DNA of 48,498 nucleotides from Candidatus Poseidoniaceae archaeon. Its GTDB lineage: Archaea; Thermoplasmatota; Poseidoniia; Poseidoniales; Poseidoniaceae. The stretch spans positions 1 through 48,498 of the forward strand of contig CASIBY010000013.1 of the NCBI GenBank assembly GCA_949373095.1. Reading direction: 5' to 3'. Below are positions 1-48,498 of the stretch, in pieces. The translations under genes and the position numbers were made by a program. How positions within the stretch are numbered: the stretch's first letter is position 1; each line of letters starts with the position of its first letter. The notes under the pieces were generated by a model that saw only the letters and a program-made list of their open reading frames with translations, was not told the origin of the DNA and did no database searches.

Positions 1-2
1 AC

Positions 3-371
3 ACAATTAGAAATTGACATTTGTTTGAGTGAGTCCATTGCTTGTTCCGCTTGGCCTTCCTGCCAAAATCCGAAAAAGGCATTAGCAGTCAAAACAAGGA
101 AGATGAAAATCGCATCACCAGGTGTATCTGGGTGTATTGCTAGAGCAACGAGGGCTGCGCCGATGAGGAGGTAATTCAACGGATCATTGTACTGGGAAAT
201 AAAACGCATGAATGCAGAAGATTTCTCCGCTTCTGCTAGTTTATTAAATCCAAATTCCCGTTGCCGCTTAGTGACGTCATCAGGGTGAATTCCTTCCATT
301 GAGGAATCCAAATTCGTGATACATTCATCGATGGCTAATTTATGCCACTTTTCTTCCTGCAAATCAAACAC
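3..371 (-). CDS. P-type cation-transporting ATPase, N-terminal part (runs off window)
   Basis: Read on the minus strand from a GTG at 371, the frame stays open to the window edge. It gives a cation-ATPase N-terminal domain followed by the first membrane pair. The stretch around 'FISQYNDPLNYLLIGAAL' and then 'NAFFGFWQEGQAEQAM' is the M1/M2 region of type II (Ca2+/Na+/Mg2+-type) P-ATPases. The N-terminal domain has the usual 'G(L/I)..DDV..RQREFGFN.L' pattern. The phosphorylation motif DKTG lies outside the window, so ion specificity cannot be judged. It is divergent from the OPT transporter gene, with a shared 131-base gap. The GTG start is chosen because no in-frame ATG exists upstream before the conserved domain; it is not certain. 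Confidence 0.8.
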   Translation of the reverse strand, partial: MFDLQEEKWHKLAIDECITNLDSSMEGIHPDDVTKRQREFGFNKLAEAEKSSAFMRFISQYNDPLNYLLIGAALVALAIHPDTPGDAIFIFLVLTANAFFGFWQEGQAEQAMDSLKQMSISNC

Positions 372-477
372 CCATGAAAGAATGAGAAAAACCAATGGTT
401 GTTCCCATCTACCAGCCTAACGGAGCAAATACTTGCTTAATACCTTGGTGTAGAAAACCCCTGCACTTTAGGGGCAG

Positions 478-485
478 AATATACT
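478..485 (+). promoter_or_regulatory. TATA-like box of the OPT transporter gene
   Basis: The A/T motif GAATATACTT lies about 20-25 bases before the ATG at 503. That spacing puts transcription start at or very near the start codon, as in a leaderless archaeal transcript. It also argues against the longer ORF beginning at 395. Pattern reading only. Confidence 0.4.
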
Positions 486-502
486 TACCCACAACCTCTC
501 GG

Positions 503-2554
503 ATGTGTATGGCCGCAGTACATGAACCCTACATCTCTGCGGATGAAAGCCCAAAGGAATTGACGCTGCGTGTTATTCTTGTTGGTATCGTTCTTGGGGT
601 ATTGATGACAGCAGCCAATGCATACCTTGGGTTGTATGCTGGAATGACCGTATCGGCAAGTATCCCGGCAGCTGTAATGTCAATGATTATTCTACGGACG
701 ATGTTCAAAGATGTATCCATTCTGGAAAACAATGCGGTGCAGACCATGGCGTCAGCAGGTGAGTCTCTTGCAGCTGGAGTTATTTTCACAGTTCCTGCAT
801 TACTTGTGATGAACCTCTGGACGTCCATCCAATGGATGGAGACACTGATCATCGCCACACTGGGAGGCTTGCTTGGCACCATGTTCACGATTGCCTTACG
901 TCGTCTCTTTATCGTTGAAGAAGCCCTCCCCTATCCCGAAGGAGTCGCTTGCAGAGAAGTTCTGGTTGCAGGCGAGGAAGGTGGTGACGGTGCATTAGCA
1001 ATTCTTTATGCTCTTGGAATCGGTGGAATATATGGTCTGATGGTAAAGGGTTTCCATGTGACCCAGCACACTGTTGAAGGCGCGTTCACCTTCCTCACAA
1101 CACGCATGTACGCTGGAATGGACTTATCGATAGCCCTATTGTCCGTCGGGTTTATTGTTGGAATTCGCATTGCGTCATTCATATTTTTTGGAGGAGTACT
1201 TGGGTTTGGCCTACTCGTGCCAATGTATGGCCTCATCTATGGATGGCCAGAAACTGATAGTCTCGTAGATGGATTTTACTCCATATGGTCATCTCAAATT
1301 CGTTACGTAGGAGTCGGCGCCATGGTAGTAGGAGGCGTTTACACGCTTTGGTCGATGAGAAAAACTATCATCACAGGATTATCCAAAGCTTTCGTCAAGT
1401 CCGATGAAGACGTTGGGGAATTGCCAAGAACTGAACAGGACTTACCCATGCCGTACGTCTTTTTGACATGCGGAATACTCATCGTACTCACCTTCTTTTT
1501 CTATTGGTGGTCAACACAATCTCTTGTTCTTGCCCTCGCAGGAGCACTCTTCTTGGCATTTGTTGCATTCTTCTTTGCTGCAGTAGCGGGTTACATCGCT
1601 GGAGTCGTGGGCTCATCCAACTCTCCAGTATCTGGGATGACCATTGCTACGCTGTTGTTTACCGTCGGCCTCGTATGGGTTGTTGGCGACCTTATGCTCA
1701 ACATGGAGACACAAGATTTGATGATGGCTACATTGCTGATTGCAGCAATTGTGGCCACCAGCGCGGCCATTGCAGGAGATGTGATGCAGGACCTCAAAAC
1801 AGGACATATGCTTGGAGCCACACCAAAGCGTCAACAAGTCGCTGAAATCATTGGCGTGCTAACGGGTGCCATCGTGATTGGACCAGTGCTTTCACTCCTG
1901 CATGATGCATTCCGTATATCGCAGACCGCTTGCCAGTTGAACCCTCTTCCAAGTGACCCGACATGTTCGAACGCATTGTTTGCACCACAGGCAGAATTGA
2001 TTGGAGCCATTGTTCAAGGAGCTTTTGGAGGTGATCTGAACATCCAGATGGTCATGTTAGGAGCCGTGATTGCAGTGGCCCTCATCATGCTCAAAATGCC
2101 GGTCATGAGTGTAGCAATTGGAATCTATCTTCCTTTAGGGCTTTCAGTCCCAATTATGGCTGGCGGAATTATTTCTCACTTCTTGCTGAAGAGCGCTCAC
2201 TTGCGAATTGATGGAATACTACATGAAGAACCATCGCCACAAGCTCAAAAAGCCGCGAAAGAGGTAGAAAGTCGGGGTGTACTTATCGGAGCAGGATTCA
2301 TTGCTGGGGAATCCATTATGGGTGTATTTATCGCAGTGCTAATTGTTGCTAAAATCAATCTACCAGAAATCTTTGGAGTTGGAACACTCAATAATATGTT
2401 TTCATTGATCTTCTTTGGTTGGTTTGTTGGCGTGTTTATTTGGTTAGCAACTCGCGCCCTTCCAAAGGGTGGATCCTTGTTCGGAGATGTTGTCGTTATT
2501 CTTGCCGAAACAATTGGGGATTTACTCAATTCACTCAAGCCTAAACAACGATGA
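503..2554 (+). CDS. OPT family oligopeptide transporter
   Basis: A 683-residue integral membrane protein of the oligopeptide transporter (OPT) family, expected to import small peptides or metal-chelate compounds by proton coupling. Evidence is the near N-terminal block 'TLRVILVGIVLGVLMTAANAY' followed by 'LGLYAGMTVSASIPAAVMSM', and the signature 'LPYPEGVACREVL' near residue 160. Many hydrophobic segments run to the C-terminus, and the length matches the prokaryotic OPT clade. The open frame extends up to 395, but the first 36 residues are non-hydrophobic and family-unlike. ATG 503 (or 509) fits both homology and the upstream TATA-like box. Substrate is not predictable from sequence. A peptide role would suit a protein-degrading heterotroph; this is inference. 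Confidence 0.88.
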   Translation: MCMAAVHEPYISADESPKELTLRVILVGIVLGVLMTAANAYLGLYAGMTVSASIPAAVMSMIILRTMFKDVSILENNAVQTMASAGESLAAGVIFTVPALLVMNLWTSIQWMETLIIATLGGLLGTMFTIALRRLFIVEEALPYPEGVACREVLVAGEEGGDGALAILYALGIGGIYGLMVKGFHVTQHTVEGAFTFLTTRMYAGMDLSIALLSVGFIVGIRIASFIFFGGVLGFGLLVPMYGLIYGWPETDSLVDGFYSIWSSQIRYVGVGAMVVGGVYTLWSMRKTIITGLSKAFVKSDEDVGELPRTEQDLPMPYVFLTCGILIVLTFFFYWWSTQSLVLALAGALFLAFVAFFFAAVAGYIAGVVGSSNSPVSGMTIATLLFTVGLVWVVGDLMLNMETQDLMMATLLIAAIVATSAAIAGDVMQDLKTGHMLGATPKRQQVAEIIGVLTGAIVIGPVLSLLHDAFRISQTACQLNPLPSDPTCSNALFAPQAELIGAIVQGAFGGDLNIQMVMLGAVIAVALIMLKMPVMSVAIGIYLPLGLSVPIMAGGIISHFLLKSAHLRIDGILHEEPSPQAQKAAKEVESRGVLIGAGFIAGESIMGVFIAVLIVAKINLPEIFGVGTLNNMFSLIFFGWFVGVFIWLATRALPKGGSLFGDVVVILAETIGDLLNSLKPKQR

Positions 2555-2631
2555 ACCGTTGAAAATCATCAACCTCAAAGTCCACAAGGATGAAAGGCCA
2601 TCCATGCCCGCAAACTGTTGTTGGTGGAACC

Positions 2632-3453
2632 ATGACGACGGCTGATGAACTACGAGAAGTTGCACGAAAATGTCGAGTCCACATCGTGGACATGGTCTAC
2701 AGAGCCCAAGCTGGGCATCCTGGAGGATCGCTATCTGAAATTGATCTGCTAACTGCCCTCTACAAAACCCAACTCAATATTCGGCCTTCCGAACCAAAGT
2801 GGGAAGACCGTGACCGCTTCATTCTTTCAAAGGGACATGCATCGCCTGGAATGTATGCTATCCTTGCCGAAATGGGATTCATCAGTGTAGAGGACTTGGA
2901 ATCATACCGAGTACTCGGTGGGATCTGTCAGGGTCACGTCGACATGAAATGGTGCCCTGGTGTTGACTTCTCAGCAGGTTCTTTGGGTATGGGGCTCTCT
3001 TTTGGCATGGGGACAGCAATTGCAGCACGTCTCGACGGTAGCGACCGTCAAACGTACGTGATGCTTGGAGATGGAGAAATCCAAGAAGGAAGCGTTTGGG
3101 AGGCGGCAATGGCCTCGGCCCATCATGAGCTTGGAAATTTGAATGTGATTTTGGACCGAAACAGAATCCAGAACGATGACTTCTGTGAAACTCAGATGCG
3201 TATGTTTGACATCCCTGCAAAATGGAAGGCCTTTGGATGGAACGTAATGGAAATTGATGGGCACAGCATGGAAAGTATCGTCGAGGGACTGGAGTTCCTT
3301 GCTCAATCCAATGATGGGCCATCGATCATTATTGCCCAGACTGTAAAAGGAAAGGGAATTTCCTACATGGAAGATAACCCTTCATTCCACGGAGCTGCTC
3401 CAAATGAAGAACAGTATGCTCAGGCCATGAAAGAATTGGGGGTGTCCGCATGA
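2632..3453 (+). CDS. Transketolase, N-terminal subunit
   Basis: N-terminal half of a split transketolase (about 273 residues), carrying the thiamine diphosphate pyrophosphate-binding domain. It would transfer two-carbon ketol units between sugar phosphates in the non-oxidative pentose phosphate pathway, giving ribose-5-P and erythrose-4-P. Visible motifs are 'AGHPGGSLSEIDLL', 'LSKGHASPGMYAIL' and the TPP motif beginning GDGEIQEG and ending at the Asn of 'ILDRNRIQ'. The ATG at 2632 is preferred over the one at 2590. It has a GGTGG just upstream, and the family usually starts a few residues before the 'LR..A...R..I..M' helix. Its last codons overlap the C-terminal subunit gene by 4 bases (ATGA), so the two are translationally coupled. 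Confidence 0.93.
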   Translation: MTTADELREVARKCRVHIVDMVYRAQAGHPGGSLSEIDLLTALYKTQLNIRPSEPKWEDRDRFILSKGHASPGMYAILAEMGFISVEDLESYRVLGGICQGHVDMKWCPGVDFSAGSLGMGLSFGMGTAIAARLDGSDRQTYVMLGDGEIQEGSVWEAAMASAHHELGNLNVILDRNRIQNDDFCETQMRMFDIPAKWKAFGWNVMEIDGHSMESIVEGLEFLAQSNDGPSIIIAQTVKGKGISYMEDNPSFHGAAPNEEQYAQAMKELGVSA

Positions 3454-4388
3454 CCAAGATGGAAGCAACACGAGATGGTTACGGCCAAGCATTGCTTGAA
3501 CTTGCAGATAACGAAAAAATTGTCGTACTTGAAGCCGATTTGGGGAAATCAACCAAATCTTTACACTTTAGAAAAGCCCATCCAGAACGAACCGTTTCAT
3601 GCGGAATTGGTGAGCAAAACATGCTCCTCGTCGCTGCTGGAATGGCTGCAAGTGGATACATCCCCTTTGCATCCACGTTTGCAATCTTTACGGAAAGAGC
3701 TTTCGAGCAAATGCGAAACGGTGTAGCCCGACCGAATCTTCCAGTCCACCTTTGTGGTTCCCATGGAGGTACACACACAGGGACGGACGGGTCATCAGCA
3801 CAATCCATAGAAGATTTAGCGATCTACCGAACCTTACCTAATGTGACTGTCATTCATCCCAGTGATAGTGTAAGCACACGAGTTCTAACCAAACAACTTG
3901 CGGCATCATCATCTCCATCTTACATGCGAACTGCACGGAATAAAACGCCAGTTTTGTACGATGATGTTGGTGAAGATATCATTCAAATCGGAAAAGGGAT
4001 TGAACTCCAAAACGGTTCAGACGTCGCTATCATTGCATGCGGAGTCCTCGTATCTGAGGCGTTAAAGGCTGCAGATTTACTCGCTATCGAAGGAATCCAT
4101 GCCACTGTCATAGACATGCATACGATTAAGCCTCTTGATACGAAACTAATAGATGTTGTATCTGAGCGATGCGGTTCTCTCGTCACAGCGGAAGACCATT
4201 CCATCATTGGTGGACTGGGCGGTGCAGTAGCCGAACACCTCTCTACAACTAGTGGAACGCCCTTGGAGCGAGTAGGTGTGAACGACCGATTTGGAGAATC
4301 AGGCCAAGCTCATGAGATGCTTGAACTGATGGGGCTCAATGCTGCTCACATTGCATTGGCTGCGAAGAAGTCAATTTCACGAAAGTGA
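3450..4388 (+). CDS. Transketolase, C-terminal subunit
   Basis: Second half of the split transketolase, 312 residues, with the pyrimidine-binding domain and the C-terminal transketolase domain. The cofactor-activating Glu lies in 'GIGEQNMLLVAAGMAASGY'. A following 'FTERAFEQMRN' and a 'HGGTHTGTDGSSAQSIEDLA' loop are typical of family members. It should act only as a complex with the subunit encoded immediately upstream, with which it shares an ATGA overlap. Splitting of transketolase at the domain border is common in archaea and some bacteria and is not a frameshift here. The gene is followed after 41 bases by the MazG-like gene and then a transaldolase-type enzyme. Confidence 0.93.
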   Translation: MTKMEATRDGYGQALLELADNEKIVVLEADLGKSTKSLHFRKAHPERTVSCGIGEQNMLLVAAGMAASGYIPFASTFAIFTERAFEQMRNGVARPNLPVHLCGSHGGTHTGTDGSSAQSIEDLAIYRTLPNVTVIHPSDSVSTRVLTKQLAASSSPSYMRTARNKTPVLYDDVGEDIIQIGKGIELQNGSDVAIIACGVLVSEALKAADLLAIEGIHATVIDMHTIKPLDTKLIDVVSERCGSLVTAEDHSIIGGLGGAVAEHLSTTSGTPLERVGVNDRFGESGQAHEMLELMGLNAAHIALAAKKSISRK

Positions 4389-4429
4389 ACCTGCTGAACA
4401 TCCATTAGCCGGGGGCTTCAGGGTACTCT

Positions 4430-4795
4430 ATGGTAGACCGAGATTCGCTGATGAATGTGATGAACATCATTGACGAATTCACACGTGAACGTGATTGGGA
4501 GCAATTTCACAGCGTCAAAAATATAATGACTTCGATTTTGATTGAATCCGCAGAACTTAGCGAAACAATTCAATGGACAAGCCCAACGAAAGATGAGGTT
4601 TTGTCGGACCCAGAATTAACAGGGAGCATAGAGGACGAAATTGCGGACGTCATGGTCTATTGCCTCCGATTGTGTTCAATCTTGAATATCGACCCGATTC
4701 AAGCAATGAGTCAAAAGATTGTGAAAAATCGGGCAAAGTATCCCATCAATAAATCAAAAGGAAATTCTGCAAAATACACCTCCTATGAAAATTGA
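4430..4795 (+). CDS. MazG-like nucleotide pyrophosphohydrolase
   Basis: Small all-alpha NTP pyrophosphohydrolase (121 residues) of the MazG/RS21-C6 (dCTPase-like) superfamily. It would hydrolyse a nucleoside triphosphate to monophosphate and pyrophosphate for pool cleaning. The metal-binding pattern E..E (in 'LIESAELSETIQW') followed by E..D (in 'IEDEIADVMVYCLRLC') is present. The N-terminal 'FTRERDWEQFHSVKNI' helix is typical of the dCTPase branch. Exact substrate cannot be told. It sits between the transketolase pair and the transaldolase on the same strand, with no obvious functional link. Confidence 0.85.
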   Translation: MVDRDSLMNVMNIIDEFTRERDWEQFHSVKNIMTSILIESAELSETIQWTSPTKDEVLSDPELTGSIEDEIADVMVYCLRLCSILNIDPIQAMSQKIVKNRAKYPINKSKGNSAKYTSYEN

Positions 4796-4847
4796 TTCTA
4801 ATTGTTGCAACCAATAGTTGAAAGAGTGCCTCTCATGTCTCTGATTT

Positions 4848-5507
4848 ATGGAGTTCTTTTTGGACACAGCCGACGTAGATGAAATTCGTGAGATTGCCGC
4901 ATGGGGTATTTTGGATGGAGTGACCACCAACCCTTCCCTGATCAAAAAATCAGGTAGGGATTTCAAGGAAGTTGTAGCTGAAATTGCATCTATTTGTGAC
5001 GGCCCAATATCTGCCGAAGTCACGGCAATGGATACGGCTGGAATGATTGAACAAGGCTTGGCACTCAAAGCCGAACTTCCAGAAAATGTCATCATCAAAA
5101 TCCCATGCACACCTGAAGGTCTTGCGGCCACAAAGGTTCTGTCAGATGAAGGGATTAAAACGAACGTCACCCTCATTTTTTCAGCATCTCAAGCATTGAT
5201 GGCTGCCAAAGCAGGAGCCACATACGTATCTCCATTTATCGGGCGAATTGACGACACAGGACATGATGGAATGGAACTTATCGCTGAAATAATGAACACC
5301 TGGGCAAACTACGATATTGACACAAAAGTCTTGGCTGCATCAATCCGTCATCCAACGCATGTATTGCAATGCATCCAACTCGGTGCTCACACAGCGACCA
5401 TGCCAGCCAAAATATTCCGTCAGTTAATGACCCATCCACTTACGGATAAAGGGATTGAAGGATTCATGCGTGACTGGGCTGAAGTAGAAGCCGCTGGAAA
5501 CGCTTGA
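4848..5507 (+). CDS. Transaldolase / fructose-6-phosphate aldolase-like (TalC family)
   Basis: A 219-residue TIM-barrel aldolase of the short transaldolase (TalC/MipB) family. It starts '[16 protein letters not shown]', with '[10 protein letters not shown]' at about residues 23-32. The Schiff-base lysine is K84 in 'NVIIKIPCT'. Later come '[20 protein letters not shown]', '[11 protein letters not shown]' and '[11 protein letters not shown]'. The length suits the small class rather than the 320-residue classical transaldolases. Members are either true transaldolases or fructose-6-phosphate aldolases. Location next to transketolase favours a pentose phosphate role, but sequence alone does not settle the activity. 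It faces the DUF2071 gene tail to tail, with only 3 bases between them. Confidence 0.92.
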
Positions 5508-5510
5508 TGT

Positions 5511-6245
5511 TCAAAGGCGTTCAATTGACCATGTCCGCACGTCAACTCCGCTTGAGAGATGGACGTGTTCGGGGTGAAGGGGATTTTTAATTCCCAAATC
5601 ATAGGATTCTGTCAAAGAGTTTTGTTCTAATGTGGCTTTAGCAGACCGATACACCCAAGGGTTGTGCTGAGTATAGGCACGATGGAGAATACCCTTGCGG
5701 ACCGTGTACAAACAATATCTCTCAAAAAGAAAATATTCTAGCGTGCCATGTTTTGCAGAAGTTTCCTCCCCAATTGCTTTGCAGGACCCAACCAACATAA
5801 CACCATCAGAGCGTCGTTTTGATGACCAAGAGTAAGTATCATGTGTTTTAATGATTGAACACTTTGCATATCTATAGGGTAATCCATAAGAGCGCGGTGC
5901 ATGAAAGCATGTAATTCGACTTTGAGCCTCTAATGTCAGGAAGAAAACACCAGGCTTCCCATCACGGGTCACGTATGTTCTAATGTTAAACTCAGGAAAG
6001 TTGGAAACACCAGGAACGGAGAAAAACCATCGTGGACGAACATGCATCATCTCAAATGGAATAGTTCCAACATACGCTTTACCTTCGAACAGGTCTAATT
6101 CAAGGTCTTCGGGCAGATGAGGAAGAAGAAGCTCTGGCTTCACTTCCCAATGCATGAAAGAAAGATGTTCCCATGATTGAGATAAAGTGTGCTTCCGAAC
6201 GGGCATTGGAAACGGAAGATGGTCATCCCGAAATTCGTTCGCCAT
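5511..6245 (-). CDS. DUF2071 (YqjF-like) protein
   Basis: A 244-residue protein matching the DUF2071/YqjF family, whose fold is related to acetoacetate decarboxylase. Family features visible are 'MHWEVKPELLLPHLPEDLELD' near the N-terminus, 'AYVGTIPFEM', and 'PEFNIRTYVTRDGKPGVFFLTLEA' in the middle. No enzymatic function is established for the family, and none is proposed here. The gene is the last of a minus-strand run after the MamK-like actin (114-base gap). Transcription may be independent. Confidence 0.8.
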   Translation of the reverse strand: MANEFRDDHLPFPMPVRKHTLSQSWEHLSFMHWEVKPELLLPHLPEDLELDLFEGKAYVGTIPFEMMHVRPRWFFSVPGVSNFPEFNIRTYVTRDGKPGVFFLTLEAQSRITCFHAPRSYGLPYRYAKCSIIKTHDTYSWSSKRRSDGVMLVGSCKAIGEETSAKHGTLEYFLFERYCLYTVRKGILHRAYTQHNPWVYRSAKATLEQNSLTESYDLGIKNPLHPEHVHLSSGVDVRTWSIERL

Positions 6246-6359
6246 GCTGTTAGCACAACGGGCTTTCGCTTGAAGATAACCATTGATACATGTTAAATTT
6301 GGAAAAGGCGAGGCCTAATCCAATGACAAAGCCCTTTGAAATATGATTCAAATTGAATC

Positions 6360-7385
6360 TCAGCGGCTTGCCAAGGTCAAGTTCTTCCACATCTCTTCGG
6401 GGACTTCCATGGCCAAACGTAGGCCACCCATTGCTCCCAAACGGACAGGGTCGTCAACAACGTGAACGTTAACATCTCCCATATCAGAAAGGCGGCGTTC
6501 GATGAGTGCTCCGAGTCCACGAATGGATGAACCGCCACCAGCGAGAACCATGTTCTTGCGGAATTCGTCATGGTATTCGGGGTTGGATTCTGCGATCAGA
6601 ACCTTTACGTTTTCAACGATTGGGTCAACGATTGATTCACATGCTCGCTGAATGCAATCCGTGATATCAAGTGTCATGGCCTTTCCATCAATGGAGAAGT
6701 CAACCAAAACAGGCTCTTCAGGAGCTCCTGCTGAGACGAATGAATGCTGCTCCTTCCATCGGCGAGCCATATCCTTGGTGATTTGAGCACCGTTGTATTT
6801 GGATTGTACTTCCTTGATAATTTGATTATCAACATAGTCACCAGCATATCCTGTGTGCATTTGGTCACCAGGACCGGGGATGGTCCCGTAGACGCGGCAA
6901 AGGTCGGTTGTACCTGCTCCAATATCAATCACAAGAGTATGGTTGATCATGTCCAGAGCATATGCAACTGCAAAGGGTTCAGAGATAATCATTGCAGAGT
7001 TCACTGAACCTGCTGCAGCATCAAAGATTGCGGTTTTGTCCACGTGGCTAGCCTCGGCAGGTGCACCGATTACAGCGACGACACGGTCGTACTCTTCAGG
7101 GTCAGAGAGACCTATGAGATGGGTGATAAAGTGTGCAATGAATTCTCGGTCTTCTGGAGTATCCTTAATGACACCGAGTTCCAGTGGGCGAAATAGGTTC
7201 AATGCAAGGCGGTTCTTGAGGGCTTCTTCACCAAAAAGAACATCTCGCTTCAAGAAGTTTCGAGCGATTGGGTCTTTTGGCGTACCAATAACGGTCAATT
7301 CCTCAACTTCATGACTGTCCGAGGAGACCATCACGGAGCGGAAGGTTCCTAAATCAATTCCAATATACAATACATCTTTCGCCAT
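6360..7385 (-). CDS. MamK-like actin-family ATPase
   Basis: A 341-residue actin/Hsp70-fold ATPase that by memory resembles MamK, the filament protein of bacterial magnetosomes, more than MreB or crenactin. The phosphate-1 loop is 'YIGIDLGTFRSVMV' near residue 7. Next come 'ARNFLKRDVLFGEEAL' and 'RPLELGVIKDTPEDREF', then 'VIGAPAEASHVDK' and 'MIISEPFAVAYALD'. The phosphate-2 loop is 'LVIDIGAGTTDLC' and the adenosine loop 'NMVLAGGGSSIRGL'. Near full length is conserved. It probably polymerises with ATP, but whether it places an organelle, shapes the cell or segregates DNA is unknown. No magnetosome genes are nearby. Upstream is a zinc-ribbon protein gene, and an inverted repeat sits over the likely promoter. 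Confidence 0.88.
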   Translation of the reverse strand: MAKDVLYIGIDLGTFRSVMVSSDSHEVEELTVIGTPKDPIARNFLKRDVLFGEEALKNRLALNLFRPLELGVIKDTPEDREFIAHFITHLIGLSDPEEYDRVVAVIGAPAEASHVDKTAIFDAAAGSVNSAMIISEPFAVAYALDMINHTLVIDIGAGTTDLCRVYGTIPGPGDQMHTGYAGDYVDNQIIKEVQSKYNGAQITKDMARRWKEQHSFVSAGAPEEPVLVDFSIDGKAMTLDITDCIQRACESIVDPIVENVKVLIAESNPEYHDEFRKNMVLAGGGSSIRGLGALIERRLSDMGDVNVHVVDDPVRLGAMGGLRLAMEVPEEMWKNLTLASR

Positions 7386-7405
7386 AGGCTCACTGAGTTA
7401 TCCAT

Positions 7406-7436
7406 AACGGTGGAGTTTATGAAGAGTCCCACCGTT
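7406..7436. repeat. Inverted repeat over the MamK-like gene promoter (possible operator)
   Basis: Perfect 8-base arms AACGGTGG (7406-7413) and CCACCGTT (7429-7436) are separated by 15 bases. On the minus strand they lie between a TATA-like element at 7436-7443 and the ATG at 7385. The arms thus flank the expected transcription start. This is a good geometry for a dimeric regulator, or alternatively a hairpin in a 5' leader. Confidence 0.5.
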
Positions 7437-7443
7437 AAAATAG
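7436..7443 (-). promoter_or_regulatory. TATA-like box of the MamK-like gene
   Basis: On the minus strand the sequence reads CTATTTTA, about 50 bases before the ATG at 7385. The start site would fall near 7412-7416, giving a leader of roughly 30 bases. The box directly abuts one arm of the inverted repeat. Confidence 0.35.
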
Positions 7444-7519
7444 AGATTCATCATGTAAACCATGTAAAACTTCGCCAAGAGACATTCTATAGAACACGGC
7501 CTTAGGCGTGGTTTCTTGT

Positions 7520-8536
7520 TCAGCACCAGGCTTCGCAAGTTTGACAATACCATGCGGCGTATTCTTGGTATAAATTAGCCATGGATCCACAAGTGGTACA
7601 TTCTTTTACGGCATTTTCACCACAGATTTCCAAGACCATTTGAACGTGATACATATCATCAATGTTCAATTGTTCACGCATAGCCCAAAGAAGTTGGTCT
7701 TCACTCGGTGAAATGATTCCATCCTCCAACACTAATTCCACAACCGTTCTGTAGTCCTGTAAGGTAACTGGGTCTCGTGAGTCCAAAACAACACCACCTT
7801 TTTCGGCGATGATATCAGTACCCCCTGGGTCATCAACAAAGAGTACGAAAGAGGCACGCTTTAGAGAATCGTCTCTAAGTTCAAACCCAACACGGTTACC
7901 AGAAATGCTCGCATAAACCAATTTGGACGAACGGTTGATAACATTAGCAATTGATCGGGCTGTTGCTTCTGCTGATGGACCACGCTTCCATCCAGTTGGA
8001 CTACGCTCGTTGAATGCATAAAATTCGGTTCCTTTCCCAGGATATTCTAGACGAATTTCTTCGCCCCCATCAAAACCATTGTCAACCAATGTGATAGATC
8101 CCACTTCTGTTGATACGATATTATCATCATCATCAAAACTAATCATGAGGGGTTTACGCTCTTCAACTGCAGCATTAAAATGCCCTTGCATTCCAGTCAT
8201 CCACTTATCCTCTAGGCGCTTAAGAGATTGCTCTTGTTCCCCTGTTAGTTCCTCCTTGACACCTAATACATCTGCAAGTTCTCCGGATTGCATGTCCTTA
8301 CGGAATTGACGGATGAGGTCTTCGTCTCGCTTGTAAGATGGTGTTTCACTCGCTTTTTTCTCTTCAACGTAATCTGGATCAGCCCATTCATGGCTACAGG
8401 AACCGCATTGAAGGTATCCTTTCATTGTTGAATCTTGAGCCTTACCGCCACACCGAGGACAATCTCCTTCCTCATTATAGCCGAGGTTATCGACTGCCTC
8501 ATTTCTTCCTTTCCGCATGCCGCCGAAACCCGCCAT
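7520..8536 (-). CDS. Zinc-ribbon protein with TerB-like helical segment, function unknown
   Basis: A 338-residue soluble protein not assigned to a named family. It has an N-terminal zinc ribbon (two CxxC pairs, 'CPRCGGKAQ' and 'LQCGSCSHEW', residues about 24-50). A middle region about 95-250 appears mainly beta. A helical segment follows ('TVVELVLEDGIISPSEDQL' onward) that resembles TerB/DjlA-type or EF-hand-like helices. A second zinc ribbon ends the protein ('CTTCGS' and 'WYCQTCEAWC'). Two terminal ribbons suggest a binding or scaffold protein. It lies between a DUF35-type protein gene (42 bases) and the MamK-like actin (134 bases), all on the same strand. A link to the filament is only suggested by position. 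Confidence 0.6.
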   Translation of the reverse strand: MAGFGGMRKGRNEAVDNLGYNEEGDCPRCGGKAQDSTMKGYLQCGSCSHEWADPDYVEEKKASETPSYKRDEDLIRQFRKDMQSGELADVLGVKEELTGEQEQSLKRLEDKWMTGMQGHFNAAVEERKPLMISFDDDDNIVSTEVGSITLVDNGFDGGEEIRLEYPGKGTEFYAFNERSPTGWKRGPSAEATARSIANVINRSSKLVYASISGNRVGFELRDDSLKRASFVLFVDDPGGTDIIAEKGGVVLDSRDPVTLQDYRTVVELVLEDGIISPSEDQLLWAMREQLNIDDMYHVQMVLEICGENAVKECTTCGSMANLYQEYAAWYCQTCEAWC

Positions 8537-8578
8537 GCGGCTGGCTAAACCTGCCTTTCTAAGAAGTCTTTGCTGAAT

Positions 8579-9412
8579 TCAAATGATACGGCCGCGAAGA
8601 CCGTAACGAATCAGACCTTCTTGGGCATAAATACGGCGGACGACCAACTCCACAGAATCACCAATCTTGATCTCATTTTCCTCATCGTCCACCATCAGAA
8701 AAACGCCTTTAGGGCCATCTTCAAGGTCCAATAAAACAGTGGTCAACCCACCGAGCAAGGGTGCCCTCAGAGAGAATTCTGAAGGTGCACCTGCTGCTGA
8801 AAGTTTCGTCCAGCTTGCAACATTCCCAACAGGTGTGAGAGAAACTCTTCCGTCTTCACGTAATCCCTTTTCGTTCAACTGACGAGGAGGCCAAACCAAA
8901 AGTTCTCCAAATTGTTGACCGGACAAAGCCATCCGAGCAACTCCTCCTTCGATGTACTGTGAACTTGAAACATAAGCCCCTTGACTAACATGGCCGTCTT
9001 GGAGTTCCTTTTCCCAAGCGTTAGCAATGGCCATGTAAAAGTCGTCATCTACCTCAACATAGGTCTCCAGTTCAGGAAGTTCGATTTGAACATCACGTTG
9101 GATAAGAACAACAGTCGCGTCATCTCCAATGAGCAGATCCCATTTACAGGAATCATATGTCACTTCATCGGCCATATCTACACCTGTAGCCATCGTGAAT
9201 ATTGAACCATTAACGCCTTCCGCCAATGAGACACATTCAATCGCTTCACCTAGTGAAATCCGATGTTGAAGGGCAGCGATGGCTAGCGTAGTATGATCGC
9301 TATCAGCGCCAAAAACACGTGCTCCATCTCTAGTGAACGGAGATTGAATCAAAGTATATGTTTCATCCCAAGCAAGGAGGTATCCTTTCCATACATCGGT
9401 ACCTGAGATCAT
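8579..9412 (-). CDS. DUF35-type OB-fold protein with extended N-terminus (thiolase partner)
   Basis: A 277-residue protein whose last ~130 residues match the DUF35 (ChsH2-like) fold. The region 'VGNVASWTKLS' to 'VLLDLEDGPKGVFLMV' and 'IKIGDSVELVVRRIYAQEGL' is its OB-fold. In archaea DUF35 proteins form complexes with acetoacetyl-CoA thiolase and HMG-CoA synthase and channel acetoacetyl-CoA into the mevalonate pathway. The rubredoxin-like ribbon expected before the OB-fold is recognisable by 'VWPPRQL' but has lost its cysteines. The first ~150 residues are extra and faintly recall HMG-CoA synthase-like sequences ('ADSDHTTLAIAALQ'). The start ATG overlaps the thiolase stop by 4 bases, so the pair is an operon. 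Confidence 0.68.
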   Translation of the reverse strand: MISGTDVWKGYLLAWDETYTLIQSPFTRDGARVFGADSDHTTLAIAALQHRISLGEAIECVSLAEGVNGSIFTMATGVDMADEVTYDSCKWDLLIGDDATVVLIQRDVQIELPELETYVEVDDDFYMAIANAWEKELQDGHVSQGAYVSSSQYIEGGVARMALSGQQFGELLVWPPRQLNEKGLREDGRVSLTPVGNVASWTKLSAAGAPSEFSLRAPLLGGLTTVLLDLEDGPKGVFLMVDDEENEIKIGDSVELVVRRIYAQEGLIRYGLRGRII

Positions 9413-10591
9413 TGCCGTTCCCTCCCTAATACATGGACTGCGCAGGTTGCACCTGACCCACCTACATTGTGGGTTAGTGCTGTTTCAGCATCGCGAACTT
9501 GCCGGCCGTCTAGCAACTTCCCCCCTCAATTGCTTGAAGACTTCAACGATTTGCCCCGTTCCAGTAGCCCCGAGAGGGTGGCCTTTAGATTTCAGACCGC
9601 CGCTAGAATTGATGGTCACGTCGCCTTGGTTCAGCACACCTCGACCCTCTCTTGCGAATGCATCCCACCCTCTCCCCGCTGGGCGAAATCCTAAGATCTT
9701 CGGTCGCCATCAGCTCAGCGATTGTGAAAGCAGTCATGAACCTCAGCAAGGTCGATGTCTCTGGGCGTAATTCCGCTCTGCTGATATGCTCGTCTTTGAT
9801 GCTTCTGCTGTGGCCTTGAGTTGGGTGATCGAAGGCCGGTCGTGCAAGAGCGAGCCGGTCCGAAGCAGCACCAGAGCCGCGAACCCAAACCGGCGTGTCG
9901 GTGAACTGCTTGAACCACATGGTCTGCCGCCAAGATTACGCAGGAAGCCCCGTCGGAGGTAGGGCAGCAATCGTACAGCGTCAACGGATCTGCCACCATA
10001 AAGCCGCCTGCAGCCTTCTCGAACGAAACCTGCTTTTGGATGTGAGCGAGGGGGTTCATGGCCCCATGCGCAGTGGTTTTTAACGCTGATGTGAACCAAA
10101 TCATCGTGGTTGGAATCGAATTCATGGAAGTGACGGCGAGCCATCAAAGCATAGGTGCCGGGGAACGTAAGACCAGCAAGACGTTCCCATTCCGTATCGC
10201 CAGAAACCCCGAGCCAGAATCGTTTTCGTTCAGGGGTTAAATCGTTCATTTTTTCGATACCACCAGCCACAACGACATCGGCTTGTCCGGACTTGATGGC
10301 CATCCAAGCGTCACGGAATGCGAACCCCGAAGAGGCGCAAGCATTCTCAACACGGCGAACGGGTACGCCATCCATTGCTGAGTGCTCGGTAAGGAGAGCC
10401 GCAGTATTTCCCAGTTGAGAACCCCCAAAAGCAATACTCCCAATAAATGCCTCATCAATTTGTGAAGGAGAAAAATCTCCGTCTACGCTCTGAAAAGCAT
10501 TCAATGCAGCCTCAGCCCACATTCCTTTGAGCCCGAGTGAGTGATTTCCAAATTTTGTCTGACCGGCACCGACTACCGCAACATCAACCAT
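9409..10591 (-). CDS. Acetyl-CoA acetyltransferase (archaeal thiolase), frame broken in this sequence
   Basis: Non-decarboxylating thiolase of the archaeal/SCP2 type that should condense two acetyl-CoA, the first step of mevalonate synthesis. From ATG 10591 the frame gives 'MVDVAVVGAGQTKFGNHSLG', then the active-site Cys context 'VENACASSGFAFRDAW' and 'VVVAGGIEKMND'. It breaks near 10072, and the rest of the protein is found by hopping between all three frames: 'AHGAMNPLAHIQKQVSFE', 'FKQFTDTPVWVRGSGAASD', 'HDRPSITQLKATAEASKT', 'SGITPRDIDLAEVHDCF', 'TIAELMATEDL', 'SSGGLKSKGHPLGATGTGQ', 'DAETALTHNVGGSGATCAVH'. At least seven single-base shifts are needed. Total span fits a normal ~390-residue enzyme. 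All catalytic blocks survive, so sequence error seems likelier than decay. Confidence 0.75.
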
Positions 10592-10707
10592 AAACGAGCG
10601 GAAAGGGTGGCGGCATTTCATACACTCGCTGCAAGATAACGAGATTTCTAAGTTCTGTATTTGTGTTGGTTCCTTGCCCGCAGGGTTCTTGAACAGGTCT
10701 CACCCGC

Positions 10708-11412
10708 ATGTACAATATGCTACGCCAATGCCGAACCCATGGACACTTCTCCGGAACCAACTGCCCCGTCTGTAACGAGGAAGGAAAATTCATCATGAGC
10801 GACAAGGAATCCAATTCGCTAGGTCGCATTCTAGCCCTCGTTTTGCGCCACGCTCCAGAAAAGTTCAACGTTGAAATGGACATCAACGGGTGGGTGAACG
10901 CCCGGGAACTTTCCGAAGCCATTGGAAAGCAACGTCGCCATTATCACTGGTTGCGAGCCTGGCACTTTGAAGCCATCTCCAACGCAGATGACAAAGGACG
11001 CTACCAAGTCGAGAACGGCATGATCCGTGCGACCTATGCCCACTCGATTGAAATTGACCTGGACCTTCCTACAGATGAGATTCCCGAAGGACTCTATTTC
11101 CCATGCTCTCCAGATGACATCGCCACATTGCTTGAATTTGGTCTCACCGCTGGTGACCGCAAGAACGTCCACCTTTCACGCACCATTCCTAACGCAATGG
11201 AAGCAGGACACGTCCACATCCACCGCCCAGCGATTCTTGAAGTTGATACTTCGCGAGCCATTGCAGATGGACACACCATTTACCGCGCGGGGAAAACAGT
11301 ATTCCTCACCGACGAAGTGCCCGGAGAATACCTTTACCAGGTCGAGCCAGATGACCCACTGCTCCTCGAAATCGTTGCTCAATGGGAGCAAGAAGAAGCA
11401 GAAGAAGAGTGA
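10708..11412 (+). CDS. kptA: RNA 2'-phosphotransferase Tpt1/KptA with N-terminal zinc finger
   Basis: A 234-residue Tpt1/KptA family enzyme. It would move an RNA 2'-phosphate to NAD+, giving ADP-ribose cyclic phosphate. Family blocks are 'LGRILALVLRHAPEKFNVEMD' near the N-terminus, 'GWVNARELSEAI', 'LYFPCSPDDIATLLEFGLTA', 'RKNVHLSRTIPNAMEAG' and 'YRAGKTVFLTDEVPGEYLYQV'. Before the catalytic part is a compact metal site (C8, H11 or H13, C19, C22), as in several archaeal members. Archaeal tRNA splicing is not known to leave 2'-phosphates, so the physiological substrate is uncertain. The gene is divergent from the thiolase. Confidence 0.88.
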   Translation: MYNMLRQCRTHGHFSGTNCPVCNEEGKFIMSDKESNSLGRILALVLRHAPEKFNVEMDINGWVNARELSEAIGKQRRHYHWLRAWHFEAISNADDKGRYQVENGMIRATYAHSIEIDLDLPTDEIPEGLYFPCSPDDIATLLEFGLTAGDRKNVHLSRTIPNAMEAGHVHIHRPAILEVDTSRAIADGHTIYRAGKTVFLTDEVPGEYLYQVEPDDPLLLEIVAQWEQEEAEEE

Positions 11413-11413
11413 A

Positions 11414-11752
11414 TCACTTCTTTTCTTGACCGCAAGCCGGACAGAAATTAAGGTCGTTCTCAAGAACCGTATTGCATGAACTGCAATGTGAATGGCCAGT
11501 CATTAATGCCTCTACCTTGAAAGGAGCAGGTGTCTTTTGTTCCAATGCTTCTTTGTCAACAAGTAGGATAGGATCGATACCGTGACGTTGGAGTTCTGCA
11601 ACTCTATTTTTGTAAATAATGGCTTCTTGTAGAGCGGATTCCAACTGCCATAGCCTGTTCTCTCGCTCCTCGCTATCCGCAATCGTGCGAGCCTCTTCGA
11701 TACAGACTTGCAAGTGTCGCATGAATTCGTCAACATTCGGTTCGTCCGCCAT
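11414..11752 (-). CDS. Small coiled-coil protein with C-terminal zinc ribbon
   Basis: About 112 residues from ATG 11752 (an in-frame ATG at 11779 is also possible). The first two thirds are charged helix with coiled-coil character ('IEEARTIADSEERENRLWQL'). The end is a zinc ribbon with CxxC pairs 'HCSSCNTVL' and 'FCPACGQ'. No family recognised. It may be a regulator or adaptor, but no function is proposed. Its 3' end nearly touches KptA tail to tail, and its 5' end faces isopentenyl phosphate kinase across 90 bases. Confidence 0.65.
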   Translation of the reverse strand: MADEPNVDEFMRHLQVCIEEARTIADSEERENRLWQLESALQEAIIYKNRVAELQRHGIDPILLVDKEALEQKTPAPFKVEALMTGHSHCSSCNTVLENDLNFCPACGQEKK

Positions 11753-11842
11753 GTCTTTGGCTCGTCCGCCTTGCCTCATGAATGCTTGGAATCATCTGCA
11801 AACATGCGGTACGCTCATTGCGCAAGAAATGCTCCATCAACT

Positions 11843-12676
11843 ATGCGAGAGCGTGTAGTCATCAAGTGGGGCGGTGGACTCATCACGAAGAAAGACGTTC
11901 TCAAGCAACCTCGGTTAGATGTCATAGGAAGTTTGGCGGATCAAATACTAGAATGTAATTTACTCGGAATTGATGTCATTCTTGTCCATGGGGCTGGTTC
12001 CTTTGGCCATCTTAAAGCAAAAGAATACCGTCTGGCGGAGGGACGACTCAATCCCTCGGATTCCAGTACCTTAGGTCCAATGACCCAAGATGAAGCTATT
12101 GTGGAGGTTCGAAAGGACATGCTGGAACTTAACAAGCATATCATGGAAGCCTTAACAAAACGAGACATTTCAGCCGTATCTCTACCACCTCACCAGTGGG
12201 CCAATGAGACAGGAGCAGACTTCAAGGGTTCTCTTGAGCATTTTATTCATGCACCAAAAGGAATTACCATGGTCACCTTTGGCGATGTTGTTTCATGCGA
12301 AGGAGACAAGGAATTCGGAATTCTTTCTGGAGATGACCTTGTTGCGAGAATTGCCGTTGAAGTACCCCATGTTAAACGGCTTATTTTTGCAATAGGAGGA
12401 GTTGATGGAGTGTTGGCTGTCCCGCCAATGCAAGCTGGCCCAGACGATCTCATCGAGGTACTTACAACGGAACATGTATTTGATGGAGAACACGAATCGG
12501 CCATTGACGTAACGGGTGGAATTGGCCTTAAAGTTGACAGAGGATTCTATGTTGCCGAATACGGGATTGACGTCACCATGGTCAACGGTGGCCATCCATC
12601 GCGAGTTTTGGACGCTTGTTTAGGTCGTGTCGTTAGAGGTACAAAATTACACCCCTCGTCATCAATTTCCAAATAA
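11843..12676 (+). CDS. Isopentenyl phosphate kinase
   Basis: Amino-acid-kinase-fold enzyme of 277 residues that phosphorylates isopentenyl phosphate to IPP in archaeal variants of the mevalonate pathway. Diagnostic features are the N-terminal 'VVIKWGGGLITKK' and 'VILVHGAGSFGHLKAKEY', in which the His of HGAGSFGH is the IPK-specific substrate-binding residue. Also seen are 'VTFGDVVSCEGDKEFGILSGDDL', read here as the nucleotide-site region, and 'DVTGGIGLKV' near the C-terminus. The frame is open to 11708, but homology begins at the ATG at 11843. The next gene in the same direction is the IDI-prenyltransferase fusion, 52 bases on, so the two probably act in sequence. Confidence 0.92.
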   Translation: MRERVVIKWGGGLITKKDVLKQPRLDVIGSLADQILECNLLGIDVILVHGAGSFGHLKAKEYRLAEGRLNPSDSSTLGPMTQDEAIVEVRKDMLELNKHIMEALTKRDISAVSLPPHQWANETGADFKGSLEHFIHAPKGITMVTFGDVVSCEGDKEFGILSGDDLVARIAVEVPHVKRLIFAIGGVDGVLAVPPMQAGPDDLIEVLTTEHVFDGEHESAIDVTGGIGLKVDRGFYVAEYGIDVTMVNGGHPSRVLDACLGRVVRGTKLHPSSSISK

Positions 12677-12728
12677 CATTAGAGAACTCTTCATGTAGCG
12701 ACCGCGCTCACCATGGGTGGGGACTGAC

Positions 12729-14480
12729 ATGACTGGCTACGGTATTGATGATGTCCCCTCTCTTACCTTGGATGATGTCCAACGAAAAAACTTAGTTTCG
12801 GAAGACCGGACCCAGGCTGAGTTGATGGCGGAAGCTGTCATTCAGGTCTCAGAAAACGATCACGTCATCGGCCCTATCTCAAAATTGGAATCACATTCTG
12901 GTGCTGGTGAATACCATCGGGCGTTTAGCGTTCTTCTCTTCAATTCCAACAATGAATTATTGCTTCAGCGGCGTTCAATGGACAAAGTAACGTTCCCGGG
13001 CGTATGGGCTAATTCATGTTGTTCTCACCCGCTTCACAGCGAAGAGGAACTTGACGAGAAAAACGCAATTGGTGTCAAGCGTGCTGCAATACGCAAGTTA
13101 GAACAAGAGTTAGGGATCTCCCCAGAATCCATTTCTATCGATGATTTTGTATTCATGACGAAGATGCGATATTCATCCCGTATGAATCAAGAATGGATCG
13201 AGCGTGAATTGGACCATATCTTAGTCATACAAGCCGATGTAGAAGTCAGTCAGAACACCAATGAGGTTTCTGAAGTTATGTGGGTTAACCAAGACCAACT
13301 CGAAATGATGCTCCTTGAAGAGCGTGCAGGAGAAGAAGCTGTTGCGCCGTGGTTCCGTTGTATTGCCGCACGAGTCATGAACTCAAATTGGTGGGCTGCA
13401 ATCGGAGATAAGACCGAACTTGAAGCTTTGAGCGACGACCTCATCCATGACATGGGTGATGTGAGCCACATGCTACCTAATGCGATTGGAGCAGACCTTA
13501 TCACATCAATTAAGGAAGTGAAACCACTTGTTGAACAACGTATTGAATCCAGTTTGCGTGCATCACGCCACCCACGCCTTGCTGATGCTATGATGCATCT
13601 AATTGAAGGAGGTGGAAAGCGGATGCGAGCCACACTACCATGGTTAGTGGCCAAGGCCGTAGGAGACACACATTCAGGGCTCCTTGATATCGGTGCAGCC
13701 ATTGAAACGGTCCACAACTTTACCCTCGTACACGATGACATCATGGATGATGATGAGGTTCGCCGTGGTCGAAATGCTGTTCACATTGAATATGATATGC
13801 CCACTGCAATAAACGCAGGTGATGCAATGCTTGCTATTGCATTTGAGCGATTGGTTCAAGCAGAAAATTTGGAACCACATGATGTCGCCCCACTGGTGAA
13901 CAGAATTGCCTGGATGGTCCGACGTGTTAGCGAAGGGCAGCAACTTGACATTGAATTTGAAGATCGTCTCAATGTTTCCGAAGAGGATTATTTAGAAATG
14001 ATTGAAGGGAAAACTGCTGTCATGTTCCTCGCCTGTGCAGAAATCGGAGCCCGTGTTTCTGGGGCTGATGATGAGGTGATTCAACTGATGGCTCAATGGG
14101 GGCTATCTGTAGGATTATGTTTCCAATTAATGGATGACTTGATTGATGTACTCTCCGATTCAGCCACACTAGGTAAGCCCGCAGGTTCGGATGTTGCTCA
14201 AGGTAAGCGAACGCTGATGGTGATTCACGCCCTTCAACAACCAGATTCCGAGGCTAAGGAAATTCTACTAAAGGTGTTGGGTAAAGGTGAAGATGTTGCT
14301 CCTGAAGATTTGCAAGCAGGACTCAAGGCTCTCGAAGATTTGGGCTCAATAGCATATGCACGTGAAAAAGCTGTGGCGTATCATGCAGAAGCACACGAGT
14401 GTCTTGATCGGTTAGGGGACGGCCCGGCGATGGTCGCTCTCAGAGAGCTTACGGACTTCCAACTTGCTCGGATTCATTGA
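12729..14480 (+). CDS. Fusion: type 1 IPP isomerase (Nudix) + geranylgeranyl/farnesyl diphosphate synthase
   Basis: One 583-residue protein joins two consecutive lipid-pathway enzymes. Residues about 1-215 are a type 1 isopentenyl diphosphate isomerase: 'FNSNNELLLQRRSMDKVTFP', 'VWANSCCSHPL' with the catalytic Cys, and Glu-rich 'RAAIRKLEQELGI'. Residues about 240-583 are a trans-prenyl diphosphate synthase with the first Asp-rich motif in 'LVHDDIMDDDEVRRGR' and the second in 'FQLMDDLIDVL', plus 'GGGKRMRATLPWLVAKAV'. Product length (C15 or C20) is not certain, but archaeal lipids need C20. ATG 12729 is chosen over GTG 12717 because a GGTGGGG lies just upstream. The 3' end overlaps the MOSC gene by 32 bases, tail to tail. 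Confidence 0.93.
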   Translation: MTGYGIDDVPSLTLDDVQRKNLVSEDRTQAELMAEAVIQVSENDHVIGPISKLESHSGAGEYHRAFSVLLFNSNNELLLQRRSMDKVTFPGVWANSCCSHPLHSEEELDEKNAIGVKRAAIRKLEQELGISPESISIDDFVFMTKMRYSSRMNQEWIERELDHILVIQADVEVSQNTNEVSEVMWVNQDQLEMMLLEERAGEEAVAPWFRCIAARVMNSNWWAAIGDKTELEALSDDLIHDMGDVSHMLPNAIGADLITSIKEVKPLVEQRIESSLRASRHPRLADAMMHLIEGGGKRMRATLPWLVAKAVGDTHSGLLDIGAAIETVHNFTLVHDDIMDDDEVRRGRNAVHIEYDMPTAINAGDAMLAIAFERLVQAENLEPHDVAPLVNRIAWMVRRVSEGQQLDIEFEDRLNVSEEDYLEMIEGKTAVMFLACAEIGARVSGADDEVIQLMAQWGLSVGLCFQLMDDLIDVLSDSATLGKPAGSDVAQGKRTLMVIHALQQPDSEAKEILLKVLGKGEDVAPEDLQAGLKALEDLGSIAYAREKAVAYHAEAHECLDRLGDGPAMVALRELTDFQLARIH

Positions 14481-14937
14481 GGATTGAAACAGATTGGCCC
14501 GTCTCTACTTTACCTGCTTTCATAACAGATGCATACCAACGCGTTTGACTAGCGTCTCGTTTGTGGCTGAGCGCACTAAAGCCTTCATTGAGGAATGATG
14601 CCTTGATGGTCTTGCAAGGTGGAGCAGGACCAGTTATCTGCAAAGTTACTGAACCAAAGTCCAATATCACACCGGTAGTGAAAGAATTTGCCTCTAAACC
14701 CTGGATTAGAATATTTTCTCCAGTGGAACCAGGACCGATAGGATGGCCTTCTGAAATTAATCTTGTCAAAACAGAATCAAGTAACAAACATACTGCTCTT
14801 GTTGGTCCACCATGATGCTTGAGATCGTTTTGGCGGTCCCCGATACATCCGGTATTAGTAACCACTAGTGTTTCCACTGGATGTTTTGGAACTCCTCCGT
14901 TAGGGTTGACAAATAACCCAAGAATTCTGGGTTCCAT
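14449..14937 (-). CDS. MOSC domain protein
   Basis: A 162-residue stand-alone MOSC (molybdenum cofactor sulfurase C-terminal) domain, similar in size and layout to YiiM-like proteins. Visible are 'NTGCIGDRQNDLKHHGGPTRAV' early on, 'GSTGENILIQGL', and the conserved Cys of 'LQITGPAPPCKTI'. Such proteins bind Moco or help detoxify N-hydroxylated compounds; the actual role here is unknown. It begins 10 bases after the EF-2 stop on the same strand with a GAGGT upstream, so it may be co-transcribed with EF-2. Confidence 0.82.
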   Translation of the reverse strand: MEPRILGLFVNPNGGVPKHPVETLVVTNTGCIGDRQNDLKHHGGPTRAVCLLLDSVLTRLISEGHPIGPGSTGENILIQGLEANSFTTGVILDFGSVTLQITGPAPPCKTIKASFLNEGFSALSHKRDASQTRWYASVMKAGKVETGQSVSILNESEQVGSP

Positions 14938-14947
14938 AGGGTCAACC

Positions 14948-17161
14948 TCAGTCGGAATAGTAAGATTCGGGGTTAGGTTCGGGCTTCAGGCCCTTACGCT
15001 GACGAATTTCTCCAACTACCTTGTCGAAGAGTTGAGGTGGTAGAATCTCGAAACCTAGATTTTCAGTGTTCCAAACAGCTCGTCCTTGAGAAGCAGCACG
15101 AATGTCGTTTGAGAAACCGAAAGTTTCTGCAATTGGAATGACACCGACAACGGTCGTAACGTTCACCTTCAGAAGGCATGTCTTCGATGATACCACGGCG
15201 GGTTGTGACTTCACGAGTTACTTGACCAAGCCAGTCGTTTGGAACGTGAAATGAATGCCTTCTGCATAGGTTCCAGAATTACTGTGCGAGCACGCATCAT
15301 AGCACCCTTGATTCCATTACGGACTGCGGGGATGGTTTGAGCAGGTCCACGGTGAATTGCATCTTCGTGCAGTTTAGCATCAACTAGACGAACGATACAT
15401 TCCTTGACTGGTTCATCAGCAACTGGTCCCTTTACACATACTTCATTGAATGCTTCAATGATCAAGTTCACGAGTCTCGTGGAGGTCCTTGAATACCCTT
15501 GGTATCATTCACTAGGACGTTGGTTCCCTTGATTGCGTAAATCTTTCGCATCGTATCCTTGTTCCATTCCAAGTTCTCCGAATTTGTTTCCGGTTTCCTT
15601 AGCATCTCCGGAGCGGACAGGACCGTCTCCGAGGTCCCCTGAACGGAGTGCAGCGACGACCTCTTCAGGAAGTGGCTTCAATTTCAAAGAAGAATCGGTT
15701 GTGACGGTTTGGTGATTTACCTTCAAACGAATGTCCACTGCTGCTGCCTTCGATACCTTCACGGTAAACAACGATTGGAGGACTTACCTTGACCTTGATA
15801 TTTTGTTCTTCTTCAATACGGTATACTGTAATCTCCAAGTGGAGTTCACCCATTCCAGCGAGAAGAGCCTCACCTGTTTCTTGGTTGGTAGTAACTTGAA
15901 GTGAAGCATCAGCCTTTGCAAGAGAACGTAGTGCATCGATGAACTTTGGAAGGTCCTTCATGCTCTTTGGTTCAACAGCAACTGTAACCACAGGGTCTGA
16001 GTAGTGACGGATTGCTTCGAAAGGAACGAAGTCCTTGTCACGTGAAAGTGTAACACCAGCGGCTGCTGAGCGAATACCAGTAACTGCTGCAATGTTTCCA
16101 GCAACAACCTTAGGTACAGTGATTCGGTCCCCTCCGACCATCATTGAAACTTGTTGCACACGCTCTGCCTTTGCAGCACCGATTGCGAATACGGATTCAC
16201 CTTGGTGAATGGAACCTGAGTAAATACGTCCGACAGCAACTTCCCCTGCGTGAGGGTCCATCCAAATCTTGGTGATCATCATTGCAAGTTCTGCATCAGG
16301 GTCACATGTGACCATAGCCTTTCCAATTTCCGATTCAAGGTCACCGTTCCAAATGTTAGGGATACGGTATGGTTGAGCTTCTACGGGACCGGGGAGTTTG
16401 GTAACAGCCATGTCAAGAAGAACTTCGTGGACTGGAGCTTTCTCAGCCAAAGTTTTCTGGTCTTCGTTGTTGCAGTATTCAAAGATTTCAGTCATGGATA
16501 CACCAGACTTCTTCATGTATGGAATGGTAATTCCCCAGTTGTGGTAAGCTGAACCGAATGCAACAGTTCCATCCATAACGCTGACTTGCCATGTCTTTCT
16601 TAATCTCTTCAGGAGCGAATTGGCGAATGAGTTTGTTAACCTTGATGATAGTTTCTTCAAAACGCTTCAACATGTCTTCAGGAGTAACCTTTAGTTCGTT
16701 GATTAGTCGATCTACTTTGTTGATGAAAAGAACTGGCTTTACCTTCTCCTTCAACGCTTGGCGAACAACAGTCTCTGTTTGAGGCATTGGCCCTTCAACA
16801 GCACAAGCAAGGATAAAACATCCGTCAACAGCTCGCATAGCACGGGTAACGTCTCCACCAAAGTCAACGTGACCAGGTGTGTCAATGAGGTTGATTAGGA
16901 AATCAGTTCCATCAACCTGTGAACCATAGAAGCAGAAGCTGCGTTGATGGTAATTCCACGAGCTGATTCTTGGTCGTCAAAGTCCAAAACACGGGCAGCA
17001 CCAGCAAGTTCGTTTGACATCATACCGGCACCGGCAATGAGGTTGTCTGAAAGTGTTGTCTTTCCGTGGTCGATGTGTGCAGCGATGCACAAGTTTCGAA
17101 TTTGAGGAAGGATATGCATGACCTCTGTGGCCTTCTTGATGTTGTCTTCTTTGCGTCCCAT
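14948..17161 (-). CDS. fusA: Translation elongation factor EF-2, frame broken in this sequence
   Basis: Archaeal EF-2 GTPase that moves tRNAs and mRNA through the ribosome. From ATG 17161 it starts '[16 protein letters not shown]', then the G1 motif '[17 protein letters not shown]' and '[12 protein letters not shown]'. Frame shifts follow near 16922, 16590, 15676, 15548, 15490, 15465, 15243 and 15170, alternating between frames. Each piece is faithful EF-2: '[13 protein letters not shown]', '[14 protein letters not shown]', '[17 protein letters not shown]', '[15 protein letters not shown]', the diphthamide-His context '[15 protein letters not shown]', and '[18 protein letters not shown]'. The total span is exactly 2214 bases (738 codons), normal for aEF-2. 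Both extra and missing bases occur. The gene is essential, so consensus errors are the likely cause. Confidence 0.88.
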
Positions 17162-17204
17162 GGTTACCACCGTGTTCTCGTTACTTCGTCCCACCGAAAA
17201 GGGG

Positions 17205-17213
17205 TTCTTAAGT
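17205..17213 (-). promoter_or_regulatory. TATA-like box upstream of EF-2
   Basis: On the minus strand ACTTAAGAA lies about 45 bases before the EF-2 ATG, with GGTGG close to the start codon. EF-2 may thus have its own promoter, separate from the uS12-uS7 promoter, consistent with the unrelated membrane gene lying in between. Confidence 0.3.
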
Positions 17214-17276
17214 GACTCGCAGTGTTTCACATCAAGATGACCTTTGAAGTGGGTCAGATTTGAGAGAAGTTCTCCC

Positions 17277-18164
17277 TCATGAATCACTTTGGATAGGTGA
17301 AGGATTAATGAAACGAGTCGTCAAAATAAGAAAGACAATGATAAAAGCCGTTCCGGCAAAAACATTCTCTAAACGCAAAGAAAGCGCCAATACTCCAATA
17401 GAAAAGCTGAGCGCACAGACAATAACAAGGCCTATCAAAAGAAATGGAGCGTTAGATGGCCGTGTATCAATGAACTCATAGACATAATACCCTCCACCAC
17501 GAGTAGCCCAATATTCTGCAAAAATAAGATAAATGCTGCCGTATAGGAACCCAAACACTACCATAGCCAGTGGTAACTGAACCCAACCAAATATCATTTC
17601 AATAGAAAGAAAAATTAAGGAAAAATTGTGCATCATCTGTTCGTGTTTTAGAAACATATGATCCATTTCCATCTGCTTGTTCAACATATCAGGTAGAATC
17701 ACATAACGAACAATAATTGCTGTGAGTGCCGCTGAACTGAAAGCGATACCAAAGAAAGCACCACCGACGACGACAACCCATTCGGGGAGAGGCTGCCCCA
17801 TCCAAGAATAGAGCGATATCATCCCGTTTACGAGCATGGACGTACAAAATGCAATCAGGGTCCAAGAACTGAAGGGTACCAAACGTTCGACCCCAGTTGT
17901 CGCATGTTTCTCGAGTTGATTGGATTCACGGAACAGCGGAGTCATTTGCCCAGGCACTGGGTTCCGAACAATCCAGAACAATATGGCATGGAAGCCGAGA
18001 TATCCACAAGCCAGTCTATACAAAACCCGAAGTCCCTTTTGAACATCTGTTGAACCATAAATTAAATCAGCATCAAGAGCCAACAAACTCCGATTAAGCA
18101 AGATAAGAGAGACAAGCGACCCACAAAACATACCAGCAATGAGGAGACGCGATACGGTTGTCAT
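17277..18164 (-). CDS. Multi-pass membrane protein, function unknown
   Basis: About 295 residues with seven to eight hydrophobic helices, for example '[17 protein letters not shown]', '[20 protein letters not shown]', '[20 protein letters not shown]' and '[19 protein letters not shown]'. A helix with '[17 protein letters not shown]' followed by '[14 protein letters not shown]' faintly recalls FAR-17a/AIG1-type membrane hydrolases, which use Thr and His; this is a weak impression only. The ATG at 18164 is preferred to the upstream GTG at 18197. The gene sits inside the str group, between uS7 and EF-2, which is unusual. Confidence 0.6.
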
Positions 18165-18337
18165 GTCTGATGAGTCTAAATTGCCCGATTCAACCACGGA
18201 ATATCACCCTCGGAATAAGAACAATGTCGGAAATCGACCATTAAAGAATAATCTCACGAGATGGTATAGACAAGGTGGTCCTGGAGATGGATGGACTTGT
18301 TCCAAACGCCCGCAGGACGGATGGAAGCGCATCTCAA

Positions 18338-18952
18338 TCAACGAGCCGAGGCTGCGATTCGCTCGAGTTCTTCCTTCTTGCCAACGGCGTAGGAAGTTAC
18401 GTCACCAGCGGAAGCCTTGTTCAACTCGTTGATGATACAACTCTTGAGGGTACGCTTTGACTTGTGCGTACCTTGTTGAGCACCACGTGCGAGGTTTGCA
18501 AGGGCAACATCCAAACGACGGGAAGGTGATGAATCTACGGCCTTGGGTTGAGATACTGCACCGAATTTGATTCGGGTAATCTCTTCCATAGGGGCAGCAT
18601 TGCAAATAGCGTTAACAAAGACCTGAAGGGGATTGTTTCCAGATTTTTCTGAAATAGTATCGAGAGCACCTTCGAATGCTTTCATAGCACCCATTTTCTT
18701 ACCGGTGTAGTTTCCGGTTCGCATGAGTTTGTTGATGTATCGCTCAACCACTGAAAGCTTGGCTTTTCCAAACCATGCATTAGCGTGTCGTCCGCCAGTA
18801 TGAGGGACACCCACGGTTGTGAGGTTGATGTATGGGGCGAGCCCTGGATCCTTGCAAGTCACTTCTGATGCATCCCACTTACCGAAAACTTTGGTTCCGA
18901 TTCCTGCGATTGGCTTGACGACTTCTTCGACTTCTGATTCTGTATCACTCAT
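18338..18952 (-). CDS. rpsG: Small ribosomal subunit protein uS7
   Basis: Ribosomal protein uS7 (204 residues), which organises the 3' major domain of 16S rRNA at the decoding and exit sites. Typical blocks are 'PYINLTTVGVPHTGGRHANA', 'FGKAKLSVVERYINKLMR', 'NPLQVFVNAICNAAPMEE', 'SPSRRLDVALANLARGAQQG' and the C-terminal 'LERIAASAR'. The acidic N-terminal extension is archaeal. Three ATG codons in a row (18958, 18955, 18952) offer starts. The last is best spaced from the GGTGATGATG ribosome-binding sequence, which overlaps the end of uS12. Confidence 0.95.
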   Translation of the reverse strand: MSDTESEVEEVVKPIAGIGTKVFGKWDASEVTCKDPGLAPYINLTTVGVPHTGGRHANAWFGKAKLSVVERYINKLMRTGNYTGKKMGAMKAFEGALDTISEKSGNNPLQVFVNAICNAAPMEEITRIKFGAVSQPKAVDSSPSRRLDVALANLARGAQQGTHKSKRTLKSCIINELNKASAGDVTSYAVGKKEELERIAASAR

Positions 18953-18962
18953 CATCATCACC

Positions 18963-19391
18963 TCAGCGGACTGGCTTCTCCTTTCGTCCACGGACCATTT
19001 CGTCAAGGGAAACTCCGTTGACTTGAATGACCTTGTAGCGGACACCAGGAATATCTCCGTACGAACGACCCATGCGTCCGCCGATACCTTCAACCATCAC
19101 TTCATCGTGTTCATCAATGAAGTTGATTGCACCATCGCCGGGAGCGAAAGCAGTGAGTTTATTTCCGTTCTTAATCAAAGAAATTTTGACTGCCTTACGG
19201 ATACCTGAGTTAGGTTGTTTGGCTTCAATACCGACCTTCTCAATAACGATACCCTTGGCTTGAGTGGACCCAGCAAGCGGGTCATGCTTAGCTCGAGACT
19301 TGAGCATACGCTTCTTATATCGACGATCTGACCAACGGAATTTCTGTCGGTCTTTGGCCATTTTGGCACCTGCAAAGAGTCCTCTACCCAT
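18963..19391 (-). CDS. rpsL: Small ribosomal subunit protein uS12
   Basis: Archaeal/eukaryal-type uS12 (142 residues), part of the decoding centre. Diagnostic sequences are '[20 protein letters not shown]', '[21 protein letters not shown]' and '[17 protein letters not shown]', with the conserved Pro-Asn loop. The ATG at 19391 follows GGTGATGATT and agrees with the family start 'MGRGLFAG'. It is the first gene of the str group; uS7 starts 10 bases after its stop. The typical archaeal NusA and rpoA genes do not precede it; instead a UbiD gene diverges. Confidence 0.95.
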
Positions 19392-19430
19392 AATCATCAC
19401 CCATTGAGCAGTTCGCCGACTTGCCGCCCC

Positions 19431-19438
19431 TATTTAAT
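19431..19438 (-). promoter_or_regulatory. TATA box of the uS12-uS7 transcript
   Basis: On the minus strand ATTAAATA, preceded by a purine-rich GATTTG, lies about 40 bases before the uS12 ATG. This predicts a transcript start near 19406 and a short leader containing GGTGAT. It is the best-looking archaeal TATA element I found in the window. Confidence 0.5.
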
Positions 19439-19546
19439 CAAATCCCTTATTCACAACGCTTTCATGGCGGCGTCATTCGTTTTTTTACTTCTCATTCCTA
19501 TCATTTTTTGAACAACATTCAAGCGACTCCGCCCGCTGGGAGAACC

Positions 19547-20818
19547 ATGGCATTCAGAGACCATCTCGGCGCTGCTTCAATAGAAGACAAAGAAATAAGC
19601 CTTAGCCACGGCATGCTAAACCATTCCCAAGCCAGTGGTCATGCCATGACCGTGTTCACCAATATTTCCGAATGCCCCGGACATAGAGCCGCCGTGAATA
19701 TGTTGACGCGGGACCGGTTATGCCAAGCCATCGGAATTGAGCCGGAAGAGTACATTGACACACTAGGTTGGGCTATGTCAAATCCAAGTACTCCAGAAAC
19801 GGTTAGCCAGAACGAAGCCCCTTGTATGGAAAACCAACAAGAAGATGTTGACCTTGAATCGCTACCTATCCCACACCACTGGCCGGCAGACCGTGGACGT
19901 TACTCTTCAGCCAGCATCATTATCGCAGAAGATAATGGGATACGAAATGTATCCTTCCATCGTCAGTTTTTGAGAGATAAAAACCACCTCGTCGTCCGAC
20001 TTGTCCCACGCCATTTGCGTACGATGGTCATGAATGCAAGAGAAGAGGGGCGAGAAGTATCCATTGCAGTTGTCAATGGGCCCGATCCTGTTGTGTTGCT
20101 GGCTGCTGCGATGTCATTTAACGAGAATATCGACGAATTGACAATTGCAGCCACATTGCACGAAAAATTATACAACAAGCCCCTGAAATTGGTAGCCCTA
20201 CCAAATGGAATCCATGTGCCATCTGACGCTGAATATGTCATGTGGGGAAGAATTACCACCGAGGATGACGATGAAGGACCCTATGTAGACATTACAGGAA
20301 CCGTTGACGATATTCGTCAAGAACCAGTCATTGAAATTGAGGGCGTAAGCCACAGGGACAATCCTATTTTCCATGCACTGATACCTGGCGAAGCTGAACA
20401 TAAGACATTGATGGGTCTTCCAAGAGCCCCAACTATCAAGGCTGCAGTGAATAAAGTCGTTGAGTGTGTTGATGTACATATGACCGAAGGTGGATGCGGT
20501 TGGCTCGGTGCCGTGTTGAAAATTAAGAAAGTCAATGCGGACGACGCAATGAAAGCGATAGAGGCTGCCTTTGCAGGTCATAAAAGCATGAAGATTGTCA
20601 CCGTAGTGGATGAAGACATAGACATCACTGACCCCGTACGAGTGGAATGGGCAATGATGACCCGCTGGCAACCAGACAAGGATACCTTAATCCTCTCAAA
20701 TCAAAAGGGAAGCTCGCTAGACCCATCCCGCTATGAAGATGGAAACACATCAAAAATCGGATACGACGCTACTATTGATTTTGGTGTAGACCGCAAAGGT
20801 TTCATGTCCGTCCAATAA
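19547..20818 (+). CDS. UbiD-family prenyl-FMN-dependent decarboxylase (candidate anhydromevalonate phosphate decarboxylase)
   Basis: A 423-residue UbiD-family decarboxylase. These enzymes use prenylated FMN to remove CO2 from alpha,beta-unsaturated acids. Family features are 'MAFRDHLGAASI' at the start, 'DNGIRNVSFHRQFLRDKNHL' with 'VRLVPRHLRTM', then 'VNGPDPVVLLAAAMSF', the Glu-rich 'PVIEIEGVSHRDNPIFHA' and 'TEGGCGWLGAVLKIKKV' near the C-terminus. In many archaea a UbiD homologue acts as anhydromevalonate phosphate decarboxylase, supplying the isopentenyl phosphate used by IPK. With IPK nearby this role is attractive, but it is inference. ATG 19547 fits the family start; the frame is open upstream to 19421. 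It heads a tight group with the TPR and Nudix genes. Confidence 0.87.
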   Translation: MAFRDHLGAASIEDKEISLSHGMLNHSQASGHAMTVFTNISECPGHRAAVNMLTRDRLCQAIGIEPEEYIDTLGWAMSNPSTPETVSQNEAPCMENQQEDVDLESLPIPHHWPADRGRYSSASIIIAEDNGIRNVSFHRQFLRDKNHLVVRLVPRHLRTMVMNAREEGREVSIAVVNGPDPVVLLAAAMSFNENIDELTIAATLHEKLYNKPLKLVALPNGIHVPSDAEYVMWGRITTEDDDEGPYVDITGTVDDIRQEPVIEIEGVSHRDNPIFHALIPGEAEHKTLMGLPRAPTIKAAVNKVVECVDVHMTEGGCGWLGAVLKIKKVNADDAMKAIEAAFAGHKSMKIVTVVDEDIDITDPVRVEWAMMTRWQPDKDTLILSNQKGSSLDPSRYEDGNTSKIGYDATIDFGVDRKGFMSVQ

Positions 20819-20827
20819 GGTGATAAC

Positions 20828-21847
20828 ATGGTTGACAGCCAAGACTTGCTCCAACATCCAAGACGAAACCTTGGAAATCGCTACAGGTCATCTGCACAAA
20901 AGTTTGCTAATCTTGCTCTGAAGGACCCGGACCGTTCTCGGGAAAACTATGCTTGGGCAGAACAAAATGCCCGACAGGCCATTCTTCATGACTTCACGGA
21001 CGAACGAAATTGGCGTTGCCTTGCAGAACTCAAAGTTGCAAACAAAGACGGAGATGGTTTGCACGCAGTTATGGAAGATGTTTTCTCGATTTTGGGAAGA
21101 GACCCAGAACATCTTGACCAACTGAAAGGAATAGATTTTCTTGCCGTGGGAAGAGAACTCCTTGAAGCTGCATTTTCTCGTGACCCACTGGATCCCGATT
21201 CTTGGTGGTTATTGATAATTGAGAGCGAAGAAAAACCAGAAAAGGCCTCTGCGTTTTCAATCACTCTCTCCGAATTTTCTGAGCGATGTAAGCGACTTGA
21301 TTTTAGAGACCAGAGAGCCAATATCGTATTTGGGAGGAGATTGGAACGTATCCGCACTTCTGGCGATGAAAATTTATTCATTGAACTTGCCAGACATTTA
21401 CTTGCCCACAGACCCAATAATCACGAACTTTGGATGGAAATGGGAAGGCTGCACGAACGAAGGGAGGAAATCGACGATGCTTGGTCGTGCTATGACCACG
21501 TGCAACAATTACGACCACATTTGGAAGTACGCGACCAATTTCTCGCCCGGTTGAAAGAGAGCATGGATGGAAAAGATGCATCACCCTGGTCTGGACCATC
21601 GGTTACCCATCGCGATGCTTTTTTAGAGAGCATGGTCGCTCTTACAAAACGTGTTTCAACCCCAGAGGTCATCGTTAACGAAGTTGTAGAGGAAGAGGCG
21701 GTTACAGTACATCTCGATAGGGTGCGACTTGAGGCTTTGATAGATGCTGAAGACTATCAACAGGCCTTCTTTATGGCCCGGCGATTGGTTGCAAATGGTG
21801 AGGATTGGGCCGAAGATATCCTCCGAGAAATTCAACAAAAGATGTGA
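20828..21847 (+). CDS. TPR-like helical repeat protein
   Basis: A 339-residue, highly charged helical protein with degenerate tetratricopeptide pairs. The clearest are around 'NYAWAEQNARQAILHDFTDE' and 'NNHELWMEMGRLHERREEID' followed by 'DAWSCYDHVQQLRP'. No signal peptide or membrane helix. Such proteins scaffold complexes; no partner can be named. It starts 9 bases after the UbiD stop with GGTGATAAC before the ATG, and ends 6 bases before the Nudix gene, so the three are probably one operon. Confidence 0.65.
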   Translation: MVDSQDLLQHPRRNLGNRYRSSAQKFANLALKDPDRSRENYAWAEQNARQAILHDFTDERNWRCLAELKVANKDGDGLHAVMEDVFSILGRDPEHLDQLKGIDFLAVGRELLEAAFSRDPLDPDSWWLLIIESEEKPEKASAFSITLSEFSERCKRLDFRDQRANIVFGRRLERIRTSGDENLFIELARHLLAHRPNNHELWMEMGRLHERREEIDDAWSCYDHVQQLRPHLEVRDQFLARLKESMDGKDASPWSGPSVTHRDAFLESMVALTKRVSTPEVIVNEVVEEEAVTVHLDRVRLEALIDAEDYQQAFFMARRLVANGEDWAEDILREIQQKM

Positions 21848-21853
21848 GATTCA

Positions 21854-22264
21854 ATGGTTAACAACCTACCAGTTTTTGCCCTTGCTTGGGTCACCTGTGA
21901 AGGAGAATCCCTCACACCAATGGGTCAAGGCGGTAGAATCCTATTCGTAGAACATCCCTTACGTGGCTGGGAGATACCTGGCGGGCATTTGGAAGAACAT
22001 GAGCAACCGAAGGATGCCCTACTAAGGGAACTACAAGAAGAGACTGGAATGATCGGCAGGTTAGTTTCTTGGAACAAAACCTACTACCCAAAAGGATGGG
22101 TTGGTCATGTTGTTGTTCCACCGACAGAAAAAAGTTCGTGGACGGTTCGTGATGAAAAGGTTACTGCGGTCAAGTGGTGGGAAAAGACCCCCCCAGTTAT
22201 CGAATGGACTGAAGAAGAATTTGAAGACCTTGCAAACTACTTCTCCAATGCGGATTCAAAGTAA
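21854..22264 (+). CDS. Nudix hydrolase
   Basis: A 136-residue Nudix enzyme. The full Nudix box is present from G at about residue 42: 'GGHLEEHEQPKDALLREL' followed by 'QEETGM', matching GX5EX7REUXEEXGU. The substrate, a nucleoside diphosphate linked to another group, cannot be predicted. The pattern 'VTAVKWWEKTPP' near the C-terminus resembles 8-oxo-dGTP-type members only loosely. Third gene of the UbiD-TPR-Nudix group. Its end overlaps the helical-repeat gene on the other strand by 9 bases. Confidence 0.87.
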   Translation: MVNNLPVFALAWVTCEGESLTPMGQGGRILFVEHPLRGWEIPGGHLEEHEQPKDALLRELQEETGMIGRLVSWNKTYYPKGWVGHVVVPPTEKSSWTVRDEKVTAVKWWEKTPPVIEWTEEEFEDLANYFSNADSK

Positions 22265-23323
22265 CGTCAAGGTTGAAAGGCGACTTGCCCATGAAATCCT
22301 TGCTGATTCGTCGTCATCACAGCATGCTTGGGCAACAGCTGCGAGCATTGGATCATGAACCTCTTCGGGATTGGTCATCAACTGTTCAAACACCTCCATA
22401 CGATTCAGTTTGTGAGCAATCAAAAGCATGGCTCTCACATCTGGACGCTCAGGTCCGCTGTATCCCTCATCCATATGCGCAATGCACCAATCAAAGATGT
22501 CTGTAACATCGTTCATTTGTACCGCCAAAACAGGTCGTTCTTCATCAATATTAACCGGTTTGGCGGTTTCTACTTGAACACTCATTGGTAGAGCGGAATC
22601 ATCAATGTGTTCCAATGCAAGTTCAATGAACATTGAGCCACCTTCAATCGCCATATGGTGTTGGTGTGCGAGGATAGCGTGCTTGTGTGCATTCCAGGCA
22701 TGACGGCCCGCATCAAATAAATGCCCAATTGCATACCTTATCCTACTCGCACCTAATCGAGAAATGGCAATAGTTTCATGGGCATGACCGCCGGTCCTCG
22801 AAATGTCTCCGTAAACCTGCAAAGCCATGAGGTTTTCACCTTGTGCAAGATGGTAAGCGGCTTTGTTAAGCAAGGATAGATCATGGTCACGACTTGCAAG
22901 AGCTACAGATTTTAGCCGTGTTTCTGCCCAAGCTAAATCTTCATCTGCACCCTCAAGATCACCCGCCTCATAGCGAACAAGACCACGTTCCATCCTAAGA
23001 CGACCTTCTAGGGCGAGGTCACGAGTCTCAGGGTTTCTTGTGATTACTAAGGCTGTTTCAATTGGTTCAAGAAGATGAGTATCTCCAAGCCACCTTCGGC
23101 GAACCAATCCTAAAACCGACCGTTCGGCAGTACTCAGGAGTGAATCCATTGTTTCCAACAATTCAGGGGCGTCCAAGAAAAGAGCGGCCTCTGCAAGTGG
23201 TAGCCATGATGAGAATTCCATCTCATTCTTCCAGAGTTCCAAGGTGTTGCTATTAACAGGCCCTTCAGACCTCCACTTGGATACGAAATGACCTGGCCCC
23301 TGCGGTGTTTCAATAATAGTCAT
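22256..23323 (-). CDS. TPR-like helical repeat protein, distal gene of exosome superoperon
   Basis: About 355 residues, nearly all helical with TPR-like pairs, e.g. 'ALEGRLRMERGLVRYEAGDL' and 'AAYHLAQGENLMALQVYGDI'. A short acidic, non-repeat segment separates the front from the last ~100 residues. No known family. The ATG at 23323 is preferred to the GTG at 23332 because AAGGAG lies 8 bases upstream, overlapping the DHH gene stop. Position at the end of the exosome/proteasome operon suggests a role linked to RNA or protein turnover, but this is only context. Confidence 0.62.
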   Translation of the reverse strand: MTIIETPQGPGHFVSKWRSEGPVNSNTLELWKNEMEFSSWLPLAEAALFLDAPELLETMDSLLSTAERSVLGLVRRRWLGDTHLLEPIETALVITRNPETRDLALEGRLRMERGLVRYEAGDLEGADEDLAWAETRLKSVALASRDHDLSLLNKAAYHLAQGENLMALQVYGDISRTGGHAHETIAISRLGASRIRYAIGHLFDAGRHAWNAHKHAILAHQHHMAIEGGSMFIELALEHIDDSALPMSVQVETAKPVNIDEERPVLAVQMNDVTDIFDWCIAHMDEGYSGPERPDVRAMLLIAHKLNRMEVFEQLMTNPEEVHDPMLAAVAQACCDDDESARISWASRLSTLTLL

Positions 23324-23328
23324 AATGT

Positions 23329-24330
23329 TCACTCCTTACGTTTCGTCCGGGCCACTGCATCAATAAAAGCTGATTCAGCAGCAACTGGTTCTACTGCACC
23401 TGTCCAGCCTGCAGCACCATCATGCCCACCACCATCTCCACCGATATTACTTGCTACTTCTGCCATAATTTTACCGAGGTGCAAGCCGTGATTGACGCTG
23501 GACCGAGGTGCCCTAACTGTGAGACGAGTTAGTCCGTCCCTTTGTCGCGTGACCACTACTGCGTCAGCACCTATGGAGGAAAGAAGCGATGCAACCTTAC
23601 CCTCAAGTGTCCCACACCGTGTTCGAACAAGAGACCATGGACCTGCTTCAGTTAATTCAGCCCGATTCATACCACGAAGAATTGCACCTCGTTCACTTGG
23701 AGAAATAGTTTCCTCTTCTATGAATTGAATAAAGGTTTGATAGTCCATATTACTATGTCGAATCAAGTTTCCTGCGGTAGAAAATGAACCATGGTTCGCA
23801 TGGCGGAAGCGTCCAGTATCAGTGATGAGTCCTGCGAGTAAAAATTCACATACTTGAGGCGTGAGAGTCGCTTTTGAATATTTGAATAAGTATTCAGCAA
23901 CTAACTCTGTTGTAGCCTTCACTTCCCAACGCAAACTAATATCATTCTCACCTAGGTCCCACTCGTTTGTTGCATGATGATCCAATATGCACTTCGGGAC
24001 ATCGGGTAGTGAGAGGCCCGTTTGGCTTTCAGCAGATGCATCAACGACAATGAGACCTGCGAGGTCTGCTGGCCAGGCACGATGATTTGGATTCAATTTC
24101 CGAAATGGAGCATGATGGTGTTCGACCATTCGTTTTGCGACCCTACCCAGATGCAGGCCACAAGCCATGAGGTGGGGGTGAGAAGAGGCAAGAGCAACTG
24201 CTGAACCAACCGTATCCATGTCACCATTTTTACCGGTAATTACTGCAACTGGACCAAGATCAACTGCCCTCATGAGCCATGCATGAAAGGTATTGAGGTC
24301 CTCAACACGTCCCTCATCAGATAAACTCAT
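23329..24330 (-). CDS. DHH/DHHA1 family phosphoesterase
   Basis: A 333-residue DHH-superfamily phosphoesterase, the group of RecJ, NrnA and GdpP catalytic domains. Metal-binding motifs are 'VVDASAES' and 'CILDHHATNEWD' (the DHH motif). The DHHA1 C-terminal signature is 'IGGDGGGHDGAAGWTG'. 'LLAGLITDTGRFRHANH' is also typical. Likely a nanoRNase or single-strand exonuclease finishing RNA products, which fits its place in the exosome superoperon. A 4-base overlap (ATGA) couples it to prefoldin beta upstream. Confidence 0.86.
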   Translation of the reverse strand: MSLSDEGRVEDLNTFHAWLMRAVDLGPVAVITGKNGDMDTVGSAVALASSHPHLMACGLHLGRVAKRMVEHHHAPFRKLNPNHRAWPADLAGLIVVDASAESQTGLSLPDVPKCILDHHATNEWDLGENDISLRWEVKATTELVAEYLFKYSKATLTPQVCEFLLAGLITDTGRFRHANHGSFSTAGNLIRHSNMDYQTFIQFIEEETISPSERGAILRGMNRAELTEAGPWSLVRTRCGTLEGKVASLLSSIGADAVVVTRQRDGLTRLTVRAPRSSVNHGLHLGKIMAEVASNIGGDGGGHDGAAGWTGAVEPVAAESAFIDAVARTKRKE

Positions 24331-24644
24331 TCTTGGGCCCCTTGAAGAGATTTCTTGAGTTCATCATAGGTTTGGACCAATTGAAGTTCACGTTCTGTGA
24401 ATCGCTCCAAATGAATATTCAATGCAGAAAGTGTTTCTCGTAATTCCGAGAGAAGGAGTTCCCTGTCGGCAACTTCAACCAAGACGCCACCGAGTTGTCG
24501 ATGGAGCGCAAGATGAGGGGGCTGATTTTGAACGGCGGTAATTGTTCCTTCAAGTTCTTGAACTTGGGCACGAACACCACTGACTTGTTGACGGGCAGCT
24601 TGGACTTCTCCCACTACCAATTGAAGTTGTTCTAGATTCTCCAT
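24327..24644 (-). CDS. Prefoldin beta subunit
   Basis: A 105-residue coiled-coil hairpin protein. Two long helices flank a beta-hairpin region ('PPHLALHRQLGGVLVEVADRE'), the pattern of archaeal prefoldin beta ('VYK.VG..L..V.K.E'). It forms the hexameric holdase that hands unfolded proteins to the thermosome. ATG 24644 is chosen because AGGTGAGAG lies just upstream and the family starts at about this point. It lies in the standard archaeal order between Pcc1 and the DHH gene. Confidence 0.86.
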   Translation of the reverse strand: MENLEQLQLVVGEVQAARQQVSGVRAQVQELEGTITAVQNQPPHLALHRQLGGVLVEVADRELLLSELRETLSALNIHLERFTERELQLVQTYDELKKSLQGAQE

Positions 24645-24676
24645 GCTCTCACCTGTTTGTTGGACCGTGCGATGGT

Positions 24677-24901
24677 TCAAGAATGCTTTGCGAAGACCTT
24701 CAACACTTCATCGGTTGCAATCAGACCCCTCATCCTTGTATTCCACATAGCACGAAGGTCTTTGCATTTTGATTCTATGAGTTTAAATTCAAATGAATCC
24801 GAATTAATCCAAGTCGTTTCACAATCCGTGGTAAGCGCTGCACATAGTGACTGAGTGTCAAGGTTAGACCTTGAGCAGACGCTTAATGAGAGGTGCCACA
24901 T
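24677..24901 (-). CDS. KEOPS complex subunit Pcc1-like
   Basis: A 74-residue protein with the Pcc1 (CTAG/Pcc1 family) ending: 'CKDLRAMWNTRMRGLIATDE' matches the family 'LRA..N..LR.i..a.eV' helix. Two beta strands precede it. KEOPS makes the t6A modification of ANN-decoding tRNAs, and Pcc1 is its dimerising subunit. The identification relies partly on its place between eL43 and prefoldin beta, where archaea often encode Pcc1. It is short for the family. Confidence 0.68.
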   Translation of the reverse strand: MWHLSLSVCSRSNLDTQSLCAALTTDCETTWINSDSFEFKLIESKCKDLRAMWNTRMRGLIATDEVLKVFAKHS

Positions 24902-24922
24902 TTCGACACCATCAACTGATGC

Positions 24923-25288
24923 TCACTCTTCTTCTTCGTTGGCGTGCATGCCTTCTGCGAGCTCTCGCTCGTAGTTCATTGCAGCTTCCTGTGCGATGAA
25001 GGCCATGTCAGCAGTGGTTGCACCGTCAACGGACCGTCGTAGAATTCTGTTGTTGGCTTCGGATGCACGAGTGAACGGCTCCCATGCGCCACCGGCGAAG
25101 GTATGATCGCACTTCTTGCAGACCCAAATACCAACAGATTGGCGCTCAACCTTCTGATATTGACAAACAGGACATGTGTATTTACGGGAACGCTTGGCCA
25201 TTGCTGAACCTGCGTTTCGTCGTACTGAGACACCATATCGTGCACCAAATCGTGCTGTTGCTCCGGCTTTCTGTGTTCGCTTTGCCAA
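24923..25288 (-). CDS. rpl37ae: Large ribosomal subunit protein eL43 (L37Ae)
   Basis: A 121-residue eL43 with the conserved start 'MAKRTQKAGATARFGARYGV' and a zinc ribbon (CPVC ... CKKC at about residues 39-60). The C-terminal part has an unusually long acidic tail ending in a run of Glu. The start codon is TTG at 25288, directly after the Rrp42 stop. The next in-frame ATG (residue 30) would remove the conserved N-terminus, so TTG is accepted. Translation probably depends on ribosomes finishing Rrp42. Confidence 0.92.
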   Translation of the reverse strand: MAKRTQKAGATARFGARYGVSVRRNAGSAMAKRSRKYTCPVCQYQKVERQSVGIWVCKKCDHTFAGGAWEPFTRASEANNRILRRSVDGATTADMAFIAQEAAMNYERELAEGMHANEEEE

Positions 25289-26074
25289 TCAGTTCCCCTC
25301 CTCTTTTGCTACGAGTTTTCGAAGTACAACACAGTGCTTCTGAGCCTCATCGAATATCTCAGCAAACTCAGCGGGAGTGAATACCCCTTTTAGCCCCTTC
25401 TGTAATGAGTGGAGGTGACCCTTATCTCCGAGAGTAATGTGAATGCGCTCGTCGCCTCCTAATTCCTCTTCCTCTGATGCGTCGTAAACAAATCGACCTC
25501 CAGCGCGGGTAAAAGACGCCATAATTGGAGTACTGCTCACTTGCAGTTTGTGATCTTCACCGACATCAAAACGTTCTGCAGGAACGACCGCAGTGCGCAA
25601 AGCAGCGATAGCAGCTAGGCCGCAAGCATCGAAGATGTTACCTTGGTCGGAAAGGACGTGAATGTCAATCATGACACCCCAAACTTTCTCACCGGGTACA
25701 ATGCACAGACTTTCCATGTCAATACATCCGGATTCACGGATTCCACGGTCAACAACACGGCTGAGCTCGATGGATTGAGGCGATGGTGGACCTGGTTCGT
25801 ACTTTCGTCCAGCCACAGGTCGGAGTTCAGCTCCACACATGAGGGAACCCTGTGTTGGTCGGTCTGGCCAAGGAGTGCGAAGTTCAAACTTGACTCCTGC
25901 GTAAACGATGGTTCCACCCATGGTTACCTTTGCCGATCCTTCTGCGTTGTAGAGGCAATCGGTTTCTAGTGTAATTTCACGAGGTTCCCAACGACCACGG
26001 CCATCGAGACGGGAATCTTCTTCTGCAAGGCGAGCAAGTTCCTGTCGTAGCAAACTAGGGACGAGTTCAGGCAT
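25289..26074 (-). CDS. rrp42: Exosome complex component Rrp42
   Basis: RNase PH-fold subunit of the archaeal exosome, 261 residues, catalytically silent partner of Rrp41 in the hexameric ring. Seen are 'EEDSRLDGRGRWEPREITLE', 'GSAKVTMGGTIVYAGVKFEL', 'SIELSRVVDRGIRESGCIDM', 'VWGVMIDIHVLSDQGNIFDA' and 'HITLGDKGHLHSLQKGLKGV'. Its ATG overlaps the Rrp41 stop by one base (TGATG) and has an excellent AAGGAGGTGA upstream. Confidence 0.95.
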   Translation of the reverse strand: MPELVPSLLRQELARLAEEDSRLDGRGRWEPREITLETDCLYNAEGSAKVTMGGTIVYAGVKFELRTPWPDRPTQGSLMCGAELRPVAGRKYEPGPPSPQSIELSRVVDRGIRESGCIDMESLCIVPGEKVWGVMIDIHVLSDQGNIFDACGLAAIAALRTAVVPAERFDVGEDHKLQVSSTPIMASFTRAGGRFVYDASEEEELGGDERIHITLGDKGHLHSLQKGLKGVFTPAEFAEIFDEAQKHCVVLRKLVAKEEGN

Positions 26075-26802
26075 CAGACATCACCTCCTTGGTACCGTCG
26101 TTGCAAGGCCTCCACCATGACTTCATGGATTTCCTTTGCAGCCTTGAAATTATATTCCATAGCGAGGTTGTATTCATCGGGTGAGAGGTCGCCGTCCATT
26201 TGGAGGAAGGCAATTTCTCCAGTGTTAGGCAAGATTCCAACCGGTAGGTCCGCTTGACCATAGTTGTCTTCTGCTTTGTCCAGGTCAAGAACAACAGTGT
26301 CCTCGATTTTTCCTGAAGCAACTCCAACAATCAAGTCACGCATTGGAATTCCAGCATCAGCAAGAGCTACTGCAGCGGCAGTGATTCCAGCACAACGAGT
26401 ACCAGCTTCCGCAGCGAGAATCTCAATTTCAACTCGGATCTTTGAGCGAGGATATAGTTCAACCAATACAACCGATTCAAGTGCTTCGGCTGTTACTTTG
26501 GAGATCTCACGAGAGCGTCGGTTGAATCCAGGTCGGATTCGGTCAGAAGTTGAGAAAGGAGCCATGTTGTAACGAACATCAATTACTGCTCGGTCTTGGC
26601 GTTGAATCTTTCTTGGATGTGCTTCCATTGGTCCGTAAACAGCTGCAACAGCAACGTTGAGTCCGTGGGTGACCATGGCTGAGCCATCAGCAGCGGGAAG
26701 AACACCTGCTTCTATTTTCACCGGTCGCATTTCATCCAGTTTTCGCCCGTCTAGGCGTGAACCATCTTCTCGTAGTAGTTGTACATCTCCATATCCACCC
26801 AT
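26074..26802 (-). CDS. rrp41: Exosome complex exonuclease Rrp41
   Basis: Catalytic RNase PH-fold subunit (242 residues) that degrades RNA 3'-5' with phosphate. Evidence: 'REDGSRLDGRKLDEMRPVKI', 'VYGPMEAHPRKIQRQDRAVI', 'ISKVTAEALESVVLVELYPR', and the catalytic acid region 'VVLDLDKAEDNYGQADLPVG' near residue 180. One-base overlap with the Rrp4 stop (TAATG) and AAAGGTGATG as ribosome-binding sequence. Confidence 0.96.
   Translation of the reverse strand: MGGYGDVQLLREDGSRLDGRKLDEMRPVKIEAGVLPAADGSAMVTHGLNVAVAAVYGPMEAHPRKIQRQDRAVIDVRYNMAPFSTSDRIRPGFNRRSREISKVTAEALESVVLVELYPRSKIRVEIEILAAEAGTRCAGITAAAVALADAGIPMRDLIVGVASGKIEDTVVLDLDKAEDNYGQADLPVGILPNTGEIAFLQMDGDLSPDEYNLAMEYNFKAAKEIHEVMVEALQRRYQGGDV
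26081..26090 (-). promoter_or_regulatory. Strong Shine-Dalgarno of Rrp42
   Basis: AAGGAGGTGA on the minus strand, about 6 bases before the Rrp42 ATG and inside the last Rrp41 codons. It complements the anti-SD of archaeal 16S rRNA well. It contrasts with the following eL43 gene, which has a TTG start. Confidence 0.7.
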
Positions 26803-27491
26803 TAAGCATCACCTTTCTTTTCTTGTTCCATCTCTGCGAGAATCGCTTCGAATTCAGTAGTGTGGCCTTTGTTAGCCACCATTTTGAGAGCCTTTCGAGC
26901 CCATGCGATTCCATTTGAATCGCCGTCAATCCATACACGACCATTTTCGCCGACCATAATGCGGCAATCACTGGCATCTCGCAATCGTTGGAGCAGACTG
27001 TTGCCTTCTCCACGGACACGGTCCACATGTTGGACAGGAATATTTTCTACAGCACCTTGGTTCAGGCGACGAAGGCCGACGCCTTTCATTGTGAGGACAA
27101 CATTGTGGCATTCATCCACTTCTTGAACTCGGGCTAAGACCACATTGCCAACATCCATGTGTTGACGTGCAGCCCCAAATTCAACCTTCCATGGGGCCAG
27201 TGACATGGGGAGCAATCCTTGGAAGGCTCCGTTGATATCCATGAACCACAAGTTGTTGCGAACTTCTGCAACATTGGCAACAATGAGGTCGCCAGAACGA
27301 GGCATGTAAGCCGAGTGAATGGGATGAACAGACATGGTGTTGTTCTTTTCTTGAAGCCATCCAAGTTGGGTAGCAATCATTGTATCTTGTTCGGTAATAA
27401 TACCGCTTCCTGCGCGCTTCCCGGCGGATGGCCCGATGGCCATACCCGGGGTCACGAGGCGCTGCTCGGCGCCGGTTTGACCTTGGGACAT
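26802..27491 (-). CDS. rrp4: Exosome RNA-binding cap protein Rrp4
   Basis: RNA-binding cap subunit (229 residues) with N-terminal domain, S1 domain and KH domain. Visible are 'RLVTPGMAIG' at the start, the S1 segment 'MPRSGDLIVANVAEVRNNLW' to 'MDVGNVVLARVQEVDECHNV', and the KH-type ending 'CRIMVGENGRVWIDGDSNGI'. ATG 27491 is chosen because GGAGAG precedes it. The frame is open upstream to 27641 but that part overlaps SBDS and lacks homology. Confidence 0.93.
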   Translation of the reverse strand: MSQGQTGAEQRLVTPGMAIGPSAGKRAGSGIITEQDTMIATQLGWLQEKNNTMSVHPIHSAYMPRSGDLIVANVAEVRNNLWFMDINGAFQGLLPMSLAPWKVEFGAARQHMDVGNVVLARVQEVDECHNVVLTMKGVGLRRLNQGAVENIPVQHVDRVRGEGNSLLQRLRDASDCRIMVGENGRVWIDGDSNGIAWARKALKMVANKGHTTEFEAILAEMEQEKKGDA

Positions 27492-27562
27492 TCTTTTCTC
27501 TCCATCCATGGCGAAACGACATCCCATGATAAAGGCCACCCTATAGCCAACAGGTTGCCCGC

Positions 27563-28249
27563 TTACAATTCTTTGACTTCTGCAACGGAAGAACGACGCA
27601 TAACTTGTCCGATTAAATCTGGTTTCATCCCTGCTGGGCATTCAATGACGCATGCCCAGGAACCATCTTCCAGCCAGCCTTGCTTTTGTTGATATGGACG
27701 TAGAATTTTATTGACGCCACCAAAGGCAGAGCCAGGTACTTTAATTGCAAGACGAACGGATTCAAAAGAAAGAGGAATGAGTGGTTTGAGTTTGGCAATG
27801 GCGTCCTTGACTTGCTCATCAAGGCGCTTAAACGGGTCGACAGAATACCTTGATTCGTCTAAAGCGAGTTCAAGTCGAGTCTTAGGGTGTGGCGACTTCG
27901 TCTTTGGGTCAACTGCCTGCGTGTGAATTTGATGAATGATCTGTTGACGCATCGTTTCCACCATGGCCTTCCGTTGAACAGTAGTAAGTTGAAGACTTCC
28001 TTTTTGGAAAATAGTTTGTGCTATCACAACGATGTCTTGAGTTCCAAATACAGCCTCAATGGATTCTTCAGTGGGGCGCTCTCCCCCTCTTGCGTCATGA
28101 AACACTTCATCCATCGCAAAGAAATTGTCAGGATTAACAGACGATGGGTCAGCCTTGAAATCATCAACGAGATAGGGATCTACAAGAATCTCGTATCTCT
28201 TACCACCCTTTTCCATCCGTGCTAGAACGGCTGCATCAAGACTTACCAT
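27563..28249 (-). CDS. Ribosome maturation protein SBDS homologue
   Basis: A 228-residue three-domain SBDS protein. The FYSH domain includes 'RMEKGGKRYEILVDPYLVDD' and 'FHDARGGERPTEES', with 'VFGTQDIVVIAQTIFQKGSL' next. The central domain has 'QIIHQIHTQAVDPKTKSPHP', and the C-terminal ferredoxin-like domain holds 'PLIPLSFESVRLAIKVPG'. SBDS helps release aIF6 from the large ribosomal subunit. Standard place in the superoperon, between proteasome alpha and Rrp4; RNase P Pop5/Rpp30 genes sometimes found here are missing. Confidence 0.95.
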   Translation of the reverse strand: MVSLDAAVLARMEKGGKRYEILVDPYLVDDFKADPSSVNPDNFFAMDEVFHDARGGERPTEESIEAVFGTQDIVVIAQTIFQKGSLQLTTVQRKAMVETMRQQIIHQIHTQAVDPKTKSPHPKTRLELALDESRYSVDPFKRLDEQVKDAIAKLKPLIPLSFESVRLAIKVPGSAFGGVNKILRPYQQKQGWLEDGSWACVIECPAGMKPDLIGQVMRRSSVAEVKEL

Positions 28250-28305
28250 AGTGTTCCCTCATGTAGGGACAATCCGTGAGGAGGCATCAATGTGCCGCCC
28301 TAATT

Positions 28306-29028
28306 TCAGTCTTCGAGTGGCTTGAGGCGGTCGATTTGCTTGTTCACAGCCGCACGGTCGAGAACTCTGTAGCCTTCAGAATCAACAACAGTGACTTCAA
28401 CGGCTTCTCGGTTTAGTTCCGCATCATTGGCCGTGCGGAGAGCTTCCAGACCGAGTTTCATAGCTGCGTTGAGCGTCATGTTATCCTTCCAGTTGTCTTC
28501 AAAGAATTCAATTACGGTGTTACGGCCACTTCCGATTGCACCGGCATGGTAGGATTGGTATGCTCCAGACGGGTCTGTCTCGTAGAGATGGATTCCGTTA
28601 TCGTCAACTCCGCCAATAAGCAGGGCTGTACCGAAGGGACGAGAACCACCGTATTGGGTGAATGACTGTTTGAAATCACAAATCTTCTTCACCAGTACGT
28701 CAACGGGGACCGTGGCGCCATAGGTGATTCGGTTAACTTGTGCTTCCACACGAGCCCGGGCAACGAGTTGACGAGCATCTGCAACAAGGCCTGATGTAGC
28801 AATACCAATGTGGTTGTCAACTTTGAACATCTTCTCTATTGACTCTGGAATAATGAGACGGCTGATGATACGCTTGTCACAAACGAGGACAACACCGTCT
28901 TTGAATTTCAAGCCAGCAGTGGTGGTTCCACGCTTAACTGATTCTCGTGCATATTCTACTTGGAACAATCGTCCGTCTGGGCTAAACGTTGTAATTCCAT
29001 GGTCGTATCCTCTTCCGCTTGGTTGCAT
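28306..29028 (-). CDS. psmA: Proteasome subunit alpha
   Basis: A 240-residue alpha-type 20S proteasome subunit forming the gated outer ring. The N-terminal signature 'GYDHGITTFSPDGRLFQVEY' with 'ARESVKRGTTTAGLKFKDGV' is diagnostic of alpha subunits. 'RPFGTALLIGGVDDNG' and 'SYHAGAIGSGRNTVIEFFED' follow. ATG 29028 is preferred over 29034 because GAGGT lies 7 bases before it. It is the first gene of the superoperon; the beta subunit is not in the window. Confidence 0.95.
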   Translation of the reverse strand: MQPSGRGYDHGITTFSPDGRLFQVEYARESVKRGTTTAGLKFKDGVVLVCDKRIISRLIIPESIEKMFKVDNHIGIATSGLVADARQLVARARVEAQVNRITYGATVPVDVLVKKICDFKQSFTQYGGSRPFGTALLIGGVDDNGIHLYETDPSGAYQSYHAGAIGSGRNTVIEFFEDNWKDNMTLNAAMKLGLEALRTANDAELNREAVEVTVVDSEGYRVLDRAAVNKQIDRLKPLED

Positions 29029-29062
29029 ATTCATGACCTCTGTTCCTTTCGTTTCGTTGACA

Positions 29063-29070
29063 CTTTATGA
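29063..29070 (-). promoter_or_regulatory. Possible TATA box of the proteasome/exosome superoperon
   Basis: TCATAAAG on the minus strand, about 35-40 bases upstream of the psmA start codon, in the short gap to the divergent Dph6 gene. Position suits a transcript starting near 29040. Weak motif. Confidence 0.3.
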
Positions 29071-29181
29071 GGATGCGGGTGTATTGAGATGACCCGCCTC
29101 TCCATCAACGAACCTTTCAAACACTCCCCCCATATCAACCCTCAGTTTGAGAACCATACTCATGAAGGTGGACTGCATGGG

Positions 29182-29835
29182 ATGGTCATGCGAGTTGCAG
29201 TCCTTTCATCGGGTGGAAAAGATTCGGCAGCCGCATGGTGGTGGGCTCATTGTAAAGGCTGGACCATTGATTGTCTCGTGACGGTTTCAGTTACCGGAGA
29301 GGATTCCCCCATGTTTCAAATCCCAGGAACCGAACTCGTTCAGCAACAAGCAGAACTTGCCGATTTAGAATGGGTTAACGTCCACACATCCGGAGAAACG
29401 CCTCAAGATATCGTGGATTTAGAATCAGCCTTGAAGGAACGTGAGATTGATGGATTTGTCAGCGGAGCACTACGTTCCGACTATCAAAAATCAAGGCTTG
29501 AGCGAATGGCGGAGCGTCTTAATGTCGTTAGTTGGACGCCTTTGTGGCATCAAGACGGTGACCATCATCTCTCCGGCATGGTGGCCAACGGATTTGAGAT
29601 AATGGTCACAGGCGTAAGTTGTGAAGGATTAGATGAATCGTGGCTTGGAACCTTGTTAAATGAGGACAAGCTTACAGAATTACGCCATCTAGCTAACAAA
29701 TATCGCTTCCACATTGAAGGGGAAGGTGGAGAATACGAAACCCTGGTGATTTCTGGCCCTCATATGAACAATTCTCTGGATGTTGAATACACGACCCATT
29801 GGGACGGTGTTCGCGGTCATCTTGAGTTTCATTGA
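29182..29835 (+). CDS. dph6: Diphthine--ammonia ligase (Dph6-type ATP-pyrophosphatase)
   Basis: A 217-residue PP-loop enzyme of the Dph6/DUF71 family that amidates diphthine to diphthamide on EF-2. The PP-loop is 'VAVLSSGGKDSAAAWWWA'. The family C-terminal hallmark is 'HIEGEGGEYETLVISGP', with 'VSGALRSDYQKSRLERMAER' and 'GVSCEGLDESWLG' in between. ATG 29182 (or 29188) is chosen by homology although the frame opens at 29089. Its substrate EF-2 is encoded in the same window with the modified His context intact. The 3' end overlaps purB by 7 bases, tail to tail. Confidence 0.9.
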   Translation: MVMRVAVLSSGGKDSAAAWWWAHCKGWTIDCLVTVSVTGEDSPMFQIPGTELVQQQAELADLEWVNVHTSGETPQDIVDLESALKEREIDGFVSGALRSDYQKSRLERMAERLNVVSWTPLWHQDGDHHLSGMVANGFEIMVTGVSCEGLDESWLGTLLNEDKLTELRHLANKYRFHIEGEGGEYETLVISGPHMNNSLDVEYTTHWDGVRGHLEFH

Positions 29836-31178
29836 ATAGCGGCCCGAGCAAGGGCAACACACTCGTCAACAAGTTCGCCCGAAACTCCAATATGGTTGGC
29901 TGGGTCAAACATTGCTTCCAATTCCTCAGCAGAAAATACAGCAGATATAGCAGGGGTCCGACTACAAACATCGATTAGTTCTTCCTTGTTTGCCACAGCA
30001 GTGAATGATGCTTCCCGAAGAATCTCATGCGCTTCATCCCGAGCAATTCCATGATCAACAAGGTCAATCATGACTTTCTCCGCCATTACAAGGCCGCGTT
30101 GAGCCTTGATGTTTTCGAGACAACGGTCAGCATCAACCCACATATTGGTTAACACATCTCGTGTTTTTGCAATAACATCTTCACACAATGCGGAGCCGTG
30201 AGATAGTGTAAACCGTTCACTGCTGGAATTTGCTAAATCACGCTCATGCCACAACAATGCATTTTCGTAGGTAGGAATAATCATTGAACGGACAATACGA
30301 GCCAAACCTGATGCGTTTTCAGATTTGATGGGGTTCTTTTTGTGAGCCATCGTTGATGACCCCACTTGCTTTTCAACATCAAAACCTTCTCCGGCTTCTT
30401 GAATCTCCGAACGCTGAAGGTTACGGATTTCCTGAAGAATTTTCTCACATGTTGTAGCGATATTAGCCAGCCATGAAACATATTCAATATATCGGTCACG
30501 CCCAACAACTTGTGTGGTTGCAAGGGGGACACCAAGACCAAGATGCGTGAGGATGAGACGCTGAAGTTCCCGTGCATTTACCCCTTGAGCTGCACCAGTT
30601 CCGACTGCTCCCAAAAATTTACCAACTGAGATTCGAGGAGACGCTTCGTCCAAACGGATGAGTTGACGGCGCAGTTCATCAAGCCAAACAGCGGCTTTCA
30701 GACCAAATGTGATTGGGACGGCTGCTTGTCCGTGTGTTCGGCCAAGCATAACGGTGTCACGCTCACGTTCTGCAACATCAGCACATACTCCAATGAGGAG
30801 GCAAAGTTGCTCTCGAAGCATGACGATACTATCACGAAGTTGAAGAGCGACTGCGGTATCAACAATGTCATTTGATGTTGCGCCAAGGTGAATACACCAG
30901 CCAGCATCTCCTGCGGCTTCAGCCATGGCTTTTGTAAGGGCCATGATGTCGTGTCGCGTCTCTGCTTCAATTTCAGAAACCCGCTCTTTGGTGACCGAAG
31001 TTGGATTTGCGATAGAGGCAACTATGTCATAGTCGGCCTGTGTCACCCTTCCGAGCTGCATGTGTGCCCAAATAAGAGCCCGTTCAACTTCGAGTTGACG
31101 TTCATGACGGCCAACTTCGGACCAAATGTGTTTGAACTCTTGACAGCCGTAGCGGTAATCCAGTGGACAGAATGCCAT
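29829..31178 (-). CDS. purB: Adenylosuccinate lyase
   Basis: A 449-residue member of the fumarase/aspartase superfamily that releases fumarate from SAICAR and adenylosuccinate in purine synthesis. Seen: 'MAFCPLDYRYGCQEFKHIWS' at the chosen start 31178, 'ETRHDIMALTKAMAEAAGDA', 'IHLGATSNDIVDTAVALQLR', 'LGRTHGQAAVPITFGLK' and the superfamily signature 'GSSTMAHKKNPIKSENASGL'. In-frame upstream ATG codons (31208) are less family-like. Stands alone on its strand. Confidence 0.95.
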   Translation of the reverse strand: MAFCPLDYRYGCQEFKHIWSEVGRHERQLEVERALIWAHMQLGRVTQADYDIVASIANPTSVTKERVSEIEAETRHDIMALTKAMAEAAGDAGWCIHLGATSNDIVDTAVALQLRDSIVMLREQLCLLIGVCADVAERERDTVMLGRTHGQAAVPITFGLKAAVWLDELRRQLIRLDEASPRISVGKFLGAVGTGAAQGVNARELQRLILTHLGLGVPLATTQVVGRDRYIEYVSWLANIATTCEKILQEIRNLQRSEIQEAGEGFDVEKQVGSSTMAHKKNPIKSENASGLARIVRSMIIPTYENALLWHERDLANSSSERFTLSHGSALCEDVIAKTRDVLTNMWVDADRCLENIKAQRGLVMAEKVMIDLVDHGIARDEAHEILREASFTAVANKEELIDVCSRTPAISAVFSAEELEAMFDPANHIGVSGELVDECVALARAAIQ

Positions 31179-31251
31179 GGTTGTCGTCCGTGCGACCCCA
31201 TTCATCAATATTCCCGTTCACCTTGATGGGATTCAAATCGGAGTTAATGGA

Positions 31252-31686
31252 CTATTGAGCTGAATCGGCAACCACTGGACTCATGACTGAACGGATCAAA
31301 ATAAGAGCTAATCCTGTTGAGATCACAAAGAATATACCGACATAATTCGAAATATTATACCACATCATCGCCACCCCAATCAAAGAACTGTAGGCGACGA
31401 TTTGACATACTGCTGAGGCATATTGTAAACGGATTTTTCGAGCCTCGCTCAATTGAGATTCGTGTTCAAGAAGAAAAGTGTAAATCAGAAAATAAACCGA
31501 TTGGAAGGGTAAGGCTACAGCAATAATCGTCAAAGCAACCTCTCGGATTGCAGTAGGGTGGTTTTCTTGCTCCATACCCTGAAACAACATAAAGGCAGTA
31601 TTAGTTCCAAGAAGAGCCGCCATAATGGTCCAACGCTTATCTTGTGAAGATGTACGTGCCTCAACATTTACAGAACCCTCATCCAT
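31252..31686 (-). CDS. Four-helix membrane protein, function unknown
   Basis: A 144-residue protein with a short hydrophilic N-terminus and about four transmembrane helices ('TIMAALLGTNTAFMLFQGM', 'ALTIIAVALPFQSVYFLIYT', 'VCQIVAYSSLIGVAMMWYNI', 'GIFFVISTGLALILIRSVM'). Conserved family not recognised. Lies on the same strand as purB and another small membrane protein; spacing of 73 bases each side gives no firm operon link. Confidence 0.55.
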   Translation of the reverse strand: MDEGSVNVEARTSSQDKRWTIMAALLGTNTAFMLFQGMEQENHPTAIREVALTIIAVALPFQSVYFLIYTFLLEHESQLSEARKIRLQYASAVCQIVAYSSLIGVAMMWYNISNYVGIFFVISTGLALILIRSVMSPVVADSAQ

Positions 31687-31758
31687 GCGTTGGGTCTAGC
31701 AATACGGGGTTTGATGTTATCCCTACAATTCGGGAACTTTCAGCGTTCTTTGAACGGC

Positions 31759-31974
31759 TCAAAGATTACGGAGCAATCGGAGAATCGTTCCAGTTATGGC
31801 TGCGACAATTAGTAACATGACCATCATTGCGACGGGCCCATATTGGTTTTTATCTCCGAGTGCGGTACCCATGAAACCATCTCGCTGCAATGCTTCAGCA
31901 AAACTTGCGGCTTCCTCAAACTCTGGAAGAGGTCTTCGGGGTATTCGCTCTCCGTCTCGGACTTCACCGGCCAT
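31759..31974 (-). CDS. Small single-pass (tail-anchored) membrane protein
   Basis: A 71-residue protein: a charged, Pro/Glu-rich N-terminal part followed by one C-terminal transmembrane helix ('YGPVAMMVMLLIVAAITGTI') and a short basic tail. CAGGTGAGC lies 12-18 bases before the ATG. Size, topology and ribosome-binding sequence support a real gene, but there is no known family. Layout is like Sec61beta/SecG-type tail anchors; this identity is considered but not proven. Confidence 0.5.
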   Translation of the reverse strand: MAGEVRDGERIPRRPLPEFEEAASFAEALQRDGFMGTALGDKNQYGPVAMMVMLLIVAAITGTILRLLRNL

Positions 31975-32052
31975 GGTTCTTGCTCACCTGCATAGGTCAT
32001 AGCCCTTGCTGAGCCGTGTTGACACTACGCAAGACTCATTCACCATTGGCGC

Positions 32053-32655
32053 GTGTCTCAAACCATGGAGCGTCATGTATTCGGAGTGGAAGGAAAAAAC
32101 ATTCACTTTGCAGTTGAAGGCAGTACGGGTGGAACGAGTTTTGGCCTTCACCTTGCCGCAGATACTATCTCTAACAACGGTCGTGTATTGTGGGCATCCA
32201 GCGACCTTCCTGACGGTTCAAGATTTTCACAGTTATTCTCCCATCTTTCGTTGGTCGAATCATCGAGATTCCATGCAATGAACTTTGGAGGTAAATTTGA
32301 ACGGGCTATTGATGCCATGATCGAAGCAATCCACGGGCTACCGAGTGTTGGCTTGGTTGTTCTTGATGATTGGTGCGATAACACGGGAAGGATTCCCACA
32401 GACCTTGTCGCTGAGGTAGGTCGGTTGGCTCAAGAATCAGGTGGTGACATCACACTCCTATTGATCTCAAAGGGAAGTATTGACGCAAGCGGGAAAGGGC
32501 AGCATCCAATTGTTGCCAGAGGTGAAAAGGCGATGTCAGAAGCCGGATTCGAAACCTGGAAAATGTGGAGGAGAAGGGAAGGCGGTTCCAGGACCATCAT
32601 CGCTGGAGAAAAAATGCTAGATGTTGAAATTAAAGATTCAGGATTCCACATCTAA
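32053..32655 (+). CDS. RadB/KaiC-like RecA-fold protein with degenerate Walker A
   Basis: A 200-residue protein with RecA-superfamily layout. The segment where Walker A is expected reads 'AVEGSTGGTSFGLHLAAD', having Thr instead of the ATP-binding Lys. 'NNGRVLWASSDLPDGSRFSQ' corresponds to the beta2/switch region, and 'SVGLVVLDDWCD' to Walker B. A RadB-like role is possible but ATP binding is doubtful. The start may be GTG 32053 or ATG 32065. The last 18 bases overlap the small membrane-protein gene on the other strand. Confidence 0.5.
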   Translation: MSQTMERHVFGVEGKNIHFAVEGSTGGTSFGLHLAADTISNNGRVLWASSDLPDGSRFSQLFSHLSLVESSRFHAMNFGGKFERAIDAMIEAIHGLPSVGLVVLDDWCDNTGRIPTDLVAEVGRLAQESGGDITLLLISKGSIDASGKGQHPIVARGEKAMSEAGFETWKMWRRREGGSRTIIAGEKMLDVEIKDSGFHI

Positions 32656-32925
32656 ATCTTCGTCGTCACCCAAAAGTTCAGCCATCTCATTCAAAGCATC
32701 TTCATCTGGTTCATCAAATTGTTGTGGATTGCGAGCCCCACCTTCAAGTTCATCTTCACCTGCAACCTTGGGGGCATTACTTTCGAGCATTTCTGTTCGG
32801 TTTTCCATTGCCCTTCGAGAAATGAAGTACACCATAACTGCGAGGGTTAACACTCCGAGTAAATATGCTATATTTCGACTTGTTTCAGGTTCCATAATAA
32901 TTCGGAGTTCGCTGTATCTTTTCAT
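32638..32925 (-). CDS. Small membrane protein with acidic tail
   Basis: A 95-residue protein with one transmembrane helix near the N-terminus ('NIAYLLGVLTLAVMVYFIS') followed by 'RRAMENR' and a very acidic C-terminal tail. Basic residues directly after the helix suggest the tail is cytoplasmic. No family recognised. An alternative start is ATG 32895. Upstream A/T-rich sequence overlaps the end of TiaS. Confidence 0.5.
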   Translation of the reverse strand: MKRYSELRIIMEPETSRNIAYLLGVLTLAVMVYFISRRAMENRTEMLESNAPKVAGEDELEGGARNPQQFDEPDEDALNEMAELLGDDEDLDVES

Positions 32926-32952
32926 CTTTCCGAAGAAAATAGGATTGAAATA

Positions 32953-34149
32953 TTACTTTTTAGAATCCAAACCAAGAGGGCGAGCAAGGTGTCTACGGGC
33001 AGATGCTGGAGGTTCTACCCAATCAAGAAACGGTGGTTCGGATGGTACATCTTCCCAAACATCATCCATGCGCTCTTTACATTTCGGGCATCGCACACCT
33101 TGGTTACGGCCCATGCTTTTCATTCGCATATTACATGCTGAACACAAAGGTCGTTGTTGGCCCCTTGCACTCCATGAGATTACACGAAGTTGCTCCAAGT
33201 GGAAGGTTCCGTCTTCAGACTCCAGGCCCCTCATTTCAACAACATCCCCTTCGTTCAACCATCTGGACAATTGGTTGACAGGCCCTCCTTCTGTAAACGA
33301 AACCCAAATGCCTTCGGTCGTCTGAATCCTTGCATGCTTTCGTTGCGGATGAACCTTGACCTCTTCTACCACCGCACGAGTTGCAGGGTGAAGATGGTCC
33401 CCCGTGGCCTGATTTGTCATGAAGGTGCGATGGCCGTCTGAACGCTCGGTGTGATGAGATGAAAGAATATGAGCCAATGCTTTGGTAGCCTCAATTTCGG
33501 TTGTCGCACGAACTCCACAAAGGACTGGAGAGCGCCCCCTTGGGGCAATCAGAGAACTTCCACTACGAGGATCACGTGACAAGAAGGTTGTCGGCCAAGA
33601 ATCAATTTCATGAAGCGAGTCCAAGCAAACGTTTCGGGGTTTGCTTTCGTCCGATGTATCCCTCCATGCTATGGCTTCCCATGTTGAGTTCAGACCTGGC
33701 CACGCAACGGCTGCCGTAGCCCCAATAACGCCGGCTCCACCCCAAGACTTCGTAGCGATTGGAACATCGCTGATGGCTACATGACTCTGAACTGCAGTCC
33801 AGTAATGGATTTCGTCCGGTTGAGAATCAAACCAAACCATGCCAGGGTCAGATGGAACTTGAGGCCGGTCAGAATGGTGTGATGGAGAAACAAGACCTTT
33901 GAGAAGAGACAGTTCGTTCTTCCACCAACTATCAAGATGTGCGATAAGCGAATCTACATTTTCGCTTTGAAGTTCTACAGCCAGTGCTGCATTCCCCCTA
34001 GTACGCCCTGAAGCAAAGGGCCACAGGCGAACCAAACGAACCGTCCCCACAAGCACGTTGTCGGGCAAATTTAGAATCAACTTCTCCATGGTTTTGGTGG
34101 TACAACCACCTGCAAGTGAATCCGTATCATCCAATCCGAGCCATCCCAT
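32953..34149 (-). CDS. tiaS: tRNA(Ile2) 2-agmatinylcytidine synthetase TiaS
   Basis: A 398-residue TiaS. It attaches agmatine to C34 of the CAU-anticodon tRNA-Ile so that it reads AUA; essential in archaea. Evidence: N-terminal 'GWLGLDDTDSLAGGCTTKT' (kinase-like motif), 'LVRLWPFASGRTRGNAALAV', 'SWGGAGVIGATAAVAWPG', a C-terminal OB-fold and a zinc ribbon ('CSACNMRMKS' and 'VRCPKCKERM'). GAGGTGAATGT upstream overlaps the stop of the HAD phosphatase gene, so the two are co-translated. Confidence 0.93.
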   Translation of the reverse strand: MGWLGLDDTDSLAGGCTTKTMEKLILNLPDNVLVGTVRLVRLWPFASGRTRGNAALAVELQSENVDSLIAHLDSWWKNELSLLKGLVSPSHHSDRPQVPSDPGMVWFDSQPDEIHYWTAVQSHVAISDVPIATKSWGGAGVIGATAAVAWPGLNSTWEAIAWRDTSDESKPRNVCLDSLHEIDSWPTTFLSRDPRSGSSLIAPRGRSPVLCGVRATTEIEATKALAHILSSHHTERSDGHRTFMTNQATGDHLHPATRAVVEEVKVHPQRKHARIQTTEGIWVSFTEGGPVNQLSRWLNEGDVVEMRGLESEDGTFHLEQLRVISWSARGQQRPLCSACNMRMKSMGRNQGVRCPKCKERMDDVWEDVPSEPPFLDWVEPPASARRHLARPLGLDSKK

Positions 34150-34158
34150 ACATTCACC

Positions 34159-34821
34159 TCAGGGTTGGAATGCATCACCAATATCATTCTCGTCTAGCAA
34201 TCTAGACACAGCAGCCTGTATGCCTTCATACGCACTTACTCTGAACAATCGAGCACCATACGCCCAACCAGCACCCATGTCAGACCGACGGTCACCAACC
34301 ATTAGGTCCATAGGATGAAACGGTACTGATTTATCTCCCCACCAATTGACGGTTTGGTCTGTTATTGGGTGAACCACCGAAGAGAAATTCACCACTTTTT
34401 TGTGACCCTCTAGTCTAAGAAGGCGATGACCTAAATACAACATTTCAGGTGATGGTTTTCTGCATCCGCATCCATCTTCATAACGATGCGGGCACGTGAG
34501 GAACAAATCAACAGAAGCATCTGCATTTTTTGAGAGGAGTTGTTGTTGTAGTTCCTGGTGAATCACCTCAAGTTGCCCAGTACCCCACAAGCCTCGGCTT
34601 ATTGCGGATTGGTTAGTGACTACACAAATCAAAAAATCTAATTCTCTCAATTTAGCGATCACTTCTGCAGCGCCAGGAAGCAACTCCACCTCCGATGGGC
34701 GATTAACATAGCCTTGCCGGCCGACGTTGAGCACACCATCACGGTCAAGAAATGCAATCGGCCGAGCGATATTAGACTCAATGGAGGGATGAACTCCCCA
34801 ATGAGCGATCATACCCGACAT
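34159..34821 (-). CDS. GmhB-type HAD phosphatase (D-glycero-heptose-1,7-bisphosphate/histidinol-phosphate family)
   Basis: A 220-residue HAD-IIIA phosphatase. The nucleophile motif is 'AFLDRDGVLN', with 'RPSEVELLPGAAEVIAKL', 'VVTNQSAISRGLW', a zinc-loop-like 'CPHRYEDGCGCRKPSPEM' and the metal motif 'LMVGDRRSDMGAGWAYGA'. The Cys/His loop is typical of GmhB rather than plain histidinol phosphatases. About 35 residues are inserted before the last motif ('VHPITDQTVNWWGDKSVP'). The natural substrate, probably a sugar bisphosphate for surface glycan, is inference. Confidence 0.82.
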   Translation of the reverse strand: MSGMIAHWGVHPSIESNIARPIAFLDRDGVLNVGRQGYVNRPSEVELLPGAAEVIAKLRELDFLICVVTNQSAISRGLWGTGQLEVIHQELQQQLLSKNADASVDLFLTCPHRYEDGCGCRKPSPEMLYLGHRLLRLEGHKKVVNFSSVVHPITDQTVNWWGDKSVPFHPMDLMVGDRRSDMGAGWAYGARLFRVSAYEGIQAAVSRLLDENDIGDAFQP

Positions 34822-34908
34822 AGCCGTTGCACATCACGGAGCCTCATTGCCTTTACCAATTCTTGGAGACCTTCATAGGAAACCTCCCCTTGGGACTACT
34901 TGTGCCTG

Positions 34909-35823
34909 ATGGAACCATCAACTGCGACTGTGATTGGCGCTTCGGGGATGCTTGCCCTCGCCATCTCGTGGTTCTTTCGAAAGAAAGAGAGTGTTCGACT
35001 TGCACAATTTGGCTGGATTGCAGTTGGAATGTTCTTTTTCAACCAATCTTGGACCTATTTTGACCACAATGACATGGTACTTACCGTGATGTGTGCACTC
35101 ACTCTCCCTCTATGTATCGGAATTGCGCTATGGGAGCAGAACTGCACCAAACCACAACGCGAAGCCTTGGATTGGGCCAGAGGGACCGTTGCTTTTGCAG
35201 GAGGCCCTTACCTTCTGATTGCCTATGTCCCCTACCTCAGTGTTCTCGCAATATTGTTTGTCGCCACTCAATCTGCATGGTTTCTCGGATTCGCAGGTGG
35301 CCAGGATATCGAGGTTGGAACAACTTGGGTCAATGCATCTAATGGACGAGTATCTTGGGAAGAATGGGATGGAAACCGTTGGTTCTCTACTGATTTCACC
35401 GGAGAATATGCTTTCCAATCGGAATTAATGCTTGCCGATGGAGGTTTAATCGGAATTAACTTCGTTCTCGCATGTACTGCATTGCAGTCAATGGTGCTCT
35501 TCATCGGAGCTATATCTGTTCTCAACCTCCATTGGAAACAACGTGTTCGAGCGCTTTTCCTCATCGTTCCTCTCATTCACCTGCTCAATGTATTCCGAAA
35601 CGCTGGGCTCATTTGGATGCACATGACATACACTCAATGGGACCTTTGGGGTATCTCTGTATTTGAGTTCGGTCACACTTACATTGCCCGAATCGTGAGT
35701 TTATTCGCTATGTTCCTGATGGCTCTAATCATGTTTGAAATTCTCCCGAGTATGCACAGAAATATTATTTCCCTCTCTGAACCCTTTACCCGTCCAAAAC
35801 CACGAACAAAACGGGACAGTTAA
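34909..35823 (+). CDS. Archaeosortase/exosortase-like membrane transpeptidase
   Basis: A 304-residue, multi-pass membrane protein with the exosortase/archaeosortase active-site pattern. The Cys is in 'VLACTALQSM' (C189), the Arg in 'HLLNVFRNAGLIW' (R230) and the His in 'FEFGHTYIARIV' (H256), with R260 close by. Archaeosortases process a C-terminal tripartite signal (e.g. PGF-CTERM) on surface glycoproteins and join them to lipid. A ~50-residue acidic external loop precedes the Cys ('EVGTTWVNASNGRVSWEEW'). ATG 34909 is preferred to TTG 34900. Next gene is OYE. The substrate protein is unknown. Confidence 0.8.
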   Translation: MEPSTATVIGASGMLALAISWFFRKKESVRLAQFGWIAVGMFFFNQSWTYFDHNDMVLTVMCALTLPLCIGIALWEQNCTKPQREALDWARGTVAFAGGPYLLIAYVPYLSVLAILFVATQSAWFLGFAGGQDIEVGTTWVNASNGRVSWEEWDGNRWFSTDFTGEYAFQSELMLADGGLIGINFVLACTALQSMVLFIGAISVLNLHWKQRVRALFLIVPLIHLLNVFRNAGLIWMHMTYTQWDLWGISVFEFGHTYIARIVSLFAMFLMALIMFEILPSMHRNIISLSEPFTRPKPRTKRDS

Positions 35824-35837
35824 TTTACGGTGATACA

Positions 35838-36932
35838 ATGACCGATGTATTGTCAGAGTTTACGTTCCCGCGAACAGGATTGACTGTTAGAAACAGGACG
35901 GTACTTGCTGCATTAACGAATAAACAGAGCCATGAAGATGGGGCTCTTTCGGACGATGAGCATCATTGGCTCACTCTACGAAGTAAGGGTGGTTTTGGAA
36001 TAGTCACCACTGCGGCGGCCAATGTCACGGAACACGGTCGTGGTTGGGAAGGTGAACTTGGAGTATGGTCCGACCACCATTTGCCCGGACTCACCCGCCT
36101 CGCATCGGAGTTGTCAGCGCATGGAGCAGTGAGTTTAGCACAACTGTTCCATGGAGGAATGAGAGCACCGTTTGAACTTACAGGAGTTCAACCTGTTTCG
36201 GCCTCCGAAAATACCGACTCAAGCATGAAAGGTGTGACATCTAGGGAACTATCAAATTCCGAAATTGAATCAATTATCATTTCATTTGGTGATGCAGCTG
36301 TCCGTTGTGAAGCGGCTGGATTTAGTGGCGTAGAATTGCACGGTGCGCATAGTTATCTTATCTCTCAATTTCTAGGCTCGCAAACAAACCGACGAAAAGA
36401 CAAGTGGGGAGGGGACCTTTCTGGCCGCTCAATGCTGTTGAAACATATCATCGAAAATGTTCGTGCTCGGACCTCTGAAGAATTCGTTGTTGGTGTGCGA
36501 CTATCCCCCGCCATTCGGGATTTAGGGATAGAACTGAATGAAACCCTTCGGGTTGCTCAATGGTGTTCTGAGTGGGGTCTTGATTTCATTCACGTTTCTT
36601 GCTGGGATGTATATCAAACCAAAACCGACAAAAACGGACAAGAAACATCACTTACAAAGTGGTTCAGCAAACACCTAAACAGCCAGATACCAATCATTAC
36701 GACTGGAAAAATATGGGATTCAAATGACGTTAATTTTGCAATGGAAGAAGGTGCAGATTTGGTTGGAGTGGGAAGAGCAGGAATCGCCCATTATGATTGG
36801 CCACGCCAATTGGAAGATGAAAATTCATCTCCAAAGAAGCCTCCATTTTCGATTGAGCATTTGAAACAAGCAGGGCTCAGTGATACCTTCGTGACATACA
36901 TGTCAAGGTGGGATGGATTTGTACTCCCGTGA
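35838..36932 (+). CDS. Old Yellow Enzyme family NADH:flavin oxidoreductase
   Basis: A 364-residue FMN-binding TIM barrel of the OYE family, reducing activated C=C bonds with NAD(P)H. Typical segments: 'LTVRNRTVLAALTNKQSHED', 'HGAVSLAQLFHGGMRAP', 'FGDAAVRCEAAGFSGVELHG' with the catalytic H..H in 'HGAHSYLISQFLGSQTNRR', 'DKWGGDLSGR', and the FMN phosphate site 'EEGADLVGVGRAGIAHYDW'. GGTGATACA lies before the ATG. It follows the archaeosortase gene by 14 bases. No second iron-sulfur or NAD domain is fused. OYE is mostly bacterial, so past transfer is possible. Confidence 0.9.
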   Translation: MTDVLSEFTFPRTGLTVRNRTVLAALTNKQSHEDGALSDDEHHWLTLRSKGGFGIVTTAAANVTEHGRGWEGELGVWSDHHLPGLTRLASELSAHGAVSLAQLFHGGMRAPFELTGVQPVSASENTDSSMKGVTSRELSNSEIESIIISFGDAAVRCEAAGFSGVELHGAHSYLISQFLGSQTNRRKDKWGGDLSGRSMLLKHIIENVRARTSEEFVVGVRLSPAIRDLGIELNETLRVAQWCSEWGLDFIHVSCWDVYQTKTDKNGQETSLTKWFSKHLNSQIPIITTGKIWDSNDVNFAMEEGADLVGVGRAGIAHYDWPRQLEDENSSPKKPPFSIEHLKQAGLSDTFVTYMSRWDGFVLP

Positions 36933-36940
36933 CGGGCATA

Positions 36941-39900
36941 TCACGACTTCTGCTGCCATGCATGCTCTGGTTCATTACGAGTCCATAGAATACCACTACC
37001 AGAGGGATACTCAATAGTCTCTTGACCGTCAAGTACCATACCCATGAGGGTAGCATCAGGAGCATCAACAAAAGAATCCGTTGGAAGGTCCAGTGCAGAT
37101 GGAACCTCGAGAGAATCCGAAATTGCAGGTAGGGTCATTGTTGGAATGAAATCATGTTGATCGTTTGCTGGGTCATCGAATGATGGCTTCACGTTTTGGT
37201 TCATGTCAAAGATGGCGGCATCCATGCGTTGTTCATCTCCCCAATCCTTGGCTCCGGATTGGTCACGGTTATTCCTCATGAAAGCAAAGAGTAACCCCGC
37301 AAGAATAATGAATATGAATGCGGCAGATGAATAAATCACATCATTGGCGACGCTAGGGGCCAAGTCTGCATTATCACCCACGCCGTCACCATCTGTATCA
37401 ACCGATTCGTCCGGGTCTTCTGGGAAAGCATCATCTTCATCGGGGACGCCATCTCCATCTTTGTCAAATGCAGTGAATGTGGTTTCACACAAAACCATGA
37501 GAATCTCAAGTTCCTCTTGGTCGATGAATCCATCCTCATTTGCATCAACAGTTGTGAAATTGTAATCGTTTTGAGCCTCGTGGTTTTCAAGATCCTCTAT
37601 GGATACCTTCCCACCTGATGGAGACATTTCGTCGTATAGCATCATAATTTCATTGTCGCAGGAGCAAATGACTTGTAGATATTCACTGTACTCAATTTCT
37701 TCGTCACCATTGGCATCAAAAATCATGAGAATTCGAGGGCCAACAGAAGAAATCATGTCATCGTCTCCCATACCAATCTCATCTACTTCTAGTACTCCGG
37801 AACCGTCTTTATCAGAAGAGGAAAAGTCTTCTTTAGCACGATCTACACAAGAAGTAGCTTCATTAGGTTCCGAAGGGTCAACTGGCTCAACAGGCTCAAC
37901 TGGGAAATCTGACTCGTCCCAGAAAGCAACAAGAGATATATCTTCAGCATCGCTAATTCCAATAATTTCAAGGTCCATTCTACCGTTCATTGGGAATTCC
38001 AAAGTAACCATGTGATTGGTACCGGAATTGCCGCTCTTGAGTGTGACGTCATCGATCTCAGTTTCAAGTCCAAAGTCGCCACCTGGGCGCCCGCCTCCGC
38101 CACCGAACATGAGTTCAAATTGTACACCGTTGATGATGATTTGAATATCCCCACTTCCACCCGAGGTTTCAACAATAAATACATTCCCTGGCTCTTCAAG
38201 AATCGCATACAATTCAATTGATTGTCCCTTAGGGATACTAATTCCTTCCAAAGGTTCGTCATTGTAAATTTGTATTGGTGTTCCATCATAATCCCAAACA
38301 TACCGGTCTGCGAAATCTGCGAGAATATTTACACCGGTAAATGCGGATTCAGAGTTTAAAAGAATGTACCAAGTTCCAGGAGTCGGGTCGTTGAATGCAA
38401 TTCGGTCACCGGCACCTTCGTTGGTTGAATGGTAATCATAGGTGGAAGATGTTGGAGCTTGGTCCAGACGCATAAAGAGGCCAGCTTCGCCATCACCATC
38501 CGACAAATCAACAATGAGTCGTTCTGTTCCTTGAGGGACGTCGACCTTGAAGTATTGAGAGAGTCCATCATATCCACTGAGCAAGCCATACTCAATACCT
38601 GGTGTCAAAGTTATTGCATCATCAGGGTCTACATTTTCTGGAGGATATACAAAGTCTGCAACAATAGTGTATCCTCTGGCCATGCGTGATGTGTATGCTG
38701 TAATGTAATACAGTCCTGGTTCAACATCAAAAAGATGAACTTCTTCATCGTTTCCAGGTTCAGTTGACCATGTTTCCTTTATTTCAACAGAAGTTGAACC
38801 CGGTTCTTTGTCATCGCTTGGTTCGGAAAAGTCATCCTCCCAGATCCAAAAATAATCAGGTTGAGGAGGGCTGTAGTACGACATTCCCAAATCAACATCT
38901 CCACGGCCGCCATAGGTTCGTACTCGTAAATCTGCAAGTGGCTCTGTGACATTGATGTAGTAGTAATTCATTCCAATCTCATCGAAATTTCCAGGTGAGT
39001 CTATTTCTTGGTTCGTCACTGCAATGCTTTGTTTGAGTTCCGTCATATCGTCCAATGTTGGCGGAGGGTCTGCTACATCCGCATCAAGTGTAATCTGTAA
39101 GTCCTCAAGGTCAGCATCTGGAATGAGTACAAACCAGACAACTCCTTCAGGTGGCCATGACCATTCTTCATATCCCCAGCCAAAATCAGCTGTGAACGAG
39201 CCGTTATTATTCCAAGCATCTGGAATTGTCCCATACCCGATGTAAACCTCATAGTTCACTGGGTTTTCAAAGTCATCAAATTTGAAGGAAGAGGAAAACC
39301 AGGATAAAGAACGGGTATATTCCTCGACCTCTGCGAAGAAAAGAAGAGTATCACCAGCACTTGCCTCGTCAATTTCATACTCTTCTCCAATGAAGAGTTC
39401 TACTGCCTGAGCGACTATGCTTCCATCCGGCATAACCCAATCAGCACCGACAATACTGGCTTGTCGGTACGGAGTTGCACCATCTTTTGTTTGATTGCCT
39501 TCACCTTCAGGGAACACCCATTCCGAGATAAGAATTGAATCATTGGAATCATTACCATTTGTTGAAATTGAAAGGTTGTCCATCATTCCTTCAAAGTAAT
39601 TGCAATCGCAACCTGCTCCCATACGACCGATGTAAAATTCATCACAGTCTTCACCGGATGTAAAACAATCATTAGAACCGAAATCCCCAAGTGGAATTAA
39701 GGCATTTTCTGGCTCAATAAGTCCCGCTGATTCATCGTTGATGAAAAATTCGCCACCGACATCCGTTTGAATATCAACTCGGACATGATTCCACTGGTTA
39801 ACCTCAACGGTGCGATTTGAAACTGGGTGCTGAGATAGGCTGTATTGCGATGAATAGGCTAGTGTATCACCATTCAGATAAAGCCCCCAACCGTAATCTC

Positions 39901-40561
39901 CCTTCATCATAATGAATTGCAATCCTTCATCGCTGAAGGGATAAATCCATGCTTCAATAGAGAGGCTTGTTGAATTTGAAAAATCCATTCCCCCATCATG
40001 GTTCACAACGACATGGTCGCCGTCTCCGTTGAATCTCAAAGAGAAATCCGCCCCAGGACCGATTTCAACAACGCCATACACTGGGAAATATTGAGGATCG
40101 TTTTCCAAGTCATTCCATGTGCCGGGCATGATGTTCCCCATGTTTGTGCTTGCAATGTGAACGTAATCTTCGTCCCCGCCAGCAGAAGGTTGTGAATCGC
40201 CCCAATCACGGTAAAGGAACGGTGTCCCATCATGCCAACGGTAATTTCCTTCAGCGTTGGAATCAGAAAGACCGGTCCACAAGTGTCGAGATTGGTTGTC
40301 CCATGATGCAAAAGTGTTGAACAACCACTCGTTTTCCGCTTCGTCGTCAACAGTCGTCAGGAAACCACCCAATGATAGTGCGTATGAGGCTGAATCTTCC
40401 CAAGATGCAGCGGTGAGGAGATGGTATGTGTTGTTGTTCGCAGGATTGACTACTGTATGCAACACTTCCATGGCCGCTGGTGTTTCCGATTGTGTGGTTC
40501 CCACCATGGGAGTCGCCAGACTAACGAGGAACAGAATGACAAGTGCAAGAGACTTCTTCAT
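36941..40561 (-). CDS. Large secreted multidomain surface protein (C-type lectin, LamG, PPC, EF-hand, TSP3, C-terminal TM and tail)
   Basis: A 1206-residue protein with a cleavable-type signal peptide ('MKKSLALVILFLVSLATPMV'; start at ATG 40561). Domain order is as follows. A C-type lectin domain covers about 35-175 ('WTGLSDSNAEGNYRWHDG', 'DYVHIASTNMGN'), then a concanavalin/LamG-like domain about 180-350 ('FSNSTSLSIEAWIYPFSDEG'). A beta-rich stretch and two PPC-like domains follow to about 760. Four Ca-binding EF-hand-like loops come next ('DKDGSGVLEVDE', 'DANGDEEIEYSE', 'DANEDGFIDQEE', 'DKDGDGVPDEDD'), continuing as thrombospondin type-3 repeats. A transmembrane helix ('SSAAFIFIILAGLLFAFM') and a ~100-residue cytoplasmic tail ending in Trp motifs close the protein. 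Likely cell-surface adhesion to glycans or particles. Confidence 0.85.
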   Translation of the reverse strand: MKKSLALVILFLVSLATPMVGTTQSETPAAMEVLHTVVNPANNNTYHLLTAASWEDSASYALSLGGFLTTVDDEAENEWLFNTFASWDNQSRHLWTGLSDSNAEGNYRWHDGTPFLYRDWGDSQPSAGGDEDYVHIASTNMGNIMPGTWNDLENDPQYFPVYGVVEIGPGADFSLRFNGDGDHVVVNHDGGMDFSNSTSLSIEAWIYPFSDEGLQFIMMKGDYGWGLYLNGDTLAYSSQYSLSQHPVSNRTVEVNQWNHVRVDIQTDVGGEFFINDESAGLIEPENALIPLGDFGSNDCFTSGEDCDEFYIGRMGAGCDCNYFEGMMDNLSISTNGNDSNDSILISEWVFPEGEGNQTKDGATPYRQASIVGADWVMPDGSIVAQAVELFIGEEYEIDEASAGDTLLFFAEVEEYTRSLSWFSSSFKFDDFENPVNYEVYIGYGTIPDAWNNNGSFTADFGWGYEEWSWPPEGVVWFVLIPDADLEDLQITLDADVADPPPTLDDMTELKQSIAVTNQEIDSPGNFDEIGMNYYYINVTEPLADLRVRTYGGRGDVDLGMSYYSPPQPDYFWIWEDDFSEPSDDKEPGSTSVEIKETWSTEPGNDEEVHLFDVEPGLYYITAYTSRMARGYTIVADFVYPPENVDPDDAITLTPGIEYGLLSGYDGLSQYFKVDVPQGTERLIVDLSDGDGEAGLFMRLDQAPTSSTYDYHSTNEGAGDRIAFNDPTPGTWYILLNSESAFTGVNILADFADRYVWDYDGTPIQIYNDEPLEGISIPKGQSIELYAILEEPGNVFIVETSGGSGDIQIIINGVQFELMFGGGGGRPGGDFGLETEIDDVTLKSGNSGTNHMVTLEFPMNGRMDLEIIGISDAEDISLVAFWDESDFPVEPVEPVDPSEPNEATSCVDRAKEDFSSSDKDGSGVLEVDEIGMGDDDMISSVGPRILMIFDANGDEEIEYSEYLQVICSCDNEIMMLYDEMSPSGGKVSIEDLENHEAQNDYNFTTVDANEDGFIDQEELEILMVLCETTFTAFDKDGDGVPDEDDAFPEDPDESVDTDGDGVGDNADLAPSVANDVIYSSAAFIFIILAGLLFAFMRNNRDQSGAKDWGDEQRMDAAIFDMNQNVKPSFDDPANDQHDFIPTMTLPAISDSLEVPSALDLPTDSFVDAPDATLMGMVLDGQETIEYPSGSGILWTRNEPEHAWQQKS

Positions 40562-40669
40562 AAATTGTGTGACACATTCTTCCCTTATCAAAAAATTGGT
40601 ATGTTGTTTTGACAAAAAGGTAACACATCCCTAGAATCCCACCGAACTAAGACGTTCAGGGTTTTCGCA

Positions 40670-43600
40670 TCATTGCAATTTTTTGCCACCAATTCTCAAG
40701 TCGGTTTGCAATGGCATTTGATGCTCCCAAGCAAATTCTTTAACGATACGCCATGCTTTTTCTGAGCCTTCGTAATCTTTGACATCAATAATTTTGTTTC
40801 GAGTATTCGCTTTGAAAGCGGCCACTGGCTCAGCGTTCCTAAACACCAAATATGCCGAACCAAAGCCGAATCGTTCCTTCATGATATCTGCAAAGTACGG
40901 TGCAATTGGGTCAGAAGGTGGGAGGACAAAGTCGCGAATGGAAGGAATTGAGCGTGCCTGTTCTAACAGTTCCTTTCGACCCCAACAAACTTGGTGGAAG
41001 TCTTCTATGAGGAAACCTTTGATGAGTGTTTCATCTTCCTCAAAGACGTTCAACACAGCCTTGAGTTCTTCTGGCTTAAACGATGTACCAGCGAGTTGAG
41101 TAAGTTGTCTCAAGGTAATGACTGGATATTGTTCAACAAGTTTTCGAATATGTTCTCGGCGAAGCTCGACCCGATCGACGTTCGGCCGGAGTTGAACTGT
41201 TCTAAAGCCACCACGGAAATCTTGGACGATATGACCGCTGCGAATGAGAGGTTGGACTAACTTTCTAAATTCGGCTTGACTGAGTGCGTGGCGTTCTTTG
41301 AACAAATTCGGATCCGAATTGGTACTAAAGAATTCTACAATATCCCACAGCTCGTCATCTGCTGGCTCGTTACGAATGGCTAGGATGTCTTGGAAATGTT
41401 CGTAAGATGCCCATACTTGATGACCTCTGAGATTGATTCCTTGATGAAGCCGGTGGGCACTCGCCATGCTCTTGAGATTAACACGGTACAATTCACAACG
41501 CCCCCGGAGGGCAAAGTCATCGCGAATTTCTGTGACTTTCTTTAGAGCAAGAATTTCATTTTCATGGCGAGTCGCTTGATGAAGATGGTGCTTATGAAAC
41601 AGTGCTCGCTCTGCAATTTCTCGTGGCTGAGGATCAACGATTGCACCCCGAATCATTCGTTCACCAGTTGCCTTGAATCCAATTGATTCAAGAGCACTCC
41701 GAGTAGTTTCATCAAGAGCGGTAATGGGTTCGCTGTTGAAGTTTGACAGTACGGCTACATCCACCAGCTGCGCCGCATGGTTATCGAGGAGAATCTCAAA
41801 GGCCCGACAAAATTCATCCAAGTACGCTGTTGGAACGTGAAGATCTTTGATTTCGAGGTAATCATTTACCTTGAACATCAGAACCTTACCAATCGGGTCA
41901 ACACCCTTGAAGATTGGAAGGTACCATCCTCGGTCCAAAACGCTTCGTACTTCCCAGATAAACCTAGAAACATACGGGTCTGATTGTGTAAGAATCCGAA
42001 CGGTTCGGTCTTCTCTTCTTGGACGAAGAAGTAATTCTACTTCGTCGGGCGCACAAAAGAAGGCTTCTGGCTCGGGTACTAAAGCAACGACCTTGGATAT
42101 GCGACCTTCTTTCTCAAGGTTCATCAGAGCAATCGTGAGGTCTTCGTAACTTCGGGACACATAGAAGCGCAGTGTGTTCGCTTTTACCGGACCCATTCGG
42201 CGAATGATTTCTTCCAGTGCATCCTCAAAACTCAGAGGTTCGTAAACTCCGTGAACCCTGTGGAACAACGAGAGGCGACGTCTTCTACCAGTAACCTCTT
42301 CAAACTGCTTGACGACTAGCATCTGTCGCTCAAGATTAGAAAGAGCATTCTTGAGGTCACGTTGTAACGCTTTGTGTTCATCACCTTTAGGATAATTTGC
42401 CATGATCTCTTGACGAGTTACATTTTCGCCAGGAGGGATTTTACTGAGAATTTCATCTTCCATAGGCCCAATCCATGGTTCTGGTTTGAGTCCGAGGAGG
42501 ACACCAATGTTACGTTTTGTTGTATATCCAATCCGATTGTGAAGTAACCGTCCCATGATGACATCGGAATCAAGTTGTACATCCTTCCAATCACTGAATT
42601 TAAATTCATCAATTCGGTAAAGGAGTTCTTGTTGTTTCTGGAAAAGGACATGCTCATTAAATGCTGAAAATCCATCATCATATTGTTTGAATGACTTTTC
42701 AAGTACCATGTTCTGAATCCATCGGTATTCAACAACTTCTTCCTTACCGCCGGTCAAACGATGTTCATCAACCTTGAGAATGTATTCTGCATCGTCAGTT
42801 TGACGGAAGAATCCTACTGAAATTACATTGCGAGTTTCTAGATTGTGCAAAACTCGCTCAATAAGAGCAAGAGGGAAGGGGAGACGGAGGTCAAGTTCAT
42901 CGGAAGTCTTCGGACCTTCTGAACCTAACATCTCAATGATTTTGACTCGCATTGCTTCTTGGGGGTCGCTGAGAATTTGCTCTTCCCACACCGTTGGAGT
43001 AGTGCCCACAAATTCTGTAGCTATTTTGTAGGTAATTCCCCGGGTATGAAGTTCCCGTAGGTCTTCTACTTCCTTGCCACCATTAACGGCTAAGGATCCG
43101 AGTGTACCGTGAATTTCCGCCATATACGGAGAGAACCATTTTCCATCAAGTTCTTCTTGCCCAGTACCATGAACTTTGGTAATTTCACCGGATTGAATCA
43201 GTTCTTCAACCCATCCAGCAATGGTAGGAATCGAAATGTTAGCAAGTTTCTCTTTGTAAAGTGGGTTCTGAAATTCCCTGTCAAGGCCGCCACCATGACT
43301 CATAAGACGAAACAGTTCCCTTGAATTTGTTGGGACTGGTGCCTTATTTGCATAAAAGTCAGTCAATTGGTCAGCAGTTAACTCAGTAGCCAGGGAACGA
43401 GTTCCGAGTAAGCGTTGAAGGATGGCTGGATCAATATCCTTGACCAAAAACGCCCTCGTTTTCATTGACATCAAGTCTTCAAAGGCAGACATGAAGAGCG
43501 ACATACCTAATCGTGAAGGAACCACAACCTTGGTGTGGACTATTCGAGCATCCCCGCTCATACAGGCTTGCAAAAAGGCCTCAAGGCCAATCATGTCAAT

Positions 43601-45952
43601 ATCCCCAAACATGATTTCGTTCTTTGCTTCACGCATTAACAGACTACCATCTGTTGTTCGATGTTTATTGAGCAAAGCTTCAGCTCGCTGTTGAAATTGT
43701 TGCGGACTGATTTCTTCTGCTCCCATTCGCTTTGGAATGATCAACGAACGTCCAGAAACTTCTCTAAACCTCTTTGCAAATATCTGTGTATTGATGATGT
43801 ATCGTTCAATGACTTCGATGTGATTGTTGTTTCGGAACGCAGTGTACATCTCACCGGGGTCTACTTCTTGGGAGGTGCGCAACAGAAGTCCGTTTTCATC
43901 AAAGGACATCTCAATAACTGAAATATTGTTTGCTTCAGCCAATCCAGCCATAAAATAACCGAGTGCTGTATTGAAACCTCGGCCCCGACATGTGGTAATC
44001 ATGTAGGTGGGGTGGGCTCCAGTGATGACCTGTTCCACTAGAATTCGGTCGGGATCTGGCACCTGGAATGAGTCAATTGAATGTTCTTCAAGGTGGCGCG
44101 CAATGGCGCTGGCTACTTCTTTGGATAGTCCATAGGCATCTCGCAATAAAATCCGAGGGTCTTGTTCTCGGCGAAGTGCAACGATACAGTGGCCGATGAG
44201 GTCGAGGAGTGCCTTTGACAGTTCACGACTCCGGGAGCGAGCCTCGCCCGACCACGATGGAATAGTTGGACGGTGGCCCGTAACTGATGTGACATTGACT
44301 CTCGTCCCTTGTATGTTGGTCACTCTATAGGTGGAACCGCCGAGAAGAATGACGTCACCACCTCGTAGATTAGAGACGAAGGAACCGGACAATTGCCCAA
44401 GAATTGATCCTTCCGCATTGAAAACAAGGTAGGAATTATCTGGTGCAATAGTTCCAATATTTGTATAGTAAATCATTCGAGAATATCCACGTTTGCCGTA
44501 AATATTTTCTTCCCAATCAACCCAAACCCTACGTTCTTCTTCTAACATGTCCAGAACTTCAATGAAGTCGTCATATTTGAAATTTCTATATGACCATGAA
44601 TTCACAATGATTTCGTAGGCCTCATCGATGTCAAGTTGATTGATAATCACTAGACCAATCATGAATTGAGCAACGACATCCAGGCAATTTTGCGGGAAAT
44701 CAAGTCGGTCCATATCTCCCGTTTGGATGGCGGCTTGGAGAGCCGCTAGTTCAATCAAATCGTCAACGCTGGAAGGAAGGAATCGGGCACGCGGAATTCC
44801 ACCCACGTGGTGACCTGCCCGTCCGATACGTTGCAAAGCGGTCGCAATATCTCCTGGACTGCCCACCTGTAAGACGAGGTCAACCGAACCGATGTCAATT
44901 CCCATCTCAAGAGACGATGAGGTTACAACTGCTCGCAGATGGCCCAATTTGAGTTTACGTTCTACATCCAATCGGATAGTCTTGTCCATAGAACCGTGAT
45001 GCCCTGCGACCAAATCACCCAAGAACGGACGTAGCCGTTGGACGATCGTTTCAGTCATTTTCCTGGTATTGGCAAAGACGAGTGTGGTGGTATGGGCACT
45101 GATAAGGTCTGCAATGGCTTCAATATTGTATTCAAGAATTTTCATCACTGGTAAATCACTAAATTTAGGATGCGTGATGAGGATATCCAAATCTAATTCA
45201 CGGGAACCTGAAATTTTAGCAATCGATACTTTTGTGACTTGGCCTCTTGCTTCTTTATCATCGCTGCTCACAAGGTATTGAGCGACGGTCTCTAGAGGCT
45301 CCATAGTAGCGGAAATCCCGATACGCTGAACAGGATTTTTCAAAAGCGTATCTAACAAGGAAAGTGTTAGCGAGAGGTGAACGCCTCGCTTGGTTGAAAC
45401 CATCGAGTGCAATTCGTCAATAATCATGTATTCAACTTCGCTTACAATCGGCTGGAACCGAGGCGAAGTAATCGCAATGGCCAAGCTCTCTGGTGTCGTA
45501 ATAAGAATGTGCGGTGGTTTACGAAGCATCTTCTGTCGGTCGGATTGGGACGTGTCTCCGGTTCGCAACCCGACACGGATTTCCTGGGCGCGGTCGGGAA
45601 GATAATGTTCTGTTATTTCCTTCAGTGGACCGATAAGGTTACGCTGAATATCGTTTGCGAGAGCTTTGATTGGAGAGATATAAATTGCGTGAACCTTTTT
45701 CTCCAACTTTTGGTCCAATGCGAGGCGGACTAAGTTGTCAATGATGGAAAGGAAGGCCGTCAATGTCTTACCCGAACCAGTAGGTGAACAAAGGAGGAGA
45801 TGTTCCTTGTTTATAATCGAAGGAATTGCAAGTTTTTGAGGGGCAGTAAAATCAGGAAATTTATCCCTAAACCATCTACGAACAGGCGGGCATAGCTGTT
45901 CGTAAAGAGGTTCGGATTCCATAGGGGAATCCAAGTATACTATTTCTGCCAT
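40670..45952 (-). CDS. lhr: Very large Lhr-family helicase (core plus C-terminal domain)
   Basis: A 1760-residue Superfamily 2 helicase. The Lhr core comes first: Walker A 'SPTGSGKT' at 56-63, 'YISPIKALANDIQRNL', DEAD-type 'MIIDELHSM', 'GISATMEPLE', and motif VI 'QRIGRAGHHVGG', followed by winged helix and beta-bundle segments. Archaeal Lhr is usually about 850-950 residues. Here a further ~850 follow, with winged-helix/HTH_42-type segments such as 'FEDALEEIIRRMGPVKANTL' and a terminal 'YLVFRNAEPVAAFKANTRN', as in the long bacterial Lhr with an Lhr-CTD. DNA repair is the expected field. Confidence 0.9.
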   Translation of the reverse strand: MAEIVYLDSPMESEPLYEQLCPPVRRWFRDKFPDFTAPQKLAIPSIINKEHLLLCSPTGSGKTLTAFLSIIDNLVRLALDQKLEKKVHAIYISPIKALANDIQRNLIGPLKEITEHYLPDRAQEIRVGLRTGDTSQSDRQKMLRKPPHILITTPESLAIAITSPRFQPIVSEVEYMIIDELHSMVSTKRGVHLSLTLSLLDTLLKNPVQRIGISATMEPLETVAQYLVSSDDKEARGQVTKVSIAKISGSRELDLDILITHPKFSDLPVMKILEYNIEAIADLISAHTTTLVFANTRKMTETIVQRLRPFLGDLVAGHHGSMDKTIRLDVERKLKLGHLRAVVTSSSLEMGIDIGSVDLVLQVGSPGDIATALQRIGRAGHHVGGIPRARFLPSSVDDLIELAALQAAIQTGDMDRLDFPQNCLDVVAQFMIGLVIINQLDIDEAYEIIVNSWSYRNFKYDDFIEVLDMLEEERRVWVDWEENIYGKRGYSRMIYYTNIGTIAPDNSYLVFNAEGSILGQLSGSFVSNLRGGDVILLGGSTYRVTNIQGTRVNVTSVTGHRPTIPSWSGEARSRSRELSKALLDLIGHCIVALRREQDPRILLRDAYGLSKEVASAIARHLEEHSIDSFQVPDPDRILVEQVITGAHPTYMITTCRGRGFNTALGYFMAGLAEANNISVIEMSFDENGLLLRTSQEVDPGEMYTAFRNNNHIEVIERYIINTQIFAKRFREVSGRSLIIPKRMGAEEISPQQFQQRAEALLNKHRTTDGSLLMREAKNEIMFGDIDMIGLEAFLQACMSGDARIVHTKVVVPSRLGMSLFMSAFEDLMSMKTRAFLVKDIDPAILQRLLGTRSLATELTADQLTDFYANKAPVPTNSRELFRLMSHGGGLDREFQNPLYKEKLANISIPTIAGWVEELIQSGEITKVHGTGQEELDGKWFSPYMAEIHGTLGSLAVNGGKEVEDLRELHTRGITYKIATEFVGTTPTVWEEQILSDPQEAMRVKIIEMLGSEGPKTSDELDLRLPFPLALIERVLHNLETRNVISVGFFRQTDDAEYILKVDEHRLTGGKEEVVEYRWIQNMVLEKSFKQYDDGFSAFNEHVLFQKQQELLYRIDEFKFSDWKDVQLDSDVIMGRLLHNRIGYTTKRNIGVLLGLKPEPWIGPMEDEILSKIPPGENVTRQEIMANYPKGDEHKALQRDLKNALSNLERQMLVVKQFEEVTGRRRRLSLFHRVHGVYEPLSFEDALEEIIRRMGPVKANTLRFYVSRSYEDLTIALMNLEKEGRISKVVALVPEPEAFFCAPDEVELLLRPRREDRTVRILTQSDPYVSRFIWEVRSVLDRGWYLPIFKGVDPIGKVLMFKVNDYLEIKDLHVPTAYLDEFCRAFEILLDNHAAQLVDVAVLSNFNSEPITALDETTRSALESIGFKATGERMIRGAIVDPQPREIAERALFHKHHLHQATRHENEILALKKVTEIRDDFALRGRCELYRVNLKSMASAHRLHQGINLRGHQVWASYEHFQDILAIRNEPADDELWDIVEFFSTNSDPNLFKERHALSQAEFRKLVQPLIRSGHIVQDFRGGFRTVQLRPNVDRVELRREHIRKLVEQYPVITLRQLTQLAGTSFKPEELKAVLNVFEEDETLIKGFLIEDFHQVCWGRKELLEQARSIPSIRDFVLPPSDPIAPYFADIMKERFGFGSAYLVFRNAEPVAAFKANTRNKIIDVKDYEGSEKAWRIVKEFAWEHQMPLQTDLRIGGKKLQ

Positions 45953-45993
45953 TTTATTTCCAACGCCCTTGTGTCGCGAAGCGTGTGCAAGCG

Positions 45994-46002
45994 TCTTAAA
46001 GA
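45994..46002 (-). promoter_or_regulatory. TATA-like box upstream of lhr
   Basis: On the minus strand TCTTTAAGA, about 45 bases before the lhr ATG. It resembles the CTTAAG-type elements before EF-2 and glyS. Low confidence. Confidence 0.3.
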
Positions 46003-46024
46003 ACTATCGCATTGGTCCGTAACC

Positions 46025-46339
46025 TCAAGCCCAACGATTCTCCCGTTTCTTCCAACGGTTGAAGGGTTCTGTATCGGGCCGCTCGGCAGGGTCCAAAAGA
46101 GGTGACTCAAGGGATATCGGAGGCAGGATTACTTCATGAAGAGCATCGGTTGGACAGGAACCAATACAAGAGAGACATCCAACACAATTTTCTTCAATGA
46201 CGACAACTGGACGTTTGGAGCGTTTCCGACCTTCAGGATTAAATTTTAGCGGCAAAAGCGCTTCAAAGGGACAATGGGTAATGCAAAGGTCACAGCCCGT
46301 ACAGTCATCTTGAACAATGGCAACCATTGCTTGTCCCAT
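46025..46339 (-). CDS. 2[4Fe-4S] ferredoxin
   Basis: A 104-residue bacterial-type ferredoxin with two complete cluster motifs, 'CTGCDLCITHCP' and 'CVGCLSCIGSCP'. A basic linker ('NPEGRKRSKRPVV') separates them, and a C-terminal tail of about 35 residues is Pro/Arg-rich. It carries electrons, probably for 2-oxoacid oxidoreductases or other low-potential enzymes. The start at 46339 matches a TATA-like element about 25 bases upstream, implying a leaderless mRNA; ATG 46327 is an alternative. Confidence 0.88.
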   Translation of the reverse strand: MGQAMVAIVQDDCTGCDLCITHCPFEALLPLKFNPEGRKRSKRPVVVIEENCVGCLSCIGSCPTDALHEVILPPISLESPLLDPAERPDTEPFNRWKKRENRWA

Positions 46340-46360
46340 GGATGTGGGAATAGACGGCCC

Positions 46361-46369
46361 GATTTAACG
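46361..46369 (-). promoter_or_regulatory. TATA box of the ferredoxin gene
   Basis: CGTTAAATC on the minus strand, 22-30 bases before the ferredoxin ATG at 46339, so the transcript would start at or near the start codon. Confidence 0.45.
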
Positions 46370-46400
46370 ATGTGTATGTCTGAATCTTTTTGGTTGACCC

Positions 46401-46408
46401 GCTTAAGT
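46401..46408 (+). promoter_or_regulatory. TATA-like box of glyS
   Basis: GCTTAAGT about 50 bases before the GTG start, predicting a leader of roughly 25 bases that contains AGGTGA as ribosome-binding sequence (46447-46452). Confidence 0.35.
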
Positions 46409-46455
46409 CGGTGAAGTTCATAGGCAACCCTCCTTAGCATGTATCAGGTGAACTC

Positions 46456-48132
46456 GTGACTGATGAAGGCGACGGCCGTTTGGAACGCTTGAACGAGATG
46501 CTCAAGCGAAGAGGGTTCCTGCTCCCGGCTTTTGGAATCTACGGCGGTGCGAAAGGTCTCTACGATTTCGGTCCTGTTGGAGGGAGGCTACGCTCTCGTG
46601 TCAACCAAGCCTGGCTTGACCATTGGCTCCAACTCGGCAATATTGTAGAATTATCATGTCCGACAGTCACACCTTACGAGGTATTGGAAGCAAGTGGGCA
46701 CGTTGGAGAATTTTCTGACTTTATGACATCCTGTAAGGCCTGCGATGAGGCAAGCCGCGCAGATACTCTTCTTGAGCCGCACCATCCTAATCCTGACGCA
46801 CTCAAACGAGATGAATTACAAGCACTACTTCATTCATTAAACCCTGAATGCCCAGCCTGTAATGCTACCGAATGGAGCGATGTGGTCGCTCAGAATCTAA
46901 TGTTCAACACAACCATTGGGTCAGGAAGTTCAGGCCGTGCTGGATTCATACGACCAGAAACAGCACAGGGTATGTTCACATCATTCCCTTCGATCTACCG
47001 CCACTTCAGAGAACGCCTACCCTTCGGAGCCGTCCAAGTTGGAAAAGGATACAGGAACGAAATTGCTCCTCGGCAAGGCATGATCCGATTGCGAGAATTC
47101 AACATGGCGGAATTGGAATATTTCATCGACCCTGAAGCACCCGTTCATGTTGATTTATCTCATTGGAAGGACCAGAACATTACCTTCATATCTCAAGGAA
47201 CACCAGAATTTTCCTCAACTATTACCAAGGCTCATGACGATGGAATCATTCACCATCCAACCGTTGCTCAATTCCTAGGAATGACGTATGATTTTTTAGT
47301 GAACATGGGAATCATATCCTCTAAAATTCGTTTCCGACAACATGAGAAAGATGAAATGGCACACTATGCACAAGACTGTTGGGATATTGAAATCCTCGGC
47401 TCGTATGGCTGGATTGAGTGTGTTGGTGTAGCTCACAGGGGATGCTATGACCTTGAATCTCATCACAAGGCGACGGGGAAATCCTTGCATGCTCGCCGTG
47501 AATACGCTGAACCAAGAACCACAACAATCGATGCGTGGACCATCAATGGAGCAACCGTTGGACCAACATTCAAAGCCCTAGCTGGTGCAGTTAAAGTTGC
47601 AGTTGAAGAACTTCCCAAGGAGACAGAATTCCCATCACAAGTTACTCTATCAACAGGAGATGTTGTAACACTTGAATCCCAACATGTCAAACCGAATCAA
47701 ATGACCATAAAAGAGACAGGAGAGTGGTTTATTCCCCATGTCATAGAACCTGCATTCGGAATTGACCGAATCATCTGGCATATGATCGACCATGCATACC
47801 ACGAGAACGACAAGGATGGAGATGTTTACACGACAATGAAGTTACAACATTCAATTGTCCCCGTAGATTATGCAGTATACCCACTCTTTGAAAAGGATGG
47901 AATGGATGATTTAGCAATGGAATTACATCGTTCGTTTTGCACCACTCTTGGAGTCGTATCCATGTACGATGGAAGCGGTTCTATAGGCAGAAGATATGCC
48001 CGTGCTGATGAAATTGGTGTGCCAAAGTGCATCACCATTGACCACCAATCCCTGGAAGACCGAACTGTCACTGTTCGTAACAGAGACAACGGTGAACAAA
48101 CTCGGGTGAGTCTTGATAGCTTAATGCAGTAA
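46456..48132 (+). CDS. glyS: Glycyl-tRNA synthetase (archaeal/eukaryal dimeric type)
   Basis: A 558-residue class II aminoacyl-tRNA synthetase for glycine. It opens 'LNEMLKRRGFLLPAFGIYGG', then 'GLYDFGPVGGRLRSRV' and 'EASGHVGEFSDFMTSCKACD'. A zinc-type 'CPACNA' follows, then 'FIRPETAQGMFTSFPSIYRH', motif 2 'GKGYRNEIAPRQGMIRLREF' and motif 3 'HVIEPAFGIDRIIWHMIDH'. The GTG start at 46456 has AGGTGA four bases before it. An ATG at 46439 is out of frame. Divergent from the ferredoxin gene and followed by the RFC large-subunit gene. Confidence 0.95.
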   Translation: MTDEGDGRLERLNEMLKRRGFLLPAFGIYGGAKGLYDFGPVGGRLRSRVNQAWLDHWLQLGNIVELSCPTVTPYEVLEASGHVGEFSDFMTSCKACDEASRADTLLEPHHPNPDALKRDELQALLHSLNPECPACNATEWSDVVAQNLMFNTTIGSGSSGRAGFIRPETAQGMFTSFPSIYRHFRERLPFGAVQVGKGYRNEIAPRQGMIRLREFNMAELEYFIDPEAPVHVDLSHWKDQNITFISQGTPEFSSTITKAHDDGIIHHPTVAQFLGMTYDFLVNMGIISSKIRFRQHEKDEMAHYAQDCWDIEILGSYGWIECVGVAHRGCYDLESHHKATGKSLHARREYAEPRTTTIDAWTINGATVGPTFKALAGAVKVAVEELPKETEFPSQVTLSTGDVVTLESQHVKPNQMTIKETGEWFIPHVIEPAFGIDRIIWHMIDHAYHENDKDGDVYTTMKLQHSIVPVDYAVYPLFEKDGMDDLAMELHRSFCTTLGVVSMYDGSGSIGRRYARADEIGVPKCITIDHQSLEDRTVTVRNRDNGEQTRVSLDSLMQ

Positions 48133-48190
48133 ATAGTCATCTAACAGCGTTGAAATTAACGAAGTTGAAATCTTCTCCGTGTGAAGATTG

Positions 48191-48498
48191 ATGAACCCTC
48201 GCCACCAAGTTCAATTCATGGGTAGCGCAAGCGATTGGACTGAGCGCTACCGGCCCAAAAGTGAACAGCACTTGGAAGGTAACGAAGTTCAGCGAAGGAA
48301 AATCAGAACTTGGCTTGATGATTGGAAAGCGGGGACTCCAAAAAAGAAATCATTGCTTCTTGTTGGACCACCTGGGGTTGGGAAAACAACTGTTGCAAGA
48401 GCCATTGCTGAAGATATGGGATGGAATGTCATTGAACTCAATGCAAGTGATGCGAGAAACGCTGCAGCAATTCGAAAAGCAGCTACCAATGGTGCGAC
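48191..48498 (+). CDS. rfcL: Replication factor C large subunit, N-terminal part (runs off window)
   Basis: The open frame from ATG 48191 (or 48218) to the window end encodes the clamp-loader large subunit. It shows 'WTERYRPKSEQHLEGNE', Walker A in 'LLLVGPPGVGKTTVARAIAE' and 'NVIELNASDARNAAAIRKA', all standard for archaeal RFC-L. RFC loads PCNA on primed DNA. The rest lies outside the window. 58 bases separate it from glyS. Confidence 0.9.
   Translation, partial: MNPRHQVQFMGSASDWTERYRPKSEQHLEGNEVQRRKIRTWLDDWKAGTPKKKSLLLVGPPGVGKTTVARAIAEDMGWNVIELNASDARNAAAIRKAATNGA

Follow-up and report, generated by a model that had tools for sequence, protein, structure and literature searches.

The question raised by this locus is whether one archaeal protein carries out two successive steps of isoprenoid synthesis, the conversion of IPP to DMAPP and the elongation of DMAPP, and what joining the two enzymes might bring to the cell. 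An earlier note on the window, that is, the whole stretch of 48,498 nucleotides that was analysed, had described a type 1 (Nudix) isomerase fused to a trans-prenyltransferase in one protein, with the enzyme that makes its substrate encoded by the previous gene. We now consider it very probable (about 0.86) that this protein is truly bifunctional, an isomerase and GGPP synthase in one, and belongs to the archaeal mevalonate route.

The fused gene and its neighbourhood

Positions 12729..14480 (+) form a single open frame of 583 aa without internal stop, which from the frame, the profiles and the AlphaFold2 model we annotate as a fused type 1 IPP isomerase/trans-prenyl (probably GGPP) diphosphate synthase. 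Residues 37-212 match the type 1 IPP isomerase profile TIGR02150 with 148.4 bits against a curated cut-off of 105.8, and PF00348, the trans-prenyl synthase family, matches residues 282-521 with 226 bits against a cut-off of 27. Both profiles are thus over their curated cut-offs within one frame, and the fusion described earlier is present. The isomerase domain was assigned to residues 31-228 (12819..13412, +) from TIGR02150, conserved residues and Foldseek; it is followed by a linker of 27 residues, 229-255 (13413..13493, +), delimited by alignment, and by the trans-prenyl diphosphate synthase domain, residues 256-583 (13494..14477, +), defined by PF00348 and its Asp-rich motifs.

The preceding gene at 11843..12676 (+) encodes an isopentenyl phosphate kinase (IPK) of 277 aa, matching NF040647 with 149 bits (curated cut-off 120) and containing GAGSFGH, which we take to be an IPK signature; its start, the ATG at 11843, is our choice and follows the aligned frames of relatives. 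A gap of 52 bases (12677..12728, +) separates IPK from the fusion gene, and the two genes together span 2638 bases, which confirms both the gene order and the placing of the three steps, kinase, isomerase and synthase, within 2.6 kb. The pair is flanked by frames on the opposite strand. One is short and zinc-ribbon-like, scoring below Pfam cut-offs; the other encodes a MOSC domain, and its end overlaps that of the fusion gene. Upstream on the same strand, with the zinc-ribbon-like frame in between on the other strand, lies an RNA 2'-phosphotransferase (Tpt1/KptA) at 10708-11412 (+).

Conservation of the active sites was examined in an alignment of 44 members of the class: 29 fused proteins, four from genus g9 and 11 from family f3. 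All seven isomerase positions tested, H56, H63, C98, H100, E127, E158 and E160, are invariant in the 29 fused rows; they correspond to E. coli H25, H32, C67, H69, E87, E114 and E116 and comprise the catalytic Cys and Glu and the metal-binding His and Glu. In the synthase half 18 of the 19 positions tested are invariant in the same 29 rows, the one that varies being D341, where FARM ends; the aspartates of FARM (D1/D2/D5, here D336/D337/D340) and of SARM (D469/D470/D473) are kept in all of them, and Phe331 stands at FARM-5. Loss of catalytic residues, named beforehand as one result that would speak against the proposal, was therefore not observed in either half. A strict pattern of four motif blocks is present in full in 55 of 59 fused frames. 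Of the four exceptions, two have VCSHP for CCSHP and retain the catalytic Cys, one is truncated where its stretch ends, and the relative L163 has DDxxE in SARM.

The pN/pS ratios against three relatives, for which synonymous sites are mostly saturated, were 0.26-0.28 for the isomerase half and 0.14-0.24 for the synthase half. Purifying selection thus acts on both halves, the isomerase half evolving somewhat faster; the closest relative read (L137) is 95% identical. AlphaFold2, run with 68 aligned sequences as a monomer without ligands, returned one well-ordered two-domain protein with a mean pLDDT of 93.5 and a pTM of 0.91, a value that is no proof of a functional interface; the linker is ordered in this model, with a strand at 239-244.

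In the proposed pathway, IPK would convert isopentenyl phosphate to IPP, the N-terminal Nudix domain would turn part of this IPP into DMAPP through proton addition and removal by Cys and Glu at a metal site, and the C-terminal domain would extend DMAPP with three IPP to GGPP, the C20 compound from which archaeal ether lipids are made. We infer both activities from the conserved residues and the profile matches. Nine genomes were searched for other enzymes of the route. AcnX was found in 9/9, in pieces in the window's own, as was the PcrB/GGGP synthase family, while the mevalonate-diphosphate decarboxylase family TIGR01240 was over its cut-off in 0/9, with one weak sub-cut-off match in G106. 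This combination fits the archaeal route from isopentenyl phosphate through IPK, isomerase and GGPP to ether lipid. As a separate observation, AcnX (phosphomevalonate dehydratase) lies in frames of 546-604 residues in 7/9 genomes, and at L213:1480-3216 a single frame of 578 residues contains the AcnX domain together with a swivel domain, so that AcnX and swivel in Poseidoniia possibly represent a second fusion in the same pathway.

Distribution, origin and possible coupling

In a search of the class, TIGR02150 matched 220 of 243 genomes, 212 of them over cut-off; 23 had no match and 8 more only a match below cut-off, and most of these 31 genomes are incomplete bins. Among the loci read, the window included, at least 59 frames, 55 of them distinct, contain both domains, one of them (L091) in the single-contig genome G002. 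Those from the genomes to which we gave G numbers belong to two families only, f1 and f2, both within Poseidoniales (Marine Group II), the order of the window, and cover 20 of its 22 sampled genera; of the remaining two, g9 is unfused and g8, represented by one genome, has no match. The fused frames from the genome_contigs scan carry the titles Poseidoniales, Poseidoniaceae, Thalassarchaeaceae, Marine group II or just Euryarchaeota, with the exception of L143, titled Rhodobiaceae bacterium, which has a Poseidoniales-type fusion and is most likely a mislabelled or contaminated bin. IPK lies directly upstream on the same strand in 56 of the 59 fused loci; in L101 it is nearby on the opposite strand, and the other two loci have less than 300 bases upstream.

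The unfused state occurs in two groups. Family f3, which belongs to another order of the class and is probably Marine Group III, has isomerase and synthase as adjacent separate genes at 11/11 loci; IPK was not found within the 1.4-6.4 kb flank of this pair and is located on a different contig from the isomerase in the 7/7 genomes searched. In genus g9 (family f1) separate genes for kinase, isomerase and synthase follow one another in 4/4 genomes. Two unfused junctions, one from f3 and one from g9, were read as DNA, and in each the stop and start overlap as ATGA.

Across the phylum TIGR02150 matched 141 of 389 genomes (129 over cut-off), mostly from the class, and the only over-cut-off matches outside the class came from five f6 genomes and one f21 genome. 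The suggestion that the same domain order might be sought in other Thermoplasmatota was borne out within the window's order, for families f1 and f2, and failed outside the class, where the four f6/f21 isomerase loci read are standalone. Likewise, no fusion was seen outside Poseidoniales in the 45 non-Poseidoniia loci among the genome_contigs matches listed (best 80 loci), and five frames that are long or lie beside a synthase (in L166, L181, L199 and L201) gave no isomerase-synthase fusion in Pfam. Viral contigs yielded one distant locus (32%). Synthases of other Thermoplasmatota at L121:5120-6535 and L126:4622-6961 have N-terminal extensions of ~150 and ~460 residues, respectively, without Pfam match.

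Eleven Poseidoniales bins without an over-cut-off isomerase were searched for IPK, and in ten there was none or only a match of ~20 bits. In G066 the IPK lies near a contig edge, which makes an assembly break likely, and in G137 the synthase frame is cut by the contig end; it looks as if bins without the locus reflect assembly gaps and not replacement. Genomes of genus g15 (G024, G042, G066, G108 and others) are without the fusion and mostly without IPK, and some of these bins are >90% complete.

The linker holds an IHDMGDV stretch, which opens it in many fused proteins, and a similar tail forms the C-terminus of most unfused f3 isomerases, which puts the fusion point directly after the former end of the isomerase. 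Together with the separate, ATGA-overlapping neighbour genes of f3 and g9, this suggests that the fusion arose in Poseidoniales by in-frame joining of neighbouring genes with overlapping stop and start. In the tree f3 is split from Poseidoniales at 100/100, and g9 can be placed in two ways: AU tests gave p-AU 0.573 for all fused rows together and 0.375 for f1 together, and so allow for g9 either fission of a fused gene or an unfused ancestor.

What the cell would gain depends on what happens to DMAPP. The fusion would set a 1:1 ratio of isomerase to synthase, which the earlier note had raised as a possibility along with channelling, and it would place the cell's apparently only source of DMAPP beside the first enzyme that consumes it, a co-localisation that may be of benefit. 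We give about even odds to a plainer explanation, namely that both halves are active and the fusion fixes only their co-expression, DMAPP being released to the bulk with no channelling and the separate genes of g9 and f3 being equivalent. The adjacent separate genes with overlapping ends retained by f3 and g9 agree with it. These groups live without the fusion, which consequently is not required for function, and the cell's second synthase presumably needs an allylic primer too. Against it can be set the retention of the fusion in 20 of the 22 sampled genera, and the ordered linker and pTM of 0.91, which in the model suggest a defined arrangement; neither shows channelling.

Among joined enzymes, two systems resemble this one. 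According to passages of PMC12168105, in the diatom IDI-SQS (PtIDISQS), the natural isomerase fusion encountered in the literature searched, an isomerase is likewise fused to an enzyme that uses prenyl diphosphates; there, however, the partner is squalene synthase, a later pathway step, and the host is a eukaryote, whereas here the partner would consume DMAPP directly and the host is an archaeon. The engineered IDI-CrtE assembly, described in sections of PMC7322351, joins the same two activities, but is synthetic and mediated by peptides (RIAD/RIDD); artificial pairing of IDI with GGPP synthase is cited there (Kang et al. 2019) as raising carotenoid output 5.7-fold in E. coli. The natural fusion mirrors these deliberate constructs of metabolic engineers, and it offers a single protein for testing substrate coupling.

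In the literature searched, as titles and starts of abstracts among the matches listed and with subscription journals mostly outside it, we found no description of an isomerase-GGPP synthase fusion. Term searches found none in the accessible text of the Marine Group II papers PMC6461757, PMC6336850, PMC6962369 and PMC6864105, nor in that of PMC11052028 on archaeal isoprenoid evolution, the trees of which, by the same text, were built on IDI2. The fusion is a new domain architecture composed of known enzymes; it is real and nearly order-wide, and as a bifunctional enzyme it is apparently functional. An excerpt of PMC6336850 describes the Marine Group II archaea as abundant worldwide and as having no cultured isolates, and extracts from PMC7852524 and PMC6962369 present their membrane lipids as puzzling, since these organisms seem to be without the archaeal glycerol backbone enzyme and yet to keep the isoprenoid side. 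That an apparently sole isomerase is covalently linked to a putative GGPP synthase, and that this link is conserved, suggests that the group retains the C20 branch.

The synthase half and its product

By sequence, the nearest solved relatives of the C-terminal half are the archaeal GGPP synthases 5jfq and 1wy0, with 37-38% identity and TM 0.91-0.94 (by target); they resemble this half but are standalone, without an isomerase. Phe is found at FARM-5 in 44/44 rows of the alignment (29 fused, 4 g9, 11 f3), and a portion of PMC4244643 states that longer chains result when the equivalent Phe-77 of the Sulfolobus GGPP synthase is mutated. None of the NCBIfam synthase equivalogs was over its cut-off: GGPP_syn scored 262 bits, below its cut-off of 500, and the best, IdsA_Meth, 294 against 468. 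The synthase half is thus probably of the short-chain archaeal type with GGPP (C20) as product, which we grade no higher than likely because the assignment draws on one residue and homology and no NCBIfam equivalog passes. It seems improbable that FPP, or a C25 or longer chain, is made instead of GGPP; the best score does go to IdsA, a short-chain model, and a geranylfarnesyl model also matches, all below cut-off, but the Phe common to all rows and the identity of the nearest solved relatives argue against either product.

The window's genome contains a second trans-prenyl synthase, on contig C20, with Ala at FARM-5 and no NCBIfam synthase equivalog over cut-off. Ala at this position is expected of a longer-chain enzyme, which this synthase may therefore be, and it need not duplicate the fusion.

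The isomerase half, and the integrity of the frame

The usual archaeal enzyme for the same reaction is the type 2 isomerase, IDI2, which passages of PMC4244643 describe as present in archaea instead of IDI1 and as not homologous to it; an excerpt of PMC3533463, by contrast, reports IDI1 among the archaea in Haloarchaea and Thaumarchaeota, probably through transfer from bacteria. In the fused protein the isomerase is of type 1, and in the window's genome (81.76% complete) the fusion is the single type 1 match and no type 2 match (TIGR02151) was found. The same count, one match of type 1 and none of type 2, was obtained for the single-contig relative G002 (96% complete). The check for a second isomerase proposed in the earlier note has consequently found none in either genome, and the situation it feared, a separate functional IDI and GGPPS with an inactive fusion, was not encountered: no other isomerase was found at this completeness, and the second synthase has Ala at FARM-5.

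Type 2 matches were over cut-off in 0/33 genomes examined. Weak TIGR02151 matches, 25 in total, occurred in 20 of the 33, each partial over the model; such matches also appear in 14/14 control genomes and are therefore of little weight. With none over cut-off in the 33 genomes, a type 2 second isomerase was dropped as a candidate. A further TIGR02150 match, standalone and below cut-off, occurs in many f2 genomes. In all eight that were read (L241-L248, isomerase-like Nudix proteins of ~170-230 residues, recurrent in f2) the catalytic Cys is absent and a Nudix-hydrolase-like box is present instead, judged by the box pattern given in a part of PMC5389931; they were rejected as isomerases and taken for hydrolases related to the isomerase. 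G158 and G196 each have two over-cut-off TIGR02150 matches, both in long frames, perhaps from mixed strains.

The isomerase half appears to be a eukaryote-type IDI1. In a comparison with the PDB by sequence, human isomerases scored 157-160 bits versus 47-53 bits for bacterial ones, and Foldseek matched the AlphaFold2 model to human IDI1 (2i6k_B) with TM 0.93 (by target) and rmsd 1.5. Human IDI1 and IDI2, the closest solved isomerases, differ in being standalone and have in common with Poseidoniia an insertion after CSHP: the distance between CSHP and the ELG Glu amounts to 22-25 in 16/16 Poseidoniia, 25 in 2/2 human proteins, and 16 in 50/50 other prokaryotic rows among the matches listed. A section of PMC5389931 also gives the Nudix box spacing of human IDI1 as non-standard.

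A tree of 68 isomerase rows was built from 16 Poseidoniia, 2 human proteins, 4 other Thermoplasmatota and 46 other prokaryotes, a single archaeon among these; humans alone stand for eukaryotes, there is no Asgard row, the query alignment consisted of Poseidoniia and one human protein, and the other prokaryotes come from the matches listed. Human IDI1 and IDI2 fall with Poseidoniia on one side of a branch at 100/100, and this grouping holds at 100/100 after dropping two long rows and 31 columns rarely filled in other prokaryotes, the insertion included. In the best tree the human proteins lie inside Poseidoniia, with two f3 rows at 82/89; a constraint that keeps Poseidoniia alone was not rejected (p-AU 0.237). 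A tentative and rather doubtful extension of these data is that Poseidoniia (Marine Groups II and III) have, among known prokaryotes, the isomerase most closely related to that of eukaryotes, exchanged between the two in either direction, and that this isomerase, encoded beside a GGPP synthase gene, was fused to it, so that the sites are coupled and DMAPP is channelled. A eukaryote-type isomerase in these archaea bears on the source of the eukaryotic mevalonate enzymes.

We consider it very unlikely that the isomerase half is instead a degenerate regulatory Nudix domain. Its faster evolution (the pN/pS ratios given above) would agree with such a role, as would a statement in a portion of PMC5389931 that non-catalytic Nudix domains typically occur within multidomain proteins; however, all seven catalytic and metal positions are kept in 29/29 fused rows, no other isomerase was found in the window's genome at 81.76% completeness, and the second f2 matches read are without the catalytic Cys.

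An origin of the fused frame in misassembly or a frameshift within one metagenomic genome can be practically dismissed: the window's genome seems to have broken frames elsewhere and one relative carries the two domains in different frames, but at least 59 fused frames (55 distinct) were read from 20 of 22 sampled genera and two families, and the linker sequence is conserved among the fused proteins. The broken frames are of several kinds. In the window, an EF-2-like gene at 15665-17287 (-) and a thiolase-like gene at 9603-10621 (-), both named by eye, are split over several frames, suggesting frameshifts in this assembly. AcnX of the window's genome (C10:68495-69710), a single frame in most relatives searched, is broken by stop codons, pointing to sequencing errors or decay. 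Finally, in L138 the isomerase and the synthase occupy two overlapping frames on one contig, unlike in relatives of the same genus, and we read this split as a frameshift or sequencing error.
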